DNA of 64,000 nucleotides from Oribacterium sp. WCC10. GTDB lineage: Bacteria > Bacillota > Clostridia > Lachnospirales > Lachnospiraceae. Positions 1 to 64,000 of the stretch are shown here, in pieces (position 1 is the first letter of the stretch; each line of letters opens with the position of its first letter). The notes under the pieces were generated by a model. That model did no database searches. It was given only the letters and a program-made list of their open reading frames with translations, and was not told the DNA's origin. Both the position numbers and the translations under genes were made by a program. The stretch covers positions 124,001 to 188,000 of the forward strand of contig NZ_FOPH01000006.1 in assembly GCF_900113415.1 (NCBI RefSeq). The letters run 5' to 3'.

Positions 1-2
1 AC

Positions 3-125
3 CTTAATCATGATATGTCAATTTCTCCTATCCTTGACACATCTACAAGAATCAATCAGAAGGTCGCTGCATATAAGGAACATCGTTCAGGCGTAAATAA
101 GCAGATGGAACTGTCTTTTGAATAA
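3..125 (+). CDS. 3' end of an unidentified gene
   Basis: The last 40 codons of a gene that begins before the window; the frame is open from the window edge to TAA at 123-125. The visible tail is polar and basic (it ends NKQMELSFE) and has no motif I recognise. An intrinsic terminator follows 60 bases later, so this gene closes its transcription unit. No function can be given from the fragment. Confidence 0.6.
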   Translation, partial: LNHDMSISPILDTSTRINQKVAAYKEHRSGVNKQMELSFE

Positions 126-184
126 AACATATATATTAAGCCATACGAAGAGTTTAATGGATATTTGTTATGGCTTGTTAAGAT

Positions 185-216
185 AAAGGGCTGTCCCAAA
201 AGGACAGTCCTTTATT
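185..216 (+). terminator. Rho-independent terminator
   Basis: A 12-base stem (185-196 with 202-213, one G-T wobble) closes a five-base CAAAA loop and runs into a short T stretch. It separates the partial upstream gene from the acyltransferase gene. Confidence 0.75.
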
Positions 217-238
217 GATTACCGGCAGGAGGATGAAC

Positions 239-1432
239 TTGGAAAAGAGCAGATTTTCAAACAAAGTGTATGTATACACATTTATATTGAGCATTTTGGT
301 TATTCTGGTTCATTCTGTGAACTTTGCGGATGATAATTCTATTCTGCTCATGATGATACAATCCTCAGATTATAATTCCATAAATCTTTCCGGACTAACC
401 GGTGTAGAAGCGCATATAGAGAATTTTTTTTCTAATTCATTGGGGCAGTCAGCGGTACCGGGCTTTTTTATGATGTCAGGATATCTGTTTTTTCGCAATC
501 TGAGCAAACTTGAAAGTATAGTGAGAAAATGGAAAGAGCGAATAGTCTCTCTTTTGCTTCCTTTTGTTGCATGGAATTTTTTGTACTATATTATATATTT
601 GGTTATGGGTAAAACATCTCTTGGGCAGCAGAATATGATTGATGCGATTATACGGTACAAGTTCAATCCGGTATTTTGGTATCTATACCAGCTCATACTT
701 CTTACTATATGTGCTCCAATGATATATATACTGCTTAAAAACAGAACGATTGCAATAGCATCGGTTATAATATATTCATATCTTGTGATAAGAGGGATAA
801 ATATTCCCTGCATAAATGAAGATGCTATTCTGTATTATTTCGCAGGGGCAGCATTGGCGAAGTGGCACCGTAATTTCTTTGAATCGTCTTCTAAAAGAAA
901 AATGATTTTAGGACTGGCATTGCTCTTTGCTGCATGGATATCGCAGATCATAACTACCGTAGGCATGCAGAATTTTGTGATAGCGCCGGTGAATCATCAT
1001 GCCATGGGGGTGTGGGCATACTGGTATGTCGGAGGAGATATTTCCGGATTTTTGGGGGCTTGTATCAGGAAATATCCTAAAGAGATTTTGGTGGGGGTGT
1101 TATCTGTAGGGGGACAGCTTTTGGTTAATGTTTTTAGACGATTGCTTCTGTGCATGGGAGTGTGGTGTATTATTTCGTCGACTAAACTAAATGCTGCAGC
1201 ATTTATGAAGAATGGTTTCTTTTTGTATGCGATACACTATCCTATTGTCAGGTTTACAGGATTTATGTTAGAGTACATGAACATTGGCTATCATGGCACC
1301 GTTGAACGTGGAATAAGATTGGGGATTTATGTTTTGTTGCCGGCGATATGTGTGCTTGTGGCATATGAGGTGAGCGTTGCGCTAAAAAGCCATGTTTCTA
1401 TATTATGGAAGATACTCAGTGGAGGAAGATGA
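239..1432 (+). CDS. Membrane acyltransferase, acyltransferase 3 family
   Basis: Probably transfers an acyl group (often acetyl) onto a cell-surface sugar at the membrane; the substrate cannot be told. Features of the OafA/YrhL-type family: an early His in the first membrane helix (ILVILVHS), the helix with GFFMMSGYLFFRN, several further hydrophobic segments, and a late helix with FFLYAIHYPIV. I chose TTG at 239 because AGGAGG (227-232) lies six bases before it. ATG at 233 abuts that site directly and is the alternative. From TTG the protein has 397 residues, normal for the family. It ends three bases before the next gene, so the two are probably co-transcribed. Confidence 0.8.
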   Translation: MEKSRFSNKVYVYTFILSILVILVHSVNFADDNSILLMMIQSSDYNSINLSGLTGVEAHIENFFSNSLGQSAVPGFFMMSGYLFFRNLSKLESIVRKWKERIVSLLLPFVAWNFLYYIIYLVMGKTSLGQQNMIDAIIRYKFNPVFWYLYQLILLTICAPMIYILLKNRTIAIASVIIYSYLVIRGINIPCINEDAILYYFAGAALAKWHRNFFESSSKRKMILGLALLFAAWISQIITTVGMQNFVIAPVNHHAMGVWAYWYVGGDISGFLGACIRKYPKEILVGVLSVGGQLLVNVFRRLLLCMGVWCIISSTKLNAAAFMKNGFFLYAIHYPIVRFTGFMLEYMNIGYHGTVERGIRLGIYVLLPAICVLVAYEVSVALKSHVSILWKILSGGR

Positions 1433-1435
1433 CAA

Positions 1436-2437
1436 ATGTTTATAGCAGATCATTGGAAAGATTATGAAGTGATAGATACAAGTTCGGGCGATAAGCTTGA
1501 GAGGTGGGGGAAGTATGTTTTGCGTAGGCCTGATCCCCAGGTTATATGGCAGACATCTTTTAAGAATCCAAATTGGAAAAAACTGAACGGGCATTACCAT
1601 CGTTCTGATAGAGGCGGTGGAGAATGGGAGTTTTTTGATTTACCGAAGCAGTGGAAAATATCATATGTACTGGGTGGAACCGGTAAAGGCAGATCAAATC
1701 TTGCGGATTATTCAAAGGAAACATATCGACCGGTTGAACCTGTTTATGCAAATCTTGCAGGTATTCCTGAAAAACAGAGGACATTAACGTTCCATCTTAA
1801 ACCCTTTGCGTTTAAGCATACAGGTTTGTTTCCTGAACAGGCGGCAAATTGGGATTGGTTCTCGGACATTATAGTGGGTGAAGTTGACAGAAGAAAGAAG
1901 AACGGTATAGAAGAGCCTGTCAAGGTACTCAATTTATTTGCGTATACGGGAGGGGCCACACTAGCGGCTGCTGCTGCGGGTGCGCACGTCACACATGTTG
2001 ATGCTTCGAAGGGCATGGTGCAGTGGGCTAAGGAAAATGCTGAAGCATCTGGGCTTGCTCAGGCGCCTATCAGGTGGCTGGTGGATGACTGTATGAAGTT
2101 TGTTGAAAGAGAGATACGTCGTGGAAATAAGTATGATGCAATCATTATGGATCCACCATCATATGGAAGAGGCCCCAAGGGAGAGATCTGGAAGATAGAA
2201 GATGCCGTATATCAGCTTATAAAACTTTCGTCTGAACTTCTTACTAGAGATAGTATTTTCTTCCTTATTAATTCGTATACAACCGGACTTCAGCCTGCAG
2301 TTATGAGCTATATGCTTGGGGTTCTTATAAAAGAAAAGCTCGGAGGGAATATTTATTCAGAAGAGGTTGGGCTTCCTGTAACAGAAACCGGACTAGTTCT
2401 GCCTTGCGGTTGTTCCGGTAGATGGACGAAGAACTGA
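1436..2437 (+). CDS. SAM-dependent methyltransferase, RlmI/RlmK-like
   Basis: A 333-residue class I methyltransferase of the group that methylates 23S rRNA cytosines or guanines. The SAM-binding motif I is the stretch LNLFAYTGGATLAAAAAGA (about residues 160-180), followed by the acidic VDAS strand end. The catalytic-type motif is MDPPSYGRG near residue 237. The N-terminal 120 residues resemble the mixed RNA-binding region of RlmI relatives but lack a clear PUA domain. GGAGG lies 10-14 bases before ATG. It follows the acyltransferase by three bases; no functional link between the two is evident. The exact RNA target is inference. Confidence 0.8.
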   Translation: MFIADHWKDYEVIDTSSGDKLERWGKYVLRRPDPQVIWQTSFKNPNWKKLNGHYHRSDRGGGEWEFFDLPKQWKISYVLGGTGKGRSNLADYSKETYRPVEPVYANLAGIPEKQRTLTFHLKPFAFKHTGLFPEQAANWDWFSDIIVGEVDRRKKNGIEEPVKVLNLFAYTGGATLAAAAAGAHVTHVDASKGMVQWAKENAEASGLAQAPIRWLVDDCMKFVEREIRRGNKYDAIIMDPPSYGRGPKGEIWKIEDAVYQLIKLSSELLTRDSIFFLINSYTTGLQPAVMSYMLGVLIKEKLGGNIYSEEVGLPVTETGLVLPCGCSGRWTKN

Positions 2438-2439
2438 CA

Positions 2440-2473
2440 TTACACACATACTCTTAAAAGCGTATATGTGTAA
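2440..2473 (+). terminator. Hairpin after the methyltransferase gene
   Basis: A 12-base stem (2440-2451 with 2462-2473, one wobble) starts two bases after the stop codon. There is no clear T run after it, so it may be a weak terminator or an mRNA-protecting hairpin. Confidence 0.4.
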
Positions 2474-2634
2474 GATAATCGTAATTATTTCATGATGATT
2501 GTTAATGGAATAGAAATTGAAATTACCCCCTCTGAAAGCTATTATTATTACATAAAGTAAGAACTAGAATTAAAGTTAAGTCTAATAGGCTATAATTGAT
2601 GATCCCGGCGGGGATGATCGGGAGGGTGTTATAT

Positions 2635-3888
2635 ATGTTAAGAGAGAAACTTGCAAAGCTTTTGCTTGTTGCAGGAGCGCTTGCAGCAATATCGGCTGTT
2701 GATGTTATGGCGGCAGGCTGGACAACCAACGCAAGCGGTGAGCAGGTATATGTTCAGGACAGTGGGAGCGTTGTGACCAACTCATGGATTAAGGCAAACA
2801 GCAATGGCCAGGTTATATGGTATTATGCAACACAGGACGGAACATTGCGCAGAGATGGTTGGCAGACGGTGAACGGGTATAAGTATTATTTCGATGGCAA
2901 CGGCGTTATGCAGACTGGCTGGATTGATGATTACAAGTATTATTGTGACCCAAATTACGGAGCGGCAGCAACCGGTTGGAAGTATATAGCCATACCCGAT
3001 GAAATGAGCTACTATTATTCTGATAACAGCCACTATACAACAGGTTCATATGCGTGGTTTTATTTCAATCCGGGTAATGCACAGAAGTATTATGCAGATG
3101 GCGAGAATATAGCAGTAAAGACTATTAACGGTGTTAAATACGGCTTTGACGAAAATGGTGTAATGCAGCTCGGCTGGGCTAAAGTGACGGATGCATCGCC
3201 TGAGATAGCAGGTTATATGTATTTTGCAGAGAAGACAGGAAATGGCTTCAAGGAAGGACAGCAAGTGGCCGGAACATGGTACACGGTAGTGGGTCCTATG
3301 AGCTCTTCAAGTTCGGGCACATATGATGATAGTCTTGCAACAGGAGATGTTGAATACTTTTATTTCAAAAACAACGGGTATGTGGCAGCTGGTACAAGCG
3401 GATCATATCTTGTACAGTCTATAAATTCAAAGAAGTACCTGTTTAATGAGAAAGGCAATCCGGTATACGGGATGCAGAAGGGTAGTGCAGAAGGCGAGAC
3501 GGAGTCATATTACTACTATTGTGGATCTAAGAAAACAGAGTGTTCGGCCAAGACAGGAAAGTTTACTATGACCGAAGCTGATGGAGATCGTATTACTTTC
3601 TATGCACAGTCTAACGGAAGAGGATATACAGGAGTCAAGGACGGTTATCTCTATTATAATGGTAAACTCCAGTGCGCTGATTCTGATTGCAAGTATATGG
3701 TATGTAATGTGAATGGCAAGGATTATGTCATATCCACAAGCGGATCTGTTCAGAAGAGTAAAACAAGTCTCAAGGATGCTGATGGTAACAAAGTTTCTAC
3801 CAATTCGGATGGAACGCTTAAAGAGAATATCAGCGGGAATTTTGAAACACTTACACCTACATCTCCTGATATAGATGAAATTGATTGA
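2635..3888 (+). CDS. Secreted cell-wall-binding repeat protein
   Basis: A 417-residue exported protein. Residues 1-27 form a signal peptide (basic MLREK, hydrophobic core, VMA-A cleavage). Almost all of the mature part consists of about 20-residue aromatic-glycine repeats of the choline/glucan-binding (CW_binding) type, such as GWQTVNGYKYYFDGNGVMQ, which bind cell-wall or surface polysaccharide. I see no catalytic domain. GGGAGGG precedes ATG 2635; a TATAAT box at 2591-2596 suggests a promoter just upstream. A terminator follows, so it is monocistronic. Two further proteins of the same build lie at 21.0 and 51.2 kb. The ligand and role are unknown. Confidence 0.85.
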   Translation: MLREKLAKLLLVAGALAAISAVDVMAAGWTTNASGEQVYVQDSGSVVTNSWIKANSNGQVIWYYATQDGTLRRDGWQTVNGYKYYFDGNGVMQTGWIDDYKYYCDPNYGAAATGWKYIAIPDEMSYYYSDNSHYTTGSYAWFYFNPGNAQKYYADGENIAVKTINGVKYGFDENGVMQLGWAKVTDASPEIAGYMYFAEKTGNGFKEGQQVAGTWYTVVGPMSSSSSGTYDDSLATGDVEYFYFKNNGYVAAGTSGSYLVQSINSKKYLFNEKGNPVYGMQKGSAEGETESYYYYCGSKKTECSAKTGKFTMTEADGDRITFYAQSNGRGYTGVKDGYLYYNGKLQCADSDCKYMVCNVNGKDYVISTSGSVQKSKTSLKDADGNKVSTNSDGTLKENISGNFETLTPTSPDIDEID

Positions 3889-3898
3889 TATAGATTAT

Positions 3899-3930
3899 GA
3901 GAGTCCGGTATTATGCCGGGCTCTTTTCTC
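3899..3930 (+). terminator. Rho-independent terminator
   Basis: Stem GAGTCCGG/CCGGGCTC (3901-3908 with 3916-3923, one wobble) followed by TTTTCTC. It ends the cell-wall-binding gene. Confidence 0.8.
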
Positions 3931-4060
3931 TTATATAGAACATATAATTAATATACTGTGTGTGGAACAACGTGATTAGACATATGATGATATATTTCGG
4001 ACGGATAAGCATAAAGGGACATAAAGGTATTGTTTGTCGAATGGAAAATAAAAATGGGTA

Positions 4061-4089
4061 TTGCAAAATCAAAAGTAAAATGATATAGT
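4061..4089 (+). promoter_or_regulatory. Likely distal promoter of the S10 operon
   Basis: TTGCAA (4061-4066), 17-base spacer, TATAGT (4084-4089), a good sigma-A match with ideal spacing. Transcription would start near 4096, giving a leader of about 460 bases before rpsJ. The 3931-4060 stretch between the preceding terminator and this promoter shows no gene. Confidence 0.55.
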
Positions 4090-4196
4090 ATGACACGCAC
4101 GGCGGGGTGTTTAAACCGTTGTGCGGTGCATTAACAAAGATACGCACGGCTATGTGGAAGTGCATGTTATTTTATACATTTTTTCGAAATTAGCGC

Positions 4197-4225
4197 TTGA
4201 AATAAAGAAAAGGCTGTGTTATCTT
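4197..4225 (+). promoter_or_regulatory. Possible second S10 promoter
   Basis: TTGAAA (4197-4202), 17-base spacer, TATCTT (4220-4225). Transcription would start near 4231, exactly where the folded leader begins. Weaker -10 than the distal candidate. Confidence 0.4.
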
Positions 4226-4230
4226 ATTAT

Positions 4231-4470
4231 TCGCTGTGACATGATAGCGATGAAATGAAGATTGCTTACATGGACGAAAGCCAAGATCCGTACAGATATT
4301 ATCCGAAAGGATCCAGTGAACCGGATGGTTCCGCCTGAGAACTGATACGGCAACCAAGTATAAGTCATGTAAGAGAACTTCATGGAGCGAATGTCTAGTT
4401 TAGAAACTGACGGCAGGTCACTGTACTACAATTTAATCCATTACACAGCAAATGGATTTTGATGCAGACA
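4231..4470 (+). promoter_or_regulatory. Structured leader RNA of the S10 operon
   Basis: A folded region, not a gene. An outer long-range stem (4255-4260 with 4378-4383, and CTTACATG 4265-4272 with CATGTAAG 4366-4373) closes a junction. The junction holds CCGTA/TACGG (4288-4292 with 4346-4350), a hairpin ATCC-GAAA-GGAT (4301-4312) and a hairpin GAACC-GGAT-GGTTC (4318-4331). A separate hairpin AATCCATT/AATGGATT (4435-4442 with 4451-4458), followed by TT, could act as an attenuator. Leaders of r-protein operons commonly bind one of their own products (L4 in E. coli); which protein binds here is unknown, and I do not recognise the fold as a named RNA family. Confidence 0.55.
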
Positions 4471-4556
4471 CAACACTCATCTCACGTGTGTTGGTATGCA
4501 GTTAATGTACAGTCACCGACTTATCGTCAAATTACCGATAGGAGGCGACTTTTTTT

Positions 4557-4874
4557 ATGGCAAGTCAAGTAATGAGAATCACACTCAAGGCTTACGACCA
4601 CACACTTGTGGACGAATCAGCCGCAAAGATTGTGGAGAACTGCAAAAAGACAGGTTCACAGGTTTCCGGACCAGTACCTCTTCCAACAAAGAAGGAAGTT
4701 GTTACAATCCTTCGTGCTGTACATAAGTACAAGGATTCTCGTGAGCAGTTCGAGCAGAGAACTCACAAGAGACTTATCGACGTTATCAGTCCTAATCAGA
4801 AGACAATGGATGCTCTTCAGAGACTCGAGATGCCAGCAGGCGTATACGTTGATATCAAGATGAAGAACAAGTAA
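4557..4874 (+). CDS. rpsJ: 30S ribosomal protein S10
   Basis: First gene of the S10 cluster, 105 residues, full length. S10 sits in the head of the small subunit and doubles as NusE, which joins NusB in transcription antitermination. The family core is visible ([15 protein letters not shown] near the start, later [14 protein letters not shown]). ATG 4557 follows AGGAGG at 4540-4545 with an unusually T-rich spacer. It is preceded by the folded leader and followed 52 bases later by rplC. Confidence 0.97.
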
Positions 4875-4926
4875 TGATTCTAGAATGAGTCTGAGTCATC
4901 GGACTCCGCTGTAGAAAGGAGAAACA

Positions 4927-5556
4927 ATGAAGAAAGCTATTTTAGCGACAAAAGTAGGAATGACACAGATCTGGGATGCAGATGGCGTGCTTATTCCAGT
5001 AACTGTACTTCAGGCTGGCCCATGTGTAGTTACACAGGTTAAGACAGTTGAGAATGACGGTTACGCAGCAATCCAGGTTGGTTTCCAGGATAAGAGAGAG
5101 AAGCTTGTTAACAAGCCACAGAAGGGTCAGTTCGATAAGGCTGGCGTTCCTTGCAAGAGATTTGTTAAGGAGCTTAGACTCGAGGATGCTGAGAACTACA
5201 ATGTTAAGGATGAGATTAAGGCAGACATCTTCGCTGAGGGTGACAAGGTAGACGTTACCGCTATTTCAAAGGGTAAGGGATTCGAGTCAGCTATCAGAAA
5301 GTATGGTCAGCACAGAGGACCTATGGGTCACGGTTCCAAGTTCCACCGTCATCAGGGTTCTAACGGTACATCAGCTACACCTTCAAGAGTACTTCCTGGT
5401 AAGGGAATGCCTTCTCACATGGGTGCAGTTAAGGTAACAACTCAGAACCTTACAATCGTTAAGGTTGATGTTGAGAATAACCTGCTTCTTATCAAGGGAG
5501 CTGTACCGGGACCTAAGAAGGCTCTTATTACTGTTAAAGAAGCAGTAAAGGCCTGA
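4927..5556 (+). CDS. rplC: 50S ribosomal protein L3
   Basis: 209 residues, full length. L3 is an early-assembly protein whose long loop reaches the peptidyl transferase centre. The start [17 protein letters not shown] and the loop with [17 protein letters not shown] (about residues 122-139) are diagnostic. AGAAAGGAG lies just before ATG 4927. Same operon as rpsJ and rplD, with a 25-base gap to rplD. Confidence 0.97.
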
Positions 5557-5581
5557 GACGAAAGAAAGGAGGAACATATAG

Positions 5582-6202
5582 ATGGCTAACGTATCAGTAT
5601 TTGATATGCAGGGTAAGGAAGTTGGCAAGATGGATCTCAATGATTCCGTTTTCGGAGTTGAGGTTAACGAGCACCTTCTTCACCTCGCAGTTGTTGCTCA
5701 GCTTGCTAATAAGCGTCAGGGCACTCAGAAAGCATTAACTCGTTCTGAAGTTTCAGGAGGCGGAAGAAAGCCTTGGAGACAGAAGGGAACAGGACATGCA
5801 AGACAGGGCTCAATCAGAGCACCGCAGTGGAAGGGCGGCGGAGTAGTATTCGCACCAACTCCACGTGATTATACAACAACAATGAACAAGAAGGAGAAGA
5901 GAGCAGCTCTTAAGTCTGCACTTTCCAATGCCGTTCTTGAGAACAAGCTTATCGTTGTCGACGATATCAAGTTTGATGAGATAAAGACAAAGAACTTCAA
6001 GGCAATGCTCGATGCTCTTAAGGTAAACAAGGCATTCGTTCTTCTTGATTCAGCAGATAAGAACACAGTACTTTCAGCAAGAAACATCGTTGATGTAAAG
6101 ACAGCTGGCGTTAATGAACTTAATGTTTATGACGTTCTTAAGTACCAGACAGTAGTTGCTACAAAGGCAGCTGTTGAGAAGATTCAGGAGGTATACGCAT
6201 AA
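5582..6202 (+). CDS. rplD: 50S ribosomal protein L4
   Basis: 206 residues, full length. L4 lines the polypeptide exit tunnel with its extended loop, visible here as the basic, glycine-rich stretch [16 protein letters not shown]. In enterobacteria L4 represses its own operon through the S10 leader; whether that holds here is unknown. AAGGAGG precedes the ATG, and its TAA overlaps the rplW start by one base (TAATG), so the two are translationally coupled. Confidence 0.97.
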
Positions 6203-6501
6203 TGGCAGACATTAAGTATTATGACGTTATTCTTCGTCCGGTTATCACTGAGAAGTCAATGGGCGAGATGGCATCCAAGAAGTATACATTCCTTGTAAAT
6301 CCTGAAGCAACAAAGTCTCAGGTTAAAGAAGCCGTTGAGAAGATGTTCGAGGGAACAAAGGTAAAGGCTGTGAACACAATGAACCAGCAGGGAAAGACCA
6401 AGAGAAGAGGTCTTCACTTTGGTAAGACAGCCAAGACAAAGAAGGCTATCGTTACTCTTACAGAAGAGTCAAAGGAAATTGAGATTTTCAAGAGCCTTTA
6501 A
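6202..6501 (+). CDS. rplW: 50S ribosomal protein L23
   Basis: 99 residues, full length. L23 lies at the tunnel exit and docks trigger factor and SRP. Diagnostic start region [15 protein letters not shown] and the later [12 protein letters not shown] loop. The start overlaps the rplD stop. The 80-base gap to rplB holds a hairpin GTCACGT/ACGTGAC (about 6530-6560), possibly an mRNA processing or attenuation site. Confidence 0.97.
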
Positions 6502-6581
6502 TTCTTAAAGACGACGATACATAAAAAGTCACGTGAAAAATTCTCTATTATACGTGACAACTTAAAAGGAGAAATAAAGTC

Positions 6582-7427
6582 ATGGGTATTAAGACATATA
6601 AACCTTATACACCTTCGAGAAGAAACATGACCGGCTCTGACTTTTCTGAGATTACAAAGAAGACTCCTGAGAAGTCACTTCTTTCAACAGTAAAGGAGAA
6701 CGCTGGTAGAAACAATCAGGGTAAAATTACTGTTCGTCACCAGGGTGGCGGAAACAGACAGAAATATAGAATCATCGATTTCAAGAGAAATACAAAGGAT
6801 GGAATTCCTGCAACTGTAATTGGAATCGAGTATGATCCTAACAGAACAGCCAATATCGCTCTCATTGCTTATGCTGATGGTGCAAAGGCATACATTCTTG
6901 CTCCTAACGGTCTTACAGACGGCATGAAGGTAATGAGTGGTCCTGAGGCAGAGGCAAGAGTAGGTAACTGTCTTCCTCTTTCAAAGATTCCTGTAGGTAC
7001 AAACGTACATGCTATCGAGCTCCTTCCTGGTAAGGGCGCACGTATGGTTCGTTCGGCAGGAAACGCAGCTCAGCTTATGGCTAAGGAAGGTAAGTATGCA
7101 ACACTTCGTCTTCCTTCAGGTGAGATGAGAATGGTTCCTATCGAGTGCCGTGCAACAATCGGCGTTGTAGGTAACGGTGATCACAACCTTATCAACATTG
7201 GTAAGGCTGGTAGAAAGAGACACATGGGATGGCGTCCAACAGTTCGTGGTTCTGTTATGAACCCTAACGATCACCCACACGGCGGTGGAGAAGGAAGAGC
7301 ACCTATCGGTAGATCAGGACCTTGCACTCCTTGGGGTAAGCCAGCACTTGGCCTTAAGACACGTAACAAGAAGAAGGCTTCAAACAAGCTTATTATCAGA
7401 AGACGTGATGGTAGAGCCATCAAATAA
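6582..7427 (+). CDS. rplB: 50S ribosomal protein L2
   Basis: 281 residues, the usual length. L2 is essential for subunit joining and the peptidyl transferase centre. The strongly conserved C-terminal stretch [17 protein letters not shown] contains the functional His of the family. N-terminal [17 protein letters not shown] is also typical. AAAAGGAGA precedes ATG 6582. Confidence 0.97.
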
Positions 7428-7446
7428 TTGAGGAGGAGAGAAAAAT

Positions 7447-7719
7447 ATGGCACGTTCAATTAAAAAAGGACCATTCATCGATGCTTCACTTAAGAAGGCT
7501 GTAGATGCAATGAACGCTTCCGGAAGCAAGACTGTTATCAAGACTTGGTCTCGCCGTTCCACAATCTTCCCATCTTTTGTTGGTCACACGATTGCGGTTC
7601 ACGATGGAAGAAAGCACGTTCCTGTATATGTTACAGAGGACATGGTTGGCCACAAGCTTGGTGAGTTCGTAGTAACAAGAACTTTCCACGGCCACAGCGG
7701 TAACGAGAAGAGAGCTTAA
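7447..7719 (+). CDS. rpsS: 30S ribosomal protein S19
   Basis: 90 residues, full length. S19 sits in the 30S head beside S13 and contacts the 50S subunit and A-site tRNA. Diagnostic [19 protein letters not shown] start and [16 protein letters not shown] near the C-terminus. GAGGAGAG lies ahead of the ATG; 19-base gap from rplB. Confidence 0.97.
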
Positions 7720-7754
7720 TACTCGCGCATATTTGAAAGGAGGACATTTAAAAA

Positions 7755-8144
7755 ATGTCAAAAGGTCATAGATCTCAGATTAAGAGAGAGAGAAATGCAA
7801 ATACTGTAAAGAGACCTTCAGCTACTCTTTCATATGCAAGAGTATCAGTTCAGAAGGCATGCTTCGTTCTTGATGCTATCAGAGGCAAGAATCTTGACGA
7901 GGCACTCGGTATTGTTTCATACAACCCTAGATATGCTTCTACATTAGTAAAGAAGCTTCTTGAGTCTGCTGCTGCAAACGCAGAGAACAACAACAACATG
8001 AACAGAGACAATCTTTATGTTGCTGAGTGCTATGCAGGTGCTGCTCCTACAATGAAGAGAATTCATCCAAGAGCACAGGGCAGAGCTTATAGAATTTTGA
8101 AGAGAAACTCACATATTACTGTAGTTTTAGACGAGAGAAAGTAA
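7755..8144 (+). CDS. rplV: 50S ribosomal protein L22
   Basis: 129 residues. L22 extends a beta hairpin into the exit tunnel, where macrolide resistance changes occur in relatives; the conserved hairpin region with MKRIHPRAQGRAYRI is intact. AAAGGAGG precedes ATG 7755. The N-terminus carries about 18 extra basic residues compared with the shortest homologues. Confidence 0.97.
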   Translation: MSKGHRSQIKRERNANTVKRPSATLSYARVSVQKACFVLDAIRGKNLDEALGIVSYNPRYASTLVKKLLESAAANAENNNNMNRDNLYVAECYAGAAPTMKRIHPRAQGRAYRILKRNSHITVVLDERK

Positions 8145-8158
8145 AAGGAGGCATATAA

Positions 8159-8821
8159 ATGGGACAGAAAGTCAATCCGCACGGCATTAGAGTCGGCGTT
8201 ATTAAAGATTGGGATTCCAAGTGGTATGCTGACAAGAAGAACTTTGGCGATACACTTGTTGAGGACTACAATATTAGAAAATTCCTGAAGAAGAGACTTT
8301 ATTCTGCAGGCGTTTCAAAGATCGAGATCGAGAGAGCTGCTAACGATAAGCTTCGTGTAGTAATCTTTACAGCAAAGCCTGGTTTTGTAATCGGTAAGGG
8401 CGGCGCAGAGATCGAGAAGGTAAGAAAAGAAGTTCAGAAGTTTACTTCTAAGAACGTTAATATCGATATTAAGGAAATCAAGAGACCGGATCGTGATGCT
8501 CAGCTTGTTGCAGAGAATATCGCACTGTCACTTGAGAACCGTGTATCTTTCAGAAGAGCAATGAAGCAGGCAATGCAGAGAACAATGAAGTCTGGCGTTC
8601 TTGGTATCAAGGCATCAGTTTCAGGACGTCTTGGCGGTGCAGATATTGCTAGACGTGAGTTCTATTCTGAGGGTACTATTCCTCTTCAGACTTTAAGAGC
8701 AGACATTGATTACGGCTTCGCAGAGGCTGATACAACATATGGTAAGCTCGGCGTTAAGGTCTGGGTATACAAGGGAGAGGTTCTTCCTGCCAAGAAAAAC
8801 AAGGAAGGGAGCGATAAGTAA
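8159..8821 (+). CDS. rpsC: 30S ribosomal protein S3
   Basis: 220 residues. S3 forms the mRNA entry site with S4 and S5. It has an N-terminal [13 protein letters not shown], a type II KH domain with the GXXG loop ([13 protein letters not shown], about residues 79-91) and a C-terminal domain ending in the conserved [18 protein letters not shown] precedes the ATG. Confidence 0.97.
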
Positions 8822-8823
8822 TT

Positions 8824-9252
8824 ATGTTAATGCCAAAGAGAACGAAGTATCGTAAGCAGATTCGTGGAAACATGAAGGGCAAAGCAACCAGAGGAAACAA
8901 GATTTCTTATGGTGAGTTTGGTATTGTCGCAACTGAGCCTTGCTGGATTAGATCAAACCAGATTGAGGCAGCCAGAGTAGCTCTTACAAGATACATTAAG
9001 CGTGGCGGTCAGGTTTGGATTAAGATCTTCCCTGATAAGCCAATTACAGCTAAGCCACTTGGAGTCAGAATGGGATCCGGAAAGGGCGCTGTAGAATATT
9101 GGGTAGCAGTTGTTAAGCCAGGTAGAGTAATGTTCGAGATTGCTGGAGTACCTGAGGAGATCGCAAGAGAGGCACTTAGACTTGCATCACACAAGCTTCC
9201 TTGCAATTGCAAGATCGTTTCCAAGGCCGATCTGGAAGGCGGTGATAACTAA
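8824..9252 (+). CDS. rplP: 50S ribosomal protein L16
   Basis: 142 residues. L16 organises the A-site tRNA region of the large subunit. The start [15 protein letters not shown] matches the family, so ATG 8824 is preferred over the internal ATG at 8830. The start lies two bases after the rpsC stop with GGGAG in the end of rpsC. The stop overlaps the rpmC start (TAATG). Confidence 0.97.
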
Positions 9253-9455
9253 TGAAGAAGAAAACCTACTTAGATGAGTTAAAGGCAAAGTCAACAGAGC
9301 AGCTTAATGCTGACCTTGTTTCAGCCAAGAAGGAACTCTTTAACCTGAGATTCCAGAACGCAACAAATCAGCTTGATAATACAGCTAGAATAACAGAGGT
9401 TCGTAAGAACATCGCGCGTATTCAGACAGTTATCACAGAGAAAGCTAAAGCGTGA
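9252..9455 (+). CDS. rpmC: 50S ribosomal protein L29
   Basis: 67 residues, two-helix hairpin protein at the tunnel exit next to L23. Typical core [20 protein letters not shown]. Its start overlaps the rplP stop by one base, so translation is coupled. Confidence 0.96.
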
Positions 9456-9472
9456 GAAAGGAGAGCACAACA

Positions 9473-9727
9473 ATGGAGAGAAATCTTAGAAAGACACGTA
9501 CCGGTAAGGTCGTTAGTGCAAAGATGGACAAGACCATCGTTATCGCTATCGAAGATCACGTTAAGCATCCGGTAATCGGTAAGATCGTTAAGAGAACAGT
9601 TAAGATCTATGCTCATGACGAGAACAACGAGGCTGGTGTAGGCGATACTGTTAAGGTTATGGCTACAAGACCGCTGTCAAAGACCAAGAGATGGAGACTG
9701 ACAGAGATCATTGAGAAGGCTAAATAA
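9473..9727 (+). CDS. rpsQ: 30S ribosomal protein S17
   Basis: 84 residues from ATG 9473, which follows GAAAGGAGAG at a proper distance. An upstream ATG at 9452 in frame would overlap rpmC and lacks its own site, so I reject it. S17 is an OB-fold protein that binds early to 16S rRNA. Diagnostic [23 protein letters not shown]. Confidence 0.96.
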
Positions 9728-9752
9728 TTAAGAGGCAAGGAAGGAGCATTAT

Positions 9753-10121
9753 ATGATTCAGCAGGAAACAAGACTTAGAGTTGCTGATAACACAGGTGCA
9801 AAAGAGCTTCTTTGCATCCGCGTTATGGGTGGCTCAACCAGAAGATATGCTGCAGTCGGAGATACAATCGTGGCATCTGTTAAGGATGCAATCCCTGGCG
9901 GACAGGTAAAGAAGGGCGATGTTGTAAAGGCTGTTGTAGTTAGAACAGTAGACGATATTCGTCGTAAAGATGGTAGCTACATCAAGTTCGATGAGAATGC
10001 AGCTGTTATTCTCAAGGATGATGGAACACCAAAGGGAACTCGTATTTTTGGACCGGTAGCAAGAGAGCTTCGTGATCATGGTTACATGAAGATCGTTTCA
10101 CTCGCTCCGGAAGTACTGTAA
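9753..10121 (+). CDS. rplN: 50S ribosomal protein L14
   Basis: 122 residues, invariant family length. L14 contacts 16S rRNA at an intersubunit bridge and is the target of the silencing factor RsfS. Diagnostic [19 protein letters not shown] start. AAGGAG precedes ATG 9753. Confidence 0.97.
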
Positions 10122-10133
10122 GGAGGTTACCAG

Positions 10134-10439
10134 ATGCGTAGAATTAAGAAAGACGATATGGTACAGATCATTGCCGGTAAGGACAATGGCAAGCAGGGCA
10201 AGGTACTTTCTTTTGACCCGGCAACCAATAAAGTAGTCGTTGAAGGCTGCAATATGGTAACCAAGCACCAGAAGCCATCTCAGACTAACCCTCAGGGTGG
10301 CATCCTTCATAAGGAAGCAGCAATTGATGCTTCTAATGTTATGCTCGTAGTTGATGGACAGCCTACACGTGTTGGCTTTGAGATCAGAGACGGCAAGAAG
10401 GTTAGAGTTGCAAAGAAAACTGGTAAGGTTATCGACTAA
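10134..10439 (+). CDS. rplX: 50S ribosomal protein L24
   Basis: 101 residues. L24 initiates large-subunit assembly. An N-terminal KOW motif (about residues 5-31, [16 protein letters not shown]) is clear, followed by [21 protein letters not shown] precedes the ATG, 12 bases after the rplN stop. Confidence 0.97.
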
Positions 10440-10459
10440 GAGAAAGGAGGAATTTTAAA

Positions 10460-10999
10460 ATGGCTAGATTAAAGGATCTTTACAATAGCGAGATTAAGGA
10501 TGCTATGGTTAAGAAGTTCGGTTACAAGAATGTAAACGAGATTCCTAAGCTTGATAAGATCGTTATCAACATGGGAGTAGGAGAAGCTAAGGAAAATTCC
10601 AAGGTTCTCGACAGCGCAGTTCGTGATCTTGAGATTATCACAGGACAGCACGCTGTAACAACTAAGGCAAAGAAGTCAGTGGCAAACTTCAAGATCAGAG
10701 AGGGCCAGGCTATCGGCTGTAAGGTTACTCTTCGTGGAGAAAAGATGTATGAGTTTGCTGACAGACTTATCAATCTTGCGCTTCCTCGAGTAAGAGACTT
10801 CAGAGGCGTAAATCCTAATGCATTTGATGGCAGAGGAAACTATGCACTTGGACTCAAGGAGCAGCTCATTTTCCCTGAGATCGAGTTCGATAAGGTTGAC
10901 AAGGTTAGAGGTATGGATGTTATCTTCGTAACAACAGCTAAGACTGACGAAGAGGCAAGAGAACTTCTCAGACTTTTCAACATGCCGTTCGCAAAGTAA
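10460..10999 (+). CDS. rplE: 50S ribosomal protein L5
   Basis: 179 residues, invariant length. L5 binds 5S rRNA and contacts P-site tRNA. Motifs [16 protein letters not shown] and [19 protein letters not shown] are diagnostic. AAAGGAGG lies before ATG 10460. Confidence 0.97.
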
Positions 11000-11011
11000 T
11001 CGGAGGGAAAT

Positions 11012-11197
11012 ATGGCTAAGTTATCAATGAAGTTAAAGCAGCAGAAAGCACCTAAGTTCTCTACAAGAGCTTACACAAGATGCAAGATCTGCGGAAGACC
11101 ACACAGTGTACTCAAGAAGTATGGCATTTGCCGTATCTGCTTCCGCGAGTTAGCTTATAAGGGTGAGATTCCAGGAGTTAAGAAGGCTTCTTGGTAA
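11012..11197 (+). CDS. rpsN: 30S ribosomal protein S14, zinc type
   Basis: 61 residues, the short zinc-binding (type Z) form. The four zinc cysteines C24, C27, C40 and C43 are present (CKIC and CRIC). S14 organises the 30S head. It is the last gene before a 344-base stretch that holds a likely internal promoter, so it probably closes the upstream part of the cluster. Confidence 0.97.
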
Positions 11198-11225
11198 GTC
11201 CTTAACTTCAATTAAGAGCCGATGG

Positions 11226-11325
11226 CAATGTTTTGGATTTAATCCAAAATGTTGTCAAAGGTGATAATTTCTGGATTGTATTCAAATAAATACAAAAATA
11301 TTTATAAAAGATACGCCAGACCGGG
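11226..11325 (+). other. Hairpins between rpsN and rpsH
   Basis: No gene lies in 11198-11541. Its first part holds a stem-loop with arms CAATGTTTTGGATT/AATCCAAAATGTTG (11229-11256) and a second one, TTGTATT/AAATACAA (about 11275-11294). Neither has a clear T run; they may end or stabilise the transcript that comes from rpsJ to rpsN. Confidence 0.45.
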
Positions 11326-11353
11326 TTGAAAGCCGGAATAAAATGGTTATAAT
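11326..11353 (+). promoter_or_regulatory. Likely internal promoter before rpsH
   Basis: TTGAAA (11326-11331), 16-base spacer and a perfect TATAAT (11348-11353). Transcription would begin near 11360 and give a leader of about 180 bases to rpsH. The leader (11360-11541) has a hairpin GTGCAG/CTGCAC (about 11376-11395) and TCCGAA-AATAA-TTCGGA (11476-11492). It could be an S8-type control site, but this is inference. Confidence 0.55.
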
Positions 11354-11541
11354 GTAAATGTTGCGCCACAGGAAGTGCAGTAGTTGATGCTGCACCATTC
11401 AACTAAGCACAGATTCATGATTGAGTCGGTGGACTGGTTGAGTGAGAACAACCTGGAGACGTGGCATTTGCTTTGTCCGAAAATAATTCGGATTTGTAAC
11501 AAATTTATTTTTACACTATTTGAGAAAGGATATCCGTAAAA

Positions 11542-11943
11542 ATGAGTATGAGTGATCCAATCGCAGATATGCTTACAAGAATTCGTAACGCAAATACTGC
11601 AAAGCATGACACAGTGACCATCCCATCATCAAAGATGAAAGTAGCTATAGCTGACATCCTTGTTAATGAGGGTTACATCGCAAAGTATGAGCTTGTTGAT
11701 GGCGGAAAGTTCAAGGACATCAAAGTAACACTTAAGTATGGTGCAACTAAGAACGAGAAGATCATCAGCGGCATCCGTAAGATTTCTAAGCCAGGTCTTC
11801 GTGTATATGCCGGCAAGGAGAACATGCCTTCTGTACTTGGCGGTCTTGGTATCGCTATTGTTTCAACTAATCAGGGTGTAATGACTGATCGTGAAGCAAG
11901 AGCAAAGGGCGTTGGCGGAGAAGTTCTTGCATTCGTTTGGTAA
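11542..11943 (+). CDS. rpsH: 30S ribosomal protein S8
   Basis: 133 residues, full length. S8 binds the central domain of 16S rRNA and in E. coli represses the spc operon. Diagnostic [16 protein letters not shown] start and [21 protein letters not shown] end. GAAAGGAT precedes ATG 11542. The unusually long space before it suggests an independent transcription start here. Confidence 0.97.
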
Positions 11944-12040
11944 TTGATCATTACTTTGCGAAACGGACTCGATTCCAAAATTGTAACTGTTAATTCTGAA
12001 AACTGTTGAAAAACAGAGAATTTAAGAGAGGAGACATAGT

Positions 12041-12583
12041 ATGTCACGTATCGGAAAATTACCGGTAGTCATCCCAGCAGGCGTTACTGTTGAGATCAAG
12101 GACAACAACCTCGTAACTGTTAAGGGACCTAAGGGAACTCTTGAAAAGACTTTTGCATCAGAGCTTACTCTTGAGCAGAAGGACGGAGAAGTTGTTGTTA
12201 CAAGACCTAATGATAATAAGAAAGAGAAGTCCCTTCACGGACTTACAAGAGCACTTCTCCAGAACATGGTAGATGGTGTTTCAAACGGATTTGAGAAGAA
12301 GCTTGAGATCAATGGTGTTGGTTACAGAGCTGCAAAGCAGGGTAAGACACTTACACTTACACTTGGCTACTCACATCCTGTAACAATGGAAGATCCTGAG
12401 GGCGTTGAGACTGTTCTTGAGGGTTCTAACACAATCTTCGTTAAGGGTATTGACAAGGAGAAAGTTGGTCAGTACGCAGCTGAGATCCGCAGCAAGAGAG
12501 GACCGGAGCCATATAAGGGCAAGGGTATCAAGTATGCTGATGAGACTATCAGACGTAAGGTTGGTAAGACAGGTAAGAAGTAA
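12041..12583 (+). CDS. rplF: 50S ribosomal protein L6
   Basis: 180 residues, full length. L6 lies near the factor-binding stalk. Diagnostic [19 protein letters not shown] start and [13 protein letters not shown] near the end. GAGAGGAGA precedes ATG 12041. The 97-base gap from rpsH contains a hairpin around CTGTT-GAAA-AACAG (about 12003-12016). Confidence 0.97.
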
Positions 12584-12599
12584 TTAGGAGGAAAGTGAA

Positions 12600-12962
12600 A
12601 TGGTAAGTAAGAGAAATAAAGCTGAACTTCGCCAGAAGAAGCACGTAAGACTTAGAAACCGTTTATCTGGTACTCCAGAGAGACCACGTCTTTCAGTGTT
12701 TAGATCTGACAAGCATATGTATGCACAGATTATCGATGATGTGGCAGGCAATACACTTTGTGCTGCTTCTACACTTGATAAGGATGCAAAGTTAGAGATC
12801 ACAAACAACATCGAGGCTGCTCAGTACGTTGGTAAGGCCATTGCTGAGAAGGCTATGGCTAAGGGAATTAAGGCTGTTGTATTTGACAGAGGTGGTTTCC
12901 TTTATCACGGTAAGGTTCAGGCTCTTGCAGATGCTGCTAGAGAAGCTGGCCTTGAATTCTAA
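12600..12962 (+). CDS. rplR: 50S ribosomal protein L18
   Basis: 120 residues. L18 carries 5S rRNA into the large subunit together with L5. Diagnostic [18 protein letters not shown] and the C-terminal [29 protein letters not shown] precedes the ATG. Confidence 0.97.
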
Positions 12963-12983
12963 TCGAGAGGAGAAACAAGCAAG

Positions 12984-13493
12984 ATGAAGCGTGAAAGAAT
13001 TGATGTAAATCAGTTAGAATTAAACGACAATGTCGTAGCCATCAAGCGTGTTGCGAAGACCGTAAAGGGTGGTCGTACCATGAGATTCTCTGCTCTCGTA
13101 GTAGTTGGTGATGGCAATGGTCATGTAGGTTGTGGTATTGGTAAAGCAGTTGAGGTTCCTGAGGCTATCCGTAAGGCACGTGAGGCTGCTTGCAAGGCTA
13201 TCGTAACTGTTCCTGTAACAGACGAGAAGTCAGTGCCACATGATTATGTTGGTAAGTTCGGAAGTTCAACAGTTCTTCTTAAGAAGGCACCTGAAGGAAC
13301 TGGTATAATTGCTGGTGGTCCTGCTCGTTCCGTTCTTGAGCTTGCTGGTATCAGAAACATTCGTACAAAGTCTTTAGGTTCAAATAATAAGACAAACGTA
13401 GTACTCGCTACAATTGAGGGTCTTACAGCAATGAAGACTCCAGAGGAGTTTGCTGCACTTCGTGGCAAGACTGTAGCTGAGATTACAGGTTAA
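12984..13493 (+). CDS. rpsE: 30S ribosomal protein S5
   Basis: 169 residues. S5 helps form the mRNA entry helicase and decoding accuracy region. N-terminal domain with [16 protein letters not shown] and C-terminal [14 protein letters not shown] are intact. GAGAGGAGA precedes ATG 12984. Confidence 0.97.
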
Positions 13494-13510
13494 TTAGGGA
13501 GGGTAAAGCA

Positions 13511-13693
13511 ATGGCAGATAAGTTAAAGATTACACTTGTAAAGTCTCCAATCGGTGCTATCCCTAAGCAGAGAGCAACCGTTCAGGCTCTTGGTCTCAAG
13601 AAGATTCGTCAGACTGTTGAGCTTCAGGACAATGGCGCTACAAGAGGTATGATTCAGAGAGTTAACCATCTTGTAAAAGTTGAAGAAATCTAA
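13511..13693 (+). CDS. rpmD: 50S ribosomal protein L30
   Basis: 60 residues, full length, small alpha-beta protein of the large subunit. Typical [20 protein letters not shown] and [18 protein letters not shown] precedes the ATG. Confidence 0.96.
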
Positions 13694-13704
13694 GGAGGCA
13701 TACA

Positions 13705-14148
13705 ATGGAGTTAGCTAATTTAAAGCCGGCTGACGGCGCTAAGCAGTCAAAGAACTTCAGACGTGGCCGTGGTCATGGTTCAGGAAACGGCAAGACTGCT
13801 GGTAAGGGCCATAAGGGCCAGAAGGCAAGATCTGGAGCACCAAGACCTGGTTTCGAAGGTGGTCAGATGCCTTTGTTCAGACGTATTCCTAAGAGAGGAT
13901 TTACGAACATCAATACTAAGGTTATCACAGGTATCAACCTTTCTGTTCTTGAAGATAAGTACAATGATGGTGAGGAAGTAACTTTTGAAACTCTTCTTTC
14001 AAAGGGCATCATTAAGAAGCTTAACGATGGTGTTAAGATTCTTGGAAACGGTGATCTTACAAAGAAGCTCAATGTTAAGGTTACAGCTTTTTCTGCATCA
14101 GCAAAGGAAAAGATCGAAGCTTTAGGCGGAACATGTGAGGTAATCTAA
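13705..14148 (+). CDS. rplO: 50S ribosomal protein L15
   Basis: 147 residues. L15 is a late-assembly organiser with the basic, glycine-rich N-terminal tail [20 protein letters not shown] and the following [27 protein letters not shown] precedes ATG 13705. The TAA overlaps the secY start by one base. Confidence 0.97.
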
Positions 14149-15488
14149 TGTTCAAATCGATACTGAATGCATTTAAGGTAAAGGATTTAAGAAAAAGACT
14201 TATTTTCGTTTTCCTGATGCTCGTGGTAATTAGGTTTGGATCGAATCTTCCTATTCCGGGTGTGAACTCAGAGTATTTTGCCCAGCTGTTCAACAGCATG
14301 GCTAATAATGATGCATTTGGTTGGTTTAATACGATGACTGGCGGCTCTTTCGAGCAGCTGTCAGTCTTCGCATTGTCAATCACACCGTATATCACCTCAT
14401 CCATCATCATTCAGCTCCTTACAGTTGCAATTCCAGCGCTTGAAGAGCTGCAGAAGGATGGCGAAGAGGGAAGAAAGAAGCTTACAGAGTACACCAGATA
14501 TGTGACTATAGGTCTTGCACTGATTGAATCATCGGCAATGGCTGTTGGTTTTGGTGGACAGGGGCTTCTCATCGGTTACGCTGATGCGAGCACAGTGAGA
14601 AAGATTGCAGATGTTGCGATTGCAGTTATTACAATGACAACAGGTTCTGCACTTCTCATGTGGATTGGTGAACAGATAACTGATAAAGGCATCGGTAATG
14701 GAATATCACTGGTGCTTCTTTTCAATATTCTTTCATCAGTTCCAAATGATTTTCAGACACTGTATGTCAGATTCATACAGGGAAGAAATGTTGCAACAAT
14801 GGTAGTTGCTGCTATCATCATAGCTGCATGTCTTATCGCACTTGTTGCATTTACAGTCGTTTTGACTGACGCAGAACGCAAGATACCGGTGCAGTACAGT
14901 CGTAGAGTACAGGGTAGAGGCTTGGTTGGAGGACAGTCTTCGTCGATTCCTCTTAAGGTTAATACAGCGAGTGTTATGCCGGTTATTTTTGCTAGTTCAC
15001 TTATGACAATGCCAGTTGTAATTGGACAAGTTCTTAAAGTTGATTATGGTACAGTTTTGGGACAGATCTTACGTGGTTTGAATTCTGGGTCATGGTGTAA
15101 TCCAGATGCTCCGATTTATAGTATCGGTCTTATCGTATACATTCTACTGCTGTACTTCTTTGCATATTTCTATACATCCATTTCTTTTAATCCGTTAGAA
15201 ATTGCAAATAATATGAAAAAGCAGGGCGGTTTTATCCCGGGCATTCGTCCAGGAAAACCAACCAGCGATTATCTCGATAGTATTCTTACATATATTATCT
15301 TTATCGGTGCTTCAGGTCTTGCTATCGTTGCAATTATTCCTATCTTTGTTTCCGGAGTATTCAACGTTGGAAGAATTTCTTTTGCAGGAACATCACTGAT
15401 TATCATAATTGGTGTTGTACTTGAGACATTGAAGGCAATAGAGTCACAGATGGTAGTAAGAAATTACAAGGGATTTTTAAACGACTGA
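14148..15488 (+). CDS. secY: Preprotein translocase subunit SecY
   Basis: 446 residues with about ten membrane-spanning helices; the channel subunit of the Sec export machine. Family signatures include NLPIPGVNS, the plug/pore stretch LSVFALSITPYITSSIIIQL region, DKGIGNGISLVL and FNPLEIANNMKKQGGFIPGIRPG. It starts by one-base overlap with rplO. A hairpin downstream lies between it and adk. Confidence 0.97.
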   Translation: MFKSILNAFKVKDLRKRLIFVFLMLVVIRFGSNLPIPGVNSEYFAQLFNSMANNDAFGWFNTMTGGSFEQLSVFALSITPYITSSIIIQLLTVAIPALEELQKDGEEGRKKLTEYTRYVTIGLALIESSAMAVGFGGQGLLIGYADASTVRKIADVAIAVITMTTGSALLMWIGEQITDKGIGNGISLVLLFNILSSVPNDFQTLYVRFIQGRNVATMVVAAIIIAACLIALVAFTVVLTDAERKIPVQYSRRVQGRGLVGGQSSSIPLKVNTASVMPVIFASSLMTMPVVIGQVLKVDYGTVLGQILRGLNSGSWCNPDAPIYSIGLIVYILLLYFFAYFYTSISFNPLEIANNMKKQGGFIPGIRPGKPTSDYLDSILTYIIFIGASGLAIVAIIPIFVSGVFNVGRISFAGTSLIIIIGVVLETLKAIESQMVVRNYKGFLND

Positions 15489-15497
15489 TAAGCACTA

Positions 15498-15528
15498 AGC
15501 CTCCTCTGGACAAGACTCCGGGGAGGCT
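15498..15528 (+). terminator. Hairpin between secY and adk
   Basis: AGCCTCC...GGA (15498-15510) pairs with TCCGGGGAGGCT (15517-15528), a GC-rich stem followed only by ATAAGTGTTTAA. Likely a partial terminator or processing site that lowers adk-map-infA expression relative to the r-proteins. Confidence 0.45.
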
Positions 15529-15568
15529 ATAAGTGTTTAATACATTAAACATTATTTGGAGGCCTTAA

Positions 15569-16216
15569 ATGAAGATTGTAATGTTGGGGGCACCTGGTGC
15601 CGGTAAAGGTACACAGGCAATAAAGATTGCAGATAAATATGGTATCCCGCACATCTCAACCGGTGATATCTTTAGAGCAAACATAAAGGGCGGAACCGAG
15701 CTGGGAATGAAGGCTAAGTCTTATATGGATAAGGGTGAGCTTGTTCCTGATGAAGTTACAATTGGCATGCTTCTCGACAGAATCTCTGAGGATGACTGCA
15801 AGAACGGATACGTACTTGACGGTTTCCCACGTACTATTCCACAGGCAGAAAGTCTTACAAAGGCACTGGCTGATCAGGGTGAGAAGATAGATTACGCTAT
15901 GGATATTGAGGTTCCGGACGAGGCTATTGTGAAGCGTATGTCAGGAAGAAGAGCATGTCCTAAGTGTGGTGCAACATATCATATTGTTTATGCAGCTCCA
16001 AAAGTGGAGAATATATGCGATAAGTGTGGTAGTGAGTTGATCATTCGTTCTGATGATAAGCCCGAAACGGTTCAGGATCGTCTTAATGTTTATCATAAAC
16101 AGACTGAACCACTTATTTCTTATTATAAGAATGCCGATGTACTTCGCGAGGTTGATGGTACAAAAGAACTTCAGGAAGTTTTTGATGATGTAGTTGCGAT
16201 TCTTGAAAACAAATAA
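15569..16216 (+). CDS. adk: Adenylate kinase
   Basis: 215 residues; converts ATP and AMP into two ADP in the cytosol. P-loop GAPGAGKGT (residues 7-15), the NMP-binding region with ISTGDIFRA, and DGFPRT are visible. The long LID domain holds four zinc-type cysteines in CPKC and CDKC (about residues 130-153), the usual Gram-positive form. TTGGAGG precedes ATG 15569. Confidence 0.97.
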
Positions 16217-16314
16217 ATGTAATATGTATTGGAAGTCGGGCCTTTACTTCAGGTCAGTGAAGATTGACCCGTCTTCTGTGTTTTCTAAGTTTTGAGTCGG
16301 AAAGAAGTTATATA

Positions 16315-17067
16315 ATGATAGAAATTAAATCAAAACGAGAAATCGAGTTGATGCGGGAAGCAGGAAAAATTCTTGCGGAAATGCATAACAGAGTGGGCGA
16401 AAAGATTGCACCGGGCATAAGTACCGGAGAGTTGGATGAGTTCGCAGAGAAGACTATGCGAAAGTTAGGCGGCTTCCCAAGTATGAAGGGTCTTTATGAT
16501 TTTCCGGGTTGCTGCTGTATATCTGTTAATGAGGAAGTTATTCATGGAATACCTGATCGTCATCGTATATTAAAAGATGGTGACATAGTTTCCATTGATA
16601 CTTGTACAAGCTATCATGGCTATAATGCTGACGCAACCAGAACATGGGCTGTGGGTGATATTTCCGATGATGCAAAGAAAATCATTAAAGTCTGTTATGA
16701 TGCATTCTGGAAAGGTGCTGAGCAGGCTGTGGTAGGAAATCATCTTAATGATATTTGCGCCACAATCGGTAACTATGTTGAATCTCAGGGCTGTGGTGTA
16801 ATCACAGATTATTGCGGGCATGGAATTGGCAGCGAGATACACATGGATCCAGAGGTGCCTAACTATGATTTGCATAGGAAGGGACCGAAATTATGTGCGG
16901 GCATGGTTCTTGCGGTAGAGCCAATGATTACATTGGGTTCACCTGAGGTACACACAGGGGCTAACGGATGGTCCGTAATACCGGATGACGGTAGCTTATC
17001 ATGCCACTATGAAAATACAATTCTTATTACAGATAACGGACCGGAAATCCTGACTCTGATTAAATAA
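16315..17067 (+). CDS. map: Type I methionine aminopeptidase
   Basis: 250 residues; removes the initiator Met from nascent proteins. The metal-binding set of the family is intact: Asp in SIDTCTSYHG and YNADATRTW, His in YCGHGIGSEIH, Glu in AVEPMI and in HYENTILI. ATG 16315 is preferred to an in-frame TTG 51 bases upstream, because homologues begin MIEIKS-like and the extra 17 residues are not conserved in character. No extra N-terminal zinc domain. Confidence 0.95.
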   Translation: MIEIKSKREIELMREAGKILAEMHNRVGEKIAPGISTGELDEFAEKTMRKLGGFPSMKGLYDFPGCCCISVNEEVIHGIPDRHRILKDGDIVSIDTCTSYHGYNADATRTWAVGDISDDAKKIIKVCYDAFWKGAEQAVVGNHLNDICATIGNYVESQGCGVITDYCGHGIGSEIHMDPEVPNYDLHRKGPKLCAGMVLAVEPMITLGSPEVHTGANGWSVIPDDGSLSCHYENTILITDNGPEILTLIK

Positions 17068-17106
17068 ATAAGAAGAAACTGATTAAATAATGAAGAGGAG
17101 AACTGA

Positions 17107-17325
17107 ATGTCAAAATCAGATGTAATTGAGATTACTGGTAAAGTAATTGAAAAACTTCCGAATGCAATGTTTCAGGTTGAACTTGAAAATGGCCATCAGG
17201 TACTTGCACATATTTCCGGAAAGCTTCGTATGAATTACATTAGAATTCTTCCAGGTGACAAGGTGACAATTGAACTTTCGCCATATGACCTTTCAAAAGG
17301 CAGAATCATCTGGAGAGACAAATAA
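17107..17325 (+). CDS. infA: Translation initiation factor IF-1
   Basis: 72 residues, OB-fold factor that occupies the 30S A site during initiation. Diagnostic [20 protein letters not shown] and GRIIWRDK end. GAGGAG precedes the ATG. Many Clostridia have a KOW-domain gene between map and infA; none fits in the 39 bases here. Confidence 0.97.
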
Positions 17326-17360
17326 AGCTGTAAAAGGATTCTGACAATTGAAAAAAAGTC

Positions 17361-17389
17361 TTTACAAGTAAAGATGCTTTTGTTAGAAT
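17361..17389 (+). promoter_or_regulatory. Likely promoter of the alpha section
   Basis: TTTACA (17361-17366), 17-base spacer, TAGAAT (17384-17389). Transcription from about 17396 would serve rpmJ-rpsM-rpsK-rpsD-rpoA-rplQ. It lies in the 110-base gap between infA and rpmJ, the widest non-hairpin gap in this part. Confidence 0.5.
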
Positions 17390-17435
17390 AATACGGCAAC
17401 TTTGTTCGAATTCGTTATTAGAAAGGGGAATTACT

Positions 17436-17549
17436 ATGAAGGTAAGATCATCAGTAAAGCCTATCTGCGAGAAATGCAAAGTCATTAAGCGTAAAGGCTC
17501 TATCAGAATTATCTGCGAAAACCCTAAGCACAAGCAGAGACAAGGTTAA
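17436..17549 (+). CDS. rpmJ: 50S ribosomal protein L36
   Basis: 37 residues, the zinc-binding form. The zinc ligands C11, C14, C27 and H32 are present (CEKC and CENPKH). Starts at ATG 17436 behind AAAGGGG and ends at TAA 17547-17549. Position between infA and rpsM is the standard one. Confidence 0.96.
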
Positions 17550-17570
17550 TTTTAACAGGAGGAAACAAAA

Positions 17571-17939
17571 ATGGCTCGTATTGCAGGTGTCGATTTACCT
17601 AGAGAGAAGCGTATCGAGATTGGTCTGACTTATATTTATGGTATCGGACAGTCTTCAGCTGATAAGATTCTCAAGGCAACAGGCGTTAACCCTGATACAC
17701 GTGTTAAGGATCTCACTGACGAAGAAGTAAAGGTACTCGCAAACTATATTGCTGAGAACCAGGTAGTAGAGGGTGATCTCAGAAGATCAGTTGCTCTTGA
17801 TATCAAGAGACTTCAGGAGATTGGCTGCTTCCGTGGAATCCGTCACAGAAGAGGTCTTCCGGTTAGAGGTCAGAAGACTAAGACTAATGCTAGAACACGT
17901 AAGGGACCACGTAAGACAGTAGCTAACAAGAAGAAGTAA
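17571..17939 (+). CDS. rpsM: 30S ribosomal protein S13
   Basis: 122 residues. S13 sits at the top of the 30S head and contacts the large subunit and tRNA. Diagnostic [20 protein letters not shown] and the basic end [28 protein letters not shown] precedes the ATG. The 132-base gap after it holds a small hairpin (CTGATT/AATCAG near 17987-18003) and no gene. Confidence 0.97.
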
Positions 17940-18071
17940 TTAGCTGAATCTTGTAGGTGAAAAGTCATGATCTGAAATGATCAATCTGATTTATAAAATC
18001 AGAAGTAACTATTGTGATCTTCATGTTTTAAATACAGGAAGACAGTTAAAGGAAAGTAGGTTAGTTTTAAT

Positions 18072-18461
18072 ATGGCTTCAGGTAAGAGAATAACAAAGAA
18101 GCGCGTAAAGAAAAACGTTGAACGCGGACAGGCACATATTCAGGCATCTTTCAACAACACTATTGTTACACTGACAGATGCAGAGGGTAACGCTCTTTCA
18201 TGGGCAAGTGCCGGTGGTCTTGGATTCAAAGGTTCAAGAAAATCTACTCCATATGCAGCTCAGATGGCTGCTGAAACTGCTGTTAAGGCAGCTTTAGTAC
18301 ACGGCTTAAAGTATGTGGATGTTAGTGTTAAGGGACCAGGATCTGGACGTGAGGCAGCTATTCGTGCCCTTCAGGCAAATGGTCTTGAGGTAACATCTAT
18401 TAAGGATGTGACTCCTGTTCCACACAACGGATGCCGTCCACCAAAGCGCAGAAGAGTATAA
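18072..18461 (+). CDS. rpsK: 30S ribosomal protein S11
   Basis: 129 residues. S11 lines the mRNA exit path on the platform. Diagnostic [16 protein letters not shown] and the C-terminal [17 protein letters not shown]. The ribosome binding site is weak (AAAGTAGG far upstream), unlike its neighbours. Confidence 0.97.
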
Positions 18462-18503
18462 TCTTTTTTGATTAGCTTATAGCAAAATACTTAAAAGACA
18501 TAG

Positions 18504-18528
18504 GCCGCAGTATGTATAAAATAGCGGC
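18504..18528 (+). promoter_or_regulatory. Hairpin in the rpsD leader
   Basis: GCCGC (18504-18508) pairs with GCGGC (18524-18528) in the 144-base space before rpsD. S4 controls the alpha operon in several bacteria by binding mRNA; this could be part of such a site, but the sequence alone does not show it. Confidence 0.3.
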
Positions 18529-18605
18529 AGATCTGTCCGAAGAAGTCTATGGATGTAAAGGACGTATCACGTAAATATTCATGATATTAATAAGGAGAAA
18601 GAATT

Positions 18606-19199
18606 ATGGCAGTTGATAAAACTCCCGTACTTAAAAGATGCAGGTCACTTGGACTTGACCCTGTATTTTTAGGAATTGACAAGAAGTCAAACAGACAGCT
18701 TAGAAATCAGCGTCGTAAGATGTCAGAGTATGGCACTCAGCTTCGTGAGAAGCAGAAGGCTAAGTTCATCTATGGCGTACTTGAGAAGCCTTTCAGAAAT
18801 TATTATGCAAAGGCTAACAAGATGAAGGGCCAGACAGGTACAAACCTCATGATCCTTCTTGAGTCTCGTCTTGATAACGTAATTTTCAGAATGGGTCTTG
18901 CACGTACTCGTCGTGAGGCACGTCAGATTGTTGGTCACAGACTCATTACTGTAAATGGCAAGGTTGTAAACATTCCTTCATATCTTGTATCAGCAGGCGA
19001 TGTTGTTGCAGTTAAGGAGAACAAGAAGTCTCTTCAGAGATTTAAGGATATCCTTGAGGTGACAAATGGTCGTTTGACACCAGCTTGGCTTGATGCAGAT
19101 CAGGAGAATTTAAAGGCTACTGTAAAGCAGCTTCCTTCAAGAGAGGAAATCGACGTTCCGGTTAACGAGATGCTTATCGTCGAGTTGTATTCAAAATAA
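18606..19199 (+). CDS. rpsD: 30S ribosomal protein S4
   Basis: 197 residues; primary 16S rRNA binder and frequent autoregulator. It has the C-minus form (no N-terminal zinc cysteine set) and a clear S4 RNA-binding domain (SRLDNVIFRMGLARTRREAR). AAGGAGA precedes ATG 18606. It is followed 26 bases later by rpoA, as in most Firmicutes. Confidence 0.96.
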   Translation: MAVDKTPVLKRCRSLGLDPVFLGIDKKSNRQLRNQRRKMSEYGTQLREKQKAKFIYGVLEKPFRNYYAKANKMKGQTGTNLMILLESRLDNVIFRMGLARTRREARQIVGHRLITVNGKVVNIPSYLVSAGDVVAVKENKKSLQRFKDILEVTNGRLTPAWLDADQENLKATVKQLPSREEIDVPVNEMLIVELYSK

Positions 19200-19225
19200 T
19201 TAGCCTGCAATAAAGGAGGCATTGC

Positions 19226-20179
19226 ATGTTCGATTTTGAGAAACCAAACATTGAGATTGTTGAGATTTCAGATGATAAGAAGTACGGCAGATTTGTTTGT
19301 GAACCTCTCGAGAGAGGTTATGGAACAACTCTTGGCAATGCTCTGAAACGTATCATGCTTTCTGCATTACCTGGTACTGCGGTATCTCAGGTGAAAATCC
19401 AGGGTGCTGATAAGGATGGAGATTCTATCCCAGGCGTTAAGGATTCCCTGACTGAGGTTATTATGAACCTCAAGAGTCTTGAAATTAAGAACACATCGTC
19501 CTCCGATGACCCGAAGATTCTGTATCTTAATTTTGATGGAGAAGGTGTAGTTACTGCATCTGATATTCAGCTTACTGAAGATATAGAAATACTCAATCCG
19601 GATCAAAAGATTGCTACTGTAGATGGTACTGCGAATTTTGAGATGGAAATAACAGTTACTTCGGGCAGAGGCTACGTTGGTGCAGATAGAACAAAGACAT
19701 CCGATCTCCCTACAGGAGTAATTGATGTTGATGCTATATATACACCTGTTGAACGTGTAAATATGTCAATAAGCAATACTCGTGTCGGTAATATGACTGA
19801 CTACGATAAGCTTACTATTGATGTATTTACAAACGGTACAATGAGTCCGGACGATGCTGTATCTGATGCAGCAAAGTTCCTTTCAGGGCACTTATCATTT
19901 TTCGTTGAGCTTTCACAGAATGCTCAAAATGCTGAAGTCATGGTTGAGAAGCCAGATGATGAAAAAGAGAAAGTACTCGAGATGAATATAGACGAACTTG
20001 AGTTATCAGTTCGTTCTTATAACTGCCTTAAGAGAGCAGGTATAAATACTGTTCAGGAGCTTTGTGCAAAAACTCCTGAAGATATGATGAAGGTTAGAAA
20101 TCTTGGTCGTAAATCTCTTGAGGAAGTTTTAGCAAAACTTAAGGAATTAAATCTTAGCCTTACAATTAGAGAAGAGTGA
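19226..20179 (+). CDS. rpoA: RNA polymerase subunit alpha
   Basis: 317 residues. N-terminal dimerisation domain with FVCEPLERGYGTTLGNALKR, then a linker and the C-terminal domain (about residues 250-317) with NCLKRAGINTVQEL and VRNLGRKSLEEV, which binds promoter UP elements and activators. AAAGGAGG precedes the ATG. Confidence 0.98.
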   Translation: MFDFEKPNIEIVEISDDKKYGRFVCEPLERGYGTTLGNALKRIMLSALPGTAVSQVKIQGADKDGDSIPGVKDSLTEVIMNLKSLEIKNTSSSDDPKILYLNFDGEGVVTASDIQLTEDIEILNPDQKIATVDGTANFEMEITVTSGRGYVGADRTKTSDLPTGVIDVDAIYTPVERVNMSISNTRVGNMTDYDKLTIDVFTNGTMSPDDAVSDAAKFLSGHLSFFVELSQNAQNAEVMVEKPDDEKEKVLEMNIDELELSVRSYNCLKRAGINTVQELCAKTPEDMMKVRNLGRKSLEEVLAKLKELNLSLTIREE

Positions 20180-20269
20180 TTTATTCGATTGTATGAAAAC
20201 TGTGAAAGGCCACAGACGCTAAGATGTATTTACCGGTAAGACTAAAAAGCACGGTGGAGGATTATAGAA

Positions 20270-20806
20270 ATGGCAAAATACAGAAAGTTAGGTAGAGAGT
20301 CAAGACAGAGACAGGCTATGCTTCGTGCTCTTACAACATCTCTTATCCATAACGGTAGAATTTTCACAACTGAGGCACGCGCTAAGGAAGTTCGTAAGCA
20401 GGTTGAGAAGCTTATTGCACTTGCAGTTAAGGAGAAGGATAACTTTGAGGAAGTAACTGTAAAGGCTAAGGTTGCTCGTAAGGATGCTGACGGCAAGCGT
20501 GTTAAGGATGTTGTTGATGGTAAGAAGGTTACAGTTTATGATGAAGTAGAGAAGACAATCAAGAAGGATAAGCCTTCAAGACTTGCTGCTCGTCGTCAGA
20601 TTCTTGCATACCTTTATCCTGTAACAGAAGTTCCTACAGCAAAGGCTGGACAGAAGAGAAATACCAAGAAGGTTGATCTTGCTGCAAAGCTTTTCGATGA
20701 GTACGGTGCAAAGTATGCTACACGTAACGGTGGTTATACTCGTATTGTTAAGGTCGGTCTTAGAAAGGGCGACGCTGCAATGGAAGTTCTTCTTGAGCTC
20801 GTATAA
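20270..20806 (+). CDS. rplQ: 50S ribosomal protein L17 with an internal insertion
   Basis: 178 residues against about 113-130 in most bacteria. The N-terminal core ([17 protein letters not shown]) and the C-terminal core ([19 protein letters not shown]) are normal. Between them, from about residue 64 to 140, lie roughly 50 extra charged residues including [20 protein letters not shown]. The insertion is in frame and uses the same preferred codons, so it is a genuine lineage feature rather than damage. GTGGAGG precedes the ATG; last gene of the ribosomal block. Confidence 0.96.
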
Positions 20807-20837
20807 TTAATCTACACGCGAAAGCGTATGAGATCAA

Positions 20838-20869
20838 AGAGAATCATCTTAGGATGGTTCTCTTTTTTT
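20838..20869 (+). terminator. Terminator of the ribosomal block
   Basis: AGAGAATCATC (20838-20848) pairs with GATGGTTCTCT (20853-20863) and runs into a seven-T stretch. It ends the cluster that starts with rpsJ. Confidence 0.9.
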
Positions 20870-21005
20870 ATATTTATGGGATCTCAATTAAAATGATTCA
20901 TTATCAGACACAATTGATAACATGTCATATAAACTTAAAAGATTAGAACTTGCAATATGGTATACTAGTGATGAAGTTATAATTATACTTATGAGGTAGT
21001 AGGGA

Positions 21006-22475
21006 ATGCTAATCAGATATAACAGATTGAATATTATAAAAATTATAGTATGTTTTATTAATTTAGTCATATTCTCGGCTTTTCAATGTATAGCCGGTGA
21101 TATGAATGTAAGAATTAACTCTGTACGTATAACAGTATCTGACTATTTAAGGAACTATCAATCTGATGGAACTGAAAGCGGCTTGCCAACTATATCAGAA
21201 AGTGATTTTACAGTTCCTGACAGTAAACAGTATGAAATTAACAGTATTTCCTGGATTGGAGATGAGAATTATAAAATTGGCAGTAAGCGTAACATAGAGA
21301 TATACTTAAATGCCTTGGAAAAGGAACGATCAAATGACAATTATACGTACTATTATTTCAGTGGTAGCTATGACAGTACGAACGTTCATGTTACCGGAGG
21401 AGATTTTGTTTCAGCCAGACTGGAAGGCAACTATGCATTGAGAGTAGTGATTTCACTTAAGGGATTGAAGGGAGTCTATGAAGCTCCTACTTCTGCTGCA
21501 TGGAGTGCGTCTACACTGGGACTTGCATCGTGGACGGCACCGACAAATACATCGGGATACTATAAAGTATGTCTATATAGAGACGGGGTTAAACTTGCGA
21601 ATATCACAACAGATCAGACTGCTCTCAATTTGTATCCATACATGACAAAAGGAGGAGCATATTACTTTGCAGTATCTTCAATTCCTTATACATCCGAACA
21701 GATAGGGGTAGGAAAGGAATCAAGCGAGCTTCAATCTGTTTACTTAAATGTTTCAGATGATCTCGTTTCTGACGGAACAGGACAATATTCGGATTCGAAA
21801 TATATATTAAACAGTACCGGAAGTTCATCTTTACTGGGATATAATACCAGCGAAACAACAATTGCTTCAAACACTTATGATTATAATTCCGGCACTTCAT
21901 ATACGGTTTATAATGCTTCGACAGGGCAGACTACAGTCATGCCGGGACATGAGAATAATGAGGCCGGTAATGGTAATAGCTCTAGTACAACAGGTAACTG
22001 GTATAAGGAAGGAAACTACTGGTATTTTAAAACCAGTTCGGGAAATCTGGTAAAGGATGATTGGATAATATGGAAAAATGCATATTACAGATTTGATTCG
22101 GATGGAAAGATGATTACAGGGTTTTATAATAAGAATGAAAACACAACTTATTACCTATCTAATAGTGGAGCTATGAAAACAGGTTGGGTACTTGTAAATA
22201 ATACTTGGTATTACATGAATCCTGAACCGGGAGAGTATTATGGACTAATGTACAGAGGAACGGTTGTAAATATCGGGGAAAAAAGTTATTTCTTTGATGC
22301 AGATGGAAGAATGAGAACAGGATGGATTATCATAAGAGATCAGAACGGTATAGATCAGTATTACTATTTTTATCCAAAGACAACTGAAACCGGTGAAAAT
22401 TATGGCCATATGGCAAAATCAACCACGGTACTCGGAGGTTACACCATTGCCGGGGACGGTCATTGGGTTCATTGA
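21006..22475 (+). CDS. Secreted protein with C-terminal cell-wall-binding repeats
   Basis: 489 residues. A hydrophobic stretch near residues 10-30 serves as signal peptide or anchor. The N-terminal half (about 35-330) is a beta-rich region I do not recognise; around 165-245 it resembles a fibronectin type III module. The C-terminal third has aromatic-glycine wall-binding repeats (GNYWYFKTSSGNLVKDDW, GWVLVNNTWYYMN). No catalytic motif is seen. A TGGTATACT extended -10 at 20958-20966 may be its promoter. It interrupts the usual rplQ-ecfA order and has its own terminator, so it is probably a lineage-specific insertion. Confidence 0.8.
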   Translation: MLIRYNRLNIIKIIVCFINLVIFSAFQCIAGDMNVRINSVRITVSDYLRNYQSDGTESGLPTISESDFTVPDSKQYEINSISWIGDENYKIGSKRNIEIYLNALEKERSNDNYTYYYFSGSYDSTNVHVTGGDFVSARLEGNYALRVVISLKGLKGVYEAPTSAAWSASTLGLASWTAPTNTSGYYKVCLYRDGVKLANITTDQTALNLYPYMTKGGAYYFAVSSIPYTSEQIGVGKESSELQSVYLNVSDDLVSDGTGQYSDSKYILNSTGSSSLLGYNTSETTIASNTYDYNSGTSYTVYNASTGQTTVMPGHENNEAGNGNSSSTTGNWYKEGNYWYFKTSSGNLVKDDWIIWKNAYYRFDSDGKMITGFYNKNENTTYYLSNSGAMKTGWVLVNNTWYYMNPEPGEYYGLMYRGTVVNIGEKSYFFDADGRMRTGWIIIRDQNGIDQYYYFYPKTTETGENYGHMAKSTTVLGGYTIAGDGHWVH

Positions 22476-22481
22476 TGTATT

Positions 22482-22516
22482 AAGGGCAGACCATTAGGGC
22501 CTGCCCTTGTTTTTTA
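22482..22516 (+). terminator. Rho-independent terminator
   Basis: AAGGGCAG (22482-22489) pairs with CTGCCCTT (22501-22508), followed by GTTTTTTA. Ends the cell-wall-binding gene. Confidence 0.85.
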
Positions 22517-22694
22517 TTTATATATCTAATATACTTAATCTCGCTGATAAACGCTATAATAAACAGGGTTATCAGCAATAATACAATGAAGATTTGTTTT
22601 TATTTGAATTTTCAAGTAAGTTAAGAAACTTACTGATACAAGGAAAAGTTTATAGTATTAATATATTAAGTCATATTAGATTCGGGAGAAAAAA

Positions 22695-24719
22695 TTGAAA
22701 ATCATCGAAGCATTGCATCTTGCATATGATTACATCCGAACAGACGAGAATGATAAGATTATCGAAAAGACCAGGGCACTTAATGATGTGAATATTTCCA
22801 TCGAAGAGGGCACTTTTGTTTGTGTGCTGGGTCATAACGGTTCAGGAAAGTCTACATTAGCCAAATTGATAAATGGTCTTAATCTTCCCTCTGAAGGGGT
22901 AATGCTTGTAAGCTCCAAGGATACTAAAAATGAAAAGGATCTTTGGGATATAAGAAAAGAAACCGGTATGGTATTCCAAAACCCGGACAATCAGATTATA
23001 GCATCAGTAGTTGAAGAGGACGTGGGATTCGGACCTGAAAATATAGGTGTACCAACTGCGGAAATCTGGGAGAGGGTAGACAAAGCACTTCGAGCCGTAG
23101 GTATGGAAGCATATCGTATGAAGTCTCCAAACAGGCTTAGCGGAGGACAAAAGCAGAGGGTTGCCATCGCCGGAACTATGGCTATGATTCCTAAAACTAT
23201 AGTTTTAGATGAGCCTACAGCTATGCTTGATCCCAGCGGTCGCGCTGAGGTTATAAAGACTGTAAGAGAATTGAATAAGACAGAAGGCGTGACCATTATC
23301 CTTATAACACATTATATGGAAGAAACAGTTGATGCTGATCGTATCATTGTTATGGATCAGGGAAATGTTGTCATGGATGGAACGCCCGTAGAAGTCTTTA
23401 AGAATGTCAAAGAACTTAAGGATATCAGAATGGATGTTCCGGAAGTTACTGAATTAGCGTGGATGCTTAGGAATGCCGGTTTACCGGTGAAGGAAGCGAT
23501 TCTTACACGAAAAGAACTCGTTGAATGTTTACAGAATTGTCTTCCAAAACAGGTGGACTTTATGCCTGATTTTGTAAAGAAGAAACCGGTTCACATGGAT
23601 ATTACGGATCCTGTTATCAGGGTACGAAATCTCAGTCATGTATATCAAAAAGGAACAGCTATGGAAAGTTATGCTCTTAAGGATGTTTCTTTTGATGTTC
23701 AGAGAGGTTCCATAGTTGGGTTTATTGGCCACACAGGCTCAGGTAAGTCTACATTGACACAGCATTTGAATGGACTTTTAAAGGCTACAGATGGTGTCAT
23801 AGAGGTTAATTTCAAGGATAATGCAGAACTTATCAGAAGTAAGGGCGGCAAGCCTGTAAAGCCTGATAAATCGGGTTATAACGGAGGCAAGCTTATATCC
23901 GAGTTGACGTCCAGTATGGAAATGAATCCTGAGAACAGCTGTTATGAGGGTGTGAATAGTTCAAATAATACTTCAGTTTACAGAGAGAAGCCTCTTCATA
24001 ACGGTGATGCTTCAAAATTTGTGAGCATTTATACAGAAGGCTTCGACATGAAGCAGCTTAGATTCAAGGTAGGATTGGTATTTCAGTATCCGGAGTATCA
24101 GCTGTTTGAGATTGATGTTATAACAGATGTTATGTTTGGTCCCAAAAACCAGGGGTTGTCTGAGGAGGAAGCGCGAAAAAGAGCTGAAGAGGCGCTTAAA
24201 ATGGTAGGGCTCAGTGAAAAATTATGGAAAAAATCTCCTTTTGAACTCAGTGGAGGACAGAAGAGAAGAGTTGCTATCGCAGGTGTGCTGGCTATGCACC
24301 CGGAAGTACTCATACTGGATGAGCCAACAGCAGGTCTTGATCCGGCGGGACGAGATGATTTGTTTAAGCAGATTAGACAGCTTCACGACAAGGTTGGGAT
24401 GACTATTATACTTGTATCTCATTCAATGGATGATGTTGCAAGGTATACAGACCAGGTTGTAGTACTTGACCATGGTGAATTGAAAATGACAGGAACACCA
24501 GAGGAGATATTCAAGAGATATAAGGAACTTGAAGAGATGGGACTCGGTGCACCACAGATGACATATCTTATCCATGAACTAAAGGATGTGGGCATTCGCT
24601 TTGAGGACAGACCTGATACGGTTAAAGAGATGGCGGATTGTATAGTGGACCTATGGAAAAGATACAATAGTGAAAATAAGAAAAATAAAAGTTTAGCTTC
24701 CGGAAAGGGGGTAAACTGA
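22695..24719 (+). CDS. Fused energy-coupling factor ATPases EcfA1-EcfA2
   Basis: 674 residues: two complete ABC ATPase domains in one chain, normally two separate genes at this place. Domain 1 has Walker A GHNGSGKST (46-54) and signature LSGGQKQR (about 148). Domain 2 has Walker A GHTGSGKST (about 345-353) and signature LSGGQKRR (about 518). They drive vitamin uptake through EcfT and exchangeable S components. Domain 2 carries an extra polar stretch of about 65 residues (roughly 375-440) between Walker A and the Q-loop (LVFQYPEYQ). Starts at TTG behind GGGAGAA. The stop overlaps the ecfT start by one base. Confidence 0.93.
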   Translation: MKIIEALHLAYDYIRTDENDKIIEKTRALNDVNISIEEGTFVCVLGHNGSGKSTLAKLINGLNLPSEGVMLVSSKDTKNEKDLWDIRKETGMVFQNPDNQIIASVVEEDVGFGPENIGVPTAEIWERVDKALRAVGMEAYRMKSPNRLSGGQKQRVAIAGTMAMIPKTIVLDEPTAMLDPSGRAEVIKTVRELNKTEGVTIILITHYMEETVDADRIIVMDQGNVVMDGTPVEVFKNVKELKDIRMDVPEVTELAWMLRNAGLPVKEAILTRKELVECLQNCLPKQVDFMPDFVKKKPVHMDITDPVIRVRNLSHVYQKGTAMESYALKDVSFDVQRGSIVGFIGHTGSGKSTLTQHLNGLLKATDGVIEVNFKDNAELIRSKGGKPVKPDKSGYNGGKLISELTSSMEMNPENSCYEGVNSSNNTSVYREKPLHNGDASKFVSIYTEGFDMKQLRFKVGLVFQYPEYQLFEIDVITDVMFGPKNQGLSEEEARKRAEEALKMVGLSEKLWKKSPFELSGGQKRRVAIAGVLAMHPEVLILDEPTAGLDPAGRDDLFKQIRQLHDKVGMTIILVSHSMDDVARYTDQVVVLDHGELKMTGTPEEIFKRYKELEEMGLGAPQMTYLIHELKDVGIRFEDRPDTVKEMADCIVDLWKRYNSENKKNKSLASGKGVN

Positions 24720-25525
24720 TGTTTAGAGAGATTACACTTGGACAGTATTATCCGGTTGATTCCGTTATACATAGACTTGATCCCAGAGTTAAATTGCTTG
24801 GTACACTTGTGTTTCTGGTAGCACTATTTGTTGTTAATAGTTGGATCATGTATGGTGTGGCTGCTATCGTGCTGGCGGTACTTATAAAACTAAGCAATGT
24901 ACCTTTCAAGTTTATGACGAAAGGCCTTAAGAGCATTGTTATATTGTTATTAATCTCTGTCAGCTTTAACCTTTTTCTCACCCCGGGAGAGCCGATTGTA
25001 AAGCTTTGGATTCTGACAATAACAAGGGAAGGTCTTGAGATAGCACTTAAAATGGGACTCAGGCTTGTGCTACTTGTTCTTGGCTCATCTCTTATGACAC
25101 TTACGACCACGCCTAACCAGCTTACAGATGGTATGGAGAAAGGATTAGGAATATTCAAGAAGATAGGCATTCCGGTACATGAGATATCGATGATGATGTC
25201 TATTGCTCTTAGATTTATTCCGATACTTGTTGAGGAGACGGACAAGATAATGAAGGCTCAGCAGGCAAGAGGTGCAGACTTCGAGAATGGTAATATCATA
25301 GAGAGAGCCAAAGCTATGGTTCCTATTCTTGTTCCACTTTTTATAAGTGCTTTCAGAAGAGCTAACGATCTCGCTATGGCCATGGAGGCGCGATGCTACC
25401 ATGGAGGAGAGGGAAGGACAAAGATGAAGCCGTTAAAATATGAGGGGAGAGACAGAATTGCCTATATTTTAATGTTTCTTTATTTTTCGGCGTGTGTAGC
25501 GTCGAGATTTATCCCTCTTAAATAA
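24719..25525 (+). CDS. ecfT: ECF transporter transmembrane subunit EcfT
   Basis: 268 residues with about five or six membrane helices. The two short coupling motifs that touch the ATPases are present as QQARGADF and MEARCYHGG. Start ATG overlaps the stop of the fused ATPase (TGATG), so subunits are made together. The S component that would define the vitamin is not in this window. Confidence 0.94.
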   Translation: MFREITLGQYYPVDSVIHRLDPRVKLLGTLVFLVALFVVNSWIMYGVAAIVLAVLIKLSNVPFKFMTKGLKSIVILLLISVSFNLFLTPGEPIVKLWILTITREGLEIALKMGLRLVLLVLGSSLMTLTTTPNQLTDGMEKGLGIFKKIGIPVHEISMMMSIALRFIPILVEETDKIMKAQQARGADFENGNIIERAKAMVPILVPLFISAFRRANDLAMAMEARCYHGGEGRTKMKPLKYEGRDRIAYILMFLYFSACVASRFIPLK

Positions 25526-25569
25526 TAAGATTATAGGAACGTAAAAATGCAATAAGACGGATAAAGTGA

Positions 25570-25605
25570 AAGCCCCTCATTGAAGTATTTCAAAGAGGGG
25601 CTTAT
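25570..25605 (+). terminator. Hairpin terminator after ecfT
   Basis: AAGCCCCTC (25570-25578) pairs perfectly with GAGGGGCTT (25595-25603). The T run is poor (ATCATAT), so efficiency is uncertain. The remaining bases to truA show no gene. Confidence 0.6.
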
Positions 25606-25816
25606 CATATATTGATAAATGGCTTAATAGTTAGGACTTAATGGTTAACGGATATGCTTTATATTATTCATCCCTGATGCGGTGGCGATAAGGGTTTAAA
25701 TTTCAGACTGTAGTTTAGTATCATAAATCGAAAGTGAACATGAAATTATCTGTTAATCTTATGGTCGTGCATTATGTAAAGTGTATGATTAAATGGATAT
25801 ATAGGAGAATTGGAAA

Positions 25817-26686
25817 GTGAAGCGACGTATAAAACTTACAATTGCATATGACGGCAGCAATTACAAGGGGTGGCAGATACAGAATCCAACAAAAGAGATG
25901 CCTGAAGGAAATGTGCCTACTATACAGGGAATGCTTACGCTTGCCATAAAGAAACTGTTAAAGGATGAAGATGTACAGATCATAGGTGCTAGTAGAACTG
26001 ATAGTGGAGTACATGCTAAGGGTAATGTTGCTGTGTTTGACACTGAATCGACTATTCCGCCGGAAAACTTTCCGTTTGCCATCAATAGTTTTCTTCCGGA
26101 AGACATAAGGGTTACGAAGGCAGAAGACGTATCTTTAGATTTTAATCCGAGATTTGTACCGCATAAAAAGACTTATGAGTATAGAATTGATAATTCCAGG
26201 ATACCTTCTCCTATCGAAAGACTCTACTCATATAACTATTCCTATACGTTAGATATCATGAAAATGCAGAAAGCTGCAGATTATCTTGTGGGAGAACATG
26301 ATTTTAGAAGCTTTGTAAATCCGGACAGTCAGGTTTTTGAGCATGGTGGGGATGCTGTCAGGGAGATTTACAGTGTAGAAGTACTCTGTGAAAACACTGT
26401 ATATAATCGTATTTCTGACAGATTAGAGGGTGAAGCCGGTAGTGGAAACGATAAGTCAGGGGATAAACATCATAACTCAACTGAAATCTGTATTCGTATC
26501 AGTGGTAACGGATTCCTGTATCATATGATACGAATTATAGTTGGAACATTGCTTCAGGTAGGGAATGGAAAGCTTAATCCGGAAGATATTGTTACCATCA
26601 TGGAGGAAAGAGACAGGACGAAGGCGGGTCCTACAGTTCCTGCAAAGGGGCTGTGTCTTATGGAATTGATATATCCTGAAAATTAA
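25817..26686 (+). CDS. truA: tRNA pseudouridine synthase A
   Basis: 289 residues; makes pseudouridine at tRNA positions 38-40. The catalytic Asp is D62 in GASRTDSGVHA. Other family stretches: IAYDGSNYKGWQ and the C-terminal GNGFLYHMIRIIVGTL. About 20 extra polar residues (near 203-222) enlarge it relative to the usual 245-260. Starts at GTG behind AGGAGA. Its place after ecfT and before rplM is the standard Firmicutes one. Confidence 0.95.
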   Translation: MKRRIKLTIAYDGSNYKGWQIQNPTKEMPEGNVPTIQGMLTLAIKKLLKDEDVQIIGASRTDSGVHAKGNVAVFDTESTIPPENFPFAINSFLPEDIRVTKAEDVSLDFNPRFVPHKKTYEYRIDNSRIPSPIERLYSYNYSYTLDIMKMQKAADYLVGEHDFRSFVNPDSQVFEHGGDAVREIYSVEVLCENTVYNRISDRLEGEAGSGNDKSGDKHHNSTEICIRISGNGFLYHMIRIIVGTLLQVGNGKLNPEDIVTIMEERDRTKAGPTVPAKGLCLMELIYPEN

Positions 26687-26724
26687 AGGATCATATTTTA
26701 AGTTGTCAAGTGGAGGTCAGAAGT

Positions 26725-27381
26725 ATGAAGTACGATTATATAAAGGGCTTTATATTTGATATGGACGGAACTATGTTTGATACAGAAAGAGTATATCATC
26801 ATTTTTGGAAAGTGGCTGCAAAAGAACGTGGTTTCACCATGACGGATGAAATGATAGACAGCATGAGAGGAGCATCTTTAGAAAATATAGGGGTGTTATT
26901 TCGAGAATGTAATCCTGATTATGATTATCTTGAAGAACGTGCTATCAGAGAAAAATATATATTGGAGTACTTCGAGATGAATCCGGTGCCAAAGAAGGAA
27001 GGTCTAGACGAGTTGTTTGAATGGATTCATGAAAAAGGGTACAAAGTGGCGTTAGGGTCATCTTCTGTAAAAAACAGGGTTATGATGTACATGGACAAAA
27101 CCGGCTATACTGAAAAGTTTGACTATATCTGCTCCGGAGATATGATAAAGAATGGCAAGCCTGCTCCGGATATATTCATTCATTGCGCTGATATGTTGGG
27201 ACTGAAACCGGAGGAATGTATAGTTGTAGAGGATTCTCTTAATGGAATAAGAGCCGGATATGAGGCCGGATGTAGAGTTTTCGGCATTAAAGATATGAGT
27301 CCGTTGGATGGTGTGAGAAATCTCATGGATGAAGAACCCGAGAAACTATCAGATATAATAAATATTATAGAAGGTAAATGA
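26725..27381 (+). CDS. HAD-family hydrolase, phosphoglucomutase-like
   Basis: 218 residues. Motif I DMDGTMFD supplies the nucleophile D12 and acid D14; motif II is LGSSS; motif III/IV region VVEDSLNGIRAG. A helical cap follows motif I. Such enzymes dephosphorylate sugar phosphates or act as beta-phosphoglucomutases; the substrate cannot be told. ATG 26725 follows GGAGGTC; an in-frame GTG at 26710 overlaps that site and is rejected. It sits between truA and rplM, an unusual addition. Confidence 0.85.
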   Translation: MKYDYIKGFIFDMDGTMFDTERVYHHFWKVAAKERGFTMTDEMIDSMRGASLENIGVLFRECNPDYDYLEERAIREKYILEYFEMNPVPKKEGLDELFEWIHEKGYKVALGSSSVKNRVMMYMDKTGYTEKFDYICSGDMIKNGKPAPDIFIHCADMLGLKPEECIVVEDSLNGIRAGYEAGCRVFGIKDMSPLDGVRNLMDEEPEKLSDIINIIEGK

Positions 27382-27458
27382 GCGTTTATCTATTCGTTAA
27401 AGTTTCCTTTATTTGAATATATAAGGGCATTTTCATAATAAAATCATGATTTCCTGTA

Positions 27459-27487
27459 TTGACAGGACTGGGAAATCAAAATATAAT
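27459..27487 (+). promoter_or_regulatory. Consensus promoter of rplM-rpsI
   Basis: Perfect TTGACA (27459-27464), 17-base spacer, perfect TATAAT (27482-27487). This is the best promoter match in the window. Transcription would start near 27494. Confidence 0.85.
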
Positions 27488-27493
27488 AGCTTT

Positions 27494-27745
27494 CGCTGTT
27501 TGATATAAAGGGCTAGTGTAGTTTGTATTAAACAGGTAACTATTTACAGCAGGGTCATAGATACGGGCCCGGGCTACATTAAATACTGAAATCAGTCTCA
27601 GAGTGGACCACTTGCGTTTGAATAGCTGTTTAACAGTTGTTCCAAAGGTTGTTGAAGTCTTCCGTTTTGGAGTATTTTGGACAACAGGCAGAAGTTCTGT
27701 TTTGGACAGAGACCAGAGTAAGTAGCCTTATAACAGGAGGTTGTT
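27494..27745 (+). promoter_or_regulatory. Long leader of rplM
   Basis: About 250 bases without a gene between promoter and rplM. It holds small hairpins ACTGAAATCAGT (27585-27596) and AGTGGACCACT (27602-27612) and three copies of TTTTGGA near 27664-27710. An L13 leader RNA that controls rplM-rpsI is known in Bacillales; this may be its counterpart, but I cannot match it by eye. Confidence 0.5.
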
Positions 27746-28174
27746 ATGAAATCATACGTAGCTACAGCTTCTACTATTGACAGAAAGTGGTATGTAGTAG
27801 ACGCAGAGGGTAAGACACTTGGTCGTCTTGCATCAGAAGTTGCTAAGGTTCTTCGTGGAAAGAACAAGCCAACTTACACACCATTCCTTGATTGCGGAGA
27901 TTACGTAATCATCGTTAATGCTGAGAAGATCGCTGTTACAGGTAAGAAGCTTGATCAGAAGATTTATCGCACACATTCAAGATATGTTGGTTCAATGCGT
28001 GAGACAACTCTTCGTGATCTCAAGGCTAAGAAGCCTGAGAAGGTTATCGAGTATGCTGTTAAGGGTATGCTTCCTCACGGACCATTAGGCAGACAGATGT
28101 ATAAGAAGCTTTTCGTATACGCTGGCGCAGATCACAAGCACCAGGCACAGAAGCCTGTTGAGCTTACATTCTAA
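27746..28174 (+). CDS. rplM: 50S ribosomal protein L13
   Basis: 142 residues. Early-assembly protein of the large subunit. Diagnostic [20 protein letters not shown] and [27 protein letters not shown] precedes ATG 27746. Fourteen-base gap to rpsI. Confidence 0.97.
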
Positions 28175-28188
28175 GGGAGGATATCAAA

Positions 28189-28581
28189 ATGGCTACAAAC
28201 AGAAATTATGGAACAGGTAGAAGAAAGTCTTCTGTTGCAAGAGTTTACATTATGCCTGGTACAGGTAAGATCACAATCAACAAGAGAAGCCTTGACGAGT
28301 ACTTCGGTCTTGATACACTGAAGCTTATCGTTAATCAGCCACTCGTTCTTACACAGAACGTTGGCAAGCTTGATATTCTTGTAAACGTGCGCGGTGGTGG
28401 TACTACAGGTCAGGCTGGTGCTATCCGTCACGGTATCTCAAGAGCTCTTTGCGAGATGGATCTTGAGTACAGACCAACTCTTAAGAAGGCTGGACTTCTT
28501 ACAAGAGACCCAAGAATGAAGGAGAGAAAGAAGTACGGTCTCAAGTCCGCACGTCGTGCTCCTCAGTTCTCAAAGAGATAA
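28189..28581 (+). CDS. rpsI: 30S ribosomal protein S9
   Basis: 130 residues. Its C-terminal tail reaches P-site tRNA; the ending [11 protein letters not shown] is the normal one, so the downstream integration did not disturb it. Diagnostic [14 protein letters not shown] start and [19 protein letters not shown]. Confidence 0.97.
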
Positions 28582-28607
28582 TCTTTGGAGAATCGAAAAG
28601 AATTCAC

Positions 28608-28642
28608 AAACCTCAGAAATCTCGTGTTTCTGGGGTTTTTCT
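28608..28642 (+). terminator. Terminator of rplM-rpsI
   Basis: AAACCTCAGAAA (28608-28619) pairs with TTTCTGGGGTTT (28627-28638) with one wobble, followed by TTC. The mobile element begins shortly after. Confidence 0.85.
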
Positions 28643-28693
28643 TTACTCAGAAACGCTGTGGGATGGTATGAAAATCAAGAAATTTTAGACGGT

Positions 28694-28726
28694 AATAAGC
28701 AAGTAATAAGCAGGTAAGAAGCAAAA
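28694..28726. repeat. Three tandem 11-bp repeats beside the integrase
   Basis: AATAAGCAAGT, AATAAGCAGGT and AAGAAGCAAAA lie head to tail, 13 bases beyond the integrase stop. A reversed partial copy (TTTGCTTC) follows at 28733-28740. Tandem short repeats next to int are typical arm-type binding sites of tyrosine recombinases. Confidence 0.5.
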
Positions 28727-28738
28727 TTCGTATTTGCT

Positions 28739-29791
28739 TCAAATCTGATTTATCGCTTCCAATAGGGCTTTTACATCAAGGTGTGTGTACACCTTTTCGG
28801 TGAGAGACATGGCTCCGGAATGACCAACTATGCTTTTTATCATAGTCGGATCCACATGTGCTTCTGCTAACATAGAGATGCAGGTATGTCTGGTATCGTG
28901 TGGATTATGATCTAAGCCAATATTTTCCATTAAGGCATTCCAATATGTTGTGTGGTAGTTCCAGTAAGCAAAGTGTTCGTTATCCGGTGTATGAAGAAGG
29001 TATTCACAATCGGAACTTTCGTACCAGGACTTGTAGAAGGGCAATACTTTGTCTGCTATCGGAACTCTTCTTATGCCGCTTTTGGTTTTGCTGGCAACTA
29101 CATCGAAGTACTGTTCTTCAAGATTCACATTCTCTTTCTTTAGATCCAGAAATTCCGTTATTCTGCAAGCGTTATAGATAAGCATTAAAACAATTTGGAT
29201 GAATGGGTCATCCTTCATAGTCCAAAGTTTATCCACTTCACTTCTTGTAAACTTATTGTGATCACGTTTGTCCGGATTTTTGTCACTGTGTTTTAGGACA
29301 TCCACATAAGTTGAGTAATCCTTGATGCATATGTCATTCTGCATGGCATATTTGTAAAGCTGATTGAACAAGGTTTTTATTTTCTTTAGTGTAGGAAAAT
29401 TCTTGTTGCAAGAATCTATCACATATTGCAGGTCGGCAAGCTTTATGTCCCTAAAAGGCTTTTTGTATAGCGTTCCGCATACGTTATAGGACGCTTCATA
29501 GCCATGAATATTGGACTTGGATATCGTGGGGAATTTACTTTTGGACCAATATTCATATACATCCTGAAAAGTCAGCTTTGCAAGTTTAGTATCAAATGGG
29601 TTCTGGTGATAATCCGCCAACATTTGCTGACCTTCAGCACGTGTGCTGGCATAGCCCACAATAATGTACTTTTGTACCTGCTTTTCCTTTACAGGATCAA
29701 ATTCCCATCCATCGGTAATTCATACCATGTAGGGTTTTCTTCGTTTACCAGACATTTTAAAAACACTTCCATATCCGTTTGGTGATTTCAA
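28739..29791 (-). pseudogene. Tyrosine integrase with in-frame stop at codon 24
   Basis: Reading from TTG at 29791 (nine bases after AGGAGG at 29806-29801) gives a complete 350-codon integrase, except for TGA at 29722-29720. Before it the frame reads NGYGSVFKMSGKRRKPYMV, after it ITDGWEFDPVKEKQVQKY. The known family continues MVRITDG, so TGA replaces CGA. The remaining frame has the SAM-like core-binding domain and the catalytic domain: Arg in NACRITEFL, HDTRHT, GHSGAMSL and Tyr in KVYTHLD. An internal GTG at 29659 could give a 306-residue protein without the N-terminal arm-binding domain, but I see no good ribosome binding site for it. Confidence 0.8.
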
Positions 29792-29843
29792 ATTTTCAAA
29801 CCTCCTATGTTTTATTTACCCAGGATATTTATGATAAAAGGAC

Positions 29844-30374
29844 TTAACCTTCATCAACGCTTTTATCTTTTAACGTGATGTTTGAATAATATGAGAGCTC
29901 AGTCTCAAACCAGTGATCGAATTGCGCCTTAGAATGTGCTGTGTTATCAAGATTTTCTATTTCATCAGAATATCTCTCAAGAAACAGGCAAAGATCCTGG
30001 TTTAATTCCGCATCTTTGTTGTTTCCGTCAAATTTAAGGGTACAACTCCATTCCCCATCATTATCAGGTTTCTTAACAGTAACATCGAAATGTATACCAG
30101 CTTTCTTATTTAGTTCGTTAATTACATAAAGCACATCGGATAATGTTTCGAGATGTATTTCCTGTTTCTGATATCCGATAAGATGTGATGGAGAAACATT
30201 CAAAACTTTAGCGATTTCATTGAGCATAGCGAAAGATGGCTCTATTTCTCCGCTTTCATATTTTTGAACAGTGCGCATTGTCTTGCCAAGTCTGTCAGCA
30301 AGTTCAGTCTGATTCATGCCTGCAGCTTTTCTTGCGTCTCTTATTTTTATTCCTAAATCTGTTTTTTCTTTCAT
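29844..30374 (-). CDS. XRE-family transcriptional repressor
   Basis: 176 residues from ATG 30374, six bases after GAGGTG; a longer in-frame start has no site of its own. N-terminal helix-turn-helix (about residues 8-60, MNQTELADRLGKTMRTVQKYESG) of the Cro/C1 type. The C-terminal part is acidic and not recognised. Divergent from the small HTH gene, so it most likely controls the element's excision and replication genes through the shared intergenic region. Confidence 0.85.
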   Translation of the reverse strand: MKEKTDLGIKIRDARKAAGMNQTELADRLGKTMRTVQKYESGEIEPSFAMLNEIAKVLNVSPSHLIGYQKQEIHLETLSDVLYVINELNKKAGIHFDVTVKKPDNDGEWSCTLKFDGNNKDAELNQDLCLFLERYSDEIENLDNTAHSKAQFDHWFETELSYYSNITLKDKSVDEG

Positions 30375-30419
30375 GATATTCACCTCGTAACTGAATTGTA
30401 ACATGAAGCTGTGCGAATT

Positions 30420-30510
30420 GCAAAGACGTTATACGAATCAAAACGTCGTAAACGTGCTGATATATGAAACAAAAGGGCATATCATCAAAATGCGAACAAA
30501 TAGTTCGTAA
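30420..30510. promoter_or_regulatory. Divergent control region with operator-like palindromes
   Basis: The space between the two divergent genes has a palindrome CGAAC-AAATA-GTTCG (30493-30507) and a cluster of ACGT-centred steps at 30425-30455 (GACGTTATACGAATC, then AAACGTCGTAAACGT). These are the natural candidates for repressor binding. Confidence 0.45.
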
Positions 30511-30530
30511 ATCAAAAAAGGGAGAAATAT

Positions 30531-30767
30531 ATGACAGAAGCACAAAACTATCAGGAGATTCCACATTTTACAGGAAGAAACGTATCCATTGCGGAGATTG
30601 CAGATGCAATGCATAAGGACAGGCAATTTGTAAGGGTTGGGATTCAGAAAGGATATCTGAAATTTGGGGTTGCCTTTAAATCGGAAAATTCCACCGAATA
30701 CAGTTATTACTGTCCTGATAAAAGGGTATGGGAAGAAATCGGATACTTTTGTCCGGAAGCAGTTTAA
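30531..30767 (+). CDS. Small helix-turn-helix protein, possible excisionase
   Basis: 78 residues. The middle part SIAEIADAMHKDRQFVRVGIQKGYLKFG looks like a winged HTH of the excisionase/MerR kind; the end is aromatic. GGGAGAA precedes ATG 30531. Its place opposite the repressor in an integrated element fits a recombination directionality factor, but it could also be a replication or copy-control regulator. Confidence 0.65.
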   Translation: MTEAQNYQEIPHFTGRNVSIAEIADAMHKDRQFVRVGIQKGYLKFGVAFKSENSTEYSYYCPDKRVWEEIGYFCPEAV

Positions 30768-30779
30768 TGGCAAAAAAAA

Positions 30780-30869
30780 TAGACTTACCTGTTCGCACCA
30801 GATAAGTCTACAAGTAAAAGCCGGAGCCTTTATCAAATTCATTAAGAGTATAACAAGACCTCCGGCTTT
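30780..30869 (+). other. Two hairpins before the RepA-like gene
   Basis: First stem TAGACTTACCTG/CAGATAAGTCTA (30780-30791 with 30799-30810). Second stem AAAGCCGGAG/CTCCGGCTTT (30817-30826 with 30860-30869), perfect over ten pairs with a 33-base loop. They could attenuate transcription or shape the message between the small HTH gene and the ATPase gene. Confidence 0.5.
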
Positions 30870-30902
30870 ACACAACAGATAAAGAATGTAAGGAGGGTAA
30901 AA

Positions 30903-31880
30903 ATGGAAGAATTAAAGACTGAATTGAAACTGATTCAAATGTCATCCATTGAAGCAGAAGAAGTTTCATGGCTGTGGTATCCGTTTATACCATTCGGAAA
31001 GCTGACCATAATTCAGGGAGATCCTGGAGATGGTAAGACAACGATGGTTTTGAATATTGCAGCTAAACTCTCAAAGGGTGAAACCTTTGATGATCATATG
31101 ATCGGCGGTGATCCGATCAATATCATATATCAGACTGCTGAGGATGGACTTGCAGACACGGTAAAACCCCGTTTGGAGTCGGCAGGGGCAGATTGTACAC
31201 GTATAAGTGTAATAGATGAGAGTGATAAATCGCTTTCCATGGCGGATTCGAGAATAGAAGAAGCGTTGATACAGACAAAAGCAAAGCTACTGATATTGGA
31301 TCCGATACAGGCATATCTTGGTGGTGGAATGGATATGAACCGGGCCAATGAGGCCAGAGATATGACTAAACGACTCGGAGCTTTAGCTGAAAAATATAAA
31401 TGCGCAATTGTCCTTATCGGTCATATGAATAAGGCATCCGGAAATAAAGCGGCTTACCGGGGAATGGGATCAATAGACTTCTACGCTGTAGCACGAAGTG
31501 TACTTCTTGTTGGAAGAATTGAAGGGGAACCTAACTTGAGAGCAATGGTTCAAATAAAGAATAATCTGGCAGCATTTGGCAATTCAAAAGCATTTGAACT
31601 ATCAGAGGAAGGTTTCACCTGGATTGGTGATTACGAAATAACAGCGGATGAAGTGCTTGGGGGAGTTATGACAAGGGCGAATAAGCAGGAGAAGGCGAAA
31701 GAGATATTAAGAAAAATGGCTGAAACACGAAGTTTGGTTCCGAGTAGTGAAATAATGGAACATGCCAAAGAAGAAGGCATATCAAAGAGAACTATGGAAA
31801 ATGCAAAAAAGGAACTTGATATAAAAGCCAGTAAGCAAAATAACGTCTGGTATTGGAATTTGGATAACTATAGACATTAA
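30903..31880 (+). CDS. RepA-like AAA ATPase
   Basis: 325 residues. A RecA/DnaB-type ATPase domain (AAA_25): Walker A GDPGDGKTT (39-47), Walker B LLILDPIQAYLG, then a sensor His region VLIGHMNK. The C-terminal 70 residues look like a small helical winged domain (SSEIMEHAKEEGISKRTMENA). Such proteins act as helicase-type replication or maintenance factors of plasmids and mobile elements. AAGGAGG precedes ATG 30903. Repeats that could serve as its binding sites lie directly downstream. Confidence 0.8.
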   Translation: MEELKTELKLIQMSSIEAEEVSWLWYPFIPFGKLTIIQGDPGDGKTTMVLNIAAKLSKGETFDDHMIGGDPINIIYQTAEDGLADTVKPRLESAGADCTRISVIDESDKSLSMADSRIEEALIQTKAKLLILDPIQAYLGGGMDMNRANEARDMTKRLGALAEKYKCAIVLIGHMNKASGNKAAYRGMGSIDFYAVARSVLLVGRIEGEPNLRAMVQIKNNLAAFGNSKAFELSEEGFTWIGDYEITADEVLGGVMTRANKQEKAKEILRKMAETRSLVPSSEIMEHAKEEGISKRTMENAKKELDIKASKQNNVWYWNLDNYRH

Positions 31881-31888
31881 GGAAGAAT

Positions 31889-31971
31889 GCAACAATGCAG
31901 GTTGTAAGGGATTGCGGACTTAAACAGTGCAAGGTTGCAAAGTTGTAAATACTCTGCATTGTTGCGGACTT
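31889..31971. repeat. Inverted and direct repeats, possible origin
   Basis: Perfect inverted repeat GCAACAATGCAG (31889-31900) and CTGCATTGTTGC (31954-31965), 53 bases apart. Overlapping it are two direct copies of TTGCGGACTT (31912-31921 and 31962-31971), exactly 50 bases apart, plus further GCAAGG/GTTGCAAAG variants. No gene lies here. The setting next to a RepA-like gene suggests a replication or control site. Confidence 0.5.
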
Positions 31972-31988
31972 GAAGGAAAGGATATGAA

Positions 31989-32222
31989 ATGAAGAATGTA
32001 CTTATTTCAAGAGAACTGTTTCTGATGATTCTGAAATATCATTTATTTGGGATAGAAAGATTTGATGAAGATATCAGAAAGGGATTAAAAGACAAACTGC
32101 ATAGCATGGAAAGACATGATACTTACAGTAAGTCGAAAACGGCACCAACGGAAGCAGAAAGGGAGAAATCTCGCAAGGAGTATTTGGATATGATCGGGAT
32201 GCATCAGGATTACAGATGGTGA
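31989..32222 (+). CDS. Small conserved-type element protein, function unknown
   Basis: 77 residues, basic and helical, with no cysteine or catalytic motif. The first half is hydrophobic (LISRELFLMILKYHLFG), the second is rich in Lys and Glu (TEAEREKSRKEYLDMIGM). AAGGAAAGG precedes ATG 31989. Short proteins of this kind are common between replication and mobilization genes of clostridial elements. I give no function. Confidence 0.65.
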   Translation: MKNVLISRELFLMILKYHLFGIERFDEDIRKGLKDKLHSMERHDTYSKSKTAPTEAEREKSRKEYLDMIGMHQDYRW

Positions 32223-32243
32223 TTCTGCTTACAGAGATAGTAC

Positions 32244-32388
32244 GAGCGTGTGAAACACGCTTGTTGATAATCCGGCAAAAATGCTTATCGATTATGCGGA
32301 GCGGAACTCCGCGAACATAATCGATAACCCTCTATGGATAATGACACTACGTATCATTATCCGGGGGCTCTGCGAGGCGGATAGAGCC
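32244..32388. other. Array of four hairpins, possible oriT or single-strand origin
   Basis: Four stem-loops in a row without a gene: AGCGTGT/ACACGCT (32245-32261); TTATCGATTATG/CATAATCGATAA (32285-32296 with 32316-32327, perfect) with an inner GCGGAG/CTCCGC; GGATAATGA/TCATTATCC (32336-32344 with 32354-32362); GGCTCT/AGAGCC (32366-32388). They lie just before the mobilization gene, where a transfer origin or lagging-strand origin is expected. Confidence 0.55.
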
Positions 32389-32427
32389 ATTCTATATGCA
32401 TATGAATCAAGATGGAAAGGAGTTTGG

Positions 32428-33165
32428 ATGATATCGTATTCGTTACATCTGTCAAATAAAAAGCATGCATTGAACACTATAAAAAAGGTTAGTACTGCTA
32501 GTAAACATAATATGAGACAATTTAAAAGCGAAGATTATTGCAAAGATAATATCGTTGTAATAAGGGGAAGTGATAATATCCTTGAGGATGTGAAGAAAAA
32601 GTATCATGAAGAATTTGATGAAGCATTGGTTAAGTACAATGAGGGTAAAAGATCAGACCGTAAGATACAGGATTACCTAAAATATGTGTCGGAAAGTGGG
32701 AAGAACGATGTGGCAGCGGAGATAATAATTCAGCTGGGAGATGAAGAATTTTGGCATGACAAGTCGATGGATCTGCAGAGAAAGATGGTTCCGATACTTG
32801 AAGAACAGGTTCGGCATCTGGAGGAACTTGAGGAAATAGAAACAAAGGTCCAGGTAAATGAGGAAAAACTTGAAGAATTTGATGTTAAGGCAGAAGAAAC
32901 CATTAACAAGCTTGTTGAAACTGAGGCACAGAAGGGATTTATGAGATATGCTTTCTTAAAGGAACCTAAAACGATGCTTGGGAAAATAGTATCAGAAGCC
33001 TGGAAAAAGTTCAGAGACTGGTGGGATAGACATAAGCGTCCGGAAATAGAGGGAAATGTTAGAAAAAGTGTTCTTGGACAGCTGGCAAACTATAAGAAGC
33101 AAGTTGCGGAAGAGAGTCGGATCAGACCGGTTCCGGTAAAGAATAAGGGGATGAATAGAGACTGA
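32428..33165 (+). CDS. Truncated MobV/Pre-type mobilization protein
   Basis: 245 residues from ATG 32428 behind GGAAAGGAG. The N-terminal part matches the Mob/Pre relaxase family: SKHNMRQF (HNxR motif), YHEEFDEALVKYN, RSDRKIQDY and EIIIQLGDEEFW. The family's later HxDExxPHxH metal-binding motif is absent. The chain goes directly from VRHLEELEEIE into a coiled-coil and a basic tail, and is about half the usual 400-500 residues. I infer an in-frame internal deletion, so DNA nicking is unlikely. Frame upstream of 32428 runs through the hairpin array and is not coding. Confidence 0.7.
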   Translation: MISYSLHLSNKKHALNTIKKVSTASKHNMRQFKSEDYCKDNIVVIRGSDNILEDVKKKYHEEFDEALVKYNEGKRSDRKIQDYLKYVSESGKNDVAAEIIIQLGDEEFWHDKSMDLQRKMVPILEEQVRHLEELEEIETKVQVNEEKLEEFDVKAEETINKLVETEAQKGFMRYAFLKEPKTMLGKIVSEAWKKFRDWWDRHKRPEIEGNVRKSVLGQLANYKKQVAEESRIRPVPVKNKGMNRD

Positions 33166-33190
33166 ATAATATCAATCTTTATCGTTATTG

Positions 33191-33219
33191 ACGGGAGCGT
33201 GGCACGCTTCCGTTTTTTT
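33191..33219 (+). terminator. Terminator after the mobilization gene
   Basis: ACGGGAGCGT (33191-33200) pairs with ACGCTTCCGT (33204-33213) followed by TTTTTT. Closes the replication-mobilization transcript. Confidence 0.9.
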
Positions 33220-33250
33220 AATAAGACAGAGATTACTATTTCACTGCAAA

Positions 33251-33276
33251 AACGACGTCGTTCGCTACATTATAAT
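33251..33276 (+). promoter_or_regulatory. Palindrome and -10 box before the two-component genes
   Basis: Perfect 12-base palindrome AACGACGTCGTT (33251-33262) sits where a -35 box would be, ahead of a perfect TATAAT (33271-33276). The missing -35 and the palindrome suggest a regulated promoter, perhaps controlled by the response regulator or the XRE repressor. Confidence 0.45.
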
Positions 33277-33339
33277 GAAAAGTAGAACATATTATGGCTA
33301 TATAATAATAGTTCATTCAATGATGAAAGGAATCCGGAA

Positions 33340-34062
33340 ATGAATATAGCTTTATGCGATGATGATATTAATATTAATAGCCAATTGACAGATCTGATAA
33401 AGAAGCAATGTAAAGATGCAAATATCAGTTGCTTTAAGGGAAGTGAGGATCTTCTTTCTTGCACAGATTTTTTCGATATATATTTCCTTGATATCGAAAT
33501 GGGAGAAATATCCGGGATGGAGCTTGCAAGGCGCATTCGTGAGGAGCAGGGAGAGACCGGGAAGCGAAGCATACTCATATTTGTGACCGCCTACAGAGAG
33601 TATATGGAAGAAGCTTTTGATGTAAATGCTTTTCATTATCTTGTGAAGCCGATTAAGGAAAGCAAGTTTTCAGATGTGTTTCAACGGGCGCTTAAAGAGG
33701 TTCGGTCTTCTGACGAACAAAGAAATAAATATGTGATCATTAAAGACGGGGATAATAGGAAAAAAATCCTGTTTTCCGAGATTCAGTATATCGAAAGCAA
33801 TGACAGGAAGGTGGTTTTCCATACAGACAGTGGACTCGCAGAAACCTATGCCAGAATGTGCGATCTTGAAAATGAATTGGGGGATACTTTCTTTAGGTGC
33901 CATAGGTGCTATCTTGTGAATTTCGAAAAGGTGGCGGCTTATTCCGTGAACAGCATTCGGGTACTAAACGGCGACAGCATTATCATTGCCGAAAAGAAGT
34001 ATACGGATTTCGTCAAAGCGTTTCTTCACTACGCCAAAAACGGAGGTATCGTGAATGTTTGA
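33340..34062 (+). CDS. LytTR response regulator, AgrA-like
   Basis: 240 residues. N-terminal receiver domain with acidic pocket D7-D9 and phosphoacceptor D51 (YFLDIEMG), Lys in LVKPIKES. C-terminal LytTR DNA-binding domain (about 130-235) with IQYIESNDRKVVFHTD and FFRCHRCYLVNFEKV. AAAGGAAT precedes ATG 33340. It overlaps the kinase gene by eight bases. Architecture is that of peptide quorum-sensing regulators, but no agrB/agrD-like pair is adjacent. Confidence 0.9.
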   Translation: MNIALCDDDININSQLTDLIKKQCKDANISCFKGSEDLLSCTDFFDIYFLDIEMGEISGMELARRIREEQGETGKRSILIFVTAYREYMEEAFDVNAFHYLVKPIKESKFSDVFQRALKEVRSSDEQRNKYVIIKDGDNRKKILFSEIQYIESNDRKVVFHTDSGLAETYARMCDLENELGDTFFRCHRCYLVNFEKVAAYSVNSIRVLNGDSIIIAEKKYTDFVKAFLHYAKNGGIVNV

Positions 34063-35527
34063 CCTTTTGACTATTACATTGACACTGCCGATATATGTAT
34101 CAGATGCAATTTTCAGTGGGATATACGTAGCTGCGTTTCTAAAACCGAAACACTCCATAAAGCTAATACACATTCTCTGGACAACCATTTACCTTTCAGT
34201 GGAAGCTGTACTATATAAAGTGATGGACACGCAAACCGTTGCATTTCGTACATTGTTGGACCTTACATTGCTGTACCTTCTTGAGCTTTTGTTTTTTGAA
34301 CGGGATTTCAAAAGGCAGACATTCGCCGCCATAAGCTTTACCGCCGGAAAAGAGTTGATCAGAAACATCGGAAGTGTCGGCTATTACCTAATCTCCCAAG
34401 CAACTTGGGGCATGTTTGAAAGCCTCGTTCTTGAACCCGAAAACCTAACCGTGGAAAAAGCAGATATGTTTCTCAATATCTATCTTTTCGCTCAAAGCTT
34501 AGCATCCGTAGCCATATATGTGGGGCTAATGTTTACATATCTCAAAGTCCTCAGTGGAAAATATATCCACAAAGGCTACGAGCCAAGCCCAGGGGAAAGC
34601 ATATTTTTGATACTCCCCTGCATTACCGGCCTTGGGGTGTCCATGACTTTGCGTGTGATCATATTGAAAATCAACGAAAGATTATCCCTGCTGATTTATG
34701 ACAAGGTTCCGGAGGTTCTCATATGGATCATAGTCATTTGCGTATTGCTCCTTGGCTCCATCATTGCCGCCATGATGCTGTTTCAATATCTTATTGAACG
34801 TAATGAAGAGAGACGAAAGCAGGCCATCCTTGAAAAACAGATGGAGCAGCTTCACAGGGAAATCGAAGATGTTGAAAATATATATTCTGACCTGCGGGGA
34901 CTGAAGCATGATATGAGGAATCACCTGAACAATATCATGCAGTATGTTAAGAACACCGGAAATGATAGGTCGGAGATAGACGGATACCTCTGCGGGTTGG
35001 AGAATGCAGTAAATAAACTGGATTTTTCATCAAAGAGCGGGAATCCCATCACGGACATCATTATTTATCAACGGATGCAGGAAGCGAAGAGGAGTGGGAT
35101 TTCCTTTGAGTCGGAGTTTGTTGCACCAGGGTCCGGGCGCATAGAGGAAGATTTTGTTGCGTCGGGCTACGGATACATAGATATTTATGATATTGCTGTC
35201 ATTTTGGATAATGCTTTAGACAATGCCTTTGAAGCTTGTCGAAAGGTGGAAGGTGCAAGAGAAATCACTCTTAAGTCCTATATGAAAGGAACCTTGTATT
35301 TTATTGAGATTGAAAATGTATTTGACGGGCAGGTAACTTTTGACAAGGACACCAGGCTTCCTGTGACGAGTAAAACGGATAAGCATTTGCATGGGATTGG
35401 GATGTCGAATATTCAAAAATGCGCAAGAAAATATATGGGGGATGTAGACATTGAGATTTATAATAAAGGAGAAAGACAGATGTTTTGTTTGACAGTTATG
35501 ATGAATAATAAGTGCACAAGGAATTGA
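34055..35527 (+). CDS. GHKL sensor histidine kinase, AgrC-like
   Basis: 490 residues. Six or seven membrane helices in residues 1-245, a coiled-coil linker, then H-box GLKHDMRNHLNNI with phospho-His 285, N-box DNALDNAFEAC and G-box HGIGMSNIQKCA. This is the form that senses small peptides in Agr-type systems. Its translation is coupled to the regulator by overlap. The ligand gene is not obvious; a very short hydrophobic frame overlaps its stop codon. Confidence 0.9.
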   Translation: MFDLLTITLTLPIYVSDAIFSGIYVAAFLKPKHSIKLIHILWTTIYLSVEAVLYKVMDTQTVAFRTLLDLTLLYLLELLFFERDFKRQTFAAISFTAGKELIRNIGSVGYYLISQATWGMFESLVLEPENLTVEKADMFLNIYLFAQSLASVAIYVGLMFTYLKVLSGKYIHKGYEPSPGESIFLILPCITGLGVSMTLRVIILKINERLSLLIYDKVPEVLIWIIVICVLLLGSIIAAMMLFQYLIERNEERRKQAILEKQMEQLHREIEDVENIYSDLRGLKHDMRNHLNNIMQYVKNTGNDRSEIDGYLCGLENAVNKLDFSSKSGNPITDIIIYQRMQEAKRSGISFESEFVAPGSGRIEEDFVASGYGYIDIYDIAVILDNALDNAFEACRKVEGAREITLKSYMKGTLYFIEIENVFDGQVTFDKDTRLPVTSKTDKHLHGIGMSNIQKCARKYMGDVDIEIYNKGERQMFCLTVMMNNKCTRN

Positions 35528-35595
35528 CTGCAAGAATAGTGGTGTTCACTGCAATTGCATTATATCTGGTTTCTGACCTCCGAAGTAAAGATTAG
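35524..35595 (+). CDS. Possible 23-residue hydrophobic peptide
   Basis: TTG at 35524 overlaps the kinase TGA (TTGA), a translational-coupling arrangement. The product would be basic start, hydrophobic core IVVFTAIALYLV, charged end SDLRSKD, then TAG. AAGG lies only two bases before the TTG. It could be a tiny membrane peptide or signal precursor for the adjacent kinase, or it may not be translated at all. Confidence 0.25.
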   Translation: MTARIVVFTAIALYLVSDLRSKD

Positions 35596-35611
35596 ATGAA
35601 GGAGGTTTGAA

Positions 35612-36358
35612 ATGGCAGTAGAGATTAATGATACATATGGAAAATATGTCGGCAATAATGTAAATCCAAAGATAATAAAACGAGGAAAGAACTCCGGAAT
35701 CAGACGAGACACAGAGATGGGAGACAGAGCCGGAGAGTCAGTAGTTGAAGTGTTGCTAAACCAAAAAGATACCCTGGAGATTTCCGAACAGGGTAGGACA
35801 GCCTTAAAGGAAAAACAGGCAGTGGAGGATACAAAATCCAATCTGTCATTTGATACAGTTGATGATCTTTCAAAATACCTTTATGAGAACTTCAACATTG
35901 TAAAACAGGGCATGGCGGAAATCTCATCAAAATACCTGAGAGATTGTCTCACGGATCCGGGCAAACGCCAGTCTCTTTTCGAAAATTTAAAGGCAGCAGA
36001 TGAAGCTCTAGAAGAAAAACAGGGAGAAGTAGGTTTCCAAAGCATGAAGATAAAAATTGACGATGATGGAGAAGTCACAACGGAATCCACCAGTAAATCT
36101 GTGGCTGTCAACGAACAAAAGCGAAGGAGACAGATTGCAGCAGCTGCTACCAGAGGTGACATGCAGGCAATCATCGCCTTGCTGGAACAGGATCTTCAGG
36201 AGGTGGAAGCAGGACTTGAAGAAAATGCCTGCGACGAAAGAGAAGTGGAAAAGGTGAAAGCACTTCTTTCGGAGGCAAAACAGAAGATGGCATCCCTTCC
36301 TGACCGTGAACCCACACCGGAAGAACAAGCTATAATGATGATGAATACCTTGATGTAA
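35612..36358 (+). CDS. Hypothetical protein, acidic and helical
   Basis: 248 residues, no signal peptide or membrane helix, rich in Glu and Lys with predicted long helices (EALEEKQGEVGFQ, QDLQEVEAGLEENACDEREVEKVKALL). AAGGAGG precedes ATG 35612. It follows the kinase gene in the same direction. I do not recognise a family; its size and position suggest cargo or a partner of the two-component genes. Confidence 0.7.
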   Translation: MAVEINDTYGKYVGNNVNPKIIKRGKNSGIRRDTEMGDRAGESVVEVLLNQKDTLEISEQGRTALKEKQAVEDTKSNLSFDTVDDLSKYLYENFNIVKQGMAEISSKYLRDCLTDPGKRQSLFENLKAADEALEEKQGEVGFQSMKIKIDDDGEVTTESTSKSVAVNEQKRRRQIAAAATRGDMQAIIALLEQDLQEVEAGLEENACDEREVEKVKALLSEAKQKMASLPDREPTPEEQAIMMMNTLM

Positions 36359-36380
36359 AAATATTACTTTATAAAATGTA

Positions 36381-36412
36381 AATGGAGTCGGTAAAACGGT
36401 ACCGACTCCATT
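36381..36412 (+). terminator. Hairpin at the right end of the element
   Basis: AATGGAGTCGGT (36381-36392) pairs perfectly with ACCGACTCCATT (36401-36412), followed at a distance by TTTTTTT (36426-36432). Likely terminator of the two-component transcript. Confidence 0.7.
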
Positions 36413-36488
36413 CAAGTATACATCTATTTTTTTCTAATAGTAGCCATAGTATTCATCCCTCAATTCCTCAAACGGAAAGTTATACAAG

Positions 36489-37487
36489 ATGGTCTACTCA
36501 TCGCAGAAAACTGACGAGCCTGAATACTATTCAAAGGCAGAAGTTATCAATGGTGTTTATAAATCAAAGGGCCTCGTTTATGGTGAGGACTATGATTACA
36601 TAAGGGTGTATAACTATTGTGAAAATGTGGATTCCGGTCCTGCTCAGGGCCTAGTTACACTGTATTGTACCTATTTGTATAAGGAAATCAATATTTCTGA
36701 AGTAAAGGAAAGTATAGTAGAAAACGAAAGTATTAACACAGCTTCCATATTTGTTCAGGATGGTGGAGATGTTACGCTCGATAACTTTGTGTCTGTGGAT
36801 AATACTTCAAGCAAGGGACCAAGCGAAGCCGGCAATTTCTTTGGACTTGGATCATCTATACACGTAGATGGAGGCGACAATAAGACTGCGACAACTAACA
36901 GGTATCTTTTTGGTGCCGCGAGACTGATCCTGAATCAGCCCGAGATACTTGGCAGAGTTAACTCCATTTACGCTGCGGCTAACGGAGTTATCGATATAAA
37001 TGGCGGAAACATTTTCTCCTGTTGCTCAGGCGGTCATGGACCGTATGCTTCCTGTGGAGGTCAGATTTATATCAATACTGACGGAACAAACATCGTAAGT
37101 GATGAAGGTGTCATCAATGTTGACCTTGATACTCTTGTGGCCACGGAGAGACCCGGAGATATCGCTACGATGCAGCGAAATGACGATGATAAGATGGAGG
37201 GCGTCTTTGAGGAGCATCCTTCCGATGTGACGGCTATAGTTACAGGTGACGAATCAGGAACTGCCCTTGCTACTGATACCGGCGGAGGAGTTATAGTTGC
37301 CAATCAGGTCTCAACGAAGACTTATCGTATCAAAAAGGCAAAAGAGATTCTTGAAACTACAGATATACCTGTTAACAAAATTGGCTGTATAGTAGGTATA
37401 GAAAACTCAAATTACTTTTACCACCTTTTCAAAAAAGGTTCGAAAAGACCCCCAAAGAGTACAGAAAGGAACATCGTTAATCCTTAA
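36489..37487 (+). pseudogene. Chimera of a beta-helix protein fragment and an AraC C-terminus
   Basis: The frame joins two unrelated pieces. Residues 1-277 resemble a right-handed beta-helix secreted protein (repeated Gly-Asp-Asn turns, DINGGNIFSCCSGGHGPYASCGGQIY) but lack signal peptide and ends. From about 37320 (TKTYRIKKAKEILETTDIP) it becomes the AraC double HTH (VGIENSNYFYHLFKK). Near its end the frame shifts at the A tract 37431-37436: with one more A it would read RFEKTPKEYRKEHR and stop at 37478-37480, the normal AraC ending. So this is a deletion fusion that has also lost a base. Not expected to work. Confidence 0.75.
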
Positions 37488-37645
37488 GCTGCAACATTGT
37501 GTACCAATAGCGCAATATAATACATTTTTTCTCCTTTGATAATCTTTTATATTAGTCCTATCAAGTTCCGGGACAATAAAACAGACCTGTAGTTAAGGGA
37601 GAAAGGTGGATTGTTTTGTACTATTACTTGGAGGAGAAGAGTTTA

Positions 37646-38077
37646 ATGAAAAGGGATTTGTCTGTTGATGCGAAAATCAGCGTTCCCGAAAGACTAAGCT
37701 ATACATGTGGAAATATCGGTAACTGTATCGTCTTGGCTATCATCAGTATGTACATGATGTACTACTATAAAGATATACTCCATATAAATGCGGGCATGAT
37801 TGCAACAATTATGCTGATTTCAAGAGTATTTGATGGTGTAACCGATATATTTATGGGGTGTGTTGTTGACCGCACACATTCTAAAGAAGGTAAGGCAAGG
37901 GTGTGGCTTTTGAGAGGCGCTGTGCCATATATTCTTTCGGTTATAGGGATATTTTTTGTACCCTCGGGTGCAAGCGACATGGTTAAGTACATTTACATCT
38001 TTGTTATGTACAATCTTGCTAATGCTGTTTTCGGTACGGTTGTAAACACTGCGTACAATTCATGGAAGACTGGTTAG
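37646..38077 (+). pseudogene. GPH-type sugar transporter fragment
   Basis: 144 residues from ATG 37646 behind GGAGGAG. The start LSVDAKISVPERLSYTCGNIGN and the following four membrane helices with DGVTDIFMGCVVDRTHSKEGKARVW match sodium/proton sugar symporters of the glycoside-pentoside-hexuronide family. It stops after about one third of the usual 450-480 residues, at NTAYNS, where the sequence joins a rhamnosidase fragment in another frame. Truncated by deletion. Confidence 0.8.
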
Positions 38078-38426
38078 CGAAACACAGACTGGACTGGTGC
38101 TTGCCCTACATTTTGATCTTGCAAAGGAAGAGCACAGAGAGAAGATCGCACGTTTGCTGAAAGAAAACATTAAAAGGCACGGGGATCATCTGACCACGGG
38201 TTTTGTAGGTACTCCGTATATATGTCATGCTTTATCCGATAACGGATTCCATGATCTTGCCGGCGTTCTTCTGTTAAATGATGATTTTCCTTCCTGGCTA
38301 TATTCTGTAAAATTAGGGGCAACCACAATATGGGAGAGATGGAATTCTGTAAAACCGGATGGAAGTTTTGATGAATCAGGAATGAACAGCCTGAATCATT
38401 ATGCAAAAAATATAGTACTAACCTGA
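38061..38426 (+). pseudogene. C-terminal fragment of an alpha-L-rhamnosidase (GH78)
   Basis: 122 codons in a frame offset from the transporter: GRLVSETQTGLVLALHFDLA, then HLTTGFVGTPYICHALSDNG, LLNDDFPSWLYSVKLGATT and IWERWNS. This is the end of the (alpha/alpha)6 catalytic barrel of bacterial rhamnosidases. The N-terminal two thirds are missing and replaced by the transporter fragment at about 38060. The C-terminal beta-sandwich after NHYAKNIVLT is also missing. Confidence 0.8.
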
Positions 38427-38602
38427 AAAACAATATACGCAAAGCAGCTATTGAACCAATGAAACACTGATTAACCGGTGCATACTTGGAGCCTCTGGAG
38501 CCGGGGGCACGGCTTTTCAAAGGAAATAGATGCTACACATCGAAGATTCGGCCGGAAAAAAGCTTTAATCAGCGTTTCTCTGAATAGATATTTGAGTTTA
38601 GG

Positions 38603-39625
38603 TTATAACTGATTAGACTGGAGCAAAGTCTGCCCCGGAAGGATATCTGTTGGAATCATAATGTGTTTTTCCGGAACTTCCTCGCCATTTATAAGATGCA
38701 TGAGCTGTTCACAGGAACACTGTGCGAGCCTCCGGGTATTTTGCTGGACGCTTGTGATATTAACGCTCTTGCAGGCAAGTGAAATACCATCAAAGCCTAT
38801 GATACATATATCTTCTGGAATGCGCTTTCCCATACTTATGGCACCGGTGTAGGCACCAAGCGCGCGCCAATCACTTATGGCAAATACACTGTCAAACTCA
38901 GTGCCCTTCGCAATATGATACCTGATTGCCTCTCTGCTATCGGTGAAACCGTCCTTACTTGTTTCTATTTCAATAATGTTCTTATCGGTAAGTACTATAC
39001 CGGCCTTTAAAAACTCATCAAAGAAGCCTTTTTTTCGTTCTTCTTTCCTTATACTGTTTCTGGTACCCATGATCATGATGGGGTGCTTGCAGTTTTGACT
39101 TATAAGAGCTCTTGCCGCGAGACAACCTGAAACATACTGATCACTTTGAACTGTGCATATGTCATTTGTTGCCGGCGGAGCATCATTACAGTCTATCCAT
39201 ACATGAGGAATGGATGGCTTCAGCATATCTTTCACGGAAATGTAATCGCCGCTAATGATTATGATGCCGGAAACATTGGAATCATAAAGTGTCATAAGGG
39301 CGTCTCTTAGACTGAAACGGCCTCTTCCCATACTGTAAGAAATGACACTATAGTCAAAATCGGCCATATGATCGATTATTTCATGCAGAAGGCTTGCGAA
39401 GTAGTCCTGATTGCTTACGGTTGTTATGACGCCGATTTTTTTTCTGGCAGAGGATGAGTTTTTCTCGGGCAGTTTGTAGTTGTATTTTCTGAAGGCCTCC
39501 AAAACTTTCTCTCTTGTTACTGAGGATACTCTGGAATCTCCGTTCAGAACTCTCGAAATAGTTGCTGTTGATACGCCGCACTTTTCTGATATGTATTTTA
39601 CGGATATAGATTTCTTTTTACTCAT
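38603..39625 (-). CDS. LacI-family transcriptional repressor
   Basis: 340 residues. N-terminal LacI helix-turn-helix (SEKCGVSTATISRVLNGDSRVS, about residues 12-33) with hinge, then a periplasmic-binding-like effector domain (GVITTVSNQDYF, IIGFDGISLACKSVNITSV). Divergent from the GH1 and PTS genes and flanked by two perfect palindromes, so it very likely controls them and itself in response to a phosphorylated beta-glucoside or related sugar. The effector is inferred from context. Confidence 0.93.
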   Translation of the reverse strand: MSKKKSISVKYISEKCGVSTATISRVLNGDSRVSSVTREKVLEAFRKYNYKLPEKNSSSARKKIGVITTVSNQDYFASLLHEIIDHMADFDYSVISYSMGRGRFSLRDALMTLYDSNVSGIIIISGDYISVKDMLKPSIPHVWIDCNDAPPATNDICTVQSDQYVSGCLAARALISQNCKHPIMIMGTRNSIRKEERKKGFFDEFLKAGIVLTDKNIIEIETSKDGFTDSREAIRYHIAKGTEFDSVFAISDWRALGAYTGAISMGKRIPEDICIIGFDGISLACKSVNITSVQQNTRRLAQCSCEQLMHLINGEEVPEKHIMIPTDILPGQTLLQSNQL

Positions 39626-39712
39626 TTATATAATCCCGAAATAAATTGATTTAAAGATGAATATTTGTGTTTCAAATAAACCTGACTGATTCGTTTATAT
39701 CATAACATATAA

Positions 39713-39728
39713 TATGTAACGTTACATA
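39713..39728. promoter_or_regulatory. Operator O2, repressor-proximal palindrome
   Basis: Perfect 16-base palindrome TATGTAACGTTACATA, 88 bases before the repressor start. LacI-type sites are palindromes with a central CG like this one. Confidence 0.8.
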
Positions 39729-39799
39729 GTTATACTGCATAAAATGTAAATATTAAATTGTAATAAATAACGAAATCGATAATATATGCAAATTAATTA

Positions 39800-39828
39800 T
39801 TGATAATATACAAATGAAACATTAGAAT
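39800..39828 (+). promoter_or_regulatory. Promoter of the GH1-PTS unit
   Basis: TTGATA (39800-39805), 17-base spacer, TAGAAT (39823-39828). Transcription would start near 39835, about 15 bases before the second operator, so a bound repressor would block elongation or initiation. The rest of 39626-40053 shows no gene. Confidence 0.6.
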
Positions 39829-39850
39829 TCCAATGTAACAAAACAAATAC

Positions 39851-39870
39851 GATATGTAACGTTACATATC
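39851..39870. promoter_or_regulatory. Operator O1, promoter-proximal palindrome
   Basis: Perfect 20-base palindrome GATATGTAACGTTACATATC. It shares the 16-base core with O2; the centres are exactly 140 bp apart, suitable for DNA looping by a tetramer or by two dimers. Confidence 0.85.
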
Positions 39871-40038
39871 ATTTGATCGGAACGGCATTATCACATAAGA
39901 GCTTTGCTTTGAAAATGCTGAATTTTTGAAAAAGCAAGAGTGAACATTACCCTGTTGGTGAAAACAGAAATGAAATATACGAGATATTACGGGTGTTCTG
40001 TCGGGGGTAATGGGGTATTGTGTGAAACAACAGAATGA

Positions 40039-41499
<1,461 letters not shown>

Positions 41500-41742
41500 A
41501 AAATGAACTCCTTTAAAAGCTTAATAGATTCTAACGGAAGGAAATGATCGATCAGGATCTAAGGATCTTTGGGCTGGTTGATGGGGTAGAGAGATTTGAC
41601 GGTTAAAGAAATAATCAGACATAAAGCCGGTAAAAATTGAAACCGATAGAGACCTCGAGATTATCGGCATACAATGAAATAAAAGATATATAAAAATCAA
41701 GCCGTTATCAATACGGACAATAATACAAAAGGGGAGATATAT

Positions 41743-43638
41743 ATGAACTACAGAGATCTCGCCGCTACGATCATTGAGAATATCGGCGGCAAGGAAAATG
41801 TTAATCAGGTTGTACACTGTGCAACAAGGCTCCGCTTTCGCTTAAAGGATGAGGCGAAGGCAAAGACAGATGTACTTAAGAAGACATCTGGTGTTCTTTC
41901 TGTTATCAATGCCGGGGGACAGTATCAGGTTGTTATCGGACCTGATGTTGCACAGGTATATCAGGAGGTTGTTGACCTTGGCGGTTTTGAGGCTATGGCA
42001 CAGGTTCCGGATGATGAGCCAAAGAAAGAGCAGAATAAGTTGAGCGCACTTCTTGAATTTATAGCAAGTATATTCCAGCCTATTATCCCGCCAATTACTG
42101 CAGGCGGTCTTATCAAGGCTGTTATGGCACTTCTTGTTACATTGAATTTACTAGATAAGACAACACAGACATATTCACTGCTTAGCGCTTTTGCAGATGC
42201 ACCATTCTATTTTCTTCCGGTGCTTCTTGCATCCAGTGCGGCCAAGAGATTTAAGTGTAACCAGTTTATCGCCATGGCTTTGGGCGGCATCCTTATCTAT
42301 CCGTCTTTTATCACCATGGTGACTGAGGCAAAGGCTGCCGGAACAGGTATTGCGATGTTTGGAATTCCTATTACATTGGCAAGCTACAGCTCATCTGTTA
42401 TTCCTATCATTCTTGGAGTCTGGTTCATGTCTTATGTTGAGAAATACATGAACAAGGTATCACCCAAGGCTATCAAGTTCTTCTCGGTTCCTATGGTTTC
42501 GCTGGTTGTATCCGGTATCGTGACTCTTGCTGTTCTCGGACCTATAGGAACATGGGTTGGAAATATCCTTGCAGCATTCTTCAAGTGGCTTGATTCAACT
42601 GCAAGCTGGGCTGTACCTACACTTGTAGGAACACTTTCACCACTTCTTGTAATGACAGGTACACACTATGGACTTATTCCTATTGGAGTTAATAATCTTG
42701 CAACAGCAGGTTTTGATACAGTCGTAGGTCCGGGAATGCTTGCATCAAATGTAGCACAGGGTGCAGCAGGCTTTGCGGTTGCGGTTCGCTCTAAGAACAA
42801 GCAGACAAAGGAACTTGCGGCTTCTGCAGGTCTGACAGGTGTGCTCGGTATCACAGAGCCTGTGCTTTACGGTATAAATCTTAAGTTTGTTTATCCTTTG
42901 ATCGGTGCGATGATCGGTGGTTTTACAGGCGGACTTTACATGGGTATCATGAAAACAGGTCGTTATGCTGCAGGCTCACCGGGACTTCTGGTGCTTCCGG
43001 GTTATATCGGTGGTGAAGGCATGACAAACTTTGTTAATGCATGTATCGGAACCGGAGTTGCGATAGTTGTATCATTTATTGCGACATTTGTCCTTTTTGG
43101 AATATATGCTAAACAGGGTAAACTCGATGCTGAAGAGACCGGCGCTGGGGTTACAACTGAAACAAATACAGAGGTAATAACTGCAAAGTGCGGAGATAAA
43201 GATATCGTTTCCGTGGCAGATGGCAAGATTCTCTCAAAGGATGAAATACTTGACGATATGTTCAAGGAGGAAACAATGGGAAAGACCATTGGAGTGGATC
43301 CTGTAAACGGAATTATTGTAAGCCCTGCAAACGGTACACTCGAGATGGTATATGAGACAGGACACGCCTTCGCTGTCAGAACCAATAACGGAAGAGGAAT
43401 CCTTGTTCATATCGGAATCAATACAGTGGAACTCAAGGGTCAGGGATTTAAGACTCTGAAGAAGCAGGGAGAGACTGTAAAAGCAGGAGAGCCAATAGTA
43501 GAAGTTGATGATGAAGCTGTTAAGAAGGCCGGCTACTCAATGCAGACATTTACAGTAATTACTGAGACAGAAGACGGAGACGAAATAACGTTCGAAGCAT
43601 CAGGAGATGTAACAAAGGGTCAAAAGATTGGCGCCTGA
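41743..43638 (+). CDS. Beta-glucoside PTS transporter EIIBCA
   Basis: 631 residues in the order IIB-IIC-IIA. IIB phosphocysteine C26 in VVHCATRLRF; IIC with about ten membrane helices including GLIPIGVNNLATAGFD and LGITEPVLYGI; IIA with phosphohistidine H556 in ILVHIGINTVELKG. It imports and phosphorylates a beta-glucoside for the upstream GH1 enzyme. AAAGGGGAG precedes ATG 41743. The 243-base space before it holds a stem CCGATA/TATCGG (41643-41667) but no gene. Confidence 0.95.
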   Translation: MNYRDLAATIIENIGGKENVNQVVHCATRLRFRLKDEAKAKTDVLKKTSGVLSVINAGGQYQVVIGPDVAQVYQEVVDLGGFEAMAQVPDDEPKKEQNKLSALLEFIASIFQPIIPPITAGGLIKAVMALLVTLNLLDKTTQTYSLLSAFADAPFYFLPVLLASSAAKRFKCNQFIAMALGGILIYPSFITMVTEAKAAGTGIAMFGIPITLASYSSSVIPIILGVWFMSYVEKYMNKVSPKAIKFFSVPMVSLVVSGIVTLAVLGPIGTWVGNILAAFFKWLDSTASWAVPTLVGTLSPLLVMTGTHYGLIPIGVNNLATAGFDTVVGPGMLASNVAQGAAGFAVAVRSKNKQTKELAASAGLTGVLGITEPVLYGINLKFVYPLIGAMIGGFTGGLYMGIMKTGRYAAGSPGLLVLPGYIGGEGMTNFVNACIGTGVAIVVSFIATFVLFGIYAKQGKLDAEETGAGVTTETNTEVITAKCGDKDIVSVADGKILSKDEILDDMFKEETMGKTIGVDPVNGIIVSPANGTLEMVYETGHAFAVRTNNGRGILVHIGINTVELKGQGFKTLKKQGETVKAGEPIVEVDDEAVKKAGYSMQTFTVITETEDGDEITFEASGDVTKGQKIGA

Positions 43639-43740
43639 TTTTCGAGGGTTAATTTAGAGATTATTAACGTCGGGCGAATAAAGAACATTTAAATGAACGG
43701 GTATAAATTGGTATAGAGTATCCTTCACAAATCAAGACAT

Positions 43741-43784
43741 AACGGCGATCGTATTGAAAAATAACATACGGTTGCCGTTTTTTA
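43741..43784 (+). terminator. Terminator of the GH1-PTS unit
   Basis: AACGGCGATCGTAT (43741-43754) pairs with ATACGGTTGCCGTT (43766-43779, wobbles) followed by TTTT. Confidence 0.85.
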
Positions 43785-44508
43785 TGTTTAAAGATTAGTA
43801 AAGATGAAAATGAATTGTGTTAAGTGCGTTCTCCGGACTGGAATAAAGGAATTAAAATTCGTGATGAAAGTCATTGCTTTATATAAAGAAAGAATTAATA
43901 CACTATTCTGATCACAAATTATGCCTGTTAAAGCAAGAAATAAATGAAAAGGGTATAAGTGAAGAAATAAAAACTAAATAATGCATGAATAGATAACATG
44001 AAAAAGAGATGTTAAAATACATAGGAAATATAAAGGAAAAAGGGATGTAGAGTAGAATATAAATTTGGAAATACATATAGCTGTAGTCGGAAATAAAGTA
44101 TAAAATAATTATAAACATAATGTGAATAAACTGTAACTTATTAAACACCGTTTATAAAAAATCTATAAAACCTAAAATATATCTGTTAATCAGCAAATGT
44201 GTTCATAGGGGCGGTTATGGGAGTGGCCATCATAGATGTGGTGAGATGTAACCGGACTAAAAGTTATGACTATCGAAAAGAATACTGTTGAGATAAAAAC
44301 TTCTATAATGAACATTTTTAGAAACACTTTGTTAAATATATGGCATGAATTAATGTCATATGCTACTCTAGGCGCGCTAAAGACTTAATCCGGTAAATGA
44401 GATTTTTATTGTCTGATGATTGCGGTTATGTATGAAGCTGTTTATTTTATTGGCTGATTTTTATCTGCCCGGGTTATATCAGTCTGACTATTTCTATTGG
44501 AGTGTATT
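43785..44508. other. Long AT-rich stretch without a gene
   Basis: About 720 bases of very AT-rich DNA. Only a small hairpin ATATGGCAT/ATGTCATAT (about 44338-44362) and a GC-richer patch at 44208-44260 stand out. A 78-residue reading frame on the minus strand is only a product of AT richness. I find no supported gene or RNA. Confidence 0.5.
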
Positions 44509-45138
44509 ATGAAATATCTAAAAACTTTTGTATCGGCAATACTTGCCGGACTGTGCATCGGAATAGGCGGTGTTGTTTTTTTATCGGTGGATGACAAACT
44601 GACAGGTTCGTTTTTCTTTACTTTGGGGCTGTTTGTTATCTGCTCAATGGGATTTCATCTTTTTACAGGTAAGGTTTGCTATGTTTTTCAGAATGATAAG
44701 ACCTATAATCTGAGTATTCCTGTTATCTGGGGCGGAAATCTGGTCGGAACCTTTGCTGTAGCTAAACTTATGCTTATGACCAGAGCGGGAGGCAATATTT
44801 CCGGGAAGGCTCAGGCACTGTGTGGAATCAAACTTGATGATAGTTATATCAGTCTTTTTGTATTGGGGATCTTTTGCAATATACTTATATTCATTGCGGT
44901 TGACGGATACAAGAATATTCCATATGAGCTTGGAAAGTATCTTTCTCTTTTCTTCGGAGTTATAGTGTTTATCCTTTGCGGCTTTGAACACTGTGTTGCA
45001 GACATGTTTTATTTCTCTGCTGCAGAAATGTGGAGCACTGAGGCATTGTTGAGACTTTTGGTGATCACTTTCGGAAATGCTGTTGGCGGCGTGTTTGTTC
45101 CGTTTGTGAGAGACCGGATCAGCGAAAAGAAGGAATAG
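44509..45138 (+). CDS. Formate/nitrite-family channel
   Basis: 209 residues with about six hydrophobic helices. FNT-family signs: start LKTFVSAILAGLCIGIGGVVFL, the TGKVC loop, and CGFEHCVADMFYF with the central His used for proton-coupled anion passage. It moves formate, nitrite, hydrosulfide or a similar small anion across the membrane; formate export would suit a fermenting anaerobe. ATG 44509 lies seven bases after GGAG; an upstream TTG is rejected. It is somewhat shorter than the usual 260 residues. Confidence 0.85.
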   Translation: MKYLKTFVSAILAGLCIGIGGVVFLSVDDKLTGSFFFTLGLFVICSMGFHLFTGKVCYVFQNDKTYNLSIPVIWGGNLVGTFAVAKLMLMTRAGGNISGKAQALCGIKLDDSYISLFVLGIFCNILIFIAVDGYKNIPYELGKYLSLFFGVIVFILCGFEHCVADMFYFSAAEMWSTEALLRLLVITFGNAVGGVFVPFVRDRISEKKE

Positions 45139-45264
45139 GGAAGGGATGCTGAAGCAGATCTATATTAATATAGAAGAACTTTGGTATACTACGCCTTTGA
45201 CGTTATTAGTATTTGACAAAAACAGCAAAGAAAACAAAAAGTAAAGAAAAAGAAATGAAAAAGT

Positions 45265-45310
45265 AAGAGGGAAAAAGCAAAAAGTATTTGCTTTTTACCC
45301 TCTTTAAATT
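45265..45310. terminator. Bidirectional-type terminator
   Basis: AAGAGGGAAAAAGCAAA (45265-45281) pairs with TTTGCTTTTTACCCTCTT (about 45287-45304, one bulge) with A- and T-rich flanks on both sides. The rest of 45139-45652 is AT-rich with no gene. Confidence 0.7.
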
Positions 45311-45652
45311 TACTTAAAAATCCTCTGTTTTTAAAAAGATTTACCGTATAGCAATACAAAGGGGAATATTAATACATATAGCGACCACTAGATGTTGATT
45401 AAAATAGATAATAAATACAATATAAACGGTGGAAAAATATGGCATAATTTTCCGCGAAATTCCTAGGCTTTTGCTATATAGGCAATAGTTAACAGTAATA
45501 AAACGTGTTAAATAAAAAATATATGAAAATAGACTAAAAAGTTGCAATCTAAATATAGACGGGTAACCTTTGAAGGTTTATAATTCAAATTAACAGCAAA
45601 ATATTACCCCATAAAGCAGCTGATGAATCAAGGGAGGATGAGGAGTACAGCT

Positions 45653-47308
45653 ATGAAACTTTACAAGAGACAGTATTACCTGAAAAAAATACGTGAGTTT
45701 TATCAGAATAAAGAGCTTATAAAGATTCTCACCGGTATCAGAGGCTGCGGCAAATCATGCATGATGGATATGATAATGAATGAGCTCCGCTGGAGGGGCA
45801 ATGCTGCAGTGAATCTGATCCATATTGATCTCGATACAAAAGAGTTCAAGAACATCAAGAATGCTGAAAAACTCCGTATAGCCATCAAGGAAAAGATGGT
45901 TCCGTCAAAGGAAGGCACTATTTATCTGTTTATCGATGAGATACAGATGATAGATGATTTTGAAACACTTATTGAGACACTTTACAATGAAGGAAGGTAT
46001 TCTATTTTCCTTTCAGCCTCCAGTTCATATCTCATGAGTGATACCTTCAAGGATAAATTTGAAGATCATTACAAGGTTTTTGAGATATTCCCATTGTCAT
46101 ATGCGGAATATGAAGGTATGAAGGATTTCATGAGCATGAAGAAGGAGGAGAATCCTTTGCTGGAGTTTGTTCGTTATGTTTATGACGGCGGACTTCCAAA
46201 GGTACTGCAGTGCGACAACGCTCAAGAAAAGCAGAAGTATGTACTGTCTGTACTGGATGAGATCTTCAAGAAGGATATCGCAAAGATGGAAAAGATCCGT
46301 CATGTTGTGTATTTCAAACAGGTTCAGGAGTATATCATAGATACCTTCGGCGAAAGCATTAGTATGACACGCCTTACGGATTACTTTAGAAATTATGTAA
46401 GGATTCCTGTGAAACGAGAGACGCTGGAGAGATATCTTGAACTTCTTGAGAAGGCAAAACTTGTATATCGTTGTAACCGTTTCGATATCAAGACCGAGAA
46501 GGAACTTCAGGGTGAGCAGAGATATTATCTTACTGATCTGGGATTCTATTTTGCAAAGAAAACAGATTCTAAGATAGACTACAGTCTCATCATGAAGAAT
46601 ATCATCTATATGTATCTGAAGAGTCGTGAGTATAATGTTGCTGTAGGACGTGTGGGTAAGCGTGAATGTGATTTTGTTCTTTCGGATATTATAGATGCCG
46701 ATCAGCTTGGCGTTGATCTCGAAGAAAAACCGGATTCAGACGTAAGAACTGCTGAAAAGAAGTCGAGGAGTACAAAGAGTGCAAAGGACAATAAAGTGGT
46801 TGCACAGGCTGTTGCCCATAACTCTATCAATATTCCTCCAAAGAAAGAGGAAAAGACAGATAGGGCGGCGGAGAAATCAAAGGCTATGTCTGATATGCTT
46901 GCAAAATACCTCAATGCCAGAATGAAGAAAAAGGACGAAACTGAATCCCGCGAAGAGGTTGAGAATACTGAAGCGGCAGAAGGACTTGAAAGCCGGACTG
47001 CTGTTGAAACGACAGTTACGGTTGATACTATAGAAGTAGCAGATGAAATCTTTGATAATGCGATAGAAGAGAACGTTGAGGTTGAGGCTTCTCAGGAACG
47101 TGAAACAGTACTTACAAACTTCAGATATATAAAGTTTGCGCTGTCTACCGCGGATCCGTATAGAGAACAGGTTGAGTATGCAGCACTTGACAGTATTCGC
47201 GATAACTATCCGAAGTATATGCTTACGCTTGATTCTAAGCAGCAGGAACATACCGGAATTCTGCACCTCAATGCGATAGAAGCGCTCAAGGAGGAAAGGG
47301 AGTTCTGA
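45653..47308 (+). CDS. AAA ATPase with DUF4143, carrying a long insertion
   Basis: 551 residues from ATG 45653, seven bases after GAGGAG; earlier in-frame ATGs overlap that site. N-terminal ATPase: Walker A GIRGCGKS (28-35), Walker B IYLFIDEIQMI, arginine-type sensor FLSASSS. The C-terminal DUF4143 region has a nuclease-like fold (GRVGKRECDFVLSD, then DNYPKYMLTLD). Between its strands lies an inserted stretch of about 140 residues very rich in Lys, Glu and Ala (from about 358 to 498), probably unstructured. Proteins of this family are widespread in anaerobes and their role is not settled; a defence or toxin-like function has been suggested for relatives. Confidence 0.8.
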   Translation: MKLYKRQYYLKKIREFYQNKELIKILTGIRGCGKSCMMDMIMNELRWRGNAAVNLIHIDLDTKEFKNIKNAEKLRIAIKEKMVPSKEGTIYLFIDEIQMIDDFETLIETLYNEGRYSIFLSASSSYLMSDTFKDKFEDHYKVFEIFPLSYAEYEGMKDFMSMKKEENPLLEFVRYVYDGGLPKVLQCDNAQEKQKYVLSVLDEIFKKDIAKMEKIRHVVYFKQVQEYIIDTFGESISMTRLTDYFRNYVRIPVKRETLERYLELLEKAKLVYRCNRFDIKTEKELQGEQRYYLTDLGFYFAKKTDSKIDYSLIMKNIIYMYLKSREYNVAVGRVGKRECDFVLSDIIDADQLGVDLEEKPDSDVRTAEKKSRSTKSAKDNKVVAQAVAHNSINIPPKKEEKTDRAAEKSKAMSDMLAKYLNARMKKKDETESREEVENTEAAEGLESRTAVETTVTVDTIEVADEIFDNAIEENVEVEASQERETVLTNFRYIKFALSTADPYREQVEYAALDSIRDNYPKYMLTLDSKQQEHTGILHLNAIEALKEEREF

Positions 47309-47450
47309 TTTTAAATGGGGCATGCATTGAGGCTTTGCTAAAATGCATGATTTATACCTGATGGGGATGTCTCTATTGAAGAAGGGGTTCTTATAGACAG
47401 ATATCAGGTTCAATAAAGAAGGGGATACTTATATAGGGTCATTACAAAAG

Positions 47451-47505
47451 TAAACACAGGATTTTGGAATGTTTGTACGAACATATCCGGATCCTGTGTT
47501 TATTT
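47451..47505 (+). terminator. Long terminator hairpin
   Basis: AAACACAGGAT (47452-47462) pairs with ATCCTGTGTTT (47491-47501), with inner pairs GGA-ATGTT/AACAT-ATCC. Followed by ATTTG only. Closes the ATPase gene. Confidence 0.7.
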
Positions 47506-47546
47506 GCCTTGCGAATGGAAGTTACACTGAATATAATGAAGTTTAA

Positions 47547-47668
47547 ATGAAAACATGCGATCATTGTACTTGTATTTCGTATTAGGAATCATTAATGAAA
47601 GCATGAATAAGATTCTATATGGATCTTAATAATATCTACATGTGGCACCAACAGTTTATGAAAACATG
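47547..47668. repeat. Three copies of ATGAAARCATG
   Basis: 11-base copies at 47547-47557, 47595-47605 and 47658-47668 lie in the region before the ABC lipoprotein gene. Spacing is 48 and 63 bases. They may be binding sites of a regulator of the transporter. Otherwise 47309-47693 has no gene apart from the terminator. Confidence 0.4.
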
Positions 47669-47693
47669 ATGTTGCATGGATTAGGAGGACTTT

Positions 47694-48821
47694 ATGAAAA
47701 AGAATAAGTTGATGAGTGCTGTTCTTGCAGCAGTACTTGCCGGAAGCGTACTTGTCGGATGCGGAAGTAAGGAGGGGCCGGCTACAGCAACAACAGAAGC
47801 TGCTACAGAAGCTGAAACCACTGCTCCTGAAACAATAGTGGCTGAAGAGACAACAGCAGCGCAGGAGGAGACAAGTGCTGCGGCTGAATCCTCAGAGGCT
47901 GAGACACAGGCAGAAACAGAGGTGATCGGTGATGATTCTGAGAATGCTATGAAGATCGGCTCTCTCAAGGGACCTACAACTATGGGTCTCGTTAATCTCA
48001 TGAATGAAGTAGAGAGTGGTGACAAGAGCGGTTATCTTTTTGAGATGCAGACACAGCCTGACGTGATACTTGGAAAGCTGGTTTCAGGTGACATTGATGT
48101 GGCGCTGATTCCGGCTAACCTTGCAGCTATCGCATATAACAAAACAAATCAGGGTGTTAGTGTTGTGGATATCAATACGTTAGGAGTTCTTTACTGCGTG
48201 ACAGCAGATGACAGTGTTAAGAGCGTAAAGGATCTCTCCGGAAGGACTGTTCTTTCGACAGGACAGGGGGCAACGCCTGAGTATGCCCTCAACTATCTTC
48301 TTGAGAAGAATGAAGTTACAGACTGTAACGTAGAGTTCAAGTCAGAGGCAACTGAGATAGCTGCAATACTTCAGAATGACCCTTCACAGATCGCAGTTCT
48401 GCCTCAGCCTTTCGTGACTGTTGCTATGGCACAGAATCAGGAGCTTAAGGTGGCATTCTCTCTTACTGATGAGTGGGAAGCTGTGACAAGTGATTCGAAG
48501 CTTCTTACAGGTGTTACTGTAGTAAGAAATGATTATCTTGAAGCCAATAAGGACAAGGTTGAGGCATTTATTGAGGATCACAAGGCAAGTACAGAAAAGG
48601 CTGTATCAGATGTTGAGGCAACAGCTGAACTTGTTGCAAAGTATGGTATCCTTCCAAAGGCTCCGGTGGCTGTAAAGGCTATCCCACAGTGCAATATCGT
48701 TGCTGTAACCGGAGAAGATATGAAGAGCAGCCTTTCCGGTTATCTCAAGGTTCTCTTTGATCAGAACCCGAAGTCAGTAGGCGGAACACTTCCGGGAGAT
48801 GACTTCTATTTTGCTAAATGA
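47694..48821 (+). CDS. ABC transporter substrate-binding lipoprotein
   Basis: 375 residues. Lipoprotein signal with lipobox LVGC (Cys 23), then a Thr/Glu/Ala-rich linker (about 28-80), then an NMT1/SsuA-like binding domain (MKIGSLKGPTTMGLVNLMNE). Such proteins capture nitrate, sulfonate, thiamine precursors or similar small molecules; the residues visible do not fix the substrate. TTAGGAGG precedes ATG 47694. The permease and ATPase follow, but a strong terminator lies in between. Confidence 0.88.
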   Translation: MKKNKLMSAVLAAVLAGSVLVGCGSKEGPATATTEAATEAETTAPETIVAEETTAAQEETSAAAESSEAETQAETEVIGDDSENAMKIGSLKGPTTMGLVNLMNEVESGDKSGYLFEMQTQPDVILGKLVSGDIDVALIPANLAAIAYNKTNQGVSVVDINTLGVLYCVTADDSVKSVKDLSGRTVLSTGQGATPEYALNYLLEKNEVTDCNVEFKSEATEIAAILQNDPSQIAVLPQPFVTVAMAQNQELKVAFSLTDEWEAVTSDSKLLTGVTVVRNDYLEANKDKVEAFIEDHKASTEKAVSDVEATAELVAKYGILPKAPVAVKAIPQCNIVAVTGEDMKSSLSGYLKVLFDQNPKSVGGTLPGDDFYFAK

Positions 48822-48905
48822 AGATGTATTTTAAGATAGTCGATTTTATACTGCCTTAGCTTTGAGATTGCAAATTTCAAGTAAAGGAAACTTATAGATG
48901 TTTAC

Positions 48906-48976
48906 GTGCTTTGAAATAAAGCACATAAAAGTGCTCGAGTAAGAACTAAAGGTTCTTACTTGAGCACTTTTTTGAT
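48906..48976 (+). terminator. Strong tandem hairpin inside the ABC gene set
   Basis: A small hairpin GTGCTTT/AAAGCAC (48906-48924) is followed by a 19-pair stem (48928-48946 with 48952-48970, one wobble) with a five-base loop and TTTTTT. It should stop most transcripts after the lipoprotein gene. Confidence 0.9.
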
Positions 48977-49003
48977 AGAATGGTGCAGGAAATATAAAAA
49001 TGT

Positions 49004-49792
49004 ATGTTGAAAAACGAAAGAGCGAAGACAATGACGGATTTTATGAAAAAGATTAAATCTGCAGAGTATAAAAGCATTTTTATAGTGCTTATCTGGCTTT
49101 TTGTATGGCAGCTTATAAGTGTGACAGTACACAATAAAGTGCTGTTGGTTGGACCTGTTGAAACAGTCGGGGCTCTGTCAAAAATGTTTTTAACGGAGGA
49201 ATATCGCAGCTCGATAGCTTTCTCGCTAATGAGAATCATCGGTGGATTCTTTTTGGGGTCAATACTCGGTATTTTACTGGCGTGGGCTTCATATAGGGTG
49301 AAGATGATAGAAGACTTTTTAGAACCTGCCATTTTGGTATTGAAGGCAGTTCCTGTGGCCAGCTTTGTGATACTTCTTCTCATTTGGGCCGGTAATAAAA
49401 TACTGGCTTTTTACATTAGCATGCTTGTAGTACTGCCGGTTTTGTATCTCAATACACTGGGAGGACTCAAGGCTACAGATGTTAAGCTCCTTGAGATGGC
49501 AGAGGTGTTCAGAATGCCTTCGTTAAGAAGAATCAGGTACATATATATGCCTTCGGTTTACCCTTATCTTCGAACCGGACTTCAGATGGCACTTGGTATG
49601 GCATGGAAAAGCGGAGTGGCCGCAGAGGTTATAGGCCAGCCTTTGGGCTCCATGGGTAACGGACTCTATCAGGCAAAGATATATCTGGAGACGGCTGAGC
49701 TGTTCGCGTGGACGATTTCAATCATTTTTGTATCGTTCCTCATGGAAAAAGCTGTCCTGATAGTAATGGACAAGACATTGGGAAGGGGATGA
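49004..49792 (+). CDS. ABC transporter permease, NitT/TauT type
   Basis: 262 residues, five or six membrane helices, BPD-type inner-membrane domain. The ATPase contact loop is EMAEVFRMPSLRRIRYIYMP, and GMAWKSGVAAEVIG follows, both typical of the nitrate/sulfonate/thiamine-precursor group. ATG 49004 has a distant AGGA; ATG 49031 is a possible alternative. Four bases separate it from the ATPase gene. Confidence 0.88.
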   Translation: MLKNERAKTMTDFMKKIKSAEYKSIFIVLIWLFVWQLISVTVHNKVLLVGPVETVGALSKMFLTEEYRSSIAFSLMRIIGGFFLGSILGILLAWASYRVKMIEDFLEPAILVLKAVPVASFVILLLIWAGNKILAFYISMLVVLPVLYLNTLGGLKATDVKLLEMAEVFRMPSLRRIRYIYMPSVYPYLRTGLQMALGMAWKSGVAAEVIGQPLGSMGNGLYQAKIYLETAELFAWTISIIFVSFLMEKAVLIVMDKTLGRG

Positions 49793-49796
49793 ATGA

Positions 49797-50396
49797 ATGC
49801 TTATCTTTTTCAAGGATATAACGAAAATATACGATAAAAATCAGGTGTTGAAAAATATATCGTTTGAAATCGATACGAATGCGGATAATAAAGATATTCT
49901 ACTTCGTGGACCTTCCGGAATAGGGAAAACCACGCTTCTCAGGATAGCTGCGGGACTTGAGAGACCGGATGAGGGAAATATTGAGATAACTATGGGAGAA
50001 GCGGCTCATGGAGGATATGGCTTAAGAGCCGGCATGGTGTTTCAGGAGAACAGGCTTCTTGAACATTTGTCTGCAGTTGATAATGTATCCTGTGTTAATG
50101 CTTCAGTCTCGCGGCAGAGAGCAAGGGCTGAACTTCTGGAAGTGCTGCCGGAAGAGGCGCTTGATAAGCCTGTAAGAGAGCTTTCAGGGGGCATGAAGAG
50201 GAGAGTTGCAATAGTCAGGGCAATTCTTCCGCCGTCGGATCTCCTCATAATGGATGAGCCGTTTACGGGACTTGATGCGGAAACAAGAGAAAAAGTCATA
50301 AGATACATCATGGACCGAAAAGGAAAGAGGCCGTTGATATTGGCAAGCCATGATGTGGAAGGACTTCCACCAATGAGAGAACTGATATTAAAGTGA
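49797..50396 (+). CDS. ABC transporter ATPase, short form
   Basis: 199 residues, shorter than the usual 240-260 but with all key motifs: Walker A GPSGIGKTT, Q-loop VFQENRLL, signature LSGGMKRR, Walker B LLIMDEP and H-loop ASHD. Powers the permease encoded just upstream. The space to the next gene holds a small GGGG/CCCC hairpin near 50405-50418. Confidence 0.9.
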   Translation: MLIFFKDITKIYDKNQVLKNISFEIDTNADNKDILLRGPSGIGKTTLLRIAAGLERPDEGNIEITMGEAAHGGYGLRAGMVFQENRLLEHLSAVDNVSCVNASVSRQRARAELLEVLPEEALDKPVRELSGGMKRRVAIVRAILPPSDLLIMDEPFTGLDAETREKVIRYIMDRKGKRPLILASHDVEGLPPMRELILK

Positions 50397-50467
50397 GTAT
50401 GGAATGGGGCGATAACCCCGCGAATAGTGATGATCATAGACTGACAGTAAAAGGAGAACATTAAAAA

Positions 50468-51085
50468 ATGTACGAAATTGGACCATATACAATCGAAGAT
50501 AATCAGAAGAGAGAAGACAGAACAGAACTCATAGATGGAAATATTTATACCATGAAATCATATCTTCCGATATACGGGGTATATCTTCGGAACCTTTACG
50601 GGATGATAAGACAGGCCTGTGAGGGAAAAGAAGAATATGCCAGACCCTTTATGTTTGTGGGGGTGAGACTCGATAAGGATGATAAAACCTGCATTGTGCC
50701 TGATATTTGCGTTGTCAGAAATGAGGCACAAGTTGCGGGAGGTGAATTTGTTGAAGGTGCACCCGCTGTTACTATCGAGTTTTTGGGAAGTGATCTGTCC
50801 GACAGAAAGAGAGATTTATACCTTAAGCTTATGAAATATCATGAGGCGGGGGTAAAGGAGTACTGGATCATAGATGTTGAGCATAAAGCTCTAATGGTGT
50901 ATGACTTTGGCGCCATAACGCTGCCTAAGAAATATACATTTGAAGATGTGGTTCCGGCCGACAGCATCATGTCCGGATTTAGGATCGACTTTAATGAAAT
51001 AGAAGAAAAAGTAAAGAAGTTTTTTGAGTTGGCAGAGTTTACAAAGAAGATGAAAGAGAAGAAGATGGCTGCAAAGAATTCGTAA
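50468..51085 (+). CDS. Uma2-family (DUF820) protein
   Basis: 205 residues with the restriction-endonuclease-like fold of the Uma2 family: PDICVV, AVTIEFLGSD, RDLYLKLMKYHEAG and KEYWIIDVE carry the acidic and Lys residues expected of the PD-(D/E)XK site. The family is abundant in cyanobacteria and common in Lachnospiraceae; its biological role is unclear. AAAGGAGAA precedes ATG 50468. The tail is Lys-rich. Confidence 0.8.
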   Translation: MYEIGPYTIEDNQKREDRTELIDGNIYTMKSYLPIYGVYLRNLYGMIRQACEGKEEYARPFMFVGVRLDKDDKTCIVPDICVVRNEAQVAGGEFVEGAPAVTIEFLGSDLSDRKRDLYLKLMKYHEAGVKEYWIIDVEHKALMVYDFGAITLPKKYTFEDVVPADSIMSGFRIDFNEIEEKVKKFFELAEFTKKMKEKKMAAKNS

Positions 51086-51186
51086 ACAGCTGCCACAATT
51101 CTGCCACACGGATAATCTAGTTTAGCCTTTATGACCTCCGCTAATATATCAGCGTTCCCGAAAGAACGGGTGATTAGGAGGTTAAA

Positions 51187-52749
51187 ATGACTAGAAATAA
51201 ACGAAACATGATTACGAAGAGATGGAAACCGGTATCCATCGGAAAGGTAGCGCTTGCGGCAGGAGCTATCGCTACAATGATGTCAACTGCAGCACTTGCA
51301 TCAGGGTGGTCACAGGATGGAGATGACTGGTATTATCTTGATTCCAGCGGAGATCCGGTGACAGACTGCTGGAAGCCGTCTGACGGAAAGTATTATTATC
51401 TTGGTTCTGACGGAACTATGGCAAAGAACACTCTTATCGAAGACGGAGATAATTACTACTATGTAGGTTCAGATGGTGCCATGGTTACCAATGCCTGGAA
51501 GGCAGTTACCACAGATGATGACAACTACGACGGATATGCCTGGTACTACTTCCGTTCAACAGGTAAGGCTTATACAGATACTTCAAGTCCGGTAACAATC
51601 GGAAGCAACAAGTACATGTTCGATGAAGACGGACAGATGCTTTATGGATACGTTGATGAAAATGGAGAAATGATCGATGTCACAGAGGATGTAGAGGGCG
51701 TTTACGAGGCTGTGTGGTATTTTGGAGATAAGGACAGCGGTGCCATGGTCACAGGCTGGCATCAGTACGAAGAGGATCTTCAGAGTGCCAATGAAGACTA
51801 TGAAGACTATTCTTCAATCTGGTTCTATTTTAAGTCAGAAAACGGAAAGAAGCTCACAGATACAACAAAGATCATCAATTCCTACAGATATACATTTGAT
51901 GCAAACGGCGTCATGACATCAGGATGGACTACATCAACGGCTACTTCATCAAGTACATCATCAAGTGATTCAACAACCTACAGATATTCAGATCTCACAT
52001 CAGGTTCTATCAAGAAGAACTCGTGGGTACAGGCAATTCCAAGCGAGGAAATGGATGAGGACGATTATGAGGATGGAACATATCGCTGGTTCTATACCAA
52101 TGCATCAGGCTATGTAGTCACAAGCCAGTCCAAGAAGATAAATTCAAAGTGGTACTTCTTTGATGATAACGGTATCATGCAGAGTGGACTTCTGGTTCTT
52201 GACGCATCCGCTATATCAAGCTGTTCATCTATAGTTGAGGACCTTGACGAGGATTCGGTTACAGCAGAGGATATCTATGCTCTCGGCGATGAAAGCGGCG
52301 ATCTCAACCTCTACTATTTCGGTGACGAGAACAGTGGTGCAATGAAGAAGGACGGAACCGTATCTATTGAACTTGAGGATGATACATACACATTCTACTT
52401 TGGTTCAAATGGTAAGGCTTATAACGGAATCAAGAGCTCAAAGTATTATAAATACGGAATCCTTCAGAAGGCTTCAAGCGATACATATTATGAGCTTGTT
52501 GAGTACGGTTCAACAGGAGAATACGTACTTGTAAGCAAGTCAGGTTCTGTTGTAACAAGCGGTTATGTAAAGGATGCTGATGAAAACTATTATGCTATCC
52601 ACAGCGGAAAGGTAGCCTTTATCGAAGCCGATGACCTTGCTGCAAAGGCAGCTGCGGCGTATAAGGCAGGAAATGACACCTTTACTTACAGCTCAACAAC
52701 CTATAACACAGAGGATTACATTTCAGCTGAGTACACACTTTATAACTAA
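51187..52749 (+). CDS. Secreted cell-wall-binding repeat protein
   Basis: 520 residues. Signal peptide about 1-38 (basic start, KVALAAGAIATMMSTAALA-S). The mature part is nearly all aromatic-glycine wall-binding repeats (DDWYYLDSSGDPVTDCW, KWYFFDDNGIMQ), with acidic Asp/Glu and Ser/Thr-rich spacers such as the stretch around residues 250-275. No enzyme domain. TAGGAGG precedes ATG 51187; a hairpin CGTTC-CCGAAA-GAACG (51152-51167) lies in its leader. Third protein of this type in the window. Confidence 0.85.
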   Translation: MTRNKRNMITKRWKPVSIGKVALAAGAIATMMSTAALASGWSQDGDDWYYLDSSGDPVTDCWKPSDGKYYYLGSDGTMAKNTLIEDGDNYYYVGSDGAMVTNAWKAVTTDDDNYDGYAWYYFRSTGKAYTDTSSPVTIGSNKYMFDEDGQMLYGYVDENGEMIDVTEDVEGVYEAVWYFGDKDSGAMVTGWHQYEEDLQSANEDYEDYSSIWFYFKSENGKKLTDTTKIINSYRYTFDANGVMTSGWTTSTATSSSTSSSDSTTYRYSDLTSGSIKKNSWVQAIPSEEMDEDDYEDGTYRWFYTNASGYVVTSQSKKINSKWYFFDDNGIMQSGLLVLDASAISSCSSIVEDLDEDSVTAEDIYALGDESGDLNLYYFGDENSGAMKKDGTVSIELEDDTYTFYFGSNGKAYNGIKSSKYYKYGILQKASSDTYYELVEYGSTGEYVLVSKSGSVVTSGYVKDADENYYAIHSGKVAFIEADDLAAKAAAAYKAGNDTFTYSSTTYNTEDYISAEYTLYN

Positions 52750-52794
52750 GTTTATATGATGCGAATCAGACTCAGTTGATTTGCACGCTGATTT

Positions 52795-52832
52795 AAGGCT
52801 CCCGGCAGTTTGCCGGAAGCCTTATTTTTTTC
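52795..52832 (+). terminator. Rho-independent terminator
   Basis: AAGGCTCCCGGCA (52795-52807) pairs with TGCCGGAAGCCTT (52811-52823, one mismatch), followed by ATTTTTTT. Confidence 0.92.
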
Positions 52833-52845
52833 GTGATAAGGCTGT

Positions 52846-52880
52846 CACGTGTGCGTTGTACTAGTACAAAAGCACACGTG
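52846..52880. repeat. 35-bp near-perfect palindrome
   Basis: Outer arms CACGTGTGC/GCACACGTG (52846-52854 with 52872-52880) enclose a perfect inner palindrome TTGTACTAGTACAA (52856-52869). No T run follows, so it is not a normal terminator. The rest of 52750-53186 has no gene. Confidence 0.6.
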
Positions 52881-53186
52881 CCGACTAACACGAAATCGAG
52901 AGGAGCGTATTTCTCCACTCGAATATGTTCTTCAGCTTCGTTTCAGAAGGAACTGATACAATGCTGAAATAAATTGTGCAAATTAAGGCAGTATGGCCTT
53001 GAATCAGATTTTGAGACAGCTGCTGCAGAAATGGTAAATACGACAAATTACAAAACATAAGGGGCAATAATTATCCCCCCTGCGTATTCTTGAAAATGTG
53101 AATAAAAATTGAAAACATTAATTCGGAAAAATGGTGAAAAACCGAAGCGGATGAGATGTTGGGGATAGTAATAATCGGGAGTTTTG

Positions 53187-54266
53187 ATGGAACAGAAACT
53201 TATCTTCGTGGTGGACGATGAAATGGCAATAAGAGAGATGGAGCAGACTTATCTTGAAAGTGAAGGATATATGGTGGAAACATTTGCCACTGCCGATGAT
53301 GCAATAGAGGCGATGGAAAATGGCGATAGGACACCTGATCTACTTCTTATGGACATAATGATGCCGGGGACCGACGGTCTTTCGGCATGCGGCAAGATAA
53401 GAAGATCTGAGAAGCTTACACTAAGGCTGATGCCGATAATACTTGTTTCTGCGAGGGATACAGCTCTTGATAAGGTTACAGGACTGACTATCGGCTGTGA
53501 TGACTATCTGGCAAAGCCGTTCCTTCCGCTGGAACTGTTGGCGAGAGTTAAAGCACTTTTGAGACGCTCCGAAATGCTTATGAGCGGACTGAAAAAAGTG
53601 GAAGATGGAGAAATGTCAGATGAGGAAATAAAAGTGGCCATAGGAGAGGATTTGTTTTATGAAATATATCGGGGCGGAAGTTCACAAAATGTGGGAAGAA
53701 ACATTGATAATTGTGGAAATCTGTATCTGGACAGAAAGGCTCACAGGATATATGTAGATCAAAATGCAAAAAACACACAATTATCAGAAGATATAAAGGG
53801 CAAAAATGTGGATAAAGAAAGTATCGGAATAAAAGCAAAAAGTCTGATAAAGAATAAAAAGATTTTAGATATACTTGATAAAGGAAGCAATGTAAGGGGC
53901 AATGAAGGATATACTTTAAAAACAGCTAAAGAAGGTATGAAAAATGATCCTGACATTGACCCGTATGGCGAATCATCAGGAAGGGATTCAAAAGAAGATC
54001 ACGATAATAGTGTAAAAATTATTGACCTTCAGGTCACACCGATGGAGTTTGAATTCGTACAATATCTGATGCTCCGTAAAGAGACGGCAGTGCCAAAAAC
54101 AGAACTGCTCACTGAAATATGGCATCTTCCGGATGCAGAACTTAAGGATGGGGTGAGGATGACTGACGATCTTGTAAAGAGATTAAGGAAAAAAATGGCT
54201 ACGGCAGGATCTACAGCGAAAGTAAAAACCGTCTGGGGATATGGGTACCGACTGACCGAAAACTGA
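53187..54266 (+). CDS. OmpR-type response regulator with split DNA-binding domain
   Basis: 359 residues against about 230 normally. Receiver domain with acidic D10/D11, phosphoacceptor D56 (LLMDIMMPG) and K110 in LAKPF. The winged-helix effector starts as LYLDRKAHRIYVD (about 179-191), is interrupted by about 85 Lys/Asp/Asn-rich residues (192-277), and resumes at IIDLQVTPMEFEFVQYL through VKTVWGYGYRLTEN. A polar extension of about 40 residues also precedes the effector. No kinase gene is adjacent, so its partner is elsewhere. CGGGAG precedes the start. Confidence 0.85.
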   Translation: MEQKLIFVVDDEMAIREMEQTYLESEGYMVETFATADDAIEAMENGDRTPDLLLMDIMMPGTDGLSACGKIRRSEKLTLRLMPIILVSARDTALDKVTGLTIGCDDYLAKPFLPLELLARVKALLRRSEMLMSGLKKVEDGEMSDEEIKVAIGEDLFYEIYRGGSSQNVGRNIDNCGNLYLDRKAHRIYVDQNAKNTQLSEDIKGKNVDKESIGIKAKSLIKNKKILDILDKGSNVRGNEGYTLKTAKEGMKNDPDIDPYGESSGRDSKEDHDNSVKIIDLQVTPMEFEFVQYLMLRKETAVPKTELLTEIWHLPDAELKDGVRMTDDLVKRLRKKMATAGSTAKVKTVWGYGYRLTEN

Positions 54267-54537
54267 TGATTCTTCAACACACACTTTTATGGTCGGTCTG
54301 ATCAGAATGTCAAAAATAATAGTACAAATACAGGATTTGACGCCGGCTTCAATAATAAGCGAGTATATGCTGTAATAATGGCGTTTAATAGTGTAAAATG
54401 AATCATGATAAACAAACATGATCGTGCTATGGAAAACGGGAATAGAGTGTATATTGATTAAGACTGAAACATTCAGGCGAAGGCTGATAACAGGTGATTA
54501 TTATTCCCGATGACAGCTGAGAAGGAAAGGATCATAA

Positions 54538-56742
54538 ATGAGAATTAAACTGGCTAAATATATATCTGAAAAACTTGTTGAGAACGGAATCACACAGAAT
54601 TTCTCTGTTACAGGTGGAGGAGCCATGCACTTAAACGATGCCTTCGGACATCAGAAGGGGATGCATACACTTTACCAGCATCATGAGCAGGCATGCGCGA
54701 TGGCGGCGGAATCCTATGCACGTATATATAACCGTCCGGCACTGCTATGTGTAACATCAGGGCCGGGAGGCACCAATGCAATCACCGGGGTTCTCGGAGC
54801 GTGGCTTGATTCTATTCCTATGATAGTGGTATCAGGACAGGTTCGTTATGACAATACTGCCCGTTGGGCATCGGAGCAGAACGGAAGTCGTCTTCGTGCC
54901 ATGGGTGATCAGGAATTTGAGATAACAAAATCCATCTCCTGCATGACAAAGTATGCGGAGATGCTGAATGACCCTAAGAGAGTCCGCTATGCGGTTGAGA
55001 AATGTTTGTATCTTTCACAGACCGGGCGTCCGGGTCCGGTCTGGCTTGATATACCTGTTGATGTACAGGGCACATTTATCGAGACAGACGAACTTATCGG
55101 TTTTGACAAAGCCGATTACGAAGCCGGGGGCGACGGATGGTCTGATAAGGAAGCTGCAGCAGCTCATATCAGACCTGAGGATAAAGAAATCACAGATCGC
55201 GAGAAGCCTATACCGCCACTTGATCCTTCTGTTCCAAGAAGGATCATCGAGAAACTACGTTCTGCTGAAAGACCTGTGTTCTATACAGGCAACGGCATAC
55301 GTATAGCCGGTGCCGAGACACTGTTTCTTGAAGTGGCACATCGTCTCAATATACCGGTGGTTGTTGGCTGGAATGCTCCAGACATTATCCCCACAGGAGA
55401 CCCGCTTTATGCAGGACGTCCCGGTGGAAGAGGTGACCGGCCGGGAAACCTTGCAGTTCAGAATTCCGACCTTATCCTGAGCATCGGATCAAGACTTAAT
55501 ATCCGTCAGGTGGGTTATAATTTTGATACATGGGCAAGGGACGCATATGTCATAGTAAATGATATCGACGAAGAAGAACTTAAGAAACCGTCAGTTCATT
55601 GTGATATGCCCGTACACGCCGATGCGAGAACTCTTCTTAAGGCACTTCTCAGAGAACTTGATATGCTGGGTATAACCAGAGATGAGCCGTTGTTCAAAGG
55701 CGGGAAGGGTATTCTCAGAGGGGATGCATTGAGCATTTGCCACAATGAAAAAGCAAAAGAGGTTCTGCTTGACGGTGAAAAAGAGGCAGCAGGCAGTGCC
55801 GAGGCATGCAGTAAGAGTGAACATCTCACATGGCTGGAGACCTGTGCATTCTATAGAGAGAACTACCCGACAGTGCTTCCTGAACACTTTGAACCAAACA
55901 GCAAGGCGCAGGATATGCAGGATGATCCTGAAAATCGTGCCAATGTTTATGCCGTAATTGACATTATTTCCCGTATGGCTGAGCCGGGACAGGTAACCGT
56001 TGTAGGAAACGGATCCCCTTGTGTTGCGGGAGGACAGGCATATATCATAAAGAACGGAAGCAGATTTATTTCGCAGGATGGTGTTGCCTCTATGGGATAT
56101 GGTCTTCCTGCGGCCATCGGTGCAGCAGTTGCGGTACATTCCGTTAATGTTCCTGAAGATCCATCCTTCTATGAAACTGTGGATGAGAGACTTCAGGCTG
56201 AAATTCATGATACCTACTGGACGGGAAAGGATGAGAGTTATCCGCCATATGATAAACATGATATTATACTGCTGACAGGAGACGGCTCTATACAGATGAA
56301 CCTTCAGGAACTTCAGACCATCATAAGCCATAAGCTTCCTATAAAAATATTTGTCATCAACAACGGTGGATATCATTCCATCAGACAGACACAGACGAAT
56401 CTCTTTAAGGGAGAACCTCTTGTGGGGATCGGCGTGGACTCGGGAGTAGAGGGTATCAATGATCTCAGCTTCCCTGATATGGAGAAGCTGGCAGCAGCTT
56501 ATGGATATCCGTTTGTAAGAGTATCCCACAATCAGGACCTTGAAGATGCTTTCAGAAGAACGCTTGAAACCAAAGGACCGGTTATCTGCGAGATCATGGT
56601 TACAATGACTCAGCAGTTTCTCCCGAAGTCTGCTGCAAGGAAACTTCCGGACGGTTCTATCATAAGTCCTCCGCTTGAAGATATGGCTCCTTATCTCTCT
56701 GATGATGAGATGGACAAAATAATGCTTGTAAAACGTATATAA
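54538..56742 (+). CDS. Thiamine pyrophosphate-dependent enzyme, acetolactate synthase-like
   Basis: 734 residues, longer than the usual 550-600. Pyrimidine-binding domain with catalytic E50 (YQHHEQACAMAAESYAR), central domain, then the TPP motif TGDGSIQMN ... VINNGGY. Two extra polar stretches (about 385-455 and 535-575) explain the length. In surface polysaccharide loci such enzymes can carry a two-carbon unit from pyruvate to a keto-sugar (YerE-type) instead of making acetolactate. The neighbours here are sugar and glycosyltransferase genes, not branched amino acid genes. GAAAGGATC precedes ATG 54538; the 271 bases before it hold no gene. Confidence 0.85.
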   Translation: MRIKLAKYISEKLVENGITQNFSVTGGGAMHLNDAFGHQKGMHTLYQHHEQACAMAAESYARIYNRPALLCVTSGPGGTNAITGVLGAWLDSIPMIVVSGQVRYDNTARWASEQNGSRLRAMGDQEFEITKSISCMTKYAEMLNDPKRVRYAVEKCLYLSQTGRPGPVWLDIPVDVQGTFIETDELIGFDKADYEAGGDGWSDKEAAAAHIRPEDKEITDREKPIPPLDPSVPRRIIEKLRSAERPVFYTGNGIRIAGAETLFLEVAHRLNIPVVVGWNAPDIIPTGDPLYAGRPGGRGDRPGNLAVQNSDLILSIGSRLNIRQVGYNFDTWARDAYVIVNDIDEEELKKPSVHCDMPVHADARTLLKALLRELDMLGITRDEPLFKGGKGILRGDALSICHNEKAKEVLLDGEKEAAGSAEACSKSEHLTWLETCAFYRENYPTVLPEHFEPNSKAQDMQDDPENRANVYAVIDIISRMAEPGQVTVVGNGSPCVAGGQAYIIKNGSRFISQDGVASMGYGLPAAIGAAVAVHSVNVPEDPSFYETVDERLQAEIHDTYWTGKDESYPPYDKHDIILLTGDGSIQMNLQELQTIISHKLPIKIFVINNGGYHSIRQTQTNLFKGEPLVGIGVDSGVEGINDLSFPDMEKLAAAYGYPFVRVSHNQDLEDAFRRTLETKGPVICEIMVTMTQQFLPKSAARKLPDGSIISPPLEDMAPYLSDDEMDKIMLVKRI

Positions 56743-56801
56743 AGGGGTATTATAAAGTCGCGGGGGTATATCGCAAGTATAGAGAAGAGGGGAATAACCG
56801 T

Positions 56802-57782
56802 ATGAAAGTACTCATCACCGGCGTCACGAGTTTTCTTGGCGTTCACACGGCATTACAGCTTTTAGGGGAAGGTCATGAAGTGATCGGAGCTGTAAGACCC
56901 GGAAGTAAAAATGAATCCGTACTGGAAGAGAGGGGCGTTACAGAATATCAGACGTACCGCACAGTATATCTGGATTTTGACAGTCTTCCGGATGCAGAGC
57001 TCGGAGAGGAGCATTTTGCGGAGCAGGTAGAGAAGACAGGAGATGGAGAGGATGTTATCGATGCATGGCTCCATTTTGCCTGGGATGGTATCGGATCGGC
57101 GGGAAGAGAGAACACCGATATCCAGATACAGAACATTGAAAATGCAAAAAAGGCTTATCTTATGGCAAAGATTTTGGGGGCGAAGAAGTTTGTATTCGCG
57201 GGTTCCCAGGCAGAGTATGGTGACGGAAATCATCGCTTACCGCGCCCTGTAAGTCCTTACGGGAAGGCAAAACGTGCCTTTGGGCGTTGGGCTACAGAAC
57301 AGAGTCTGCTTGGCCAGATCTATGACAGTGAGGCTATGCAGTTTATCCATATGCGCATATTCAGTGTATATGGTGACGGGGATCATAAGACAAGTCTTGT
57401 TAATACTGTGCTTAAGGGATCAATCAAGAGAACACCTGTGGTTTTAGGCCCATGTGTTCAGAGATGGAACTATCTTGAGGTTCGTGACTGCGCAAGGGCT
57501 ATCAGCATCCTTATACAGTCCAATGATACACGCACAGATGTATATGATATAGCTGGCAGCGATTCCAAGATACTTAAAAAGTATGTACAGGAGATGAATG
57601 AGATCGCAGGCGGCGGAGCTGAACTTGAGTTTGGAATGAGAAGCAACAATGCGGAGGGTGCAGCCAATATGGCACCTGAGATTCTGAAGCTTCAGAGACT
57701 CGGATTCCGACAGGAGATATCCTTTGAAGAGGGTATCGGTGAGCTTGTTCAGAAGAAACGACTGGAGCTTGAGGCCGGCTGA
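56802..57782 (+). CDS. NAD-dependent sugar epimerase/dehydratase
   Basis: 326 residues, extended short-chain dehydrogenase. Rossmann glycine motif GVTSFLG near residue 7, substrate-side FAGSQAEYG, and catalytic YGKAK. Acts on a nucleotide sugar (epimerisation, dehydration or 4-keto reduction); which one cannot be read. Sixty bases after the TPP enzyme and before a terminator, so the two form a short operon. AGAGGGG precedes ATG 56802. Confidence 0.88.
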   Translation: MKVLITGVTSFLGVHTALQLLGEGHEVIGAVRPGSKNESVLEERGVTEYQTYRTVYLDFDSLPDAELGEEHFAEQVEKTGDGEDVIDAWLHFAWDGIGSAGRENTDIQIQNIENAKKAYLMAKILGAKKFVFAGSQAEYGDGNHRLPRPVSPYGKAKRAFGRWATEQSLLGQIYDSEAMQFIHMRIFSVYGDGDHKTSLVNTVLKGSIKRTPVVLGPCVQRWNYLEVRDCARAISILIQSNDTRTDVYDIAGSDSKILKKYVQEMNEIAGGGAELEFGMRSNNAEGAANMAPEILKLQRLGFRQEISFEEGIGELVQKKRLELEAG

Positions 57783-57796
57783 AGGAAAGATTAAAG

Positions 57797-57840
57797 AGCT
57801 TCTATGCATGAAGATAATTCATGCATGGAGGCTTTTTTAT
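57797..57840 (+). terminator. Terminator inside the polysaccharide locus
   Basis: AGCTTCTATGCATGAA (57797-57812) pairs with TTCATGCATGGAGGCT (57818-57833, wobbles) followed by TTTTT. Separates the TPP-epimerase pair from the methyltransferase group. Confidence 0.88.
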
Positions 57841-57990
57841 TAAGCCGATTAGTATATATAACCCACGGATCTTGCAAGATTATTATATACAGGTTGAATA
57901 TGTCTGGTTTGAGTATCAATTATTGAGTTGACTTTAATCCGGTATTGAAGTAGAAATTGATGTTAGTTATAGAACAAAGGATGTGTATAT

Positions 57991-59301
57991 ATGAACAATA
58001 AATGTATCGCCTGCGGGCATGAACTTAAGAGGCTTATGACATTTGAAAATATGCCTGCATCGGCTCAGAATATACCGGATGCGGAGGAGTTAAGGGAGGA
58101 TTTTCCTGTCACGCTTGAACTTTGTCAGTGCCCGGAGTGCGGACTTGTTCAGTTCGATTGCGAGCCGGTGGACTACTACAGGGATGTTATCCGTGCGGGA
58201 GGCGGAACCAGCACTATGACAAGGCTTCGTCATGAGGAGTACGCGAGACTGCTCGGTTATATGCGAGAATATGGTATCAAAGGAAGAAATATCGTTGAGG
58301 TTGGCTGCGGTCGTGGAGAGTTTCTTCGTATGTGGCAGAATCTGGCAGACGATGAAGCCGGAATGGAAGCACTGAAACTGGACAGTGAAAAGGATATGCT
58401 GTCAGGTCAGCCTAAGGCAGGACCTATCAGGCTTACCGGGATAGAACACAAGAAAGAACTGGTTGATGAAGCTATGAAGCTTGCGGTAAACGAAAAGCCG
58501 GTAAATGCAGTAGGGGAGGCGGCAGGAGTGCCTGAGATCCGATATCAGGTATTTGAGGGCTTTGCTGAAGGTGACTACAAAATACCTAATGGGCCTTTTG
58601 ATGCATTTGTTCAGTTTAATTTCCTTGAACACCAGCCATATCCTCAGGATATGTTGAGGAGCATTCGCAATAACCTTAAGGATAAAGCAATCGGACTTGT
58701 TACGGTTCCTAGTTTTGAGTATATCCTTAAGTATAACGGCTACTATGAGTTGCTTCATGATCACATTGCGAACTACACAGAGTTCACTCTGCAGAAACTC
58801 TTTCAGGACAATGGCTTTGAGGTTCTCGATATGCGAACTGTCAATAGAGACACTATTGAGATCATAGTCAGGAAGGCAGAGAGCGAAGATCTCAGTACAC
58901 TTCGATATAACGGTAGACTCATCGATGTGTCGGCGCTTCGGGAAAGCTACGACAGAATGGCTAAAGATATTAATGCTCATATTGAGCACCTTACGGAATC
59001 AGGAAAGACCCTGGCAATCTGGGGCGCCAGTCATCAGGGATTTACTCTTGCGGCAACCACCGGCCTTTCCGGAAAGGTGAAATACATCATAGACTCGGCA
59101 AAATTTAAACAGGGACGATTTGCACCTGCTTCACACATTCCGATTGTTTCGCCGGATCATTTCGGTGAAGATCCTGTTGATGAGATACTTATCGTGGCAC
59201 CCGGGTATACTGACGAGATAGCCGGCATTATCAAAGAACGCTACGGAAGCGATGTCAGAGTTCTTGTGTTGAAGACTGACAGGATTCAAGACTATAAATG
59301 A
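57991..59301 (+). CDS. Sugar C-methyltransferase
   Basis: 436 residues with the three-part build of nucleotide-sugar C-methyltransferases: N-terminal zinc site (C5, C8, C47, C50 in CIAC and CPEC), class I SAM domain (IVEVGCGRGEFL, 101-112; QFNFLEHQP), and C-terminal domain with WGASHQGFTLAATTG. About 45 residues are inserted after the SAM motif. These enzymes add a methyl branch to a keto-sugar carbon. The stop is followed one base later by an ATG of the next gene's frame; the two are coupled. Confidence 0.85.
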   Translation: MNNKCIACGHELKRLMTFENMPASAQNIPDAEELREDFPVTLELCQCPECGLVQFDCEPVDYYRDVIRAGGGTSTMTRLRHEEYARLLGYMREYGIKGRNIVEVGCGRGEFLRMWQNLADDEAGMEALKLDSEKDMLSGQPKAGPIRLTGIEHKKELVDEAMKLAVNEKPVNAVGEAAGVPEIRYQVFEGFAEGDYKIPNGPFDAFVQFNFLEHQPYPQDMLRSIRNNLKDKAIGLVTVPSFEYILKYNGYYELLHDHIANYTEFTLQKLFQDNGFEVLDMRTVNRDTIEIIVRKAESEDLSTLRYNGRLIDVSALRESYDRMAKDINAHIEHLTESGKTLAIWGASHQGFTLAATTGLSGKVKYIIDSAKFKQGRFAPASHIPIVSPDHFGEDPVDEILIVAPGYTDEIAGIIKERYGSDVRVLVLKTDRIQDYK

Positions 59302-59320
59302 TATGATTCGAAAGGACACA

Positions 59321-60517
59321 ATGAAGGCGCTTGTTTTAAAGGGAAAAGGAAAAATAGCATATATAGATAAGAGGGAACCTGAACTCGAGGCACTTCACGG
59401 TGCACTTCTCGAGCCGATTTTGGTTTCTCCCTGCACTTCGGATGTTCATACCATATGGCAGGGGAGTCCGAAGCGTGATGATCTGACTCTTGGTCATGAG
59501 GTTATCGCCAGAGTCAAGGCGGCCGGCGAGCTGGTAAAAGACTTTAAACCGGGAGAGATAGTTGCGGTTTCGGCCATCACACCGGATTGGGGACATCCGG
59601 ATGTAGATGAGAACTATGCTCATGCGGGACAGAATTTCAGCGCTCATATGATAGGGAAATCCATAGACGGAGCCTTTCAGAGCCTGTTCTATCTCCCTTT
59701 TGCCGATAAGAATCTGGCACACATTCCGGATGGATTATCCCTTGAAGACGCGCTTATGTGCGTTGATGTGGTGCAGACCGGTTTCACTGCCGTGGAAGAA
59801 GCGGGCGTGAAGTCGGGTGATACTGTGGTTGTTATGGGTATAGGCGCCATAGGACTCGCAGCCATAATGGGAAGCAGGATGGCAGGTGCAAAAAAGATAT
59901 TTGCGGTGGGATCAAGACAGGATAATGTCAGACTGGCAGAATCCATGAGCGATGAGTTCTGTTCTGTGGAGGTGTTAAACTACAGGGATTTAAAATGCAG
60001 TCTTCCGGCGGGGATGCACCCTCTTGCAAATTCCACGGGTTCTCCGGTAGTTAACTATGTTCTCGGGAAAACCGGAACAAAGGGCGCAGATTGTGTTCTT
60101 CTGTGCGGGGGCAATGACCTCAGTTTCCCGCAGGCTGTGGATATGGTTAAATATGGCACCGGAGTTGTCTCCAATGTTATGTATTATGGCGCAGATATCG
60201 ATGTGCAGGATGAAGAATACGTAAATCTTGTGAACCTTAAACAGGGTGAAGCAAATGCAGTCATTGATGCTATACAGATCCCGAAGTTCTCCATGGGCCG
60301 GGGAATGGCGGGAAAGACACTGAAATTCTCATTAAGCAGGGGAGGCCGTGAGAATCTTGAACGTGTCATGAAAGAGGTCGTAAAACACGGGTGGCACCCT
60401 TCGGCTTTTATTACCAAACGATATATGGGACTTGATAATATAGAAAATGCCATATATGACATGAAGGACAGGAAGGCCATAAAGATAGCGGTTCAGCTTG
60501 CTAAACCTGAAGTCTGA
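59321..60517 (+). CDS. Zinc-dependent secondary-alcohol-type dehydrogenase
   Basis: 398 residues. Closely follows the clostridial secondary alcohol dehydrogenase pattern: catalytic zinc ligands C38 (SPCTSD), H59 (LGHE) and an Asp in CVDVVQTGF; TPDW loop; NAD(P) site VMGIGAIGLAAIMG. The structural-zinc cysteines are absent, as in that group. In this locus it may reduce a ketone on a sugar side chain. ATG 59321 follows AAAGGAC; ATG 59303 is in frame but has no site. About 40 residues longer than relatives, with an insert near 220-240. Confidence 0.85.
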   Translation: MKALVLKGKGKIAYIDKREPELEALHGALLEPILVSPCTSDVHTIWQGSPKRDDLTLGHEVIARVKAAGELVKDFKPGEIVAVSAITPDWGHPDVDENYAHAGQNFSAHMIGKSIDGAFQSLFYLPFADKNLAHIPDGLSLEDALMCVDVVQTGFTAVEEAGVKSGDTVVVMGIGAIGLAAIMGSRMAGAKKIFAVGSRQDNVRLAESMSDEFCSVEVLNYRDLKCSLPAGMHPLANSTGSPVVNYVLGKTGTKGADCVLLCGGNDLSFPQAVDMVKYGTGVVSNVMYYGADIDVQDEEYVNLVNLKQGEANAVIDAIQIPKFSMGRGMAGKTLKFSLSRGGRENLERVMKEVVKHGWHPSAFITKRYMGLDNIENAIYDMKDRKAIKIAVQLAKPEV

Positions 60518-60529
60518 TAGTACAATCGA

Positions 60530-60690
60530 CGCTGTGTGTCCTCAGATTTTCCGGGGACAGGATCGAAATTTGCAATCGTTTGAACGATTGCTGCAAAGTT
60601 GTGCCGATTTTCTTTGGGAATCCGGCATATATTCAAGCCCCTTTGCGATTCGCGTCGAAGCGAAATCCAGGTGGGCCGTCATATATAGAG
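60530..60690. other. Hairpin-rich intergenic stretch
   Basis: Between the dehydrogenase and glycosyltransferase genes lie a stem TTTGCAATCG/CGATTG..GCAAA (60569-60597) and a further imperfect stem around GATTCGCGTCGAAGCGAAATC (60648-60668). An in-frame upstream extension of the glycosyltransferase runs through here but looks non-coding. No gene is supported. Confidence 0.4.
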
Positions 60691-60699
60691 GATAAGATA

Positions 60700-61686
60700 T
60701 TGAAAACAATAAGTATCGTAGTTCCGTGCTACAACGAGGAAGAAAATGTAGTACCTCTTTATGAGGCCATAAAAGCTATGTTTGCGAAGGAACTTCCACA
60801 ATACAGATATGAGATCATTTACATAGACAACGATTCCAAGGACAGGACGAGAGAATTGGTCAGAGGTCTTTGTGCGGAAGATAAGGATGTTAAGGCCATC
60901 TTCAATGCAAAAAACTTCGGACAGTTTAACAGTCCCTACTATGGCATGCTTCAGTCTACAGGTGATGCCACCATGCTTATGGCGGCTGACTTCCAGGATC
61001 CGGTTGAGATGATACCGCAGTTCGTAAAGGCCTGGGAAGAAGGATTCAAGATTGCTATTGGTGTAAAGACCCAGTCGCAGGAGAATGCTCTCATGTATTT
61101 CATCAGAGGCGTCTACTATAAGCTGATAAAGAAAATGTCATCTGTGGATCAGATCGCCCAGTTCACAGGCTTCGGTCTCTATGACAAAGAATTCATCAAT
61201 GTCATGAGAAATCTCAATGATCCGACTCCTTTCCTTAGAGGTATAGTTGCGGAACTTGGATTCAGAAGAAAAGAGATACCTTATACACAGCCCAGACGTC
61301 GTGCGGGTATAACACACAACAACTGGTATTCTCTTTATGATGCGGCAATGCTCAGCTTTACCAGTTACACCAAGGTGGGACTCAGAATGGCTGTATTCTT
61401 TGGAGGAGTATGCAGTGCTATCAGTATGGCTATTGCTATCGCCTACCTTGTGATGAAGCTTATCTGGTGGGACAGATTTCCAGCCGGTATGGCGCCGATG
61501 CTTATCGGTATGCTTTTCCTTGGCTCTATTCAGATATTCTTTATCGGGCTTTTGGGGGAGTATATTCTTTCGATCAATCAGAGAGTCATGAAGAGACCTC
61601 TGGTAGTGGAGGAAGAACGCCTGAATTTTGGAGATGCTCCGAGATACAGGGGTGTCCGTGATATGGAGAAGGTGGAAAATGTATGA
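60700..61686 (+). CDS. Family 2 glycosyltransferase, polyprenyl-phosphate type
   Basis: 328 residues from TTG 60700, seven bases after GAGGAT. N-terminal GT-A domain with SIVVPCYNEEEN, metal site AADFQDP, and two C-terminal membrane helices (about 235-300). This is the DPM1/GtrB arrangement that charges a lipid carrier with one sugar at the cytoplasmic face. It overlaps the next gene by four bases. A start at ATG 60580 would add 40 residues unlike the family and is rejected. Confidence 0.88.
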   Translation: MKTISIVVPCYNEEENVVPLYEAIKAMFAKELPQYRYEIIYIDNDSKDRTRELVRGLCAEDKDVKAIFNAKNFGQFNSPYYGMLQSTGDATMLMAADFQDPVEMIPQFVKAWEEGFKIAIGVKTQSQENALMYFIRGVYYKLIKKMSSVDQIAQFTGFGLYDKEFINVMRNLNDPTPFLRGIVAELGFRRKEIPYTQPRRRAGITHNNWYSLYDAAMLSFTSYTKVGLRMAVFFGGVCSAISMAIAIAYLVMKLIWWDRFPAGMAPMLIGMLFLGSIQIFFIGLLGEYILSINQRVMKRPLVVEEERLNFGDAPRYRGVRDMEKVENV

Positions 61687-64000
61687 TGCGATATAAAGTT
61701 GATGTTGCCATCTCCAGAGAAGGAAAGATCACTTTCCTCGGATGGGCATTCGGTAAAGATCCGGAGACACCGGTTAAGTATTCGGTGCTTGACGGTGACG
61801 GAAATCCCGTTCCGGGGACAGTTGTAGAGTCAGTGAGAAGAGATGAGGTGGTGGAAGCCTTTTTCAAGGATTATGAAAAGGAACACGGACCCATCAAGAG
61901 AGAACTGGGCTATGACATTAACACCCCGTATCAGAAGGGCGAGACCAGATATCTCGTTATAGAAGTTGACGGCAAGACCAAAAAGGTTAAGTTTGATGAC
62001 CGGATACTTGAGTCCTTTAACTCTGTGGCACATAAAAAAAGAGAGAAACTCATGGCATTGTTTCAATGGGAAACTGTTGAAGTTGCCTGGGATTGCTTCC
62101 GTGAGCAGGGACTTCGTGTACTATGGAAAAAGGCATTTCACCGGCTGCAGGGTATTCAGGAGGATTATGACTACAATGAGTGGTATAAGAAAGTAAAGGT
62201 TACAGATTCAGAACTTGAGAGTCAGAGAAAAGAAAACTTTCCGGTTAAGCCTAAGTTTTCTATAGTTATCCCGGTTTATGAAACCCCTGAGAAGTTCCTG
62301 AGAAAGATGCTTCAGTCCATAGCGGATCAGACCTATGGTGAATTTGAGGTTTGTGTTGCGGATGCTACACCTTATACTGAGTACACCAAGAAGGATGCAG
62401 CAGGTATGCTCCCGAAGGAAGTACTTCAGGAATTTCATGAGAGAGATTCGCGTTTCAGATATACGGTTCTTGAAAAGAATCTCGGTATCTCTGACAATAC
62501 CAATGCTGCCATCAATATGGCAACAGGTGACTTCATCGTACTTGCAGATCATGACGATGAGCTTGAGCCCGATGCCCTGTATGAGTGCGCAAAGGCCGTG
62601 AATGAGCATCCTGAAGTCGTTATGATCTACTCTGATGAGGATAAGATAGATTTCGAAGATACATACTACTTTGAACCACACTTTAAGAGTGATTTCAATC
62701 CGGATCTCCTCCGTTCGGTAAATTACATCTGTCACCTTCTGGTGCTGAAGAGAGAACTTCTTGATGCCATAGCAGAAACGGATGAAGATGGCAATAAAAT
62801 CTACGAGCGTAAGGAATACGACGGTGCGCAGGATCATGATCTCATACTTCGCGCTTCTGAAAAGGCTCAGGAGATGGAGAAGGAAAGAACCGGTGGAAAT
62901 GTTGAAAAGCTCAGTGAGGGCGACAGGAAGCTTGTTAAGGAAGGCCGCTTTGTGAGCTCCAATATCTACCATATACAGAAGTCTCTCTATCACTGGAGAT
63001 CCCATCAGGCTTCAACTGCTCAGCATCCTGAAGCTAAGCTTTATGCCTTCGATGCAGGAGCAAGAGCAGTGTATGATCACTGCAAGCGCCTGGGACTTCC
63101 TGTCAAGAAGGTGGAAAAGGGAATAACCTATGGCTTCTATCATACTATATATGATGATAATGAGCCTTTAATCTCGGTTGTCATTCCCAATAAGGATCAT
63201 ACTCAGGATCTCGATAAGGCTATCCGCTCTCTTGCCGAAAGCAGCTATAAGAATCTTGAGTTTATCATCGTTGAGAACAATTCTGATCAGTCTGCAACCT
63301 GGAAGTACTACGAGGAAATACAGAAGCAGTATCCTGACGGAAACTGTGTTGAGAAGACATCGGATGAGATAATGAATGATGGCCAGACGGAGATTCCGGA
63401 CGGAGATAATTCACGATGTGATATGGAGACTTCGGGTACGGCCGGATTCGAGGAAATCAGACTTTCTAAGCCTACAGTCCGTGTAGTCAAATGGAAAGGT
63501 CCGTTTAACTATTCGGCCATCAACAACTTCGGCGTTAAGTTCACCCACGGAGAGTACATACTCTTCCTGAATAATGATATTGAGCTTATAGATGAAAACT
63601 CCATTCACGAGATGATCTCCTATGTTCAGCGCGAGGATGTGGGCATCTGCGGAGCGAGACTACTTTATCCTGATGAGGATATACAGCATGCCGGAGTCAT
63701 CATGGGCATGGGTGGAATCGCAGGAGCGGCATTCGTGAGAACTCATGATGCTGAGCTTTCATATATGCATAGGGCAAAGTGCGTGCAGGATTACTCCTGC
63801 GTTACAGCGGCCTGCCTCCTTACAAAGAGGAGTCTGTTTGATAAGGTGGGAGGTTTCACAGAGGATCTTGCAGTGGCGTTCAATGACGTAGACTACTGTA
63901 TGAAGATAAGAGCTCTTAACAAGCTGGTGGTTTACAATCCTTATGCGAAGTTCTATCACTATGAGTCCAAGTCCCGCGGTATGGAGGATACACCTGAAAA
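61683..64000 (+). CDS. Large family 2 glycosyltransferase, two catalytic domains, 3' end missing
   Basis: At least 772 residues, running off the window. The first 185 residues form an N-terminal domain not recognised in detail. Domain 1 begins near KFSIVIPVYETPEKF and has LADHDDELEPDA and the YSDEDKIDF loop. Domain 2 begins near LISVVIPNKDHTQDL and has ILFLNNDIELID and AVAFNDVDYCMKIR. Tandem GT2 enzymes of this kind build rhamnose-rich or similar surface glycans. The start overlaps the preceding stop (ATGATG around TGA), so translation is coupled. Confidence 0.88.
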   Translation, partial: MMRYKVDVAISREGKITFLGWAFGKDPETPVKYSVLDGDGNPVPGTVVESVRRDEVVEAFFKDYEKEHGPIKRELGYDINTPYQKGETRYLVIEVDGKTKKVKFDDRILESFNSVAHKKREKLMALFQWETVEVAWDCFREQGLRVLWKKAFHRLQGIQEDYDYNEWYKKVKVTDSELESQRKENFPVKPKFSIVIPVYETPEKFLRKMLQSIADQTYGEFEVCVADATPYTEYTKKDAAGMLPKEVLQEFHERDSRFRYTVLEKNLGISDNTNAAINMATGDFIVLADHDDELEPDALYECAKAVNEHPEVVMIYSDEDKIDFEDTYYFEPHFKSDFNPDLLRSVNYICHLLVLKRELLDAIAETDEDGNKIYERKEYDGAQDHDLILRASEKAQEMEKERTGGNVEKLSEGDRKLVKEGRFVSSNIYHIQKSLYHWRSHQASTAQHPEAKLYAFDAGARAVYDHCKRLGLPVKKVEKGITYGFYHTIYDDNEPLISVVIPNKDHTQDLDKAIRSLAESSYKNLEFIIVENNSDQSATWKYYEEIQKQYPDGNCVEKTSDEIMNDGQTEIPDGDNSRCDMETSGTAGFEEIRLSKPTVRVVKWKGPFNYSAINNFGVKFTHGEYILFLNNDIELIDENSIHEMISYVQREDVGICGARLLYPDEDIQHAGVIMGMGGIAGAAFVRTHDAELSYMHRAKCVQDYSCVTAACLLTKRSLFDKVGGFTEDLAVAFNDVDYCMKIRALNKLVVYNPYAKFYHYESKSRGMEDTPE

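Follow-up and report, generated by a model that had tools for sequence, protein, structure and literature searches.

A candidate yersiniose-type branched-sugar pathway with a separable methyl module in a Lachnospiraceae surface polysaccharide cluster

The window, a stretch of 64,000 nucleotides from Oribacterium sp. WCC10, contains at 54538-60517 a locus of four same-strand open reading frames, separated by spacers of 59, 208 and 1 bases. The first (54538-56742, forward strand like all that follow, 734 amino acids) encodes a YerE-like ThDP enzyme with PF02776, PF00205 and PF02775 above cut-off. It is followed by SDR1 (56802-57782, 326 amino acids), an extended SDR with a YxxxK motif and a PF01370 match, by a SAM-type sugar C-methyltransferase, CMT (57991-59301, 436 amino acids, PF08484), and by a zinc alcohol dehydrogenase resembling TbADH and CbADH, ADH (59303-60517, 404 amino acids, PF08240 and PF00107). 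The reading frames and Pfam matches confirm the four-gene set that the earlier note had described, and the glycosyltransferases it placed after the set are present directly downstream, both of family 2: the PgfS/ArnC-like GT2a (60580-61686), which is co-conserved with the ThDP enzyme and SDR1, and the multi-domain GT2b (61683-64000), which extends beyond the window end and comprises 833 amino acids at full length. Promoter-like sites show no excess (12 versus 13.4 in shuffled sequences), and terminator-like sites only a slight one (7 versus 4.5).

The ThDP enzyme has the three-domain plan of the decarboxylase type, with the catalytic glutamate and the GDG...NN motif kept; among 35 sequences, E50, G581 and G583 are conserved in 35, N608 and N609 in 34, and D582 in 33. 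Its best PDB match, by sequence and by fold, is JanthE from Janthinobacterium sp. HH01 (PDB 8rph), with 341 bits compared with 179 for the best acetolactate synthase, and its YerE-likeness is judged through JanthE as the characterised comparator, not through YerE itself. JanthE, described as YerE-like in PMC12188165, is the closest solved relative, at 30% identity in the fold alignment. The two share the C-terminal SPPLED stretch and a lysine, K697 in Oribacterium and 568 in the JanthE chain, the latter taken as K567 of that paper because Y297 has the same one-residue offset; they are set apart by two insertions and by a canonical GDG in Oribacterium versus CDG in JanthE. Many acetolactate-synthase models match the protein, which might suggest an acetolactate synthase or another enzyme of central metabolism caught in a glycan locus. 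This identity is highly improbable: the protein falls under every listed acetolactate-synthase cut-off (281 bits against 538 for the acetolactate-synthase model), its glycan setting is conserved, and two true acetolactate synthases lie elsewhere in the genome, on contig C33, so that a role in making acetolactate only is unlikely. A plasmid search with the protein returned nine records, each below 30% identity, four of them annotated as acetolactate synthase and the others unannotated or without a feature. Together with the association with Rfb genes described below, the proximity to JanthE and the sub-cut-off score support the earlier proposal of a YerE-like enzyme on a nucleotide-sugar path.

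The substrate of YerE, CDP-4-keto-3,6-dideoxyglucose, is made by RfbF, RfbG and RfbH. Genes for all three form a single operon on the same contig, 112-117 kb upstream of the four-gene set, and score above cut-off (RfbF 387 bits, TIGR02623; RfbG 430 bits, TIGR02622; RfbH 716 bits, NF011936), so that homologues of DdhA, DdhB and DdhC of the yersiniose pathway are all present; no recognised reductase was found among the open reading frames examined in the operon. The operon, lying 112 kb from the ThDP gene, could serve another sugar, which counts against a common route, and RfbH over cut-off is missing from 5 (G138, G187, G199, G235 and G239) of the 81 family genomes that encode the ThDP enzyme. 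That the ThDP enzyme acts on some other NDP-keto sugar is nevertheless improbable. In relatives, Rfb and ThDP genes occur in single-operon arrangements, exemplified by a locus (L156) with the order RfbF-RfbG-RfbH-ThDP-SDR-CMT-SDR2-GT2a; all three Rfb genes adjoin the ThDP gene at 7 of the 40 family loci compared for gene order, a set drawn from the higher-scoring ThDP genes (those of 41 of the 81 genomes score lower), and at least one Rfb gene accompanies 7 of 80 CMT loci. RfbH is found in 76 of 81 genomes with the ThDP enzyme versus 23 of 218 without it (the same 299 family genomes), in 19/19 CMT genomes of that set and in 47/50 of a second genome set, the other three being without RfbH over cut-off; since the genomes are related, Fisher values for these counts cannot be read as true probabilities. 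Also counted against this alternative are 27 Rfb loci read in close-clade genomes, within which there was no match to the ThDP enzyme, SDR or ADH. The Rfb genes on the same contig, their position next to the set in some relatives and the co-occurrence of RfbH thus point to a yersiniose-type route as the core.

Joint occurrence across family genomes contradicts the view that the four genes are not conserved together. The ThDP enzyme occurs in 81 of the 299 sampled family genomes, and 74 of 80 loci picked by CMT alone contain the ThDP gene, which argues that the set is more than a chance assembly. Untruncated CMT loci almost always (72 of 74) contain an SDR plus exactly one second reductase, either ADH (45) or a second SDR (27), and the swap between them requires at least eight state changes on the CMT tree; a second reductase is found in none of the 24 loci lacking CMT. 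CMT and ADH therefore look like a separable add-on module, nested within a wider ThDP-SDR1 core. The enzyme families, the Rfb genes, the conservation, the nested occurrence, the reductase swap and the fusions considered below are all read at the level of sequence.

The assignment of the third gene as a sugar C-methyltransferase is borne out by its PF08484 score (62.3 bits versus a cut-off of 23.5) and by a predicted whole-chain fold of the NDP-sugar C-methyltransferases (PF08421-PF13489-PF08484). The zinc domain PF08421 reaches 21.6 bits against a cut-off of 31.3, though C8, C47 and C50 are kept in 16/16 sequences and C5 in 15/16. TcaB9, KijD1 and MtmC have the same fold (fold matches 1 to 18) at 16-20% identity, and CMT keeps four zinc-type cysteines as they do. 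Equivalents of TcaB9 H225 and H181 are retained in 16/16 sequences, while Y222 is replaced by I or L and E224 by D, likewise in 16/16; the companions of CMT point to CDP sugars, in contrast to the dTDP sugars of TcaB9, KijD1 and MtmC.

ADH is, as previously suggested, of the secondary-alcohol type: its nearest PDB neighbours are NADP-dependent secondary-alcohol dehydrogenases (best 214 bits), and C44, H65, E66, D155, G203, R205 and Y227 are kept in 10/10 sequences and S204 in 8/10, residues which we take, from TbADH/CbADH numbering, to be the zinc and NADP sites. TbADH-like enzymes reduce methyl ketones, and the earlier note had assigned reduction of the acetyl ketone to ADH, with the SDR as an epimerase. 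Despite the retained zinc and NADP residues, this division of labour is unlikely. In the 24 loci with neither CMT nor ADH, SDR1 still stands beside the ThDP enzyme in 22, whereas ADH goes with CMT and is exchanged for a second SDR in other genomes; SDR1 is thus the likelier acetyl-ketone reducer, and ADH is rejected for that step in the core route. The term epimerase proved to be a mere Pfam family name, with no epimerase equivalog model above its cut-off. SDR1 is probably the ketoreductase of the two-carbon branch. It occupies the position expected for a YerF-type reductase, beside the ThDP gene, and is recognised by place, not by YerF sequence. Its relatives also adjoin, or are fused to, an unrelated ThDP enzyme, the split transketolase, together with rfbF/rfbG, which counts for the branch-reductase role. 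A Bacteroides plasmid carries an SDR relative (26%) together with rfbF-rfbG, its annotation showing no ThDP gene, an arrangement indicating that members of the SDR family can use CDP sugars even where no branch is made.

Taken as a whole, the genes are best read, with a probability of about 0.75 for the core, as a pathway of the yersiniose type that supplies a branched sugar to a surface polysaccharide of Lachnospiraceae, a setting that is itself supported, with a C-methylation module added. The chemical steps, the donor, the regiochemistry and the order are those we infer from the enzyme families. RfbF, RfbG and RfbH would convert glucose-1-phosphate to CDP-4-keto-3,6-dideoxyglucose, and the ThDP enzyme would take a 2-keto acid (most probably pyruvate), decarboxylate it and place the acyl unit on the C4 ketone. 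The resulting tertiary alcohol would bear an acetyl group, which SDR1 would reduce to 1-hydroxyethyl. CMT would place a SAM-derived methyl group beside a ketone, ADH (or the second SDR in other genomes) would carry out an extra ketone reduction accompanying methylation, and GT2a and GT2b would transfer the product to the polysaccharide. The earlier description of a new pathway goes too far: the core corresponds to the known yersiniose route, and the methyl plus second-reductase module is new.

Whether both branches reside on one sugar or on two is nearly balanced, with one sugar slightly likelier. Put forward tentatively, at somewhat less than even odds, is a doubly branched 3,6-dideoxy sugar of Lachnospiraceae in which a single residue bears both the ThDP-derived two-carbon branch and the SAM-derived C-methyl group, one clade having a bifunctional SDR-C-methyltransferase. 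This reading draws on SDR1-CMT fusion reading frames in 14 of 80 loci, which may be one event because all lie in one clade of 16 rows, on a CMT-SDR2 fusion in one locus, and on the six genomes whose CMT locus lacks a linked ThDP gene, all of which have a ThDP match elsewhere. The methylation site may be the acetyl side chain, ring C3 or ring C5. Alternatively, the same 4-keto precursor could feed two sugars, with the ThDP enzyme and SDR1 making a yersiniose-type sugar and CMT with ADH or the second SDR a separate C-methyl sugar. This would account for the second ketoreductase arriving with CMT. Two ketoreductases exceed the obvious needs of one doubly branched sugar, and no chemistry was found in which a single sugar must undergo ketone reduction twice. 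CMT with a reductase also occurs apart from a linked ThDP gene, as CMT-ADH without SDR or GT2a in one locus (L139) and as SDR2-CMT-HAD-RfbH in a genome (G056) lacking any ThDP match at E<=1e-60, and avilamycin-type oligosaccharides, which contain an acetyl-branched and a C-methyl sugar within one molecule, provide a precedent. The fusions and the distant ThDP matches oppose two sugars, as does the absence of an extra glycosyltransferase from the methyl module, GT2a and GT2b occurring both with and without CMT; two sugars from one pool are accordingly the more doubtful arrangement, yet a serious one.

If the preferred reading of a yersiniose-type core is true, gut and rumen commensals carry branched 3,6-dideoxy sugars on their surface, and the methyl module would yield a testable new sugar together with new enzymes for making tertiary alcohols and C-methyl sugars. 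Eubacterium (now Lachnoanaerobaculum) saburreum antigen reportedly contains a yersiniose-like sugar. Literature searches on Lachnospiraceae yersiniose, YerE-like enzymes, C-methyltransferases with CDP-glucose, saburreum antigens and Firmicutes branched sugars returned nothing on this system, nor, among the papers searched, any description of a doubly branched 3,6-dideoxy sugar with a ThDP branch and a C-methyl group. According to the review PMC12247030, most YerE-like genes have no known sugar structure, and the named, culturable strains with the set would allow this question to be addressed.

The closest known system is the yersiniose pathway of Yersinia pseudotuberculosis (ddhA-ddhD, yerE and yerF), with homologues in Pseudomonas WCS417 according to PMC4509608. 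Common to both are a glucose-1-phosphate cytidylyltransferase, a CDP-glucose 4,6-dehydratase, RfbH/DdhC, a YerE-like ThDP enzyme made as a single chain, and a reductase-type gene next to it. The Lachnospiraceae system differs in its Gram-positive host, in RfbFGH often lying in a separate operon with LicD, and in an additional C-methyltransferase and second ketoreductase. Split-transketolase clusters of the miharamycin type, described in PMC12247030, likewise make a ThDP-derived branch on a keto sugar, but with an unrelated ThDP subclass; CDP-sugar versions with an SDR1 relative, of predicted function, occur in Methylovirgula and Paenibacillus. According to PMC4753412, C4-branched octoses arise through single-chain YerE in Gram-negative polysaccharides and through two-component enzymes in Gram-positive antibiotics; here, a single-chain YerE-like system is found in Gram-positive Lachnospiraceae polysaccharide clusters.

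The ThDP enzyme, SDR1, the sugar C-methyltransferase CMT and ADH are encoded in that order on the + strand at window 54538-60517, as open reading frames with domain matches, and the ADH gene is followed by those of two family-2 glycosyltransferases, GT2a and GT2b. The window spans bases 124001-188000 of contig C21. Encoded downstream of it are an LCP protein, two initiating sugar transferases (PF02397), a Wzy-type protein, more glycosyltransferases, a protein with choline-binding repeats and a B12/radical-SAM protein; the neighbourhood of the set is a surface-polysaccharide cluster. The B12-binding radical SAM protein lies within this cluster (locus L003 884-2647). Just upstream of the set (window 53184-54266) is the gene of a response regulator whose receiver and DNA-binding domains are separated by an unusually long spacer. 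Choline-binding-repeat proteins flank the glycan cluster (window 51187-52749; L002 18316-19962), and a LicD gene lies within the RfbFGH operon (L041 2220-3101); the glycan perhaps bears phosphocholine, with proteins bound to it.

All three ThDP-enzyme domains score above cut-off in the profile search of the ThDP enzyme, and its top match among PDB sequences is JanthE (8rph, 341 bits, against 179 for the best acetolactate synthase), which is also placed first by a structure search with the fold model (mean pLDDT 86). JanthE is termed YerE-like in a passage of PMC12188165. Across 35 aligned relatives there is no variation at the catalytic Glu, the two Gly of GDG or the lysine matching JanthE chain position 568. 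An acetolactate synthase identity was rejected, as the enzyme reaches only 281 bits against the model cut-off of 538; two genes on another contig of the genome exceed it (672 and 622 bits). The enzyme is 734 aa long, the relatives read spanning 599-741 aa and most being shorter, with insertions at about residues 376-430 and 537-572, of which 537-557 is modelled with low confidence.

RfbF, RfbG and RfbH together produce CDP-4-keto-3,6-dideoxyglucose. Upstream on the same contig, the gene for RfbG, a CDP-glucose 4,6-dehydratase (C21:62596-63651), shares an operon with those for RfbF, an acyltransferase, RfbH, LicD and a PgfS-like glycosyltransferase, and no reductase was recognised among the examined ORFs of at least 200 aa. 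This CDP sugar is the acceptor of YerE according to a passage of PMC12247030. The core of RfbFGH, ThDP enzyme and SDR1 would thus take the yersiniose route.

Across 299 sampled family genomes, the ThDP enzyme (E<=1e-60) occurs in 81 and RfbH (above profile cut-off) in 99, with both in 76 (Fisher 1.3e-43, uncorrected for kinship). RfbH is present in 32/32 genomes of the close ThDP clade (best match >=460 bits) and in 19/19 CMT genomes of this sample. Genomes from the closest ThDP clade carry the Rfb operon as a companion at a separate place: 24 of 27 RfbH loci read hold all three Rfb genes, 21 with LicD and the PgfS-like gene too, and none contains a match to the ThDP enzyme, SDR1, the second SDR (SDR2), ADH or CMT. 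Among 40 ThDP loci, mostly best-scoring and read from 40 of the 81 genomes, RfbF, RfbG and RfbH adjoin the ThDP gene in 7, and CMT falls within the stretch read in 15; at L042 the stretch contains ADH, and CMT follows about 8 kb further (L119).

A scan based on the CMT alignment yielded 322 relatives, from which the best 80 loci were taken; among these the closest relatives are from Oribacterium. A ThDP gene is present in 74 of these 80; of the remaining six, L134 and L140 are cut by a contig end and L139, L179, L186 and L195 are uncut, and each of the six genomes holds a ThDP match at another place (best E 1e-66 to 1e-186, some being fragments). Rfb genes occur in 7/80, with L156 reading RfbF-RfbG-RfbH-ThDP-SDR-CMT-SDR2-GT2a. 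Among the 50 CMT genomes searched (L131-L179 minus L136, plus L186 and L195), 47 have RfbH above cut-off; the misses are those of L131, L140 and L172, and at L172 the ThDP gene adjoins RfbF and RfbG. Genome G190 carries a divergent cluster (L118 5132-17263, L117 6915-9343) of RfbF, a distant ThDP enzyme, NeuB-cupin, HAD, ADH (62% identity to the window ADH), SDR, GT2, radical SAM and CMT, on a contig that also holds RfbG-RfbH.

SDR1, which the earlier note called an epimerase, matches no epimerase model at its cut-off. Its plasmid relatives comprise 27 records, of which four neighbourhoods were read; rfbF and rfbG adjoin in three, and a split transketolase-type ThDP enzyme is next in line in two of these, on Methylovirgula (L237 5122-11097) and Paenibacillus (L238 3666-9777) plasmids. 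On the latter, the SDR is fused to the N-terminal half of the split transketolase, with a PF08484 methyltransferase adjacent. The 13 candidate ketone-accepting split transketolases in a passage of PMC12247030 are all from Streptomycetes. These two clusters favour action of SDR1 on the branched product. The Bacteroides plasmid has rfbF and rfbG with no annotated ThDP gene, so an unbranched CDP sugar may also be a substrate for SDR1 relatives; the fourth neighbourhood, on a Sinorhizobium plasmid, has no annotated rfb gene.

A structure search with the CMT fold model (mean pLDDT 88) returns KijD1, TcaB9 and MtmC in rows 1-18, well ahead of the rest. Like TcaB9, CMT keeps the H225 and H181 equivalents, invariant in 16 aligned sequences, but the Y222 and E224 positions are replaced in 16/16, suggesting that its acceptor may differ. 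In ADH, the zinc and NADP residues are kept in the alignment. Six of the 80 CMT loci are cut by contig ends; the 74 uncut ones combine SDR with ADH in 45 and with a second SDR in 27, leaving L139 (ADH only) and L165 (SDR, second SDR and ADH). With at least eight changes between the two states on the CMT tree, ADH and the second SDR are interchangeable. TbADH-like enzymes can only interconvert ketone and alcohol, from which, with this interchangeability, we infer that the second-reductase step either reduces a ketone or runs in the opposite direction. Two reductases accompany 13/15 CMT-bearing family ThDP loci, the exceptions being L062, which ends after CMT, and L055, with ADH, GT2a and GT2b on another contig. 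The 24 ThDP loci without CMT (L042 set aside) have one SDR in 22 and none in two (L079 and L076, the latter a 5-kb contig). ADH and a second SDR are absent from all 24, L058 being cut short after SDR.

Sugar C-methyltransferases require a ketone adjoining the carbon to be methylated. Consumption of the C4 ketone by the ThDP enzyme would leave CMT a ring without one, unless CMT goes first, methylates the acetyl side chain or uses a second ketone. The methyl branch could instead belong to a separate second sugar, which the two reductases accompanying CMT fit best. Gene fusions fit one sugar better: SDR1 and CMT form a single open frame of about 700-750 aa in 14 of the best 80 loci (L157, L159, L160, L162, L167, L170, L173, L185, L186, L190, L193, L194, L197 and L209), and CMT and SDR2 share one at L177. 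As all 14 fall inside one supported 16-member clade of the CMT tree (SH-aLRT 96), they may represent one event that persisted. Both kinds of fusion argue, short of proof, for one substrate chain shared by SDR1, CMT and the second reductase. The nested occurrence of CMT within ThDP within RfbH, with the noted exceptions, and the shared GT2a likewise fit one sugar better, and a single sugar carrying both branches appears slightly ahead of two sugars.

YerE-type single-chain enzymes belong to Gram-negative polysaccharides in a passage of PMC4753412, and neither this Lachnospiraceae system nor the methyl module was found described in paper searches within an open-access library. Since the core is probably of yersiniose type, the set, which the earlier note had proposed as a possible new pathway, would extend a known pathway type rather than be wholly new.
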